Assembly: GCA_023246095.1 (NCBI GenBank) | Contig: JAHFJA010000002.1 | Coordinates: 1-39,488 of the forward strand | Source: a bacterium | GTDB lineage: Bacteria; Patescibacteriota; Patescibacteriia; JACQRZ01 | Length of the DNA: 39,488 nucleotides | Direction: 5' to 3' | In this document: positions 1-39,488 of the stretch, piece by piece | Position numbering within the stretch: the stretch's first letter is position 1 | Layout: the number at the start of each line of letters is the position of its first letter | Translations under genes and position numbers: made by a program | Notes under the pieces: generated by a model | The model's database searches: none | Told to the model about the DNA's origin: nothing | What the model saw: only the letters and a program-made list of their open reading frames with translations

Positions 1-116
1 TGTTGTGTATAAGTCTTTTTGTGAGGTTCTTACTCCATCTCTCGTGATGATCGTACCGACACTTCCCGGTTGGGGGTTATCGTTATATCACCACTTGAGT
101 TTATAACATCCATACC

Positions 117-464
117 TTACATCATTTTGATTTCAAGATCAACCCCTGCCGGTAAGCTCAGATTTGTAAGCAAATCGGCTGTTTTCGGTGTAGGGTCAAT
201 AATGTCAATCAAGCGCTTGTGGGTACGCATTTCATACTGGTCGCGCGCATCCTTATGGACGAACGTTGACGCAAGAACCGTATATTTACGTTTCTCAGTA
301 GGTAATGGAATGGGACCCTTTGCTGTTGCCCCGCTACGACCGACTGCTTCAATGATAGTAGCTGCTGACTGATCTATGATCTTATGATCATACGCGCGTA
401 GCTTAATCCTGATGCGAGGCTTCTCATCGTTGGGCTTCTCTGTGTTTTCGGTCGTATCAGACAT
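117..464 (-). CDS. rpsJ: 30S ribosomal protein S10
   Basis: Ribosomal protein S10 of the small-subunit head, which also acts in transcription antitermination as NusE. The 115-residue product has the S10 core: an [15 protein letters not shown] start, a [17 protein letters not shown] segment and a [15 protein letters not shown] segment. A charged N-terminal extension of about 16 residues precedes the core, so it is slightly longer than the usual 100-105 residues. The start lies 10 nt after the tuf stop, so it is probably co-transcribed with tuf and marks the junction from the str to the S10 operon. The next S10-operon gene (rplC) would lie beyond base 1; nothing recognisable is seen in bases 1-116. 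No SD precedes the ATG. Confidence 0.97.
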
Positions 465-474
465 GTATTCGTGT

Positions 475-1665
475 TTACTTTATAATCTTTACCACGACAC
501 CAGCACCAACCGTCAAACCACCTTCACGAATAGCGAAGCGCTGCTTTTCTTCCAAAGCTACTGGTACAATCAACTTTACATTCAAATTGAGGGTGTCACC
601 TGGCATAACCATTTCAGTTCCTTCTGGAAGCATTACTTCACCAGTAACGTCCGTTGTACGGATGTAAAACTGTGGCTTGTAACCTTTGAAAAATGGCTTG
701 TGGCGTCCACCTTCTTCTTTTGCCAAGATATATACTTCAGCTTCAAATTCAGTGTGAGGAGTCACGGTACCTGGCTTTACCAATACCTGACCACGCTCTA
801 CATCATCTTTCTTGGTACCACGCAAGAGAAGTCCTGCGTTATCCCCAGCCATACCCTTATCAAGTTGCTTGTTAAACATTTCGATACCGGTAACAACAGT
901 CTTTTGTGTATCACGGAGACCAACGATTTCAACGTCCTCGTTGATGCTGATCATACCGCGTTCGATACGACCGGTTACCACTGTACCGCGACCTTCAATT
1001 GAGAAAACATCTTCGATTGGCAATAAGAATGGCTTGTCCGTATCACGTACTGGGTCAGGAATCCATGAATCAAGTGCAGCGACGAGATCCAAAATAGGTT
1101 GTGAAGCGGCTGGATCTGAAGGATTCTCAAGAGCCTTAAGAGCGGAACCACGAATGATTGGTGTTTCAGCACCAGGGAATTCATATTTATTCAAAAGATC
1201 ACGTACCTCTTCTTCAACAAGATCGATAAGCTCCTGATCGGAAACCATATCTACTTTGTTGAGGAAAACAACAATACGTGGAACACCTACCTGGCGAGCC
1301 AAGAGAATGTGTTCACGAGTCTGGGGCATTGGACCATCTGTTGCTGATACAACCAATACAGCGCCGTCCATCTGTGCAGCACCAGTGATCATGTTCTTGA
1401 TATAGTCTGCGTGACCAGGACAGTCAACGTGTGCATAGTGACGAGTAGCGCTTTCGTATTCGACGTGAGCTGTGTTGATGGTAATTCCACGAGCCTTTTC
1501 TTCAGGAGCAGCATCAATCTGGTCGATAGTCTTTTTTGAAGACATCATACCGTGAGCTGAAAGTACCGCGAGAATCGCAGCGGTGGTGGTAGTCTTTCCG
1601 TGGTCAACGTGACCAATCGTTCCCACGTTCACGTGGGTCTTGGTGCGTTCAAACTTGTCTGCCAT
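475..1665 (-). CDS. tuf: Elongation factor Tu
   Basis: GTPase that delivers aminoacyl-tRNA to the ribosome. At 396 residues it is normal length. G1 is GHVDHGKT (residues 18-25), the effector region contains [15 protein letters not shown]3 is DCPGHADY, G4 is NKVDM and G5 is SALKALE. Beta-barrel domains 2 and 3 follow, with VEMVMPGD-like and GRTVGAG-like segments near the end. It sits between fusA and rpsJ in the conserved str order. A 176-nt spacer containing its own consensus promoter separates it from fusA, so it can be made independently of the upstream genes. No clear SD precedes the ATG. Confidence 0.98.
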
Positions 1666-1737
1666 ATTTCATTGAAATAAAAATTAGAACTTGCACGCTG
1701 CCCTCACGCGAAAGGCCTCGTGAATTAGATATGGTAT

Positions 1738-1765
1738 ATACTATCATATCCTTACGTACTGTCAA
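1738..1765 (-). promoter_or_regulatory. Sigma70-type promoter for tuf-rpsJ
   Basis: On the minus strand a perfect -35 TTGACA (1765-1760) is followed after 16 nt by TAGTAT (1743-1738). TATATA with a 19-nt spacer is an alternative -10. It lies in the fusA-tuf spacer about 75 nt before the tuf ATG. Confidence 0.6.
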
Positions 1766-1841
1766 TATATCTCTGGATACCTTTAGCTGCTAACTTACCA
1801 ACGCTCACAGGTACACCCATTTCACGCGCCAAAGAACTCCC

Positions 1842-3911
1842 TTATTTCTTTGCCACAAGGGTTTCTACGACGTTTCGTGGTACTTCTGAGTAATTCTCAA
1901 ATTCCATACTATAGCTCGCTCGTCCTTGGCTCATAGAACGAATTTGAGTCGCATAACCGAACATTTCAGCCAACGGGACAAGTGCATCGATAACTTTTAC
2001 TCCTCCGCGCTCGCTCATTTCCTTAATTTGACCGCGTTTTGAGTTAAGATCACCGATAACATCTCCCATAAACTGCTCTGGCGTTACTACTTCTACCTTC
2101 ATGATAGGTTCAAGAAGAATAATACCTGCCTTTTTACATGCGTCCTGGACTGCCATGGATCCGGCTATTTTAAAGGCTGCTTCGTTGGAGTCAACATCGT
2201 GATAGCTTCCATCGAATACCGCTACCTTCACATCGATCACCTGATAGCCTGCCAACACACCACGAGTAAGCGCTTCCTTGGCACCCTTTTCGATAGGGTT
2301 GATAAACTCCTTGGGGATAACTCCGCCTTTGGTTTCATCAACGAATTCAAAGCCTTTACCTTTTTCATTTGGTTCAACACGAAGCCAGCAATGGCCATAT
2401 TGACCACGACCACCGGACTGCTTCACATACTTACCTTCTGCTTCAGCTGACTTAGTAATTGTTTCACGATATGCAACCTGTGGTTTACCAGTGTTTGCTT
2501 CCACCTTGAACTCACGTCGCATGCGGTCGATAATAATGTCGAGGTGCAATTCTCCCATACCGGAAATAATTGTCTGGAGTGTTTCTTCGTCAGTACGTAC
2601 ACGGAACGTTGGATCTTCTTCAGCAAGTTTTGAGAGTGCGAGACCCATTTTTTCTTGATCTGCTTTTGTCTTTGGTTCAACCGCAACAGAAATAACCGGT
2701 TCTGGAAAACTAATTTCTTCAAGAACGACAGGATGATCAGGATCACAAATAGTATGTCCGGTAAATGTTGCTTTAAATCCTACTGCCGCAGCAATATCTC
2801 CTGCGTATACTTCATCAACTTCCTCGCGGTCGTTTGCATACATGCGAACAATGCGTCCGATACGTTCACGCTCACCAGTCGTAGAGTTCAATACATACGA
2901 ACCTGCTTTTAATGTTCCTGAATACACACGGAAGAAACACAGTTTACCAACGAAGGGATCGGTAGCGATCTTAAATGCAAGTCCTGAAAAAGGTTCCTTA
3001 TCATCAGCATGACGAGTAATTTCCTCATCAGGATTTTCAGGATCAAAGCCTGTCACCGGTGGAATATCAAGAGGTGAAGGAAGATAATCGTTTACGGCAT
3101 CGAGCAAAAACTGTACCCCTTTGTTTTTAAGAGCAGAACCCAAGAAAACAGGGATGATGTCGCGAGCAATACATGCCTTACGCAAAATCGCTTTGAGCTG
3201 ATCAACGGGGATCTCGCCGCCTGCAAGGTATGTATTCATAAGCTCTTCATCGTTTTCAATGATGGCTTCGATGACCTCTTTACGGTATTTATCAGCCTTT
3301 TCTTTCATGTCAGCAGGAATTTCCACCTCAGCAATCTTTGTACCCAAATCATCTTCAAACATGTATGCCTTTTGGGTCAAAAGATCGACAATACCTTTGA
3401 AGTTTTCTTCGATACCAATGGGAAGTTGAAGAGGAAAGGCTCTCTTTGTAAGACGTTCGTGAATAGAATCAAGGTCCTTATAAAAATCAGCACCCGTACG
3501 ATCAAGTTTATTTACAAAACAAATACGTGGCACGTTATACTTATCAGCCTGGCGCCATACGGTTTCTGATTGTGGCTCTACACCGGCAACGCCATCAAAT
3601 ACCACGACTCCCCCGTCCAATACGCGCAATGAGCGCTGTACTTCAACCGTAAAGTCAATGTGGCCTGGAGTATCAATAATGTTGTAACGATGGTCTTTCC
3701 AAAAACAGGTTGTTGCAGCAGCCGTAATCGTAATACCGCGTTCTTGCTCCTGTACCATCCAGTCCATAGTTGCTTCCCCTTCGTGCACTTCTCCAATTTT
3801 GTGCTTCTTACCTGTATAAAATAAAATACGCTCGGTGGTGGTCGTTTTACCGGCGTCGATGTGAGCGATGATACCAAAGTTACGAGTTTTTTCTAAAGAA
3901 TATTCACGCAT
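1842..3911 (-). CDS. fusA: Elongation factor G
   Basis: Translocation GTPase that also works with RRF in ribosome recycling. The product has 689 residues, normal for EF-G. G1 is [13 protein letters not shown] near residue 17, G3 is DTPGHIDF, and G4 is NKLDR. Domain IV is recognisable from [15 protein letters not shown] and the [13 protein letters not shown] segment, and domain V from [25 protein letters not shown]. It is the third gene after rpsL and rpsG, with a 35-nt gap to rpsG, and is driven by the rpsL promoter. There is no strong SD. Confidence 0.98.
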
Positions 3912-3946
3912 ACAGAACTTATGGGTTAAAAGAAAAACGCACGCGC

Positions 3947-4435
3947 TTAAGCGCGGCGTCGTGAGGCGAAACGAGCAAAGTGGGCAAACGCGCGGTTTGC
4001 TTCAGCCATGCGATGAACATCCATCTTTTTCTTCATGGCATTACCTTCTTTATTAAGAGCAAGCATCAACTCTTCTGCAAGTTTCTCATACATAGGCTTT
4101 CCTTTGCGTGCACGAGCAGAGTCAAGAATCCAACGAAAGGCCAACGCGTATTTTCGTTCTCCACGGACAGGAAAAGGAACCTGATAGTTTGCACCACCAA
4201 CGCGGCGACCGCGAACTTCGATAGCAGGCATCACGTTTTTGAGAGCTTCATCAAATACTTCGAGAGGATCTTGCTTAGTCTTTTCTTTGATAATATCAAA
4301 TGCATCGTAGACTACTTTCTGAGCTACTGACTTTTTGCCGTCATACATGACGTAGTTGATAAAACGGCTCAAAATCGCGTTGCGATACTTTGGGTCTGGG
4401 GCAAATACTCGTTTTGGGGCTTGTTTTCCACGCAT
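3947..4435 (-). CDS. rpsG: 30S ribosomal protein S7
   Basis: Primary binding protein of the 16S rRNA 3' major domain. The 162-residue product has the S7 hallmarks: a basic N-terminus (MRGKQAPKR), [40 protein letters not shown] and a C-terminal [16 protein letters not shown] segment. The start lies 3 nt after the rpsL stop, so translational coupling is likely. No SD is seen; coupling may replace it. Confidence 0.97.
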
Positions 4436-4438
4436 ATA

Positions 4439-4858
4439 TTATTTTGCTTGTTTTGGACGCTTTGCGCCATATAATGAGCGTGCTTGACGACGCGTTGCAA
4501 CCCCTGACGTATCGTAAACACCACGAACAATATGATATCGAACACCAGGAAGGTCTTTTACACGACCACCACGGATGAGAACTACAGAGTGCTCCTGGAG
4601 GTTGTGACCAATACCAGGGATATATGCAGTAACTTCCATACTGTTTGAAAGACGCACACGAGCGATCTTACGCAAAGCCGAGTTTGGCTTCTTTGGAGTC
4701 GTAGTGGTTACCTTTGTACACACACCACGCTTGAACGGACCTGAATTCTGGCTTTTGGTACGACGAAGACTATTCAGTGTCATCTGCATTGCGGGAGACT
4801 TGGATTTTGTTGCTAATTTCGTCCGTGGTGAACGAATCAACTGGTTGATGGTAGGCAT
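4439..4858 (-). CDS. rpsL: 30S ribosomal protein S12
   Basis: Decoding-centre protein S12. The 139-residue product carries [22 protein letters not shown] with the lysine linked to streptomycin sensitivity, then [22 protein letters not shown] and a C-terminal [12 protein letters not shown]. Compared with E. coli S12 there are roughly 14 extra residues between the N-terminal NQLIRSPR and KRGVCT, a longer form also known from other bacteria. It is the first gene of the str operon, and the promoter is about 65 nt upstream. There is no SD before the ATG. Confidence 0.97.
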
Positions 4859-4924
4859 GTGGTGAATACTAAATAAAAAAGCCTTTCTTAAAAGGTTTTA
4901 GTTCCTTTATCTATAAGTAATACT

Positions 4925-4953
4925 ATTCTAGGGGTGATTTGAAAAGATGTCAA
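4925..4953 (-). promoter_or_regulatory. Strong sigma70-type promoter for the str operon
   Basis: Minus-strand TTGACA (4953-4948), exactly 17 nt, then TAGAAT (4930-4925). It is perfectly placed to transcribe rpsL-rpsG-fusA. Confidence 0.75.
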
Positions 4954-5006
4954 TATAGTAAGGGAAAATGGAGGTTGTGGCAAGACCCACCTCGTTATAT
5001 AAAATT

Positions 5007-5038
5007 AAAAGCCGATGAGTATTTACTCTCGGCTTTTT
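5007..5038 (-). terminator. Rho-independent terminator after the 5047-5421 gene
   Basis: Hairpin with arms AAAAGCCGA(T)GAGT and ACTCTCGGCTTTTT. On the minus strand the run of T follows the stem 8 nt after the stop of the orphan gene. It also separates that gene from the rpsL promoter. Confidence 0.8.
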
Positions 5039-5046
5039 CTCCAATC

Positions 5047-5421
5047 TTACACTGGTGGCTTCCAACAAAGATTCTCTTTCATCTCCTTAATTTTTTCTTC
5101 AGATAGATAGAGATACCTTAAAGCACATATTGATCGTACAAGTATTTCTTCATCAGACAATGAAGGATCTACTGACTGAAAAACACCTTTGTTTTTTTGT
5201 TTTTCAACCCTTCGTGAAACAAGCTCAAGAATAAAGCCACCAGCAGCACTAGGAACTTCTTTCTTGCGCGTTTTCAAAAGTTTTTCCAAACAACCCATAT
5301 CTAAACTCACAGAGCTCTCCTTTTTACTCAGTCCCAATATCGCAAGTAAGGCGACCTCAAAATTGGCATCTGGCTCTGTAACTTCTACTGATACTGGCGC
5401 TTTTTTTCTTCTTCCGTCCAT
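5047..5421 (-). CDS. Orphan hypothetical protein, 124 residues
   Basis: No family recognised. The protein is soluble, with a basic start (MDGRRKKAP) and no signal or membrane segment. The rest is predicted mostly helical and rich in Glu, Lys and Leu (for example LLKTRKKEVPSA and LVSRRVEKQKNKG). The start is firm: AAGGAGG lies 5 nt before the ATG. It is a single-gene unit with its own consensus promoter and terminator. The strong SD contrasts with neighbouring ribosomal genes, which lack one. A small regulatory or binding protein is possible but not shown. Confidence 0.8.
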   Translation of the reverse strand: MDGRRKKAPVSVEVTEPDANFEVALLAILGLSKKESSVSLDMGCLEKLLKTRKKEVPSAAGGFILELVSRRVEKQKNKGVFQSVDPSLSDEEILVRSICALRYLYLSEEKIKEMKENLCWKPPV

Positions 5422-5467
5422 TGTTTCCTCCTTATAGAAAACAATAATATAAAAGTATTATGCTTGT

Positions 5468-5496
5468 TTTATAGCATATTTTACCCTTTTTGTCAA
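5468..5496 (-). promoter_or_regulatory. Consensus extended -10 promoter of the 5047-5421 gene
   Basis: Minus-strand TTGACA (5496-5491), 17-nt spacer, TATAAA (5473-5468), with TGC directly before the -10 (extended -10). It ends about 45 nt before the start codon. Confidence 0.75.
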
Positions 5497-5540
5497 GATG
5501 TACGATCCAAAAACCTTTTTATTTACAACAAAATCGTGGC

Positions 5541-6062
5541 TTATCGCCTTACAATGAACCTATTTGCCCACCGGGCCGCATAATGTATCAACGGCACCCC
5601 TACGACAACAAGCACCAGATTATAAGGAAACGATCGCGCTATCGCAATCCAGCCGTATCGAAAAGTTCTCCCGATGTGAAACAGGAAATACTGTATAACC
5701 CCCATCCCCCGCCAGGTTTGTTCTATAAGGATACTATGAGTTGCCCAGAGAATTCCTCCCAAAAAGCTACTCACCACCGCGATGAGAACGAGCGAGACGA
5801 GCAAACTGGCGTATTTTTGTTTCCATTCTCGGTGATAAAAGAAATACACCCACAGAGCGATGACTATTGCCGCTGAAAACGCACATACTGCCATGTATTG
5901 GTACGGAAACACGCAATGAAAATTAGAGCTGCCCGAAAATGTACTAAAGACACAGGTCGATCCAGCACGTGGTACCAGAAGCGTTGCAACAAAGAAGAGA
6001 GCGGACGCACCGCCAAAAAAAAGCGAGAAAAAGAGCAGGAAGAGTTTGGAGAGGTTTTTCAT
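5541..6062 (-). CDS. Small membrane protein of unknown function
   Basis: A 173-residue protein with four predicted transmembrane helices: about residues 6-28 (LFLLFFSLFFGG), 56-78 (YMAVCAFSAAIVIALWVYFFY), 85-107 (LLVSLVLIAVVSSFLGGILW) and 146-163 (NLVLVVVGVPLIHYA). The loop after helix 1 contains two cysteines. The C-terminal tail is basic. No family recognised. A candidate -10 (TATACT, 6091-6086) lies just upstream with only a weak -35, and there is no strong SD. It is transcribed away from the lipoprotein gene at 6252. Confidence 0.75.
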   Translation of the reverse strand: MKNLSKLFLLFFSLFFGGASALFFVATLLVPRAGSTCVFSTFSGSSNFHCVFPYQYMAVCAFSAAIVIALWVYFFYHREWKQKYASLLVSLVLIAVVSSFLGGILWATHSILIEQTWRGMGVIQYFLFHIGRTFRYGWIAIARSFPYNLVLVVVGVPLIHYAARWANRFIVRR

Positions 6063-6125
6063 AAAAAGGCCCTAATTATGATATGAGTATAGCTTGATTT
6101 TGGTTCAGATTCATACGGAGACAGA

Positions 6126-6154
6126 TTGACACAACGCAATAATAGTGCTAGACT
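6126..6154 (+). promoter_or_regulatory. Promoter of the lipoprotein gene
   Basis: TTGACA (6126-6131), 17-nt spacer, TAGACT (6149-6154) preceded by TGC as an extended -10. This would leave an untranslated leader of about 90 nt before the GTG at 6252. Confidence 0.65.
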
Positions 6155-6251
6155 AGACACCAATTCATTGACAATAGAGAGTTAATAGCTCGAAAATCGA
6201 GACTATACTCTCATTATATTATCATTTTGTTCCACAGAAGGAGGTCTATCT

Positions 6252-8009
6252 GTGAAAAAATTTCTTTATTTCTTAGTTAGCTTGCTGTTTATTTTTGTTC
6301 TTGGCTGTAACAATGATAATCAGAGTAAAATTAATACAGCCAAAAACGTTAAACCCGGTACGGCAGTTACCAATTTGCAAAAGGTAAACGACTGCAATGT
6401 GCCAGCTTTGCAAAAAGCTCTCATACAGAAGTATCCCACGCTCGTCACTTCAGAAAACAAGCTAGACTTATCTCCTATTTATAGGACCAATAAGTTTTTT
6501 GGGGTCCATACTGATCCTAATTTTTTGAAGTTAATGAGGTGTAGCTCCTTTCAGGAACTACGCTCCATGCAGGTTATTATGGATAACGGAAGCATCGTAA
6601 AAGGTGCTTTCTATCTCGATCAGCAGAAGGCATGGGACCGAAAAATAAGGGTAAGTTGGAAAAGGTCTAAAGCAATTAATCAAAAGATTGCCAAACAGAT
6701 TCTCCAATGCGCTAAAAAGCACTGGACAATGAATTCACTTGCAGCAACAGCACAAAGCGCTTCGGAAGAAGTATACGGTAAGCTACCAAGCTCCGCATAT
6801 TATTCAAAGTATATTGACGGTGACATACTCATGGCTCTTTTGATCCATGAGTTAATCCCCACGGATTACTGGGACACAGAACGCCCAGAAATCCTAAGAG
6901 TACTTTTGGAAATGGGTTTCCAACCCAACGTACAGCCTGCCGTGTACGACGGGGCGGCAAGCTTTGGGGTGGGCCAAATGACCTTTGGCACCTATAATGA
7001 TACTCGCCATTTTGGAATGGATTTGGGTATTACTATTCCGGAATATTCGGAATGTCTAACAGTAGAAAACCAGTTCAAGTCTGTAGCGCTTCATCAGCAT
7101 TACAACTTGTGGGTAATCTACAAGAGACTTCTTAACCATCCTAAATTAAAAGAATTTTGGCTCAAAGCTGACGATAAGGAACGTAAAAACTTTCTTGTTA
7201 CCTTATTGGGAACTGCTCACAGTCTCCCATTAGCCGCTCACAGAGCCAGTATTTATCTGCTTAAGGATATTAAAACAGTACAGAGCTTGCAGGAATGCCG
7301 TGAAGCTTTCCTTAGCTATGTAAAGTACAATTATCCCATCGCCTACAGGCATGGGTACCGCTCTGGTGATGTCTTAATGGCTTTCTATGCCATGACAAAC
7401 CCAAAGGTAATCATGCCAAAGTCCCCTGAAGCAGATTTTAATTTGCTTCAACAACTTGCAAAAAACTACCCTGGCTCAGATGCTGATTCTCCAAGAGTAG
7501 TAGTTGTTCCTACTGTTAAACACAAGGTTAAACCACTTTCACAACAACCCCGTCTGGTTTCCAAAACTCAGACCAAAAAACAACATCCAGTTGTGGCTTC
7601 AAAACCACAACATAAAGCAATTCAGATAGTTACTTTGCCTTCTGTAAAGAAGGCTCCCATAAGGATGATCCTGATGCACAGTAAGGATGGGATTCCATAC
7701 TATACTTACACAGTTCCAGACTGGAAGGGAGTTGCCCGTATTGCTGAAGCTTTGTGTGAAAACCCCAAGACTTGTATGGAACAAGTCAAGAAATTTATGG
7801 ACGTAAAAAGGCTTAGTCCTGGTCATGAACTTCACGTTCCTCTCGCTCTTCTTAAAGAAGATTTGAGGAAAGGTGACATTGTGAAAGTCGCGAAAGCAAA
7901 CGTCACTAAACAGAATGAATCTCTAGCAATCCTTTACAGCGGAAAAGGCGTCACCACTCTCGCGGAGCTTCCGGGAAAGATGGTACGTTTACCCGCTAAA
8001 GTGTTATAA
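6252..8009 (+). CDS. Lipoprotein, lysozyme-fold-like with LysM-like tail (putative)
   Basis: A 585-residue protein with a lipoprotein signal peptide: a hydrophobic stretch to residue 18 and lipobox VLGC with Cys19. The middle (about 185-390) is helical. It contains IHE with Glu200, and ASFGVGQMTFGTY (236-248), which resembles the GxGQMxPxTY signature of lytic transglycosylases such as MltD. A Lys/Gln/Pro-rich linker (about 415-470) leads to a LysM-like region beginning YTYTVPDWKGVARIA, near residue 485. Cell-wall remodelling from the membrane surface is the best guess, not proven. The GTG start is chosen because AAGGAGG precedes it and the signal peptide starts there. It is a monocistronic unit with its own promoter and terminator. 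Confidence 0.8.
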   Translation: MKKFLYFLVSLLFIFVLGCNNDNQSKINTAKNVKPGTAVTNLQKVNDCNVPALQKALIQKYPTLVTSENKLDLSPIYRTNKFFGVHTDPNFLKLMRCSSFQELRSMQVIMDNGSIVKGAFYLDQQKAWDRKIRVSWKRSKAINQKIAKQILQCAKKHWTMNSLAATAQSASEEVYGKLPSSAYYSKYIDGDILMALLIHELIPTDYWDTERPEILRVLLEMGFQPNVQPAVYDGAASFGVGQMTFGTYNDTRHFGMDLGITIPEYSECLTVENQFKSVALHQHYNLWVIYKRLLNHPKLKEFWLKADDKERKNFLVTLLGTAHSLPLAAHRASIYLLKDIKTVQSLQECREAFLSYVKYNYPIAYRHGYRSGDVLMAFYAMTNPKVIMPKSPEADFNLLQQLAKNYPGSDADSPRVVVVPTVKHKVKPLSQQPRLVSKTQTKKQHPVVASKPQHKAIQIVTLPSVKKAPIRMILMHSKDGIPYYTYTVPDWKGVARIAEALCENPKTCMEQVKKFMDVKRLSPGHELHVPLALLKEDLRKGDIVKVAKANVTKQNESLAILYSGKGVTTLAELPGKMVRLPAKVL

Positions 8010-8020
8010 TAATAATCTTA

Positions 8021-8070
8021 AAACCTTCCTTGATCCTCATTTCCTTGGATCATCGGAAGGTTTTTATTTT
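8021..8070 (+). terminator. Terminator between convergent genes
   Basis: Long hairpin: AACCTTCC and TGATCC pair with GGATCA and GGAAGGTT, followed by TTTTTATTTTTTT. It lies between the ends of the convergent lipoprotein and M50 genes and may work in both directions. Confidence 0.85.
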
Positions 8071-8100
8071 TTTACTCTGATTGTTTCGTGACGAATATTG

Positions 8101-8751
8101 CTACGGCAACTGAACAAACGGAATTCCAAACGTAATGATAATCGCCGCCAAAATCCACGAAATAAACGCCGAAATCTGATCGTAGGCTATCAACAAGACA
8201 GCCAAGACAAACAATGGAGCATATCGCTCTATCATAAATTGAGACTTTTGCGACAAAAATGACGACCAAATACGAGATCCATCGAGGGGTGGCACAGGAA
8301 CAAGATTAAACAACGCCAACATGAAGTTTATAACGACACATTCAAACAAGAAGATAAGAAGAAGATTGTTGGGAGAATAAAACGGGTAAACAATTTTCAA
8401 AATGATAGCGGCGATGATACCCAAAATAAGGTTTGACCCGGGACCCGCCAAAGCCGAAAGCAGACCTCCCCAGCGATGATTACGCATATTATAGGTATTC
8501 ACCGGTACTGGTTTGGCCCACGCGAACATGATCGGGGACTTGAAAATAAGCAGAACAACCGGCACAATAATGCTTCCATAGAGATCAAGGTGTTTTATAG
8601 GATTCAAAGTCAGGCGCCCTGCATCCTTAGCGGTATTATCTCCAAGAAGATACGCCGCAAATCCATGGCAAAATTCATGGACTGACAAGGAAAGAAGCAC
8701 CACCACGGCACTCAATATATAGGGCAAATACGGTACTATTGCTTGTTCCAT
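8101..8751 (-). CDS. Site-2 protease family (M50) membrane metalloprotease
   Basis: An intramembrane zinc metalloprotease of 216 residues. The zinc-binding HEFCH (His25, Glu26, His29) lies in the first membrane helix region. The second conserved motif, NLVPVPPLDGSRI, supplies the third zinc ligand (Asp). There are about five or six hydrophobic segments and no PDZ domain, which matches the short YwhC-like class of M50 proteins. Such enzymes can release membrane-bound regulators by cleavage. A link to the anti-sigma-like protein at 33791 is conceivable but not shown by the sequence. It is transcribed divergently from rpmB. Confidence 0.9.
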   Translation of the reverse strand: MEQAIVPYLPYILSAVVVLLSLSVHEFCHGFAAYLLGDNTAKDAGRLTLNPIKHLDLYGSIIVPVVLLIFKSPIMFAWAKPVPVNTYNMRNHRWGGLLSALAGPGSNLILGIIAAIILKIVYPFYSPNNLLLIFLFECVVINFMLALFNLVPVPPLDGSRIWSSFLSQKSQFMIERYAPLFVLAVLLIAYDQISAFISWILAAIIITFGIPFVQLP

Positions 8752-8806
8752 AAGAATATGTTAGAGTGAAACCACGTTTTTGTTTACTTATTTAAGGAAA
8801 AAGGAT

Positions 8807-9001
8807 ATGGCACGTGGCTGTATGGTCTGCGGACGCACCTCTCTCAACGCAGCAAGTAGGAGTCATTCTAATATAAAGACCCTCCGAAAGCAACACCTTA
8901 ACATGCAATCCAAATGGATCGCTGGTATGCGCGTTGCGTTGTGTACAAAGTGCATCAAAACCGCAAAAACAAAGGAATTACTCCCCGTTGGGACAGCATA
9001 A
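8807..9001 (+). CDS. rpmB: 50S ribosomal protein L28
   Basis: Ribosomal protein L28, 64 residues, starting MARGCMVCGRTSLNAASRSHS. Two CxxC pairs, CMVC near the N-terminus and CTKC near residue 50, mark the zinc-binding form. The ATG at 8807 is preferred over an in-frame ATG 27 nt upstream because L28 proteins begin here and AAGGA precedes it. It is a single gene, followed at once by a terminator. Confidence 0.95.
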   Translation: MARGCMVCGRTSLNAASRSHSNIKTLRKQHLNMQSKWIAGMRVALCTKCIKTAKTKELLPVGTA

Positions 9002-9002
9002 C

Positions 9003-9038
9003 AAAAAAGACCCTCTTTTGCTTGAGTGGTCTTTTTTT
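9003..9038 (+). terminator. Terminator after rpmB
   Basis: AAAAAAGACC pairs with GGTCTTTTTTT around a short loop, directly after the rpmB stop. Confidence 0.85.
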
Positions 9039-9068
9039 GTATAAAAAAGCTTTTTTTGCTGTCTCCCG

Positions 9069-9096
9069 TTGACAAAACAACACTTTCTGATACTCT
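9069..9096 (+). promoter_or_regulatory. Promoter of the 9139-9699 gene
   Basis: TTGACA (9069-9074), 16-nt spacer, TACTCT (9091-9096) with TGA directly before it, an extended -10 that may make up for the poor hexamer. Confidence 0.5.
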
Positions 9097-9138
9097 GCGA
9101 ATAGTGTTATTTACAATATTTTTTGTGAAAGGAGTGCC

Positions 9139-9699
9139 ATGCCAGGCTATAACGAAGAATTTAATAAAGTACTGTTCAGAAATGCCATACAAAAATCAGT
9201 CATACGGATAACCACTTTCCCTTGTAATGATACCTTCAAAGACAAACCCAAACAAACGGTACTAGATACATTGGACCACATGCTTGTTGAGGAAGCAATA
9301 AACACTCAAAGAGACTATTACATACAAATAGGAATTCGCGTCATGGCGATTGTATCCGCAATAATAATAGGGGTGTTTACTTTTGTTTTCCCTTGGCTAT
9401 TACCACTCGTCAGTGTACACCCAACACAACAGATTAGTGGTTATATTCACATCCTTGGAATAATCATCTTTTGCTATTCATTTGTCCTTCATTATTCATT
9501 GGATATGCCGGATGAAGATTTAGTAAGAGATAAATTTGCAGAAGGATTTGCTCTCCGGGTCCTCGACTACTGTGAAGAACGAATCGATCAAGTTCATGCT
9601 GCGGCACGAAATGATATAAAAGCATGGCTCACGCCCCAAGAGAGACAAGATATCTGCGATGAAATAAACAAAGCAATCATCCGACTCCAGTCGGGGTAA
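9139..9699 (+). CDS. Orphan two-TM membrane protein, 186 residues
   Basis: No family recognised. A soluble N-terminal part of about 58 residues is followed by a TM hairpin: about residues 65-92 (IGIRVMAIVSAIIIGVFTFVFPW) and 100-120 (YIHILGIIIFCYSFVLHY). The remaining 65 residues are soluble, acidic and helical. The start is set by AAAGGAG before the ATG. It is a monocistronic unit with its own promoter and a terminator. The strong SD groups it with the orphans at 5047 and 39043 and the lipoprotein at 6252. Confidence 0.8.
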   Translation: MPGYNEEFNKVLFRNAIQKSVIRITTFPCNDTFKDKPKQTVLDTLDHMLVEEAINTQRDYYIQIGIRVMAIVSAIIIGVFTFVFPWLLPLVSVHPTQQISGYIHILGIIIFCYSFVLHYSLDMPDEDLVRDKFAEGFALRVLDYCEERIDQVHAAARNDIKAWLTPQERQDICDEINKAIIRLQSG

Positions 9700-9710
9700 T
9701 TACTTCCAAA

Positions 9711-9735
9711 CAAAGGCTCTATCAAAGAGTCTTTT
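9711..9735 (+). terminator. Weak terminator after the 9139-9699 gene
   Basis: AAGGCTCT pairs with AGAGTCTT (one G-T pair) and is followed by a T-rich stretch. Confidence 0.6.
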
Positions 9736-9773
9736 CTATTTTTTAGATATATCTTTAAATATATAAAATATAG

Positions 9774-9779
9774 TATAAT
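9774..9779 (+). promoter_or_regulatory. Possible -10 element for the engB unit
   Basis: A perfect TATAAT in a very AT-rich stretch 30 nt before the small ORF. No good -35 is visible 16-18 nt upstream. Confidence 0.4.
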
Positions 9780-9808
9780 TGAAGTATTAATATATAAATC
9801 CCGCATAT

Positions 9809-9880
9809 ATGGCAAAAGGAAACAACAGTCAGACCAAGAATAAAAACAAGAAGAAGCCTAAGGCAGACAAAAAGAAGTAA
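9809..9880 (+). CDS. Lysine-rich 23-residue small ORF upstream of engB
   Basis: ATG to TAA, 24 codons, product MAKGNNSQTK... ending KADKKK; almost half the residues are lysine. Its stop codon directly abuts the engB ATG (stop at 9878-9880, start at 9881), so translation of the two is probably coupled. The composition fits an RNA-binding tail or a leader peptide. No SD is clear. Whether it is translated cannot be shown here, but an exact head-to-tail fit with engB is unlikely for a chance ORF. Confidence 0.5.
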   Translation: MAKGNNSQTKNKNKKKPKADKKK

Positions 9881-10450
9881 ATGGCCATTACATCCGCAAC
9901 ATTTGTAAAGGGCATTGTCGATGCAGACAAAACACTTGAGGATGGCACTCCTCAAGTTGCTTTTATTGGGCGATCCAATGTTGGCAAATCAAGCATTATC
10001 AATACTCTTACTCGCCAAAAAGATCTCGCACGGACAAGCTCATTCCCCGGCCGAACACAACAGATCAACCTTTTTTTAATAAACGACTCACTCTATCTGG
10101 TGGACTTGCCTGGCTATGGATACGCAAAAGCATCGTGGCAAGGACTCAAGAAACTTCAAAATCTCATGTATTGGTATTTATTTGCTTCACCGTATGAACA
10201 AAAAAACGTAGTGCTCATCGTTGACGCAAACGTCGGTCTCACCGCAAATGATATTGAAATGTTACATACCCTCGAAGAATATAATAAAAGTATTGTGGTG
10301 GTCGCAAATAAAATAGATAAAATCAAAAAAACAGAATACGAACAAAAACTCCAGTCCATACAGCAAACAGTAGGCGACCATATCATTATTCCCTTCTCTG
10401 TTAAAAAGAAAATTGGAGTTGATTCGCTCCTTAATACTATTTTAGTGTAA
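9881..10450 (+). CDS. engB: Ribosome-biogenesis GTPase EngB/YsxC/YihA
   Basis: TRAFAC-class GTPase needed for assembly of the large ribosomal subunit. At 189 residues it is normal length. G1 is GRSNVGKS (30-37), the switch region is SSFPGRTQ, G3 is DLPG (75-78), G4 is NKID (143-146), and G5 is SVKKK near residue 173. The start at 9881 follows the small lysine-rich ORF without a gap. An inverted repeat follows the stop (CTTCATG/CATGAAG, 10467-10491) but has no T tract. Confidence 0.95.
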   Translation: MAITSATFVKGIVDADKTLEDGTPQVAFIGRSNVGKSSIINTLTRQKDLARTSSFPGRTQQINLFLINDSLYLVDLPGYGYAKASWQGLKKLQNLMYWYLFASPYEQKNVVLIVDANVGLTANDIEMLHTLEEYNKSIVVVANKIDKIKKTEYEQKLQSIQQTVGDHIIIPFSVKKKIGVDSLLNTILV

Positions 10451-10505
10451 TCAATATCCAGCTATCTTCATGTGGATAAAAATCATGAAGAATTATGAAG
10501 AGTCA

Positions 10506-10514
10506 TGCTATAAT
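10506..10514 (+). promoter_or_regulatory. Extended -10 promoter of the surface-protein pair
   Basis: TGCTATAAT: a perfect -10 with an extended TGn. The -35 region is weak. It lies 54 nt before the ATG at 10568. Confidence 0.6.
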
Positions 10515-10567
10515 TGGTTATATCTATTGGTCGATATACTTATTAATGATTATTATGTAATTATTTT

Positions 10568-11764
10568 ATGATGCATACGAAAGGACACAGTCGAAAAAAT
10601 CGGATGATCGCAGTCCTTGCGACATTCGTGGCATTATCGGGTTTGTTTAGTCAAACCACGTTCGCTGCGAGCCTAATAAGCTCAAAAGATACCATGACGC
10701 GATTAAAAGAGACGGTAAAAGCAGATCATTTAATTGTATCGACACTGCCTGATGGAGTTGATTTTGACTTGACGGGTGGTACCGACACGATTTCAGTTGA
10801 TTTTCCCGCAGACTTCACCGTAGCGGGTACATGGACAACAAGTGATTTTACCTTTAACGACGGTACGCCAAGAACAATTTACGCAGTAGGAAATAACACG
10901 GCAGCAGACTGTACTGGTTCAACCGGTGCCAATGACGTTGCAGTAACAATTCTACCGATGATGCAGACCTTTACGATTCAACCCTGCCCAAGTTTCAGTC
11001 CTACCAGCGCGATTACGCCTGTCACTGTAACTTTTGGGATTCTCGGTACTGATCCTGGTGGTTCTCTAACAAACCCAACATTGTCTGTTCCTGGTGTGTC
11101 TCAGTCTTATGCAGTTAACCTGTCTATGTCCGATGAGACGAGCATTACCCATTCTGCTTCATTTGCTATCGCGATTACCGAAGACGATCAAGTCACCGCC
11201 ACAGCAGCTGTTTCCCCATCGATTACATTTGACCTCGATTCAGGAACAACACAAAACTCAAACAATGATGGACCACACACCGTTGGCTTGGGTACTTTGG
11301 CTGTCGGAACACTGACAACTTCAGATCAATCAGCAATCAATTCAATTTTTATAGACCTCTCAACCAACGCCTCAGCGGGAGCAACCGTAAGTGTTGTGAG
11401 TGGTAATGCAACAGGTGCACTGACGTCAGCAAGCACTGGCGCTACCATTGACGGCGCCGGCACTGAACAAACGATTGCCGCGGGCACTGAAGGATTCGGT
11501 ATATGTCTTGAATCAGTCACACAAACTGCAGGCGCAACACTCACCAAAGGAACTTCCTATGATGCAGCCGCTTGTAGTGCCGCAAATACGGGTACTCAAA
11601 CAGTGACCTCACCCACCACCACCCCTTCAACGTTATTAACCACTTCAGGCCCTATCGATACAGGACGAGCAGAAGTACTCTTTAAGGCTGCTATTTCCCC
11701 CAGCACCCCTGCCGCTAATGATTACACAGGAATCCTGACCTTTATTGCTACCGGTACTTTCTAA
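10568..11764 (+). CDS. Secreted beta-rich surface protein, WxL-like C-terminus
   Basis: A 398-residue exported protein: basic start, hydrophobic core (MIAVLATFVALSGLFSQ) and an AxA-type cleavage site near residue 33. The rest is rich in Thr, Ser, Ala and Gly and is probably beta-sandwich. Five cysteines could form disulfides. It ends DYTGILTFIATGTF. This placement and pattern resemble the second motif of WxL surface proteins (YTxxLTWxL), with aromatic Phe in place of Trp. Twenty-three nt downstream is a DUF916-like membrane-anchored protein, the usual partner of WxL proteins in Gram-positive Csc clusters. Role: probable cell-surface structural or binding protein; the family call is by analogy only. 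Confidence 0.8.
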   Translation: MMHTKGHSRKNRMIAVLATFVALSGLFSQTTFAASLISSKDTMTRLKETVKADHLIVSTLPDGVDFDLTGGTDTISVDFPADFTVAGTWTTSDFTFNDGTPRTIYAVGNNTAADCTGSTGANDVAVTILPMMQTFTIQPCPSFSPTSAITPVTVTFGILGTDPGGSLTNPTLSVPGVSQSYAVNLSMSDETSITHSASFAIAITEDDQVTATAAVSPSITFDLDSGTTQNSNNDGPHTVGLGTLAVGTLTTSDQSAINSIFIDLSTNASAGATVSVVSGNATGALTSASTGATIDGAGTEQTIAAGTEGFGICLESVTQTAGATLTKGTSYDAAACSAANTGTQTVTSPTTTPSTLLTTSGPIDTGRAEVLFKAAISPSTPAANDYTGILTFIATGTF

Positions 11765-11787
11765 AGACTATTTATTAATTACTAACC

Positions 11788-12723
11788 ATGCTTGTCACTA
11801 TGAAAAAGTACGTACTCCTCGGAGCATTCCTGGTCATGCCATTCCTTTTTATGGCGCAGAGCGCTCACGCATTGCAATTGTCACCAACGATTTTTGACAT
11901 CAAAGTAAAGCCGGGCCAAAGCATCACCAAAGCAGTAAAACTCACTAACGAAACGACCGCTCCCATGACCCTCACGTACACAACGGGGATCTTTGAGGCA
12001 GCACCTGCAGGGAACGGTACTCCAACCCTCCTCCCAAAGCCAACAGATATCAATTCTATCGCGGATTGGATCACTGTTTCCATTCCACAGATCACCCTTC
12101 AACCAGGACAAAAAATGGATGTACCGTTCACCATTTCCGTCCCAGTAAACGCTGAAGCAGGTGGGCACTACGGTTGGATTTCATGGAATGAAGCTCCCAG
12201 CGGCGTAAACGGATCAGGAGTTGCGATCTCAAGTGGTATTGCAACCCAAGTCTTGTTGGATGTAGAAGGCAATGTAACTGAGATGTTGAATATTCAAAGC
12301 TTTCAAACAAAAGATGGATCGACAAGCTATGAAAAACTCCCTATCACCTTTACTGCTAACATCTATAACTCTGGAAACGTCCATGAGAAGCCAGTTGGTG
12401 CTGTCCTTGTAAAGAACATGTTTGGTTCTACTGTTGCCAGCCTTCCTTTCAATGATGTTAAGGATAGCGGAAACATTTTGCCAAAAGCAGGTCGTATGTT
12501 TGAAACGACATGGGCCACTGGATTTGCCTTCGGCAAATATACGGCGACCTTGAATGCAACATATGACAATGGAAAAGTACTTACTGGCCAAGTCTCTTTC
12601 TGGGTCTTGTCCAAAGCACTTCTCCTTGTGTGGATATTGATAATCGCTATCCTTGCTGCACTCATCGTCATGGCAGTAATGAAAGCACAAAAGAAGAATA
12701 CAGGTGCAAAAATGAAGAAGTAA
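11788..12723 (+). CDS. DUF916-like Ig-fold surface protein with C-terminal anchor
   Basis: A 311-residue protein: signal peptide (KKYVLLGAFLVMPFLFMAQSAHA), an N-terminal Ig-like domain starting LQLSPTIFDIKVKPGQ with the KAVKLTNETTAPMTLTYT strand pattern and SVPVNAEAGGHYGWISW, a second beta domain (about 175-265), one C-terminal TM helix (ALLLVWILIIAILAALIVMAVM) and a basic cytoplasmic tail. This two-domain plus TM layout matches the DUF916/DUF3324 proteins that accompany WxL proteins. The start could also be the Met at 11800; neither has an SD. It is followed by a strong terminator. Confidence 0.85.
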   Translation: MLVTMKKYVLLGAFLVMPFLFMAQSAHALQLSPTIFDIKVKPGQSITKAVKLTNETTAPMTLTYTTGIFEAAPAGNGTPTLLPKPTDINSIADWITVSIPQITLQPGQKMDVPFTISVPVNAEAGGHYGWISWNEAPSGVNGSGVAISSGIATQVLLDVEGNVTEMLNIQSFQTKDGSTSYEKLPITFTANIYNSGNVHEKPVGAVLVKNMFGSTVASLPFNDVKDSGNILPKAGRMFETTWATGFAFGKYTATLNATYDNGKVLTGQVSFWVLSKALLLVWILIIAILAALIVMAVMKAQKKNTGAKMKK

Positions 12724-12737
12724 TTTCTTCATCAAAA

Positions 12738-12776
12738 CAATAATAATACCCCGCTCATCGCGGGGTATTATTATTG
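12738..12776. terminator. Bidirectional terminator with a 17-bp perfect stem
   Basis: Perfect inverted repeat, arms 12738-12754 and 12760-12776, with GC core CCCCGC/GCGGGG, A/T-rich flanks and a 5-nt loop. It lies between the convergent 11788 gene and ndk, so it can end transcription from both sides, including the long minus-strand operon. Confidence 0.9.
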
Positions 12777-12812
12777 TGTCTTATTTTATATCTTTATGAT
12801 AGTACTTGTTTT

Positions 12813-13388
12813 CTATACCCACTCACCTGCTCGCTTATACGAAAAAATCTTGTCATTCCCTCCAAACCAATGTTTGATTTCGTGTGCCGCCTCTTCGGGG
12901 GTTTCGGAACAATGGACAACATTCATGACCGCACGCTTTTCCTTGTTCGCTAATGCTGGAGAATCAATAGAAAAGTCACCGCGAATGGTTCCCATTTCGG
13001 CCAGATACGGCATCGTAGGACCTGCAATTTTTCGTACCACGTCGACTGCATGAATACCTTCGACGACGATTTTCACCAATGGGGACGCTTTCATATAATC
13101 AATCAGCCACTTGCGAATTTCCGGCCCAATCACTGCTGGATCTACCGTGCCAAAATCTGCCATCGCGTCATAACCATATTTTTCATACGTTGAGAGAGTC
13201 TTAAGTCCCAATCGAGTAATCCACTCTTCGTTTTTTGGATAATGATCATCAATGAGCTCGTGAGTTGGTTGAAACATTTCGAGACCGACAATCTTGAGGC
13301 CCACTCGTTCAAAACGATGGATTACTTCTCCAATTAAGCCTTTTTTGACTCCATCTGGTTTGATAAGCACGAAAGTTCGTTCTTCCAT
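12813..13388 (-). CDS. ndk: Nucleoside diphosphate kinase, long form
   Basis: Transfers the gamma-phosphate from NTPs to NDPs through a phosphohistidine. It starts EERTFVLIKPDGVKKGLIG; the GTIRGDFS motif is at 133-140 and the active His is 159 in NVVHCSETPEEA. At 191 residues it is about 50 longer than typical bacterial Ndk. The extra residues lie mainly between about 50 and 100, before the ASPLVKIVVEG strand, where a loop of archaeal-like length is inserted. It is the last gene of the long minus-strand unit. Confidence 0.95.
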   Translation of the reverse strand: MEERTFVLIKPDGVKKGLIGEVIHRFERVGLKIVGLEMFQPTHELIDDHYPKNEEWITRLGLKTLSTYEKYGYDAMADFGTVDPAVIGPEIRKWLIDYMKASPLVKIVVEGIHAVDVVRKIAGPTMPYLAEMGTIRGDFSIDSPALANKEKRAVMNVVHCSETPEEAAHEIKHWFGGNDKIFSYKRAGEWV

Positions 13389-13415
13389 ATCTATAAATGA
13401 TTACAAATTAATATA

Positions 13416-14345
13416 TTAATTAATCGTATACGCGGGTGTTCCCGACATCCCAGGAAATGAAAACCCTGTCGCCGACTCAGTAAACACGTTTATTGTGTTA
13501 CCGTCTGTTTTAAAGATAACGTCGCCATCCTGATCCGTGCGAAACATCTTTATACCACGATGTTCGAATCGTTTCAATAATCTCTCATTTGGGTGTCCAA
13601 ACTTATTGTGCAGCCCTGCTGAAAGTACTCCTACTTGCGGGTGTACAACGTCCAACCACGGGTCACTGGTTGAATACTCGCTTCCATGGTGACTCACCTT
13701 GAGAACATCAGCAGAAAGGTCATCTTTGGTGGCGATGAGCGCTTTCTCCACTTTATCAGTCGCATCCCCTGTCAACAAAAAAGTGCTTTGTTTGTAAACA
13801 AGCTTAGCAACAATTGATGATTCATTCAAGTCTGTCACCGTAACATCATGTAGAGGCGTCAAAGGAGCCACTATCGAGAGCTGGATATCAGGATCAATAT
13901 CAACTGTTTTTCCGCGCCACACTTCTTCAATTTGGACCTCTTTCTCCTTTGCTTGCTTCAATAAGTCTTGGTAACCCTGACTCTTTTCAACGACACCCGT
14001 GACATATAGTCTGTGTACGGTGTATCTATTTAAGATCTCATGAAGTCCTCCATAGTGATCTAGATGGGGATGGGTCAGAATTACCAGTTCAATATCATGA
14101 TCATAAAATGGCATGTACTGCCCCAACTTCGCAAGGACACTGCGATCAGGACCTGCGTCAACAAGTACTTGTTGACTTGAAGGACCCTGAATTAACAAGG
14201 AATCACCTTGTCCAACATCAAGAACAGTAAAAGTCAGGCTTCTATCGTCACGCGCATTGCTGACGAAATAAATACCTGACAAAACAGTGCACATCACCAG
14301 TAATACACTAGTGATGTGCATGATTCTACGATGCACGACAAGCAT
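13416..14345 (-). CDS. ComEC-type metallo-beta-lactamase domain protein
   Basis: A 309-residue membrane-anchored or exported hydrolase: an N-terminal hydrophobic segment (ITSVLLVMCTVLSGIYFV), then the MBL fold with FTVLDVGQGDSLLI, VDAG, the metal-binding THPHLDHYGG, LTGD, KVSHHGSEYST and a final NKFGHP. This matches the C-terminal domain of ComEC/Rec2, which degrades the non-transported DNA strand during uptake. Here it is a separate gene; the membrane channel part is encoded two genes upstream at 15761. Gaps are short on both sides (18 nt and 27 nt). Confidence 0.9.
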   Translation of the reverse strand: MLVVHRRIMHITSVLLVMCTVLSGIYFVSNARDDRSLTFTVLDVGQGDSLLIQGPSSQQVLVDAGPDRSVLAKLGQYMPFYDHDIELVILTHPHLDHYGGLHEILNRYTVHRLYVTGVVEKSQGYQDLLKQAKEKEVQIEEVWRGKTVDIDPDIQLSIVAPLTPLHDVTVTDLNESSIVAKLVYKQSTFLLTGDATDKVEKALIATKDDLSADVLKVSHHGSEYSTSDPWLDVVHPQVGVLSAGLHNKFGHPNERLLKRFEHRGIKMFRTDQDGDVIFKTDGNTINVFTESATGFSFPGMSGTPAYTIN

Positions 14346-14363
14346 GGTATCTTGTTTACCTCT

Positions 14364-15701
14364 TTACAAACCGGCAATGCGAAATGTAAACTTTCCATTC
14401 TTCATTGCCATTTGTACTAACTTCCCCACAACATCAAACCGTGTATTATCATCCGGTGCGCCAAGTAGTGCCACGGTCAATGTTCCATCATTTTGTGCTC
14501 CCTGAGCCACCATACTAAATCCTGCCTCTTCTGTGTAACCTGTTTTTCCGGCACGGACTTCTTTAACTTTTCCTAGGAGTGCATTGCTATTCTTTGTTGA
14601 GATAACCGTATTATATTTCAGAGTAGTGAATCCATACTTTTTTGTCGTTGCTGCCTGCAAAACCGCAAACTGTTTATACGCCTCCTGAGCCAAGATAGTC
14701 AGATCTTTTGCGGTAGAGATATTCTTCTCATTCAAACCCGTAGGTTCGACAAAGGTAGTATCTTTCATCCCCAGCGCTTTCGCCTTTTCATTCATCTTTT
14801 GTGCAAATTGCTCTTTTGTTAAACCTGTTGATCGTGCAAGCATTTTTGCCGCGTTATTTTTTGACCCTACAAGAGTCCCATAAAAGGCATCTTTCACGGT
14901 GATCTGATCCCCTGCTTTGAGATAATATTTGGCAGGAATCGTGTCATCTGCTGCGGTAAATGTTATAGACGTATCCCAACCAGGGTTATGCTCAAGAAAC
15001 ACCAAAACCGTCATAAGCTTTGTTATACTGGCGATGGGAAGACGTTGACTGCTATTTTTAGAAAGAAGCACATTACCTTTTTCATCGACAACATAAACTG
15101 CTTTTGCAGGGATCGCCCAGAGATCAACACCTGCATCAGTCAACCATGGTCTTTTTTCGAGGACTGCTACCTGAGAAAAAGGAAATCGAGTCGTCGCCGT
15201 AAGTCGTCCATCTTTAAGTTGAGAGTTTAGTCCTCGCCATTTCTTTTTATTTCGGTCATAAAAAGCAATGTACGCGTTAGAGTCCTTACCTGTGTACGAC
15301 AAAGAAAGGGTTATATCCTTAGCAATATCACCTTGAGCATCTTTCCCAAAATCATATATATAAAGAGTACTCCCGATAGTGAGACCCGCAGGAGGAGCTG
15401 CAAAACTTGCTGCTTCCCCTGCCGTCATCAAACGAGTAACTTTTAAAGAGGGGGTCTTTGTCAACGTCTTATCTGAGACCGTAATATTAAAACGAGCGTC
15501 ATCAAAAAGATGAGTAAATCCTTGTTGTCGCATAGTATCACTTATATTGATCTGCTCTTCATTACTCTGGGTCGCAGGAGCAGTGGTCGTAGGTGTCGTT
15601 GAAAGTTGCTCACCGTAAAGTTCAGCATACGGAATGCCGATAAAAATAAGTGAGGTGAGCACTACGCCAGTTGTCATCGAAATAATTCTCTTCATACGCA
15701 T
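14364..15701 (-). CDS. D-alanyl-D-alanine carboxypeptidase (peptidase S11)
   Basis: A penicillin-binding protein that trims the peptidoglycan pentapeptide. From the chosen ATG (MRMKRIIS) it has 445 residues. The frame stays open to a TTG at 15731, and MKRII at 15695 is also possible. The signal segment is TTGVVLTSLIFIGIPYAELYG. About 160 residues of beta-rich N-terminal domain precede the catalytic domain. Motifs: SITK with Ser225 and Lys228, SKN at about 280, and KTG at about 386. The extra domain lies before the catalytic unit, unlike DacA, where it follows. It lies between the two ComEC parts. Confidence 0.9.
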   Translation of the reverse strand: MRMKRIISMTTGVVLTSLIFIGIPYAELYGEQLSTTPTTTAPATQSNEEQINISDTMRQQGFTHLFDDARFNITVSDKTLTKTPSLKVTRLMTAGEAASFAAPPAGLTIGSTLYIYDFGKDAQGDIAKDITLSLSYTGKDSNAYIAFYDRNKKKWRGLNSQLKDGRLTATTRFPFSQVAVLEKRPWLTDAGVDLWAIPAKAVYVVDEKGNVLLSKNSSQRLPIASITKLMTVLVFLEHNPGWDTSITFTAADDTIPAKYYLKAGDQITVKDAFYGTLVGSKNNAAKMLARSTGLTKEQFAQKMNEKAKALGMKDTTFVEPTGLNEKNISTAKDLTILAQEAYKQFAVLQAATTKKYGFTTLKYNTVISTKNSNALLGKVKEVRAGKTGYTEEAGFSMVAQGAQNDGTLTVALLGAPDDNTRFDVVGKLVQMAMKNGKFTFRIAGL

Positions 15702-15760
15702 GAGTGTACGTAATTTGGCAGTAAATAGCAAGGCGAGTCATGAAATGGAACACCGACTGA

Positions 15761-17278
15761 CTAGGTTTTCTTTTTCAATATCCAGACTCCCCAAAATAAA
15801 AACGCATACGTGAGTACAAAAAATACCCAGGACCACTCAGTCAGCGGAATTTTTAACGAGGCATAGGGAATGCGAGCAAGAAAATGCGTTGCGCTCAAAA
15901 TATATTGAAGGATTAACCATGCACACCATACAAGTGGGCTCATTATCATATGCCACGAGAAAGCAAGTGGACCAAGTAACACTCCTATCATATTTACCAC
16001 AACTACTCCCAAACCCAATATCATAATCAATGACATGGTGGGCAAAATAGCAAGATTGGCTATCAATGCAATCAGAGAGAACGAAGAAAATTCGATCATT
16101 ATTAACGGTGCAGTAAAAATGATAGCTGCTAACGTTTGGTCAAGTAATTCCTTAAGCCACGACCAGAGACGGATTTGCGCTGTCGCCCGCCCAATGATCG
16201 GCGAACCATATACCAGACCGACGGTTGCAAGAAAAGAAAGTTGGAATCCGGCATCGTGCAACAATATCGACGGTGACAACATCACCATCAGCACCGCCAC
16301 CATGACAAGGGTGTGCCCTATCATCTGTGTCCTTCCTTTATACTGCGCGATAAGAACCAATCCCCCCATAAGGGCTGCACGGACCGCAGAGCTTGCTGCG
16401 CCGGTAAATATCGTAAAGAGGGTTATCCCCACCAACACTGCCCATGTCGCCCGTTTTCTTCCCACACCGACCCCTTTTAGTACACCAGCGATGGCAATCA
16501 TCACCAACGTAATATTATATCCCGAGACGGCAACAATATGGGTAAGACCTACGGTTGAAAAATCAGCAGCAACATCTTTAGGAAAAGCACTTCGTGCTCC
16601 AAACAATATCCCCGATAGCAGTGTACTATGCGGTTCGGGAAGAACTGAATTGATTCCTCCGATCAGCCACTGTTTTACTGTAAATAACCCTGTCAACAAC
16701 CACGACCCTTGTCCTTGACCCACACGTGTGATATAAGCCGGGGTACGACACCAAGAAAAAACACCCTGCCGTGCAAGATAGTCCTTATAGGAAAATTCCT
16801 TCGTCACAAACGGTTCTTCAAGCGCGCATCGAATACGCAATCTATCGCCATATGCAAACCATGGATAGACGTCAGCTTCAACTAACATCAATCCACTATA
16901 GTTCTCATTTCCTTCTTGATAATGATCTACTTGGACAGTAATTTTTTGTTTAACTTCCCGTACGTCTGGTTCCCTCACAATCACCCCTTCCCATTCTCTC
17001 ACTCCTTTGTCGTTAAATAGACCGATATCATGAGAAGACATATGAGATACCCCCATTTCGCCTCGTACTAATCCCCCACCAAAAAATATCACACAACAAC
17101 CGACCACTGTCAAAATAGTTTTTCTTCCACTCACAAATAATATAATGCCAATCCATGCTATCACAGACAACCATATCCACGAAAGAAATAACCATTCAAT
17201 CGCTGCGATACCTATCAAAAATGAAATCGCGCACCAACGAGCGGTGCGCGACAGAGGAAAGTTCTTCATGGGGTCCAT
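15761..17278 (-). CDS. comEC: ComEC/Rec2 membrane channel (competence domain)
   Basis: The inner-membrane DNA-translocation channel of natural transformation. The 505-residue protein has two N-terminal TM segments, an OB-like soluble region (about 85-190, including LMLVEADVYPWFAYGDRLRI-like strands), then the competence domain. That domain contains LLSGILFGARSAFPKD, GLTHIVAVSGYNITLV and SSAVRAALMGGLVLIA, which are typical ComEC signatures, and several TM helices. It stops after the membrane part, without the MBL domain, which is a separate gene at 13416. The start lies 3 nt after the upstream SDR stop. Confidence 0.92.
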   Translation of the reverse strand: MDPMKNFPLSRTARWCAISFLIGIAAIEWLFLSWIWLSVIAWIGIILFVSGRKTILTVVGCCVIFFGGGLVRGEMGVSHMSSHDIGLFNDKGVREWEGVIVREPDVREVKQKITVQVDHYQEGNENYSGLMLVEADVYPWFAYGDRLRIRCALEEPFVTKEFSYKDYLARQGVFSWCRTPAYITRVGQGQGSWLLTGLFTVKQWLIGGINSVLPEPHSTLLSGILFGARSAFPKDVAADFSTVGLTHIVAVSGYNITLVMIAIAGVLKGVGVGRKRATWAVLVGITLFTIFTGAASSAVRAALMGGLVLIAQYKGRTQMIGHTLVMVAVLMVMLSPSILLHDAGFQLSFLATVGLVYGSPIIGRATAQIRLWSWLKELLDQTLAAIIFTAPLIMIEFSSFSLIALIANLAILPTMSLIMILGLGVVVVNMIGVLLGPLAFSWHMIMSPLVWCAWLILQYILSATHFLARIPYASLKIPLTEWSWVFFVLTYAFLFWGVWILKKKT

Positions 17279-17281
17279 TCA

Positions 17282-18337
17282 TCAATATGAACCATGCAAC
17301 CAATGACGGCATCGCTGATGAGGAGAAAGTGTTTGATAGAGAAGTTCATTTTCATGAGCTCGAGTTACATACTCGGGATCAGTATTCCAGGTAAAGATGC
17401 GACGTACTCCTTCATCAAGAGCAACTTTTGGTTCCCACCCTAAGATATCTCGCGTAACGCAGTAATCCAAACAACTGTGAGAAACGTCTCCTTTCTTTGC
17501 AGGAGCGTATTGAGGTTCTCGGTGATCTCCCGATACCGTCACCAAAATATTAAAGAGGTCATTGATGGATGTACGCACCCCTGTCCCTATATTATACACG
17601 CCCGTAACATTGCTGTGCAGTGCACGCATGCACGCATCAACGCAGTCACCCACATATACAAAGTCTCGAGTATAACTTCCATCGCCATTGATTACTGATT
17701 CCTTTCCTTTCAAAAAGTTTTGAATAAAGATGGAAATCACTCCGCATTCACGACTGGATTCCTGACGAGGCCCGTAGACATTTGCAAATCGAAGCGCCAT
17801 GTAATCTATGCCGTACGCATCTTTGGCATACCCAAGATGACGCTCAAATACCAGTTTGCTGTGACCATAGGGCGAAACCGGTGCGGGTGCGTGGTTATGA
17901 GAAAATTTTTCGACACCGACGGGGAGTTCTCCATAGACGGCACCACCCGATGAGGCAAAAATAATTTTTTTTACACTCGTATGAACACAACTTTTCAAAA
18001 GATTGATACCGCCGATAATATTGATATCAATGTCATGAATCGGATCTTGCACCGATAAACGCAAGTCGATTTGTCCCGCCAAGTGAAATACGTATTCGGG
18101 ATTTTCAATAGCAAAAACACGATGAAGCTCATGATCCCGAATATCCATCTGATAAAATCGTGATCCGTCTTCTTCTCTCAGGACCTTGGGATTGATGTTT
18201 GCTGCACGACCTGCAAATAAGTTATCTACCACAACCACCGGATGACCGTCTTCAACCAGACGATCCACGAGATGCGAGCCTATAAAACCCGCACCACCCG
18301 TTACAAGAATCTTCGGTTTTGTTACCGTTTCTGTCAT
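17282..18337 (-). CDS. NAD-dependent sugar epimerase/dehydratase (extended SDR)
   Basis: A nucleotide-sugar modifying enzyme of the GalE/RfbB type, 351 residues. The Rossmann NAD motif is GGAGFIGSH (14-22), the active-site Ser lies in FASSGGAVYGE (about 130), and the YxxxK pair is Tyr157/Lys161 in SPYGHSK. RFANVYGPRQ is the substrate-site motif. The likely substrate is a UDP- or dTDP-hexose for surface glycans. It starts 23 nt after the prfB stop and nearly touches comEC, in the long envelope operon. Confidence 0.92.
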   Translation of the reverse strand: MTETVTKPKILVTGGAGFIGSHLVDRLVEDGHPVVVVDNLFAGRAANINPKVLREEDGSRFYQMDIRDHELHRVFAIENPEYVFHLAGQIDLRLSVQDPIHDIDINIIGGINLLKSCVHTSVKKIIFASSGGAVYGELPVGVEKFSHNHAPAPVSPYGHSKLVFERHLGYAKDAYGIDYMALRFANVYGPRQESSRECGVISIFIQNFLKGKESVINGDGSYTRDFVYVGDCVDACMRALHSNVTGVYNIGTGVRTSINDLFNILVTVSGDHREPQYAPAKKGDVSHSCLDYCVTRDILGWEPKVALDEGVRRIFTWNTDPEYVTRAHENELLYQTLSPHQRCRHWLHGSY

Positions 18338-18360
18338 ATTATTGAGTTACTATCTGGTTA

Positions 18361-19465
18361 CTATTCTGAAATGGCTTGAGGGAGCTTCTTACGCCATTTT
18401 ATATACTCCTCGATAAAAGGCAATAGCTGGCCATCCAATACATCTTGAATTTGGTCTGTTTCATAGTTTGTACGATGATCCTTCACCATTTTATAAGGAT
18501 TCAGTACATATGAGCGGATTTGATTCCCCCACGCCGCTTCATGGTATTCTCCCCTCAATTCCTGTCGCTCTTCCTCGCGCTGTGCCAACGAAAGCTGGTG
18601 AAGCTTTGCTTTAAGGTATCGCATCGCTGTCTCCTTGTTTTGGAGCTGAGAACGCTCATTTTGACACGTAACGACGATTCCTGAGGGTATGTGAGTGATA
18701 CGTACCGCTGAGTCAGTGGTGTTGACTCCTTGACCTCCTTTGCCCGACGCACGATACACATCAATGCGTATATCATCAGGTGACACCACCACTTCTTGTG
18801 TTTCTCCTAAATCAGGAATGACTTCAACCAGAGCAAATGATGTCTGACGCAACTTTTCTCCATCAAATGGAGAAATACGTACCAAACGATGTACTCCCGC
18901 TTCAGTATGAAGGTACCCGTACGCGTACGGGCCCTGCACCTCAAACGTCACACTCTTAATTCCCGCTTCACCCCCCTGTTGTTGATCCAATATGCGCACG
19001 GTCCATCCTTGTTGTTCACAAAATCGCAAATACATCCGCAACAACATCTCTGCCCAGTCCATCGCATCGACACCCCCGGTGCCTGCATGGATAGCCATCA
19101 TCGCATTATTGGTACTGTAGGGTTCTGAAAATAACGCTTGAAATTCATAACGTTCAAATTCAGTCTTTAACGCTTCAAACGACTGACTGATCTGTTCGGA
19201 CGCATCCGCTCCATACGTACTCGCCATTTCCGCTAGCGTATCTGCATCACTTTTAAGACGGTCCCATAGTTCAATGGTCTCTTTGTCCCGAGCAAGTTGT
19301 TGTCCCTGTCGTCGAGCGTGATCGGCATCTGACCAAAAATCCGGATTTGTCATTTCCTTCTCAATCGTCGCAATACGCGCCCTCAAAGTATCAAGGTCAA
19401 AGTAACCCCCTACATTCGTCGATACGAATACACAACGTATCGATATTATGAATCGGTGATGGCAT
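18361..19465 (-). CDS. prfB: Peptide chain release factor 2 with programmed +1 frameshift
   Basis: RF2 ends translation at UGA and UAA. A 22-codon first part starts at the ATG at 19465 (MPSPIHNID...) and ends CRGLL followed by in-frame UGA (19399-19397). A +1 shift at CTT TGA C continues as DLDTLRARIATIEKE, giving 367 residues, close to the usual 365. The full site (SD-like AGGGGG, 3 nt, CTTTGAC) is intact. Domain features: SPF recognition tripeptide in LVRISPFDGE and GGQ in RASGKGGQGVNTTDSAVRITH. The coordinates include the single skipped base at 19399. It starts 12 nt after the htrA stop. Confidence 0.95.
19397..19411 (-). promoter_or_regulatory. prfB programmed frameshift signal
   Basis: Minus strand: AGGGGG (19411-19406), TTA spacer, CTT (19402-19400), TGA (19399-19397), then C. 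This is the arrangement known from E. coli prfB. Low RF2 leaves the UGA unfilled and favours the +1 slip, so RF2 controls its own level. Confidence 0.92.
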
Positions 19466-19476
19466 GCTGTATGTGG

Positions 19477-20793
19477 TTATTTATTCGTCGAATCATTAAA
19501 CTCTCCCAGTGTGACTTTCACATCCTTTTCTTTTCCTTGAGAAAACACTTTCAATGTCACGTCAGTATTGGGATCATAGCGAGACAATAGGTGTGCGAGA
19601 GCGTTATTATCGTCAATCTTTGTCCCATTTACTTCCAAAATAATATCCCCTTCCACAATACCCGCCTTTTCTGCGGGACTACCCGATACGACCCCTCGTT
19701 CTTTTTGAGTGACATTACCCACCACCACTGCGCCGTAATCATGAGGTAAATTGTTTTTCTTTACGTATTCCTCATCAACCATTTGATAGCGGACGCCAAG
19801 CCATGGTCGAACAATCTTCCCGAACTTTTTCACACTTTCCAAATCTCGCTTTGCAACGCTGATAGGAATAGCAAAGCCAATTGACTGGCCTGCTTGAGAC
19901 ACCGCAGTGTTGATCCCCATCACCTTACCCGAAAGATTCAACAAAGGACCTCCAGAGTTACCAGGATTGATCGCTGCATCAGTTTGAATTGCTTCGTAAA
20001 TAGTACCCACATCCCCATTTTGATCGCTTGCCTGCACAAGACGATTAAGCCCTGAAACTACCCCTCGAGTAACCGTATTGCGAAACTCTCCAAGAGTATT
20101 TCCGATGGCAATCACTGTCTGCCCGATCTGGACAGTATCTGCATCATCAAGTTCAAGTGGTGTCAATCCTTTTTCATTGATTTTAATGATAGCGATATCG
20201 TTCAACGAATCACTGGCAACAACCGTCGCAGGATGCTCTTTCCCATCATTGGTGACCACGACATATTCAGCAGTTGTATCAGAAACAACATGATGGTTCG
20301 TCAAAATCATTCCATCTTCAGATATAATAAACCCGGAACCACCACCTACTGTTTGTTTTTCAGGCTTCTGTGTTTCTCCTTGAACAGGCGGTGTTATCTG
20401 CTGTGGCATGATCTGTTGTGGGCCTAATTGGAAAAATTGCTCAAACGGACTTCCAAGAAAAGGATTGTTACCAGTCGTGGTCGTCGGTACATCTTTTTTA
20501 ATCAAAATACTAACGACTGAGGGTGAGGCTTGTTTCACGACATCAATAGTCGCGGAATCCTCCTGAACCGTACGCGTTTCCTTTGTTATATTTGTACTAT
20601 TGGCTATCTCTGTTCCAGGAACCGAAAGGCCAAAATACGAAGCGATGCGCGACCCTTGCGTCAACCCCACCACTCCCCCGACTACTCCTCCAAAAAATCC
20701 TACCCCCACAGAAATAATGATGATGAGAACAACCACTGTCATTGTTATTGTTTTTGGCTTCTTATACACAGCCAATTCTTTTTGTGTATCCAT
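19477..20793 (-). CDS. HtrA/Deg-type serine protease
   Basis: A membrane-anchored surface quality-control protease of 438 residues. The N-terminal TM helix is at about 16-46 (ITMTVVVLIIIISVGVGFFGG). The trypsin-like domain has His168 in ILTNHHVV, Asp199 in LNDIAIIK and Ser280 in INPGNSGGPL. One PDZ domain follows from about 340 (WLGVRY... to the VTLGEF end). A Pro/Gln-rich low-complexity insertion lies between 105 and 148. It is in an operon 12 nt upstream of prfB and 11 nt downstream of an SDR gene. Confidence 0.95.
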   Translation of the reverse strand: MDTQKELAVYKKPKTITMTVVVLIIIISVGVGFFGGVVGGVVGLTQGSRIASYFGLSVPGTEIANSTNITKETRTVQEDSATIDVVKQASPSVVSILIKKDVPTTTTGNNPFLGSPFEQFFQLGPQQIMPQQITPPVQGETQKPEKQTVGGGSGFIISEDGMILTNHHVVSDTTAEYVVVTNDGKEHPATVVASDSLNDIAIIKINEKGLTPLELDDADTVQIGQTVIAIGNTLGEFRNTVTRGVVSGLNRLVQASDQNGDVGTIYEAIQTDAAINPGNSGGPLLNLSGKVMGINTAVSQAGQSIGFAIPISVAKRDLESVKKFGKIVRPWLGVRYQMVDEEYVKKNNLPHDYGAVVVGNVTQKERGVVSGSPAEKAGIVEGDIILEVNGTKIDDNNALAHLLSRYDPNTDVTLKVFSQGKEKDVKVTLGEFNDSTNK

Positions 20794-20804
20794 ATAGGTG
20801 CTCG

Positions 20805-21833
20805 TTATTTAGTGACATGCTTTGCTCCGCGGAGCGTTTTCATGAAATCAATAGTTTTTTTCAATCCTTCATCGAGAAGAACAACCGGAAACCATCCTGT
20901 TTCTTCTTTTGCCTTATATATATTGCCCATCACGTTATGACGTTCCCAGGCTCTTTGCACAGGGTCAGTGACATCGGATTCAGCGAGCCATTGAAGAGTG
21001 GATGTTGACTTGGTTAACGCTTGAATCTTATTCACCAGCTCTTTAAATGTATACTCCGCCGTATGGCTTACATTGTATACCCCCAATTGGTCAGTATTCA
21101 TAATTTTTTCAAGCGCATTGACCGCATCATCGATATAACAAAATGCTCCCTTTTCTAACGCGCGCGGAATCATGAGAGGTTCATTGCGAAGAGCACGGCT
21201 AATGAGCTCAGGAATAACACGCCCATCATCCAAATACATCCGAGGACCGTACGTCGTTCCCAATCGCACGATACTGTAAGGCAATGAATATTCTTTTGCG
21301 TACGCCAGTGTCATCGACTCTGCCATCCGCTTTGCCGTCGCGTAATAATTCAATGGATCCTGATGATCGAGAAGGCCGATGTACTCTTCCGATGGTGCAT
21401 ACCCTTCCTGGGGCAAAAGACCATAGACCCGCATGTCCGATATATATTGTACTTTCGCGCGATAGGTCACTGCCACATCCAGAACATGCTTCGTTCCTGC
21501 AATTGCGGTATACATCATATCAACGGGATTATGAAGATACCATGAAGGCGAATCAGGGAGTGCACAATGATATACCTCATGAATGCCTTCATGTACCGCC
21601 TTTGCCCTCTTGGCGTCATTCATTGTTTTCAAATCAAACGGCTCACCGATATCATGGCGCACCATCGTGAAATTGGGACGCGAAAGAAGGTGGTCGATAC
21701 TTTCCTCATGACCAGTAGTGTACGTATCAACACAAATCACCCGACGATTGTGTTCTAATAGATAATCACATAAATGTGACCCGACAAACCCCGCACCGCC
21801 AACGACTAACGCATTACGAAATTCTTGTTGCAT
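20805..21833 (-). CDS. UDP-glucuronate decarboxylase-like extended SDR, active site altered
   Basis: A 342-residue extended SDR similar in layout to UXS-type decarboxylases and epimerases. The NAD motif is GGAGFVGSH (12-20), YxxxK is Tyr164/Lys168 in NYYATAKRM, and YGPRM follows. Two things are odd: the position of the catalytic Ser/Thr (normally T-S-E-V-Y-G) is Asp133 in SDMRVYG, and the usual RIFNTYGPRM reads RLGTTYGPRM. The enzyme may work on an unusual substrate or may be non-catalytic. It lies in the operon between the subtilase and htrA. Confidence 0.88.
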   Translation of the reverse strand: MQQEFRNALVVGGAGFVGSHLCDYLLEHNRRVICVDTYTTGHEESIDHLLSRPNFTMVRHDIGEPFDLKTMNDAKRAKAVHEGIHEVYHCALPDSPSWYLHNPVDMMYTAIAGTKHVLDVAVTYRAKVQYISDMRVYGLLPQEGYAPSEEYIGLLDHQDPLNYYATAKRMAESMTLAYAKEYSLPYSIVRLGTTYGPRMYLDDGRVIPELISRALRNEPLMIPRALEKGAFCYIDDAVNALEKIMNTDQLGVYNVSHTAEYTFKELVNKIQALTKSTSTLQWLAESDVTDPVQRAWERHNVMGNIYKAKEETGWFPVVLLDEGLKKTIDFMKTLRGAKHVTK

Positions 21834-21844
21834 AGGAAAACAAA

Positions 21845-23881
21845 TTAACGTATTGAACTCACTTCGATTCCTTTAGTGTAATTCTTTTCGAAGGCAAAAA
21901 ATTGTGCAACAACTCCCTTTTGTAAATTGAACGCTCGCACATGGGGACCACCACTACTACGAGGACCGGTTATGACATCAGCAACTCCATCATCATCAAC
22001 ATCTCCACATCCTATAGTAATACCCCCTTTAAAACCTTTTCCGTAGGGATACCAACTGCGCATCAATGCGCCGACACCACTGAATACGCGCACTTCATCA
22101 CCATACACAGGAGCAACGATAACTTCGGATTTTTTGTCATTGTTCAAATCACAAGAGCTTACCTGCACTCCTGTATGGGCTGGTGCATCAAATGCACTCC
22201 ATGAAGCTTCTTTTACTCCTTTAGCATTAAAAACACGCACTTGTGCATCAGCGCCTTGCGAGGAAACAATAATTTCACCTATCCCATCACCATCGACATC
22301 GCCGACGGCTACATTCCATCCTGTACGCGAGGCCTTATCAAATGCAAAAAACTCACCTTTCAGCGTGCCATCTTGTTTAAAAATACGTACCTGCGGTCCT
22401 CCTTTTGATTCTGGCACGGTTACAATATCATCAATACCGTCATTATCGACGTCACCCATCGCAACATTTACCCCTCCGCGAAATGACTTGTCATAGGCAA
22501 AAAACTGAGTGAGTAGTTTTGCGCTTTTATCAAATATACGAACATGGGGTCCTCCCCCTTTCCCCGCAGCAACAACAATCCAATCACTGTGGGAAGACGT
22601 AGTGCTATGAAACGGAATCTTGAATGGTGCAAATGGGAAAAACGAGGAAGTGGTAGATCCCTGACGACTCATGATAGACAGAGGAGACGAACCATCACGT
22701 TTTTCCACAAGAAAAGAACCTTTTGTGGCTGCTCCCCCTCCTTGAACGATAAAGGTTGCCCCTGCTTGTTCCAAAGCAATGTGCACCGACCTTCCCACGT
22801 TTATACGTCCACATCCTAATTTACCAATATAATTCGGATTGAGCGCGCTTATATCATCACACCCCCCTGTCATGGCTGCCATAACGTCAGAAGGGCTCGC
22901 ATGAGGATTTACAGACAAAATTAAAGCAGCAAGACCTGATACCACCGCTGTCGAAAGTGACGTCCCTGACCATCCCCCACCGTATGACTTCTCAAATCCC
23001 GAAACATTGTTCTCAACCACCTCGGTCGAATAGAAATCATTACCAGGAACCGAGATATCGACGCATGAACCATAATTGGAAAACGGAGCTTTTTGTCCTA
23101 ACGCATCGAGAGCTGCAACTCCAATCACTGCATTGTCATATCCGTCATAACATGAAGGATACATCTTGGTAATCGTCGTATCGGTCCCTCCATGCAAATG
23201 GTCATCGTTACCTGAGGCAGCAACAATCACAATACCCGCCCTATGAGCCCGTGAAATGGCATCTTCAAGAAATCCACTATCGCTGGGACCCACAAAACTG
23301 AGATTGATGATGCTTGCTTTTTGTTTGATGGCATAATCAATTGCCTTCACCACTGCTATCACATCTCCTTCACCACTGCTATCAATCACGCGCAACGGCA
23401 TAATACGAGCACGCCACGAGATACCGGCAATACCGACACGATTATTTCCACGCCCCGCTGCAACCCCTGCAATCAATGTGCCGTGCTGAATACCGGCACC
23501 AATAAACGACGTACCAAATTTTGGATGAGGATCAGGAGTATTGGTCACAAAGTCCCAACCATTTACATCATCAATATATCCATTGTGGTCGTTATCAATA
23601 CCGTCACCTGGGATCTCGTTCGTGTTTACCCAAATACTATCCTTCAAATCAGGGTGATCAATATCAACTCCCGTATCGATCACCGCAATGATTGGTTGTT
23701 GCGATCCGGTACTGATCTCCCAACCTTGCCCGACGTTGATATCGCGCAAATATCCTTGTCGTACGTAATACTCATCATTGGGAGGCGTCATGATATTTGC
23801 CGCATACAACAAACCGCCTGGTTGCCCCACAAGAAGACATCCAAGGAATATAATACTACTACGTACAAACGTTTTCATCAT
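21845..23881 (-). CDS. Secreted subtilisin-like serine protease with FG-GAP repeats
   Basis: A 678-residue exported S8 protease. Signal peptide at about 1-28. The catalytic triad is Asp69 (AVIDTGVDIDHPD), His133 (IQHGTLIAGVAAG) and Ser308 (WSGTSLSTAVVSG). From about 430 onward there are four FG-GAP/VCBS-type repeats of about 55 residues, each with a GGPHVRIF-like strand and an Asp-rich calcium motif (DVDNDGIDD, DVDGDGIGE, DLNNDKKSE, DVDDDGVAD). The third is degenerate. The repeats would form a partial beta-propeller for surface or substrate binding. Gaps of 21 and 11 nt link it to its neighbours. Confidence 0.93.
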   Translation of the reverse strand: MMKTFVRSSIIFLGCLLVGQPGGLLYAANIMTPPNDEYYVRQGYLRDINVGQGWEISTGSQQPIIAVIDTGVDIDHPDLKDSIWVNTNEIPGDGIDNDHNGYIDDVNGWDFVTNTPDPHPKFGTSFIGAGIQHGTLIAGVAAGRGNNRVGIAGISWRARIMPLRVIDSSGEGDVIAVVKAIDYAIKQKASIINLSFVGPSDSGFLEDAISRAHRAGIVIVAASGNDDHLHGGTDTTITKMYPSCYDGYDNAVIGVAALDALGQKAPFSNYGSCVDISVPGNDFYSTEVVENNVSGFEKSYGGGWSGTSLSTAVVSGLAALILSVNPHASPSDVMAAMTGGCDDISALNPNYIGKLGCGRINVGRSVHIALEQAGATFIVQGGGAATKGSFLVEKRDGSSPLSIMSRQGSTTSSFFPFAPFKIPFHSTTSSHSDWIVVAAGKGGGPHVRIFDKSAKLLTQFFAYDKSFRGGVNVAMGDVDNDGIDDIVTVPESKGGPQVRIFKQDGTLKGEFFAFDKASRTGWNVAVGDVDGDGIGEIIVSSQGADAQVRVFNAKGVKEASWSAFDAPAHTGVQVSSCDLNNDKKSEVIVAPVYGDEVRVFSGVGALMRSWYPYGKGFKGGITIGCGDVDDDGVADVITGPRSSGGPHVRAFNLQKGVVAQFFAFEKNYTKGIEVSSIR

Positions 23882-23902
23882 GTAGATTAGTATAACACCC
23901 CC

Positions 23903-24604
23903 CTACTTCTGTTTCAATGAAGTGAGGGCTTTAATATGATCCTTCACCGCTTGGTCTTTGGGTGTACTCTTCAGTATTGCCTGCCAGTACATCAACGACT
24001 CTGAAGTATACCCTGTTTGTTCGAGAAATGACGCATACGACTTCATGATTCCCAACTCTTGGTTGGTGCCTACTAATCCTTGTATATACACCCCTCGTGC
24101 AACCGCGATCTGATCGAGTTGGTGCCAATAGAGTTCTGCAAGTTTTTGATAATTCTTTGGCTCCTTGGGAGCTTTTCCGATAGCCTGCTGGAAAGCATCT
24201 TTTGCAAGTTCATAATCGTGGGCTGTCGTGTATGCCGATCCCATATGTGCATAGGCAACAAATGACGCATCATTTTGTGAAGCCTTTTTATATGCATCAA
24301 TCGCGAGATCCAGTCGTCCTATTGTTTCAAAATCATTTCCAAGGCGAATATACTGTTGAAACATATTTGCAGCACCTTTTGTATTTCCGCGCTTGATTTC
24401 GTCTTCTATATTGCGAATATCTTGTTCTGTTTTGGTACGTTCATCACTGGAAAGCGAAACAGACACGATATAGTTTCGTGCAATCCTACTTGTCTCACTC
24501 ACTTGACGTGAAACCACCGGCACGACAAACCACAGTGCGAGCAGTACCAGCACAACAATCACGGTAAAACCAATAAATTTCTGCGAAGAAAGCGTTCTAT
24601 TCAT
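23903..24604 (-). CDS. Membrane-anchored TPR protein
   Basis: A 233-residue protein: an N-terminal TM helix (about 10-30, IGFTVIVVLVLLALWFVVPV), a helical linker (about 40-75), then three to four tetratricopeptide repeats (for example LDLAIDAYKKASQND, YELAKDAFQQAIGKAPKEP and YTSESLMYWQAILKSTPKD). It is probably a scaffold at the outer face of the membrane. It is the first gene of the long minus-strand operon, directly after its promoter. Confidence 0.88.
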   Translation of the reverse strand: MNRTLSSQKFIGFTVIVVLVLLALWFVVPVVSRQVSETSRIARNYIVSVSLSSDERTKTEQDIRNIEDEIKRGNTKGAANMFQQYIRLGNDFETIGRLDLAIDAYKKASQNDASFVAYAHMGSAYTTAHDYELAKDAFQQAIGKAPKEPKNYQKLAELYWHQLDQIAVARGVYIQGLVGTNQELGIMKSYASFLEQTGYTSESLMYWQAILKSTPKDQAVKDHIKALTSLKQK

Positions 24605-24643
24605 AACAATAATACTGTGTCGTTGTCTATTTAAAGTCCCTCT

Positions 24644-24673
24644 ATCTTAGTGAAAAACAGCTTTATTGTCAAA
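24644..24673 (-). promoter_or_regulatory. Promoter of the long envelope/prfB operon
   Basis: Minus-strand TTGACA (24673-24668), 18-nt spacer, TAAGAT (24649-24644). It lies 40 nt before the TPR gene and 12 nt beyond the preceding terminator. Confidence 0.6.
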
Positions 24674-24685
24674 AGTGACCTATTT

Positions 24686-24719
24686 AAAAGACTCCCGCTC
24701 AAAGAGAAGGAGTCTTTTT
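24686..24719 (-). terminator. Terminator after the 24744-25901 gene
   Basis: AAAAGACTCC pairs with GGAGTCTTTT and there are T runs on both strands. On the minus strand it lies just after the stop of the secreted Thr-linker protein. Confidence 0.85.
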
Positions 24720-24743
24720 GCTCAGATAAAGGATCTCAAATCC

Positions 24744-25901
24744 TTATCGTTTCGCGCCAGAATACGCAATTGCGCGGGAAACATCCCAATCGCGGGCAGT
24801 AGAAGGATTCCTGCCGTATGCGTATTTAAACGCCTTTACTGACGCTGCTTCGCTGGCCATATTGCGGTTCACTGATCGCAAACCATATGCCATCACGTTT
24901 ACAGCCGCCTTATCATTGGCATTGCTCATATTTGGCGTTCTCTTGTACACCATCTTGAAATTTACCGCAGCGCGATCTTCAGCGGGCTTACTTGTCTTGG
25001 AAGGAAACCTACCATTCGCGATTTTTAATGCATCAGACCATTCTGCCTCTGTCTGAGGAAGTGCCCCGAATGCGGCAAAATAACTATTCAATACACCCGC
25101 ACGCTCCCCTACTCCCAACTTGGTTGTGGAAGGAGTTCCGTATGCGATAAACGCAGTAAGCTCAGCTTTTGCATCAGCGCTTAAACCCTGGCTACCATCT
25201 AGTGATGACAAAAGTGCGGTAGCTGCTTTCTCGAGACCAGCATTAGGAGTGACACCTACTGCATTTGCAATCTCAGCCGTTGTGAGTCCATCGATAGACT
25301 TCGACTCAGCTGCTATGGTTGCAATTTGGTTGTCTCCACTGGTGGAAGTCGTTGTAGGAGAAGTTGGATTATAAGTATGGGTTGGTGATGTGGTAGTTGT
25401 GGTGGTATTTGTCGTCGTTGTGGTTGTCGTTGTAGGTGTGGTCAACAATATTGCACCGCTTCCTCCCCCTCCACCAGTGCTTCCTCCACCACCACCGCTA
25501 CTTGCCGGAGCCACATTACAGGTCGTGGCAGTATCTGGTGTGATAACAAGTCCTGTCGTGTTTTGCGGTACCACTACATAACCGGCAGACGCTGAGCATC
25601 CAACAGGGAGACCTTGACTATTGTTCATAGTATAACGATCGGCACTCTGTACACTAAGAATCTGACCTGATCCTGTTGTGACAGTGATTGTCGAAGCACC
25701 GACAACAACACTCTCTGCCTGACCACCGGTCGGGATCTTGTACGTCTTTCCCCCAAGAGTAAAGTATGTATCTACACTGTAATTAAGACTCGCCGCCAGC
25801 GCACCCTGAGCCGGGGCAAGCGATGCCACGGCGAAGAATGCAACCGCCAACCCTACAGACCAATATTTATGGTTCGATTGTATATTCATTATTTTTTTCA
25901 T
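24744..25901 (-). CDS. Secreted protein with Thr-rich linker and three helical repeats
   Basis: A 385-residue exported protein: signal peptide ending GALAAS near residue 37, an N-terminal beta domain (about 38-140) with two cysteines, a Gly/Ser then Thr/Pro-rich linker (about 140-190), and a helical C-terminal half. The last 125 residues contain three degenerate repeats of the pattern F-x3-Y/F-x-R/A-x-P followed by W/N and an I/V-A-Y/N-G end: SYFAAFGALP, NFKMVYKRTP and AFKYAYGRNP. No family recognised. The start is set by the signal peptide. The ATG overlaps a potential stem linking it to the upstream adhesin gene. Probable surface or attachment protein. Confidence 0.82.
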   Translation of the reverse strand: MKKIMNIQSNHKYWSVGLAVAFFAVASLAPAQGALAASLNYSVDTYFTLGGKTYKIPTGGQAESVVVGASTITVTTGSGQILSVQSADRYTMNNSQGLPVGCSASAGYVVVPQNTTGLVITPDTATTCNVAPASSGGGGGSTGGGGGSGAILLTTPTTTTTTTTNTTTTTTSPTHTYNPTSPTTTSTSGDNQIATIAAESKSIDGLTTAEIANAVGVTPNAGLEKAATALLSSLDGSQGLSADAKAELTAFIAYGTPSTTKLGVGERAGVLNSYFAAFGALPQTEAEWSDALKIANGRFPSKTSKPAEDRAAVNFKMVYKRTPNMSNANDKAAVNVMAYGLRSVNRNMASEAASVKAFKYAYGRNPSTARDWDVSRAIAYSGAKR

Positions 25902-25939
25902 AGGCCAAACGTAAGATTATTAATGATTGATAAGGCCTA
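25901..25939 (-). promoter_or_regulatory. Possible intercistronic coupling hairpin
   Basis: TAGGCC (25901-25906 on the plus strand) pairs with GGCCTA (25934-25939). In the mRNA the stem contains the stop codon of the upstream adhesin gene and touches the A of the next start codon. A ribosome ending the first gene would open it. Only 6 bp with a 27-nt loop, so weak on its own. Confidence 0.35.
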
Positions 25940-28567
25940 GTTAACAATCATGTATTGCAGAGTTGCGGCAGCGTCTGGAGCAGCGGTTGCATCTGCGTCC
26001 GAGCTACACTTAACGATGAAATTAGCACCCGCAGTACGACCACTAACCGCACAGGTTGTTGGTGTCGCGTTAGCTCCCAAACTCACAGAGATAAGGGAAT
26101 TTGCACCAACACTCGTGTTATCAGCAGTGATGGTGAAAGTTACGAGCCCTGAACCAGCAACACCATTTGGAATCCATCCGGATGCACCGCTAGCCAAGTT
26201 ACCAACTGTCATCTTTGTAATAGCGGTTCCTCCACCGATAGCTACTGAGGTAGCGGTTGCGACACCAAGGGCTGGTGTTACCAATGTAGGTGAAGTTGCA
26301 AAGACTGCTGCTCCGGTTCCTGTTTCATCGCTCAACACACCTGCCAACTGAGCAGACGTTGTAGCAGCGAAAACACTAAGATCAGTCCCTGTATATACTA
26401 CGGTACCACCTGTACCAAAGTTTACTGAGCTTGCATCGGTACCAGTAAAGGTCAACGTATTGCTTGCGGTAAGAGTCTTACCAGCACCAAGGGTGAGTGT
26501 TCCTGTACCTGCGGTGAACGTATTCCCGTTAATTGTTGTTGCTGTTGCGGCACCGATGTTTGGAGTGGTCAATGTTGGTGAGGTACCGAACACTGCTAAG
26601 CCGGTTCCCGTTTCATCGCTGAGGACACCTGCCAACTGAGCGGAGGTTGTAGCGGCAAAGACACCGAGGTTGCTTGCAGTATACAGTACCGTACCACCAG
26701 CACCAAAGTCTACTGAGCTTGCATCGGTACCGGTAAGGGTCAAAGTGTTGCTGGAGGTAAGAGTTTTACCAGCAGCGAGAGTCAATGTTCCTGTTGTACC
26801 AGTGATAGTGAGTCCGTTTACCGAGGTAGCGCTTGCTACACCGATATTTGGAGTTACCAATGTAGGTGTGTTTGCAAAGACGGCAGCTCCTGTTCCTGTT
26901 TCGTCAGAAATAGCAGAAGCAAGGTTTGCGCTTGAAGCGGTGCCGAGGAAGGTAGCAACTCCTGCACCAAGACCACTGACACCCGTGCTAATAGGAAGTC
27001 CGGTAGCATTTGTCAGGGTCAATACAGAAGGAATACCTAGGTCTGGGGTTACCAGTACTGGTGAAGTACCAAATACTGCTAGTCCTGTTCCTGTTTCATC
27101 GCTCAAGACACCAGCTAACTGAGCAGAGGTTGTAGCAGCAAAAGCACCAAGGTTGCTTCCTGTATATACTACAGTACCACCTGTCCCAAAGTTTACTGAG
27201 CTTGCATCTGTACCAGTAAAGGTCAACGTGTTACTTGCAGTGAGAGTCTTACCCGCAGCGAGAGTCAATGTTCCTGTTGTACCAGTGATAGTGAGTCCGT
27301 TTACCGAGGTAGCGCTTGCTACACCGATATTTGGAGTTACCAATGTAGGTGAGGTGGCAAATACAGCTGCACCGGACCCTGTTTCATCGCTTAATACACC
27401 AGCTAACTGAGCAGAGGTTGTAGCAGCAAAAGCACCAAGATTACTTCCGGTGTACGCTACAGTACCACCAGTTCCAAAGTTTACTGAGCTTGCGTCAGTA
27501 CCAGTGAAAGTCAAAGTGTTGCTGGAGGTAAGAGTTTTACCCGCAGCAAGGGTCAATGTTCCTGTTGTACCGGTGATGGTGAGTCCGTTTACCGAGGTAG
27601 CGCTTGCTACACCGATATTTGGAGTTACCAATGTAGGTGTGTTTGCAAAGACGGCAGCTCCTGTTCCTGTTTCATCTGAGATAGCTGACGCGAGGTTTGC
27701 ACTTGAAGCAGTTCCGAGGAAAGTGGCAACACCTGCACCAAGACCGCTAACACCAGTGCCGATAGGAAGGCCGGTAGCGTTGGTCAGGGTTACTGATGTT
27801 GGGGTACCAAGTACAGGAGTTACGAGTGTAGGTGAAGTGGCAAAGACAGCTAAGCCGGTTCCTGTTTCATCCGAAACAGCTGACGCGAGGTTTGCGCTTG
27901 AAGCAGTTCCGAGGAAAGTGGCAACACCTGCACCAAGACCGCTAACACCAGTGCTAATAGGAAGACCAGTACCATTGGTAAGGGTTACCGATGTTGGAGT
28001 CCCAAGTACGGGAGTTACGAGCGTTGGAGAAGTAGCAAATACTGCTAGACCGGTTCCTGTTTCATCGGAGATAGCGGTAGCAAGGTTTGCACTTGAAGCT
28101 GTTCCAAGGAATGTAGCGACTCCTGCACCAAGACCGCTGACGCCTGTACTGATAGGAAGACCAGTACCGTTAGTCAGGGTTACTGATGTTGGGGTGCCAA
28201 ATACGGGGGTTACCAGTGTAGGAGATGTGGAAAGAACCAAATTCCCTGTTCCTGTCTTATTGGTTGTCGTAAGAGCTGTTCCCCCACCAACAGAAAAGGT
28301 ACCTGTCACCACTACATCACCACCGGCGGTTACCGTACCCGTACCAGTCGTGATGGCACCATTCCCTGCTGTTTGAAGAGAAAGCGTATTATTTCCGATG
28401 TCCCATACAGAAGCACCAGCACCCGTTAATGTAAGAGCACCGTTACTGCTGACCGTGGTTGCTCCGAACGTAAGATCGGCATACGCACTTTGTGCCTGTA
28501 CCGCGAACACTGTTGTCAACAGCGCTGCAGACGCAAGCACTATATTAAAACCTTTATTCCTTTGCAT
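25937..28567 (-). CDS. Large secreted repeat protein, tail-fibre-like adhesin candidate
   Basis: An exported protein of 876 residues from the ATG at 28567 (MQRNKGFNIVLASAALLTTVFA, cut near AYA-D). An in-frame upstream start at 28669 would put the signal peptide internally and overlap the promoter and terminator, so it is rejected. After about 113 residues come eight repeats in two types: A (65 residues, LVTPVLGTPTSVTLTN...) and B (96 residues, LVTPNIGVASATSVNG...). All end in SDETGTG-AVFA. A 119-residue globular C-terminus ends TLQYMIVN. Such repeats are common in phage tail fibres and large surface proteins. Role: probable adhesin or surface fibre, inferred. No strong SD. Confidence 0.85.
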   Translation of the reverse strand: MQRNKGFNIVLASAALLTTVFAVQAQSAYADLTFGATTVSSNGALTLTGAGASVWDIGNNTLSLQTAGNGAITTGTGTVTAGGDVVVTGTFSVGGGTALTTTNKTGTGNLVLSTSPTLVTPVFGTPTSVTLTNGTGLPISTGVSGLGAGVATFLGTASSANLATAISDETGTGLAVFATSPTLVTPVLGTPTSVTLTNGTGLPISTGVSGLGAGVATFLGTASSANLASAVSDETGTGLAVFATSPTLVTPVLGTPTSVTLTNATGLPIGTGVSGLGAGVATFLGTASSANLASAISDETGTGAAVFANTPTLVTPNIGVASATSVNGLTITGTTGTLTLAAGKTLTSSNTLTFTGTDASSVNFGTGGTVAYTGSNLGAFAATTSAQLAGVLSDETGSGAAVFATSPTLVTPNIGVASATSVNGLTITGTTGTLTLAAGKTLTASNTLTFTGTDASSVNFGTGGTVVYTGSNLGAFAATTSAQLAGVLSDETGTGLAVFGTSPVLVTPDLGIPSVLTLTNATGLPISTGVSGLGAGVATFLGTASSANLASAISDETGTGAAVFANTPTLVTPNIGVASATSVNGLTITGTTGTLTLAAGKTLTSSNTLTLTGTDASSVDFGAGGTVLYTASNLGVFAATTSAQLAGVLSDETGTGLAVFGTSPTLTTPNIGAATATTINGNTFTAGTGTLTLGAGKTLTASNTLTFTGTDASSVNFGTGGTVVYTGTDLSVFAATTSAQLAGVLSDETGTGAAVFATSPTLVTPALGVATATSVAIGGGTAITKMTVGNLASGASGWIPNGVAGSGLVTFTITADNTSVGANSLISVSLGANATPTTCAVSGRTAGANFIVKCSSDADATAAPDAAATLQYMIVN
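26297..28228 (-). repeat. Coding tandem repeats, order A-A-A-B-B-A-B-B
   Basis: Eight units inside the adhesin-like gene: 195-bp A units and 288-bp B units of constant length. A3-B1-B2 (27068-27838) and A4-B3-B4 (26297-27067) are both exactly 771 bp, which points to a segmental duplication of an A-B-B block. Confidence 0.9.
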
Positions 28568-28628
28568 AGAGCGACGGAAATAAGAATTAGAAAAACTATT
28601 TATAAACACCTGTACACAACTTGATACG

Positions 28629-28657
28629 AGTATATCACAAATGAGCGATTGCAACAA
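28629..28657 (-). promoter_or_regulatory. Promoter of the adhesin-like gene
   Basis: Minus-strand TATACT (28634-28629) with TTGTTG 17 nt upstream (28657-28652). The -35 begins inside the T tract of the preceding terminator. Confidence 0.5.
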
Positions 28658-28690
28658 AAAGACCCCCAACCCGGAGGAAGGAGGTCTTTT
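28656..28690 (-). terminator. Terminator after the coiled-coil gene (copy 1)
   Basis: AAAAGACC pairs with GGTCTTTT, with a C/G-rich inner extension and TTTTT on the minus strand. It is 34/35 identical to the terminator at 29219-29253. Confidence 0.88.
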
Positions 28691-28707
28691 GTGTCACCAT
28701 ACTAGAG

Positions 28708-29163
28708 TTACATCGTTGATCGTGGAAACGGTTCCATTCGTAGCAACGCTCCTGCTTCTTGGGCGCTTAAGACATGCTTCGCCATTAATATTTCTATCAA
28801 CCCTGTCAGCTTTCCGTCTTCTTTACGTGATTGGGTAACAATATCGCCCTGTATATCAAATCGGAGTTTTGCCAGTTTGTTTTCGACAAAATCCATAAAC
28901 TCGTATTTTTGTTTGCCCAAATCCTCTTTTGTGGCCATCTTGGTCAAATCTTCTTTTGTGGCCATTGAAGTTTCAATACCATCGATTCTTGTGGTCAAGA
29001 GTTTGATATCTTCTTTTGTCGCCATTGTAGTTTCAATATTAACCACCCTTACTTCCAATGCTTCGAGGTCGCTCTTCATGGCCATGTTTTCTACAAGAAA
29101 AACGAGAACTTCATTTGAATCTTCAAATTGCATCTCTTGTCCGTCTCGCGTTGCTTTGATCAT
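28708..29163 (-). CDS. Coiled-coil protein with MATKEDL repeats
   Basis: A 151-residue soluble protein from the ATG at 29163 (MIKATRDGQEMQFED). The open frame extends to 29232, but that part overlaps a terminator and the -10 element, so it is not used. Residues about 25-95 form a heptad-rich coiled coil with repeated MATKED(L/I) blocks at about 47, 68 and 77, separated by IETxMATKED-like units. The C-terminal 50 residues are helical. MATKEDL-type coiled coils are frequent in bacterial and phage proteins of unknown role. It stands alone between two near-identical terminators. Confidence 0.75.
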   Translation of the reverse strand: MIKATRDGQEMQFEDSNEVLVFLVENMAMKSDLEALEVRVVNIETTMATKEDIKLLTTRIDGIETSMATKEDLTKMATKEDLGKQKYEFMDFVENKLAKLRFDIQGDIVTQSRKEDGKLTGLIEILMAKHVLSAQEAGALLRMEPFPRSTM

Positions 29164-29191
29164 AGATCGTAATCTATAAAATAGTACGTCC

Positions 29192-29220
29192 ATTATAAAA
29201 CAGATGCTCAGAAAACACAA
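29192..29220 (-). promoter_or_regulatory. Promoter of the coiled-coil gene
   Basis: Minus-strand TATAAT (29197-29192) with TTGTGT 17 nt upstream (29220-29215). The -35 continues directly from the T tract of the S-layer gene terminator. Confidence 0.6.
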
Positions 29221-29253
29221 AAAGACCCCCAACCCGAAGGAAGGAGGTCTTTT
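29219..29253 (-). terminator. Terminator of the S-layer gene (copy 2)
   Basis: Same 35-nt hairpin as 28656-28690 with a single G/A difference, 55 nt after the S-layer stop. Confidence 0.88.
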
Positions 29254-29307
29254 GTTGCTTTGTCACGATGTTTTTATTACATCATGAGAGCAGGGGTCAA
29301 ACTACTC

Positions 29308-32300
29308 TTAGTAGAGAAGTGTACCAGCACTTACCGGCAATGAAACGGCTGGGATGTTGGCTGAAGAGCCACCCTGATCGTTCCATGCAACGTTGGTAAC
29401 ACGAAGCTGTCCAGGATCCTGGTTAGTTGTCGTGTTCCATGAAGTGGTTGCGGTATCTACTTCAAGAGTAAGGAGTCTCGCGGTGTTTGCTGAGATAGTG
29501 TATCCGAGAGGCAATGCCACAATGTACACGGTACTTTGTGTGCCACTTGGAACGCTACCAGCAGAACCTGGGGTGGTTCCAGTATTTACTGGAGTCCAAC
29601 CTGTGCGAGCTGCAGTACCCGTACCGGACTGAACAACACCGAGGAATCCGGAGTTAGTTCGGACCAATACGTAGGTGTTTGTTGCAGCTAAGCGAGCTGC
29701 AGTAACACCGGTCGTAGCTGTCTGAGCGTTGATAGCGGTTACAAGAGCATCCACCTGCAAAGTAGCAGAGGTACCACCAGTAACAGCACCAACTGAAGTC
29801 ACGTTAGCACCAGTACAGTTAAATACTGTTGCGCTTGGAGTAGCAAGTCCACAAATACTCAAGTCGCCACCAGTAATGTCATCACCAGGTGTGGTGAAGC
29901 CAGTAGGAGCGGCTGAAATGAATGCGGGGACAACTTGCGTGGTACCCGATGCGAGACCGGTATTTGCAAGAGTTGCTGTTGTACCGAGGAGGATGGTGAT
30001 ATCACCAGGAGTCCCGACGCGGTAGAGAGCGATCTTGTTACCAGCTGCGGTTGTACCAATGCGAGCTGCTGCTACACCTGTTGTACCTGTCTGAGCATTG
30101 ATAGCGGTCATCAAGTTTGTGGCTTGAGCGACTGCGCTACCACCACCAGTGACGGCACCAACGGAAGTACCGTTGATCATAAGGTCACCAGCGGTAATGT
30201 CGTTTGCAGGTGTTGCGAATGCACTGATGACGGCACCCAAAACACCATTTGCTGATGTCGCAGCGACACCGGCAACGGAATTGTTGATGTAGCCATTTGC
30301 ATCACGCACTCTCATGACGTTGTTGTTTCCAAGGGTTGCTGCTGAAGTAGCGGCAACAGCGAATTGATTTAACAAAGCGTCATAGTTGTTCGCTGCCTTG
30401 AATTCAAATACGGCGATCTGATCAGTCGTTGAGACTGTTCGGCTACCGCTTGGTGAACTACCATCCATCTTTGCAGAAAGGGTGGTTCGATAGATTGTCT
30501 GTGCGTTACCGTTGGTAGCTGCACCTGCTCCTGTAGCAGTGATGCTGATACCAGAACCGTTACCTGTTCCAACAATGTCACCATTAGCAGCTATACCAAA
30601 CGTGTGGGTAGAACCGGAGAATGATGCAGTGCTGTTGTAAGCGTTAATATCAGCAACAATCGTCAATGTTTTAACGGTGTTTGCTGAGATCATGTACGCT
30701 GGGCTGAACTGGAACGTTACGGTACCGGCTGACAATGAGTTCTGTGTACCGAGAAGTGTTTGACCATCAAACAACTTGATGTTGCTCAATGCCGCGTTTG
30801 CATTGTTACCTGTTTGAGTGTCGGTAACCTTAATGCTGGTGATATTTACACCTTCATTAGTACCGGTTGTCAATTTAAAGGTAGCAAATGTAATACCGGT
30901 GGCACCCATAGCAACGTTAGACGCTGCTACTGAACCTGAATCACCGGAAATTACCAATGTGCCACTACCAGCAACCGTTACTGATTGACCGGCAATGGTT
31001 CCGCCAGTGGCGGTGCGTGCGGTACCGGAAGTTGATCCGGAACCAACAGCACTTACCAAGCTAACGGCAGGAGCCAACGTTGCAGAAGCTGCACCTGATT
31101 GAATGTCTTCATAGACATCAACGGTAGCGGTTCCACCCACCGGAATGATGACGGGGGTACCACTGAAGGTGTAGTTAGTGCTGTTAGCCAATGAACCTTG
31201 TGTCAAGGTACCAAATGGTTGACCATTGACCTTCAATACCAAGTTCTGGAAGGTAGCAGCTGCGGTAGCGTTGGTCAATACTGTAATAGTAGAAACCGAG
31301 ATACCTTCACCGGCACCAGCGTTAAGCTGGAATGAACCAGTGCGTACTGCTGTTGCACCCTTAACATAGGTAACGTTACCCAATGCACCGGAAAGTCCTT
31401 GTACAAATGGGGTGGTTACGATGGTAAGTGTGCGACCTTGGTTCGCAGAAGTTGATACGTTTGAGAGAGAGATTGTTCCCTGACCATTGCTAGTACCAGC
31501 AGTCAAGTCAGCGCGGAAAGCGGTGACGTTGGCTCTGAAGGTGCTCAAAATGTCAGCCTTGAGAGACAATGTTCTCTTTGTGTTTGCAGGAATCACGTAG
31601 TTCAACTGTGAAGTTGAGCTACCGAAGGTGAAGGTAAATTTACCATTGACACCTGCGGTGTGAGCTGCGGCTGGAGCGACAGATACGGTGCTGTACGTAG
31701 TACCGAGCTGTACACCCTGATCATCAACCAAACGAAGGTTTGCGAAGTTCATATCATCACAACCAGCGAGAGTATCGGCGGTTGCTTCGATAGTACCACA
31801 TGCAGCTGCGTTGGTGTATTGAACCTGGGCAGGCATAGTGAAAAGTTTCACTGGCTCACCAGAAGCGGTTACATCAAAGTTTGCCAACACAACATTGTTG
31901 ATGCTCGTTGAGACGTTCCCTGTAGGTGAGTTTGGATTCGTGGTAACAACTACGTTACCTGCCAAAACACTGATAGCAGCTGCCTGCTGTACTGGGAATG
32001 AGCCACCACCGACAACCGTTGTGAGAATACCTGCGTTATACGTGGTATCCCAAGCGGTGATGTCGTAGTTGCGTTGAATGCTGATCGTGAAGCTGCGGTT
32101 TGGCGTACCAAGTACGTCAGCGTATACGCTCCATGTTACATTCTGACCGCTCGTGATGACGACTGGGTTAGCCGAAAGATCGACTACGATAGTGCCATCT
32201 GCGTTTGGCTTGAGTGTAGTAGCACCAACTTGAGTTGCACCATTCATGATCTTGATATTTGCAAGATCTTGAGCAGCGTTGATAGAACCAACCTCGGTCA

Positions 32301-33624
32301 AGATGACCTGGCTCAACTTAACATTACTGTTGTTGGCCTGAAGTTGGAATTGACCTACCAAAGCGTTGAGAGTACCAGCATTGAGTGAAGTTCCTACACT
32401 GATAGCTTGCGCTTGCAAGGTAGCGAGTGAAGGGTTCGACAATGTGGTGCTGTTCATGGTGTTACCCATGATTGGGAATGTACCGGCGACAGTGGAACCA
32501 GCGCTTGCGACTACATCAGTCATAGCATTGATACCAAAGGCGTAGGTCTTGTTGCTGGTCAAACCGGCACTCAAATCAGCTTTGATTGAGATGGATTTTG
32601 TTGTACCAGCTTTCACAGTGAAAAGACCTGCAGCGTTTGTGAAGGTTGCTTTTGCTTGTGAAAGAGTCGTGGAGAGTGCAAGACGGTTATCACCATCATA
32701 CAAATACACGTTGTTGATATCGTTATCAGAACCCAAACCTGTTCGTGTTACGGTCAAACCAGTAACAGCGACATCAGTAGCACCTGCAGCAAAGTTCACT
32801 TTCGTGAAGGTTGTGAATGCAGTACCGGCACCAACGTAAGTTGAAGCTGGAGTGGTGCTATCGAGGCTTACAGTTACATTACCAGCTGGCAATGTTGGTC
32901 CTGGGATTACAACAGCGGCGGTCTGAAACATCGAGATTGCTGTCTCCATGCCAGTAATAGCGGAGCCATTGGCAACGCTGTTAGCAATAGCATCAGATAC
33001 AGTGAGGATGAATTCAGAGCGGAAGTTGTTTGCAGAGAATGCATTGAAATCCGCGAACTTTCTCTTACCCAATGTATCTACATAGTAGATATCGGATGAA
33101 GAAGCTGTTTTGATGAGACTTCCTACTGAAGGGAGTGAGGTTGAAATCACACTTCCTGAAGTGTAGTTGGTGAAGAATGCATCAGATACGTCGTCGATTT
33201 GTTGATTCCAATTGTTACCATAGAGATCCTTTGCGATTTGCTCACTTTGGATAAAGCGGAGCTTACCACCTGGTTCTACTGCGTATACTTTTGGATCAGT
33301 GGTGATTTTTACAAGGCGTGTACCTGGGCGATAAGTGACATTGCCACCGATCGAGATTGCTGCGAGTTCTGAATCAGTGATTGTTTTCACTGATGAGAAG
33401 TTCGCGTACCAGGTCATGAACGTTTTTTGGTTAGGAAATACATAACGCTTTCCATCGGAACCGTAGTAGTATACGGCTGCACCAGAAGCCTTAATGAGAT
33501 CACCTGTCATCAATGTTGCTGCGCTTGCAGGAACAATTGAGGCAAGGCCCATGGACCAGAGTACAGTGGTTGCCACTACAGCCGTGGTAAGCGCTTGCTT
33601 ACCGGCTTTAATTACATTTGACAT
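29308..33624 (-). CDS. S-layer-type giant surface protein
   Basis: A 1438-residue exported protein. Signal peptide at about 1-35, ending ASA. Next is an N-terminal domain (36-215) with GDLIKASGAAVYYYGSDGKRY, FPNQKTFMTWYANF and VEPGGKLRFI, a block I recall from putative S-layer proteins of Patescibacteria. Several beta-sandwich modules of about 130-150 residues follow, each with a pattern like LSNIKLFDGQTLLGT and ISANTVKTLTIVADI. Two segments near 1175 and 1295 (TAINAQTGTTGV, TAINAQTATTGV) resemble the flagellin hook IN motif. No C-terminal anchor. AAAGGA precedes the ATG. It follows the ECF sigma/DUF5667 pair and is probably the main cell-surface coat. Confidence 0.88.
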   Translation of the reverse strand: MSNVIKAGKQALTTAVVATTVLWSMGLASIVPASAATLMTGDLIKASGAAVYYYGSDGKRYVFPNQKTFMTWYANFSSVKTITDSELAAISIGGNVTYRPGTRLVKITTDPKVYAVEPGGKLRFIQSEQIAKDLYGNNWNQQIDDVSDAFFTNYTSGSVISTSLPSVGSLIKTASSSDIYYVDTLGKRKFADFNAFSANNFRSEFILTVSDAIANSVANGSAITGMETAISMFQTAAVVIPGPTLPAGNVTVSLDSTTPASTYVGAGTAFTTFTKVNFAAGATDVAVTGLTVTRTGLGSDNDINNVYLYDGDNRLALSTTLSQAKATFTNAAGLFTVKAGTTKSISIKADLSAGLTSNKTYAFGINAMTDVVASAGSTVAGTFPIMGNTMNSTTLSNPSLATLQAQAISVGTSLNAGTLNALVGQFQLQANNSNVKLSQVILTEVGSINAAQDLANIKIMNGATQVGATTLKPNADGTIVVDLSANPVVITSGQNVTWSVYADVLGTPNRSFTISIQRNYDITAWDTTYNAGILTTVVGGGSFPVQQAAAISVLAGNVVVTTNPNSPTGNVSTSINNVVLANFDVTASGEPVKLFTMPAQVQYTNAAACGTIEATADTLAGCDDMNFANLRLVDDQGVQLGTTYSTVSVAPAAAHTAGVNGKFTFTFGSSTSQLNYVIPANTKRTLSLKADILSTFRANVTAFRADLTAGTSNGQGTISLSNVSTSANQGRTLTIVTTPFVQGLSGALGNVTYVKGATAVRTGSFQLNAGAGEGISVSTITVLTNATAAATFQNLVLKVNGQPFGTLTQGSLANSTNYTFSGTPVIIPVGGTATVDVYEDIQSGAASATLAPAVSLVSAVGSGSTSGTARTATGGTIAGQSVTVAGSGTLVISGDSGSVAASNVAMGATGITFATFKLTTGTNEGVNITSIKVTDTQTGNNANAALSNIKLFDGQTLLGTQNSLSAGTVTFQFSPAYMISANTVKTLTIVADINAYNSTASFSGSTHTFGIAANGDIVGTGNGSGISITATGAGAATNGNAQTIYRTTLSAKMDGSSPSGSRTVSTTDQIAVFEFKAANNYDALLNQFAVAATSAATLGNNNVMRVRDANGYINNSVAGVAATSANGVLGAVISAFATPANDITAGDLMINGTSVGAVTGGGSAVAQATNLMTAINAQTGTTGVAAARIGTTAAGNKIALYRVGTPGDITILLGTTATLANTGLASGTTQVVPAFISAAPTGFTTPGDDITGGDLSICGLATPSATVFNCTGANVTSVGAVTGGTSATLQVDALVTAINAQTATTGVTAARLAATNTYVLVRTNSGFLGVVQSGTGTAARTGWTPVNTGTTPGSAGSVPSGTQSTVYIVALPLGYTISANTARLLTLEVDTATTSWNTTTNQDPGQLRVTNVAWNDQGGSSANIPAVSLPVSAGTLLY

Positions 33625-33780
33625 AAGTCAGTCCTTTCGTAGTTAATATTAGATTGACCAACCCCAGCGGCTCGCGACTCCCCCTCGCGGGGGAACGAAC
33701 TCGACCTTTTCTGAAGCGGACTAGGCGGAGGTCCTGGATTGAGTTTCCTCTCTCCAGCTCTCCGCATAGATTTTAAACAA
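33625..33780 (-). promoter_or_regulatory. GC-rich structured leader of the S-layer gene
   Basis: The 166-nt spacer holds a marked GC-rich block (about 33664-33766). Two hairpins are clear: GCGGAG/CTCCGC enclosing CTGGA/TCCAG (33725-33765), and CCCCC TCGC GGGGG (33680-33693). Neither is followed by a T tract on the minus strand, so they are not simple terminators. They probably form a stable 5' leader of the S-layer mRNA. No convincing sigma70 promoter is visible inside the spacer. Confidence 0.55.
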
Positions 33781-33790
33781 TAGGGAGTTT

Positions 33791-34972
33791 TTATTTTTTC
33801 ACCTCTGGTGAGGCGGGTGGAGCAGGGGGCGTAGTGGATTTTTCACTATCGTCTTGCTTTTCAGGAGGAGGTGTTTTTGTTTCGTCTTTTTTATCTGCCG
33901 TATCTTTTACATCAGCGTCATTTGGATCTGAACTCGTTAGGTCAGGAATCGTGACTTTGATCGCGTCAGCGCTTTCTTGCGCATCGACGACCAACTCATA
34001 TGATTCATCCAAACTTGTCAGTGCAAGAGATAGGTCATTTTTTTCAAGGGATTTCTTTGCGGTCTGCAATTTCTCGGTTGCTTGTTTAGAGTCTTTTGTT
34101 GCTTTAGCTACCTGGTCCGTATCAACCCCTTTCGTCTCAGCCGCAATTTTCACTACTTGATTAACGTCTTTAACATTTTCTTCCGCCTGCTTGATGCGGT
34201 CTTGTATATTGTTCTTTATATCATCCGGCGCTTTACTACTGCCATTCTTCTCGATGACCACCGCAAGTGCTTTAGTGGTAGTCGTATTTGCCTGTGCAAG
34301 AGCTTCCTTTACTTTCGGTGCTGTATCTTGCTTTACTGGCTTAGAAAGAGTTTGTTTGGTTTTGGAAAGGGCTTCACTGACTCGAACTGCTTTCTGACTT
34401 ACGGTATTGGCGACTTGTGCAACGCGTTGGGGATCCTGACTACCCTTTATATCGTCCAAATGCTGTCCTGCGCTGTTGAGAGTGGCGGTTACGTCGCTCA
34501 CCAACGATTCTACTTTTTGCGCTTTTTCTTCATCACTGATTGGTTGTTTTGAAATGGCATCTAATTCTTCAAGGCGGGTTTCTACCAACTGCATCTGCAA
34601 TTCTGCTTTTTGATCGGGTGAAGCAATCGCTACTTGAAAGTTTTCGCTCGTCTTCTTTACGCTATAGAGCGTGTCGCCGGGAAGGCTGTGACGCGCACCC
34701 AATGTGGCAACCGATCCTCCAAAGAGAAGTGTCAGTGCGGTCAGTGCCATAGCGGCAGGGTGAGCGACGACTGCGCCGAGTGTATATTGATAGGCGCCCG
34801 ACATTACGGTACGCGTATACACGACAATTCCTGCGAACGCTCCTGGTCGTGATGTCCCCATGCCTTGAGACGCCACTTGAGAAAGCAACAGCTCCTTGCA
34901 AGAAGCTTGCCACTCACTGCGGGGAGTAATGCGTTGCAGTGTCTTTAATTGTTTAATAATCTTACGGCTCAT
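33791..34972 (-). CDS. DUF5667-like one-TM protein, probable anti-sigma/surface sensor
   Basis: A 393-residue protein: a cytoplasmic N-terminal part of about 65 residues (MSRKIIKQLKTLQRITPRSEW...), one TM helix at about 67-93 (HPAAMALTALTLLFGGSVATLGA), then LPGDTLYSVKKTSENFQVAIA and LQMQLVETRLEELDAI, the signature of DUF5667 proteins. A long helical Lys/Ala/Gln-rich extracellular region and a Pro/Lys/Asp tail follow. It lies 13 nt after an ECF sigma gene. That arrangement is typical of a membrane anti-sigma factor. The link to the S-layer gene downstream is inferred from order. Confidence 0.88.
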   Translation of the reverse strand: MSRKIIKQLKTLQRITPRSEWQASCKELLLSQVASQGMGTSRPGAFAGIVVYTRTVMSGAYQYTLGAVVAHPAAMALTALTLLFGGSVATLGARHSLPGDTLYSVKKTSENFQVAIASPDQKAELQMQLVETRLEELDAISKQPISDEEKAQKVESLVSDVTATLNSAGQHLDDIKGSQDPQRVAQVANTVSQKAVRVSEALSKTKQTLSKPVKQDTAPKVKEALAQANTTTTKALAVVIEKNGSSKAPDDIKNNIQDRIKQAEENVKDVNQVVKIAAETKGVDTDQVAKATKDSKQATEKLQTAKKSLEKNDLSLALTSLDESYELVVDAQESADAIKVTIPDLTSSDPNDADVKDTADKKDETKTPPPEKQDDSEKSTTPPAPPASPEVKK

Positions 34973-34985
34973 AATATATGAAAAA

Positions 34986-35546
34986 CTATGTGTGCGGTTT
35001 CAGTTTGCCTTTAAGGGCTTTGATACCCCGATGAAGCATAACCCGTACTGCCCCCGGCGATCGTTCAACGACTTTTGCGATCTCTTTGAGGGATAGGTCG
35101 TTGAGGTAATGAAGGATAATGATTTCACGATAGGTATCTTTGAGCTCGCGTAATGCTTTCTCAACCAATACCATCTCAGATTTCAAAACCATCTTTTCCT
35201 CCAGGGTGAGGTCAACACGATCAGCGATCACGATTTCATTTTCACTCTCGTCCAATGAATCGACGATCATCTTCCCCCTCTTTCGGTAAAAATCGACGAC
35301 GACGTTACGCGCGATCTTATAGATCACCGCCTGCAGGTTGCCAATCGCCCGCGCTTCCTTTATATACTGCCACGTTTTTAAAAATGTTTCGGAAGTCAAA
35401 TCTTCCGCATCACTGGCGGACGGAACCTTAAGATACACAAACCGATATACCTTTTGGACGTAATGATCGTACAAAGGAGCAAAACTTTCGGTATGTCCTC
35501 GCTTTATTTGATAAATGAGGATTTGTTCATTGAGGTACCCACGCAT
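34986..35546 (-). CDS. ECF-family RNA polymerase sigma factor
   Basis: A 186-residue sigma70-family ECF factor. Region 2 includes FAPLYDHYVQKVYRFVYLKV and DAEDLTSETFLKTWQYI (2.2-2.4, -10 recognition). Region 4 is LRELKDTYREIIILHYLNDLSLKEIAKVVERSPGAVR (helix-turn-helix for the -35). No region 1 or 3, as expected. It is transcribed ahead of the DUF5667-like partner and the S-layer gene. An ECF-type promoter lies directly upstream, which suggests autoregulation. The leader would be only about 10 nt, and no SD is seen. Confidence 0.95.
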   Translation of the reverse strand: MRGYLNEQILIYQIKRGHTESFAPLYDHYVQKVYRFVYLKVPSASDAEDLTSETFLKTWQYIKEARAIGNLQAVIYKIARNVVVDFYRKRGKMIVDSLDESENEIVIADRVDLTLEEKMVLKSEMVLVEKALRELKDTYREIIILHYLNDLSLKEIAKVVERSPGAVRVMLHRGIKALKGKLKPHT

Positions 35547-35564
35547 GTGAGTGATGCTATATTA

Positions 35565-35591
35565 GACGTACGTTCAAGCCAAAACGTTACA
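35565..35591 (-). promoter_or_regulatory. ECF-type promoter of the sigma factor gene
   Basis: Minus-strand TGTAAC (35591-35586), 17-nt spacer, CGTC (35568-35565). This matches the AAC / CGTC pattern of ECF promoters such as B. subtilis SigX and SigM sites. No comparable sigma70 promoter is seen. It would place the RNA start just before the ATG. Confidence 0.55.
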
Positions 35592-35642
35592 GTCGAATTA
35601 ATACAATAGGGCTAAGCTACCATAAAACCCTTAGAAAGGGAA

Positions 35643-35653
35643 GGGTCAGACCC
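35643..35653. repeat. Short palindrome GGGTCAGACCC
   Basis: An 11-nt perfect palindrome around a central A (with an extra C after it). The motif resembles the core of GGGTCAGACCCC-type repeats I recall as abundant in many environmental genomes. Only one copy was found in this window by eye, so its role is open. Confidence 0.35.
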
Positions 35654-35659
35654 CATTAG

Positions 35660-35683
35660 AAAAAAGCCCCACTACAGGGCTTT
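35660..35683 (-). terminator. Terminator after the AI-2E-family gene
   Basis: AAAGCCC pairs with GGGCTTT around a 7-nt loop. Six T follow on the minus strand, 19 nt after the stop of the permease gene. Confidence 0.8.
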
Positions 35684-35701
35684 CCTTTTATATATAGTCT
35701 T

Positions 35702-36727
35702 TTATGTCTTTTCACTCTTCTCTGTCTCCCCAAAAAAGTCTGAAACAATGACACCCAGCGCAGTTGTCACAGGAATTGCCAACAAAGCACCGACAATCCC
35801 TGCCAGTTTTGCCCCTATCAAGAGAGCAATGATACTGATGAGGGGGTTAAGCCCCACCGTATGTTGCATGACTTTGGGTACCAAAAGGTCATTTTCCAGC
35901 CTTTGAATCACTAAATAAAGGATTATCACCCATAACGCGAGCCACGGTGATTGGTTGAGAGCAATAAACGCTGCAGGGACCGCTCCCACAATAGGCCCAA
36001 TAACTGGCACAAATTCAGTGAGACCGGCCACCATAGCCAAGGTAAGTGCGTAATCCACCCCCAAAATCGTCAATCCGACATAACTCAACACAAATATGAT
36101 AAAGCTGAGAATCAATTGAGCTCGAAGCCATTTCCCAATCTGCTGTTGAATTCGGGTAATGAGGTGGTTAACATATTCCTCATAGCGCTTTGGCATAACA
36201 AAGGTGAGAGCCCTCTGGATCACGTGTTCCTGAGAAGTCATATAGAAGCTCAACACGATCACCACAGACAAAGCGACGACCCCACCGATAACATCAAAAA
36301 TTTTCAAAAAGAGACCACTCGCAAAGGTCAATAACCCTGACTCCATCGCTGAGAGACCTCTCTTTATCTGTTCGATAAGATTGGCATCCAGTGCCTGGCT
36401 TTGAAAACCTCGGACAATAGCGAGTAAGCGTTCTGAATATACAGGGAAATTAAGAGCCAGCTGACTCACCTGATCAACTAAAGCCGGTATCAACAAAAAC
36501 AACATGAGGCCGACAACTCCCAGTATAGCTAAATAGATGAGAAGGATACCTACCACGCGCGGCACTTTTCGACGCTCCATTGCATTGACTGAAGGCGAAA
36601 GTGCTGATGACACAATAAACGCAACAAACAACAATGCGAGGACGTCGCTGATGAGATACAGGAACCACAAGGCAGCCATAATCACCAATACCTTGATGAA
36701 GGTTTGCGTCGAGACGTTTATATTCAT
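35702..36727 (-). CDS. AI-2E transporter family (PerM-like) membrane permease
   Basis: A 341-residue membrane protein from the ATG at 36727 (MNINVSTQTFIKVLV). The frame is open to 36871, but that part lacks family similarity; MASPRET at 36751 is an alternative. About seven to eight TM helices. Family features: the N-terminal ALLFVAFIVSSALSPSVNAMERRKVPR, the LTEFVPVIGPIVGAVPAAFIAL block and the C-terminal PLISIIALLIGAKLAGIVGALLAIPV. Members export small molecules or act in Na+/H+ exchange; the substrate is unknown here. It is divergent from smpB and has its own terminator. Confidence 0.92.
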   Translation of the reverse strand: MNINVSTQTFIKVLVIMAALWFLYLISDVLALLFVAFIVSSALSPSVNAMERRKVPRVVGILLIYLAILGVVGLMLFLLIPALVDQVSQLALNFPVYSERLLAIVRGFQSQALDANLIEQIKRGLSAMESGLLTFASGLFLKIFDVIGGVVALSVVIVLSFYMTSQEHVIQRALTFVMPKRYEEYVNHLITRIQQQIGKWLRAQLILSFIIFVLSYVGLTILGVDYALTLAMVAGLTEFVPVIGPIVGAVPAAFIALNQSPWLALWVIILYLVIQRLENDLLVPKVMQHTVGLNPLISIIALLIGAKLAGIVGALLAIPVTTALGVIVSDFFGETEKSEKT

Positions 36728-36848
36728 TATTGTTTCACGAGGTGATGCCATATCGTAGAGAAAGTATACCACGAAGCACCGGTTAGTGCCTACGGACTCA
36801 CGTCCTCCGGCGTTGATTTCTTCACAAAAACATACTACCATATCCCGT

Positions 36849-37298
36849 ATGCCCGTACTCGCTATCAACAAAAAAGCCCTTCACGAATATGAAATTCTTC
36901 ACGAATATGAGGCTGGCATTGTGCTAAGCGGACCCGAGGTAAAGTCGCTGAGAGGAGGTCATGTCTCATTAAAAGGAAGTTTTGCGGTCTTTCACGGCAA
37001 TGATTTGGAACTTCTCAATACCCACATTTCCCCTTATAAGCCTGCTGCGCAACAGCATTATTCCCCCACCCGGAGTCGAGCCCTACTTCTGAACCGTAAA
37101 GAACTGTCGCAATTACAAGGAAAACTTCAACAAAAAGGCTTGACATTGGTGCCTCTGCGCATATATACTAAAGGAATCAGGATTAAAGTATCCGTAGGTC
37201 TTGCTCGTGGAAGACAAAAACACGAAAAACGAGAGCTCATTAAAAACCGTGATATCAAGCGAACCATACAACACGCACTCAAACGCCCACGCTCATAA
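36849..37298 (+). CDS. smpB: SsrA-binding protein SmpB
   Basis: A partner of tmRNA in rescue of stalled ribosomes. From the ATG at 36849 it is 149 residues, normal length. The core reads NKKALHEYEILHEYEAGIVLSGPEVKSLRGG; the tail is basic (KHEKRELIKNRDIKRTI). A longer frame to 36786 has no family similarity. A 13-bp direct repeat (TTCACGAATATGA) is visible at 36882-36912, encoding HEYEILHEYEAG; the first copy falls where homologues have H-D-Y. The tmRNA gene follows 17 nt after the stop. No SD is seen. Confidence 0.95.
   Translation: MPVLAINKKALHEYEILHEYEAGIVLSGPEVKSLRGGHVSLKGSFAVFHGNDLELLNTHISPYKPAAQQHYSPTRSRALLLNRKELSQLQGKLQQKGLTLVPLRIYTKGIRIKVSVGLARGRQKHEKRELIKNRDIKRTIQHALKRPRS
37140..37169 (+). 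promoter_or_regulatory. Possible ssrA promoter inside smpB
   Basis: TTGACA (37140-37145), 18-nt spacer, TATACT (37164-37169), inside smpB and about 140 nt before the mature tmRNA 5' end. It would let ssrA be expressed separately, with RNase P making the 5' end. Chance occurrence in coding sequence is possible. Confidence 0.4.
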
Positions 37299-37315
37299 AG
37301 GCTTTCCGCCATTAT

Positions 37316-37720
37316 GGGGATGCCGGGTCTCGAATATGCGAACAGTATAGGATGCGCACGTCGAGCAGGTGTATTAGACTCGTCAATCCTTGTACACAAC
37401 TGATAAGTGCAAAAAACACTATCTCCGGCAATGCTCGCATGTTAGCCTCAAACTTCATGCCGAACTTTGCTACCGCTTCAGCGTAATACACGTAGAAGCC
37501 ATCCGTCTTGTTGATGCCTGATGGACGAGCACGGGTGTCATTTTATCAGGATAGGATTATATGGATTGCATACCCTCTATAGTCCAAAACTTACGTATGC
37601 ACGATTACGATCAAGGATGTCAATCTCCGTGTCGTAGTATGTACAAACGATCGACTACACGTGTAGACCGTACTATTTCTGTCGTATATCACGCGGGTTC
37701 AACTCCCGCCATCTCCACCA
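37316..37720 (+). ncRNA. ssrA: Transfer-messenger RNA (tmRNA), one-piece form
   Basis: 405 nt with both tRNA-like ends. The 5' GGGGATG pairs with the 3' CATCTCC, followed by ACCA at 37717-37720. The T arm is GCGGGTTCAACTCCCGC with the GTTCAAC loop. The encoded CCA ends the gene. The tag-coding part lies at 37409-37486. Regions before and after have the length expected for the pseudoknots. It lies between smpB and infC on the same strand. Confidence 0.93.
37409..37486 (+). other. tmRNA proteolysis-tag reading frame (25 codons)
   Basis: Resume codon GCA at 37409, stop TAA at 37484-37486, with an in-frame TAG two codons later. The product starts AKNTISGNA and ends NFATASA. At 25 residues it is much longer than the usual 8-14 and ends in ASA rather than LAA. 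The resume codon is inferred from frame and position, so a shorter tag in another register cannot be excluded. Confidence 0.75.
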
Positions 37721-37750
37721 AACGCCCTACTGGGGCACTATTTACATACA

Positions 37751-38311
37751 ATGAGAAAGACCTATCACCGGCGAAAACCGGATGCAAACGAGAAAAAATA
37801 TCGTACCAATGAACAAATCACCGCACCTGAAGTGCGGGTTATTGACGATGAAGGCAATCATATCGGCTTGCTGACCATCGCAGAAGCCCTTGCAAAAGCA
37901 AAGGAATTCGAGTTTGACCTCGTAGAAATCGAACCAACCGCCAATCCCCCGGTCTGTAAAATCATCGATAGCGGCAAATTTCAATACGAACAGGAGAAGC
38001 AAAAACGCAAAGCAAAGGCAAAACAGAAGCAAACTGAGACCAAGGGTGTCCGCCTTTCCTTGCGTATTGGGGCTCATGATATCGAAGTCCGTATGCAACA
38101 AGCAAAGAAGTTTTTGGAACAAGGGAACGAGGTAAAAGTAGAAATGGTACTTCGTGGCCGTGAACGGGGACACACCGAACATGCCAAAGAAATCATCAAA
38201 TCCTTCATCGCCGGACTGGACAAAGATCATGGGGTAGTCCTTACCTGGGATAACAAAATCCAAATCCAAGGAGGCCGTCTCCATGCCATTATTGGCCTTA
38301 AACGCGCCTAA
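37751..38311 (+). CDS. infC: Translation initiation factor IF-3
   Basis: Prevents premature subunit joining and checks start codons. 186 residues. The N-terminal domain includes YRTNEQITAPEVRVIDDEGNHIG and ALAKAKEFEFDLVEIEPTANPPVCKIID. The basic linker QEKQKRKAKAKQKQ leads to the C-terminal domain with LRIGAHDIEVRMQQAKKFLEQG. The start is ATG, not the rare AUU that E. coli uses for autoregulation. It lies 31 nt after ssrA and ahead of rpmI-rplT, the usual infC-rpmI-rplT order. Confidence 0.97.
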   Translation: MRKTYHRRKPDANEKKYRTNEQITAPEVRVIDDEGNHIGLLTIAEALAKAKEFEFDLVEIEPTANPPVCKIIDSGKFQYEQEKQKRKAKAKQKQTETKGVRLSLRIGAHDIEVRMQQAKKFLEQGNEVKVEMVLRGRERGHTEHAKEIIKSFIAGLDKDHGVVLTWDNKIQIQGGRLHAIIGLKRA

Positions 38312-38347
38312 ATACTGCTCGTGCCAGAGATCTCATGCCCACAGCAT

Positions 38348-38376
38348 TTGACAAGTAAGGCACTTTCAGGCATACT
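38348..38376 (+). promoter_or_regulatory. Promoter of rpmI-rplT
   Basis: TTGACA (38348-38353), exactly 17 nt, CATACT (38371-38376). The RNA start would be about 8-10 nt before the rpmI ATG, giving an almost leaderless mRNA, consistent with the lack of an SD. Confidence 0.55.
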
Positions 38377-38391
38377 CATCTGTATATTTTT

Positions 38392-38589
38392 ATGCCCAAA
38401 CTCAAGACAAAACAGACCGTCGCCAAGCGTTTCCGTGTAACTAGCACAGGAAAGGTAATCCGCCGCCATGCTGGCCAGAACCATTTCAACGCCCGTGATA
38501 CCGGCAAAGTTTCGCGAAACAAGCGCAGTGACGACACGATGTCTGTTGCATTTACCAAAACTATTAAAATTCTGAGCAATCAGCTGTAA
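38392..38589 (+). CDS. rpmI: 50S ribosomal protein L35
   Basis: 65 residues with the L35 pattern: [21 protein letters not shown], then RHAGQNHF and a basic KVSRNKRS segment. It starts 80 nt after infC and precedes rplT by 6 nt. No SD before the ATG. Confidence 0.97.
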
Positions 38590-38595
38590 ACCTGT

Positions 38596-38940
38596 ATGCC
38601 ACGCGTAAAACGAGGAATGCTCCATCTTAAAAAGCGCCGATCATTGATGGCCGCCACAAAGGGCTACCGTTGGGGTCGAAAAAATCTCATCAAGCTGGCA
38701 CGCCCTGCTATGCTTAAAGCTGGCGTCTACGCATACCGCGACCGCCGAAATAAAAAGCGTGTTATCCGCCGTCTCTGGCAGATCCAGATCAGCGCTGCTG
38801 CCAGGCTCCACGATTTGAGCTACAGCAAACTTATGGATCGCATCCACAAAAACAACGTAATGCTCGACCGCAAAATTCTCTCGACATTGGCAAAAGACTA
38901 TCCCGCAGTGTTTACCAAGATTGTTGAGAAGGTAAAGTAA
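38596..38940 (+). CDS. rplT: 50S ribosomal protein L20
   Basis: 114 residues, normal length. L20 motifs include MPRVKRGMLHLKKRR, KGYRWGRKNLIKLARPAMLKAG-like helices, YAYRDRRNKKR and the C-terminal LDRKILSTLAKDYPAVF. An essential early 23S rRNA assembly protein. It ends the infC-rpmI-rplT unit, 6 nt after rpmI. Confidence 0.97.
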   Translation: MPRVKRGMLHLKKRRSLMAATKGYRWGRKNLIKLARPAMLKAGVYAYRDRRNKKRVIRRLWQIQISAAARLHDLSYSKLMDRIHKNNVMLDRKILSTLAKDYPAVFTKIVEKVK

Positions 38941-38963
38941 AAGCCCCATATATCATCTTTCGG

Positions 38964-38993
38964 AAAGTACCATTGACAAAATGGTACTTTTTT
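38964..38993 (+). terminator. Terminator after rplT, loop shared with next promoter
   Basis: Perfect 11-bp stem AAAGTACCATT / AATGGTACTTT (38964-38974, 38980-38990) with a 5-nt loop and six T. The -35 element of the next gene spans the loop. Confidence 0.88.
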
Positions 38994-39001
38994 GCTATAG
39001 T
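38973..39001 (+). promoter_or_regulatory. Extended -10 promoter of the 39043 gene
   Basis: TTGACA (38973-38978), exactly 17 nt, TATAGT (38996-39001), with TGC directly before the -10. It is nested in the rplT terminator: the -35 is in its loop and the -10 follows its T tract. Confidence 0.75.
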
Positions 39002-39042
39002 GCGACTTGTAATTACATTTTTAGTTAAAAAAGGAGTGCTTA

Positions 39043-39462
39043 ATGAATTCAGCAACCATTGGTCAACAGACCAGAATTCAAGAATTTTTAGAGAATATTG
39101 CAAGAACAGGTATTGAAGTTACAACCGCACCTACAAAAATTGGCCCTTATTTGGACAATTTTCAAGGTATAGGTCCTGCACCGACATTTGAATGTGAAGG
39201 TGAAACAGTAACACTGACCGTACGTACCGTCTGTAAGCATGAAGATCCTGAACTTCATATTTATTGGATCTTCGGAAAAGACCAATCAGAAAAGGAGAGA
39301 GCTCTTTGGCTCAAGGAAGAAAATAAATATGGTGACGCAAAAGTTACCTATTGTAGAATGAAAACAAATGAAGGACTGATAGACGCTCTTGCAAGGATGA
39401 CACTTCATCATCCGGAACATGATGACCAGTTTAAAAAGTTAAATAAAAAATTAAAGGAATAA
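39043..39462 (+). CDS. Orphan hypothetical protein, 139 residues
   Basis: No family recognised. A soluble protein with mixed alpha/beta character: helical start (TRIQEFLENIARTG), a middle with FECEGETVTLTVRTVCKHED, then YWIFGKDQSEKERALWLKEENKYG and a Lys-rich helical end (QFKKLNKKLKE). There are three cysteines. AAGGAG before the ATG fixes the start. It has its own consensus promoter. It shares the strong-promoter plus strong-SD style with the orphans at 5047 and 9139. The stop lies 26 nt before the window end. Confidence 0.78.
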   Translation: MNSATIGQQTRIQEFLENIARTGIEVTTAPTKIGPYLDNFQGIGPAPTFECEGETVTLTVRTVCKHEDPELHIYWIFGKDQSEKERALWLKEENKYGDAKVTYCRMKTNEGLIDALARMTLHHPEHDDQFKKLNKKLKE

Positions 39463-39488
39463 AAACCTTAACTCCCCCTTTGGTAGCA

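Follow-up and report, generated by a model that had tools for sequence, protein, structure and literature searches.

Which regulator governs the giant surface protein of a bacterium whose genome comprises only 0.99 Mb? The question is raised by a locus of the window, that is, the whole stretch of 39,488 nucleotides analysed here, which is contig 18 of the source genome. The uncultured bacteria concerned belong to the Patescibacteria, which possess tiny genomes and for which few regulators are known. A sequence-only reading had described the locus as a self-regulated ECF sigma factor module that controls coat synthesis. The comparison with related genomes leads to the interpretation, with a probability of roughly 0.78, that the locus forms a regulon dedicated to the surface coat and consisting of a sigma factor, a putative inhibitor of the DUF5667 family, a coat gene and a conserved hairpin in the leader of the coat mRNA.

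The three-gene order recurs throughout the class

All three genes are located on the minus strand of the window. The gene of an ECF sigma factor (P0001, 186 aa; 34986..35546) is followed after 13 nt by that of a DUF5667 membrane protein (P0002, 393 aa; 33791..34972), a putative anti-sigma factor. After another 166 nt follows the coat gene (29308..33624), which encodes a giant S-layer-type surface protein of 1438 aa (P0003), characterized by its composition and by orthologues of its conserved N-terminal repeat domain slN. A terminator-like hairpin (35663..35683), identified by a terminator scan and from the sequence, lies between the sigma operon and the upstream gene of an AI-2E transporter. 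The same scan of the window detected no terminator-like site between the DUF5667 and the coat gene on the minus strand. The coordinates and features previously listed for the locus were correct when re-read from the sequence, the Pfam matches and the folding.

For a comparison of gene order, the sigma factor was searched in 95 relatives and in public genomes, and 40 regions were extracted. The named relatives found in public genomes are Falkowbacteria, Buchananbacteria and other Patescibacteria. Leaving aside loci interrupted by a contig end, the sigma gene is followed by a DUF5667 gene and a gene for a giant slN protein in essentially all orthologous loci, and within the class this order was found in dozens of lineages at family level. 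The sequence-only reading had relied on the sigma and DUF5667 genes being neighbours in relatives as well, and this adjacency is conserved. One locus (L064) contains an additional gene between the two, and the distant sigma genes L086-L088 occur in a different context.

The sigma factor and its promoter

The sigma protein matches the Pfam domains sigma70_r2 (4.8e-13) and r4_2 (1.3e-15), and a profile search found no second match to r4_2 (PF08281) in its own genome. According to Pfam and NCBIfam it consists of the sigma2 and sigma4 domains only, and its closest solved structures are SigW and others. An ECF-type promoter, TGTAAC-N17-CGTC, was identified by pattern match and conservation at 35565..35591 on the minus strand. 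The motif TGTAAC-N15..18-CGTC or a close variant is present in 44 of 45 orthologous loci, the one without being L080, and contains the AAC -35 and CGT -10 boxes that are among the hallmarks of ECF promoters (PMC8103513). A strict version, TGTAAC-N15..17-CG[TA]C, occurs in 25 of the 45 upstream regions of 120 nt, compared to 0.013 expected from shuffled sequences.

The promoter is located just 5' of the sigma gene in 34 of the 45 loci and between the sigma and the DUF5667 gene in ten, among which L079 was counted. In 25 of 32 measurable loci, CGTC precedes the sigma ATG by exactly 7 nt; in the window and the sister genome this gap is 18 nt. At a distance of 7 nt, transcription is expected to begin at the ATG or immediately beside it, and the sigma mRNA of these loci is likely leaderless. 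Six of nine members of the family to which the window belongs lack the motif 5' of the sigma gene and have it in the gap 3' of this gene instead; several members contain TTGACC-17-TATACT-like sites 5' of the sigma gene, as read by eye. According to the sigma tree, the promoter shifted at least three times, most simply five times, and stayed upstream of the DUF5667 gene. As judged from comparative placement, it almost always precedes the DUF5667 and surface-protein genes.

Since the motif has moved 3' of the sigma gene in part of the loci, autoregulation via TGTAAC-17-CGTC, as postulated by the sequence-only reading, would be common but not universal: it is consistent with the 34 loci that include the window, and in the other ten the promoter lies 3' of the sigma gene. 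Likewise, the expected conservation of the motif upstream of sigma orthologues holds class-wide but fails in the six family members. The comparative placement supports the notion that TGTAAC/CGTC is the sigma factor's own promoter. A sigma70 consensus scan of positions 33500-36000 gave no match, in agreement with the earlier statement that no sigma70 promoter is visible at the sigma gene. The proposed scan of the own genome for further carriers yielded, besides the locus, only two exact matches of TGTAAC-N16..18-CGTC, both inside genes; the C24 matches were dismissed as targets for this reason. In L062 and L064, which lack an ECF promoter before the sigma gene, a short hairpin with a T-rich end lies directly 5' of the sigma ATG and is perhaps an attenuator.

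The system resembles the pairs SigW-RsiW and RpoE-RseA in the restriction to sigma2 and sigma4, the AAC/CGT boxes, the adjoining membrane protein as putative inhibitor and the presumably frequent autoregulation, all of them listed as hallmarks of such systems (PMC8103513). It differs in that the putative inhibitor is a DUF5667 protein without a recognised anti-sigma domain, in a regulon that seems confined to the own locus and the coat gene, in a promoter that shifts between the sigma and the DUF5667 gene among relatives, and in a sigma mRNA that is probably leaderless.

A conserved RNA element in the leader of the coat gene

Bacterial S-layer mRNAs carry structured 5' leaders. For the 169-nt coat leader of the window, folding gave -57.6 kcal/mol (z = -2.1) and two strong hairpins, as had been noted for this GC-rich region, and structure is found in coat leaders throughout the class. 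The first hairpin, at 33658..33719 on the minus strand, consists of an outer stem CCGCUUCAG/CUGGGG-U-UGG, a bulge AAAAGGUCGA and an inner hairpin. The second (33720..33772, same strand; GCGGAG..CUGGA..UCCAG..CUCCGC), which was deduced from fold prediction, lies upstream of it.

A nine-base motif, AAAGGTCGA, is common to the coat leaders of the class, and the arms on either side of it pair with each other. The resulting architecture comprises an outer stem of about 9 bp, a 5' bulge AAAGGUCGA and an inner hairpin, usually with no gap on the 3' side. Native arms formed 8.5 enclosing pairs, compared to 5.2 ± 0.67 for arms swapped between genomes, and the corresponding energies were -14.9 and -11.4 ± 0.33. 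A covariance model from 16 seeds displayed covariation at 12 of 12 pairs. Note that the RNA alignments were fitted to the structure, and that in the seed alignment A4 two missing bases were represented by N and long inner loops, in the seed only, were shortened to 5+5 bases. In a search of 286 genomes, the model matched once in each of 25, and 21 of these matches lie between DUF5667 and coat genes; sensitivity was low, as few candidates were scored per genome in the large-run searches. For held-out genomes, 14 of 18 matches have this location. In a set of mostly held-out copies, 91.6% of the cells were paired, versus 54.6% in shuffles. The class-wide motif therefore combines the covariation in all helices and the genomic specificity that are characteristic of a structured cis-acting RNA.

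The element of the window is a divergent family variant of this motif, as indicated by its place, its architecture and its core (33701-33709), which is exact and unique in the window. Compared to the sister genome it has a similar fold with compensatory changes. Scored with the general model R2, it reached 5.8 bits, which is not above background, and considered by itself its fold is unremarkable (z = -1.5).

A known riboswitch or leader identity was discarded, as no family of Rfam 15 matches the coat leader. A leader peptide starting after the AAAGG of the bulge was discarded as well, since leaders inspected by eye contained no conserved downstream start codon. Conservation extends beyond AAAGG into UCGA, and a plain Shine-Dalgarno standby site is therefore not a sufficient explanation. 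The element resembles the leaders of bacterial S-layer mRNAs in that it belongs to a coat mRNA that is presumably very abundant, but it differs by a nearly invariant AAAGGUCGA bulge that is common to the whole class and by having no Rfam family. A rather unlikely alternative, though the strongest that we considered, is that the hairpin, as a stable 5' structure without specificity, merely shields an abundant mRNA and that its bulge has no partner. The freely varying stem sequences and the presumed abundance of the mRNA are compatible with this view; mere stability would not, however, require nine bulge bases to stay nearly invariant across the class while the stems vary.

The DUF5667 protein as putative anti-sigma factor

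The protein encoded between the sigma and the coat gene matches DUF5667 (Pfam, 9.5e-10), is the sole match to this family that a profile search found in its genome, and contains one hydrophobic helix. An AlphaFold2 model (mean pLDDT 79) consists of short N-terminal helices (residues 3-14 and 19-35), a transmembrane helix (66-94), an extracytoplasmic helical domain and an acidic, proline-rich tail; local confidence at the N-terminal helices and the transmembrane segment is only about 51-79. The N-terminus is conserved over 28 orthologues, and its residues P17 and W21 hardly vary. A short cytoplasmic segment of two helices is found in class II anti-sigma factors such as CnrY (PMC7406223), and the model shows the same layout, a short two-helix segment ahead of a single transmembrane helix. 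Unlike CnrY-type proteins, the DUF5667 protein carries an extracytoplasmic DUF5667 helical domain, and there is no sequence match between them. Neither Pfam nor NCBIfam gave a match to a class I (ZAS-type) anti-sigma domain, a fold search in the PDB gave no match under 1e-3, and a search of a literature library for DUF5667 found no paper.

Across the phylum, DUF5667 was detected in 112 of 240 genomes, in some cases beside an ECF sigma gene. It is plausible to assume that the DUF5667 protein inhibits the sigma factor. The competing view, which we consider improbable, is that it is an effector made together with the coat, for example an anchoring or assembly protein with no connection to the sigma factor beyond the common operon. 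Such a role would be in line with the lack of a recognised anti-sigma domain and with the occurrence of DUF5667 in other Patescibacteria, where it is also part of ORFs longer than 1000 aa and where some copies have no sigma neighbour that could be detected. It is opposed by the conserved class II layout and by the DUF5667 genes that adjoin ECF sigma genes outside the class as well.

The coat gene as a probable target of the sigma factor

No direct ECF promoter was found before the coat gene of the window. In three loci (L041, L048, L085), a second copy of the promoter lies directly in front of the coat gene. In family f131, which is outside the class, the coat gene is not linked to the sigma-DUF5667 pair; the promoter is nevertheless present 165-514 nt upstream of the coat gene in six of six genomes. 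In the same six genomes, the separate pair also has the promoter at the sigma gene, about 7 nt before the ATG. The common promoter is an independent indication that the sigma factor drives the coat gene. These comparisons support the coat gene as a sigma target and with it the earlier assumption that the sigma circuit controls the coat gene; a vegetative promoter may additionally serve it. The least probable alternative, that control by the sigma factor is confined to its own gene and that of the anti-sigma factor and that the coat gene is a conserved neighbour expressed constitutively from its own vegetative promoter, is suggested by the absence of an own ECF promoter from most coat genes of the class and by a spacing of usually about 110-580 nt between DUF5667 and coat gene, but it conflicts with the second promoters, the f131 genomes and the lack of a terminator-like site in the window.

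A wide ECF regulon was discarded. Off-locus sites TGTAAC-N16-CGTCT numbered about 20 among the matches listed for the 95 genomes, versus about 44 for a reversed-pattern control, and thus no wider regulon is visible with this exact consensus, which could overlook degenerate members.

Proposed mechanism

Within the proposed coat regulon, the N-terminal two-helix segment of the membrane-bound DUF5667 protein would hold the ECF sigma factor, with the helical domain facing outward, until an envelope or coat signal frees it. The released sigma factor would then transcribe its own gene from TGTAAC-N16/17-CGTC, often as a leaderless mRNA, and the DUF5667 gene, which would establish a negative feedback. 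The coat gene would be reached by read-through or from a second promoter copy, in accordance with the comparative placement of these promoters. On the coat mRNA, the hairpin with its exposed AAAGGUCGA bulge, a structure deduced by comparison, would act post-transcriptionally, most likely on stability or translation. The available data partly support the interpretation of the sequence-only reading; the circuit is best seen as a variant of the known sigma/anti-sigma type, and the RNA motif as a new candidate.

More speculatively, the locus could be a surface-coat homeostat, in which a coat-devoted sigma factor is combined with a DUF5667 protein that reads the state of the coat and with a AAAGGUCGA bulge that a dedicated protein or ligand recognizes and that gates translation or stability of the coat mRNA. 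If true, the main surface protein of reduced bacteria would be under two-layer feedback throughout the lineage. Seemingly in the service of a single coat gene, the sigma factor is retained class-wide and, in another lineage, in an unlinked pair, which suggests that coat control is central to this lifestyle. The analysis provides a defined promoter, suggests a function for DUF5667 and adds a new RNA motif that can be tested.

The coat protein and related elements

The coat protein is rich in T, A, G and S, poor in K and C, and has an N-terminus that resembles a signal peptide; orthologues of slN exist in nearly all genomes of the class in the phylum sample. Size, composition, the signal-peptide-like start and conservation suggest that it forms an S-layer. 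Foldseek matched its N-terminal repeats (about 40-235 aa of the protein encoded at 29311-33624) to the repeat domain of EccB from ESX secretion (E 1.9e-4), but the TM-score is only about 0.2 over the whole chain and no ESX context was seen; the two may share an envelope-binding repeat. A second large protein of the own genome (1511-aa ORF; G000:C8:8073-8453, L152) contains a coat-type N-terminal repeat domain, and other genomes of the class have up to 11 matches to such domains.

Two related observations concern the leader. The f131 loci L171-L173 and L175-L177 contain a different, sequence-conserved hairpin, GATTGATTGTCTCATATGAAYAATTAATC, within about 75 nt 5' of the coat-gene ATG, which possibly takes the role of the AAAGGUCGA element in this lineage. 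Hairpins of the AAAGGTCGA type also precede genes of small exported proteins by about 50 nt in two loci, L115 and L117 (close to position 1500 on the hit strand), and the RNA motif may thus not be limited to coat genes.
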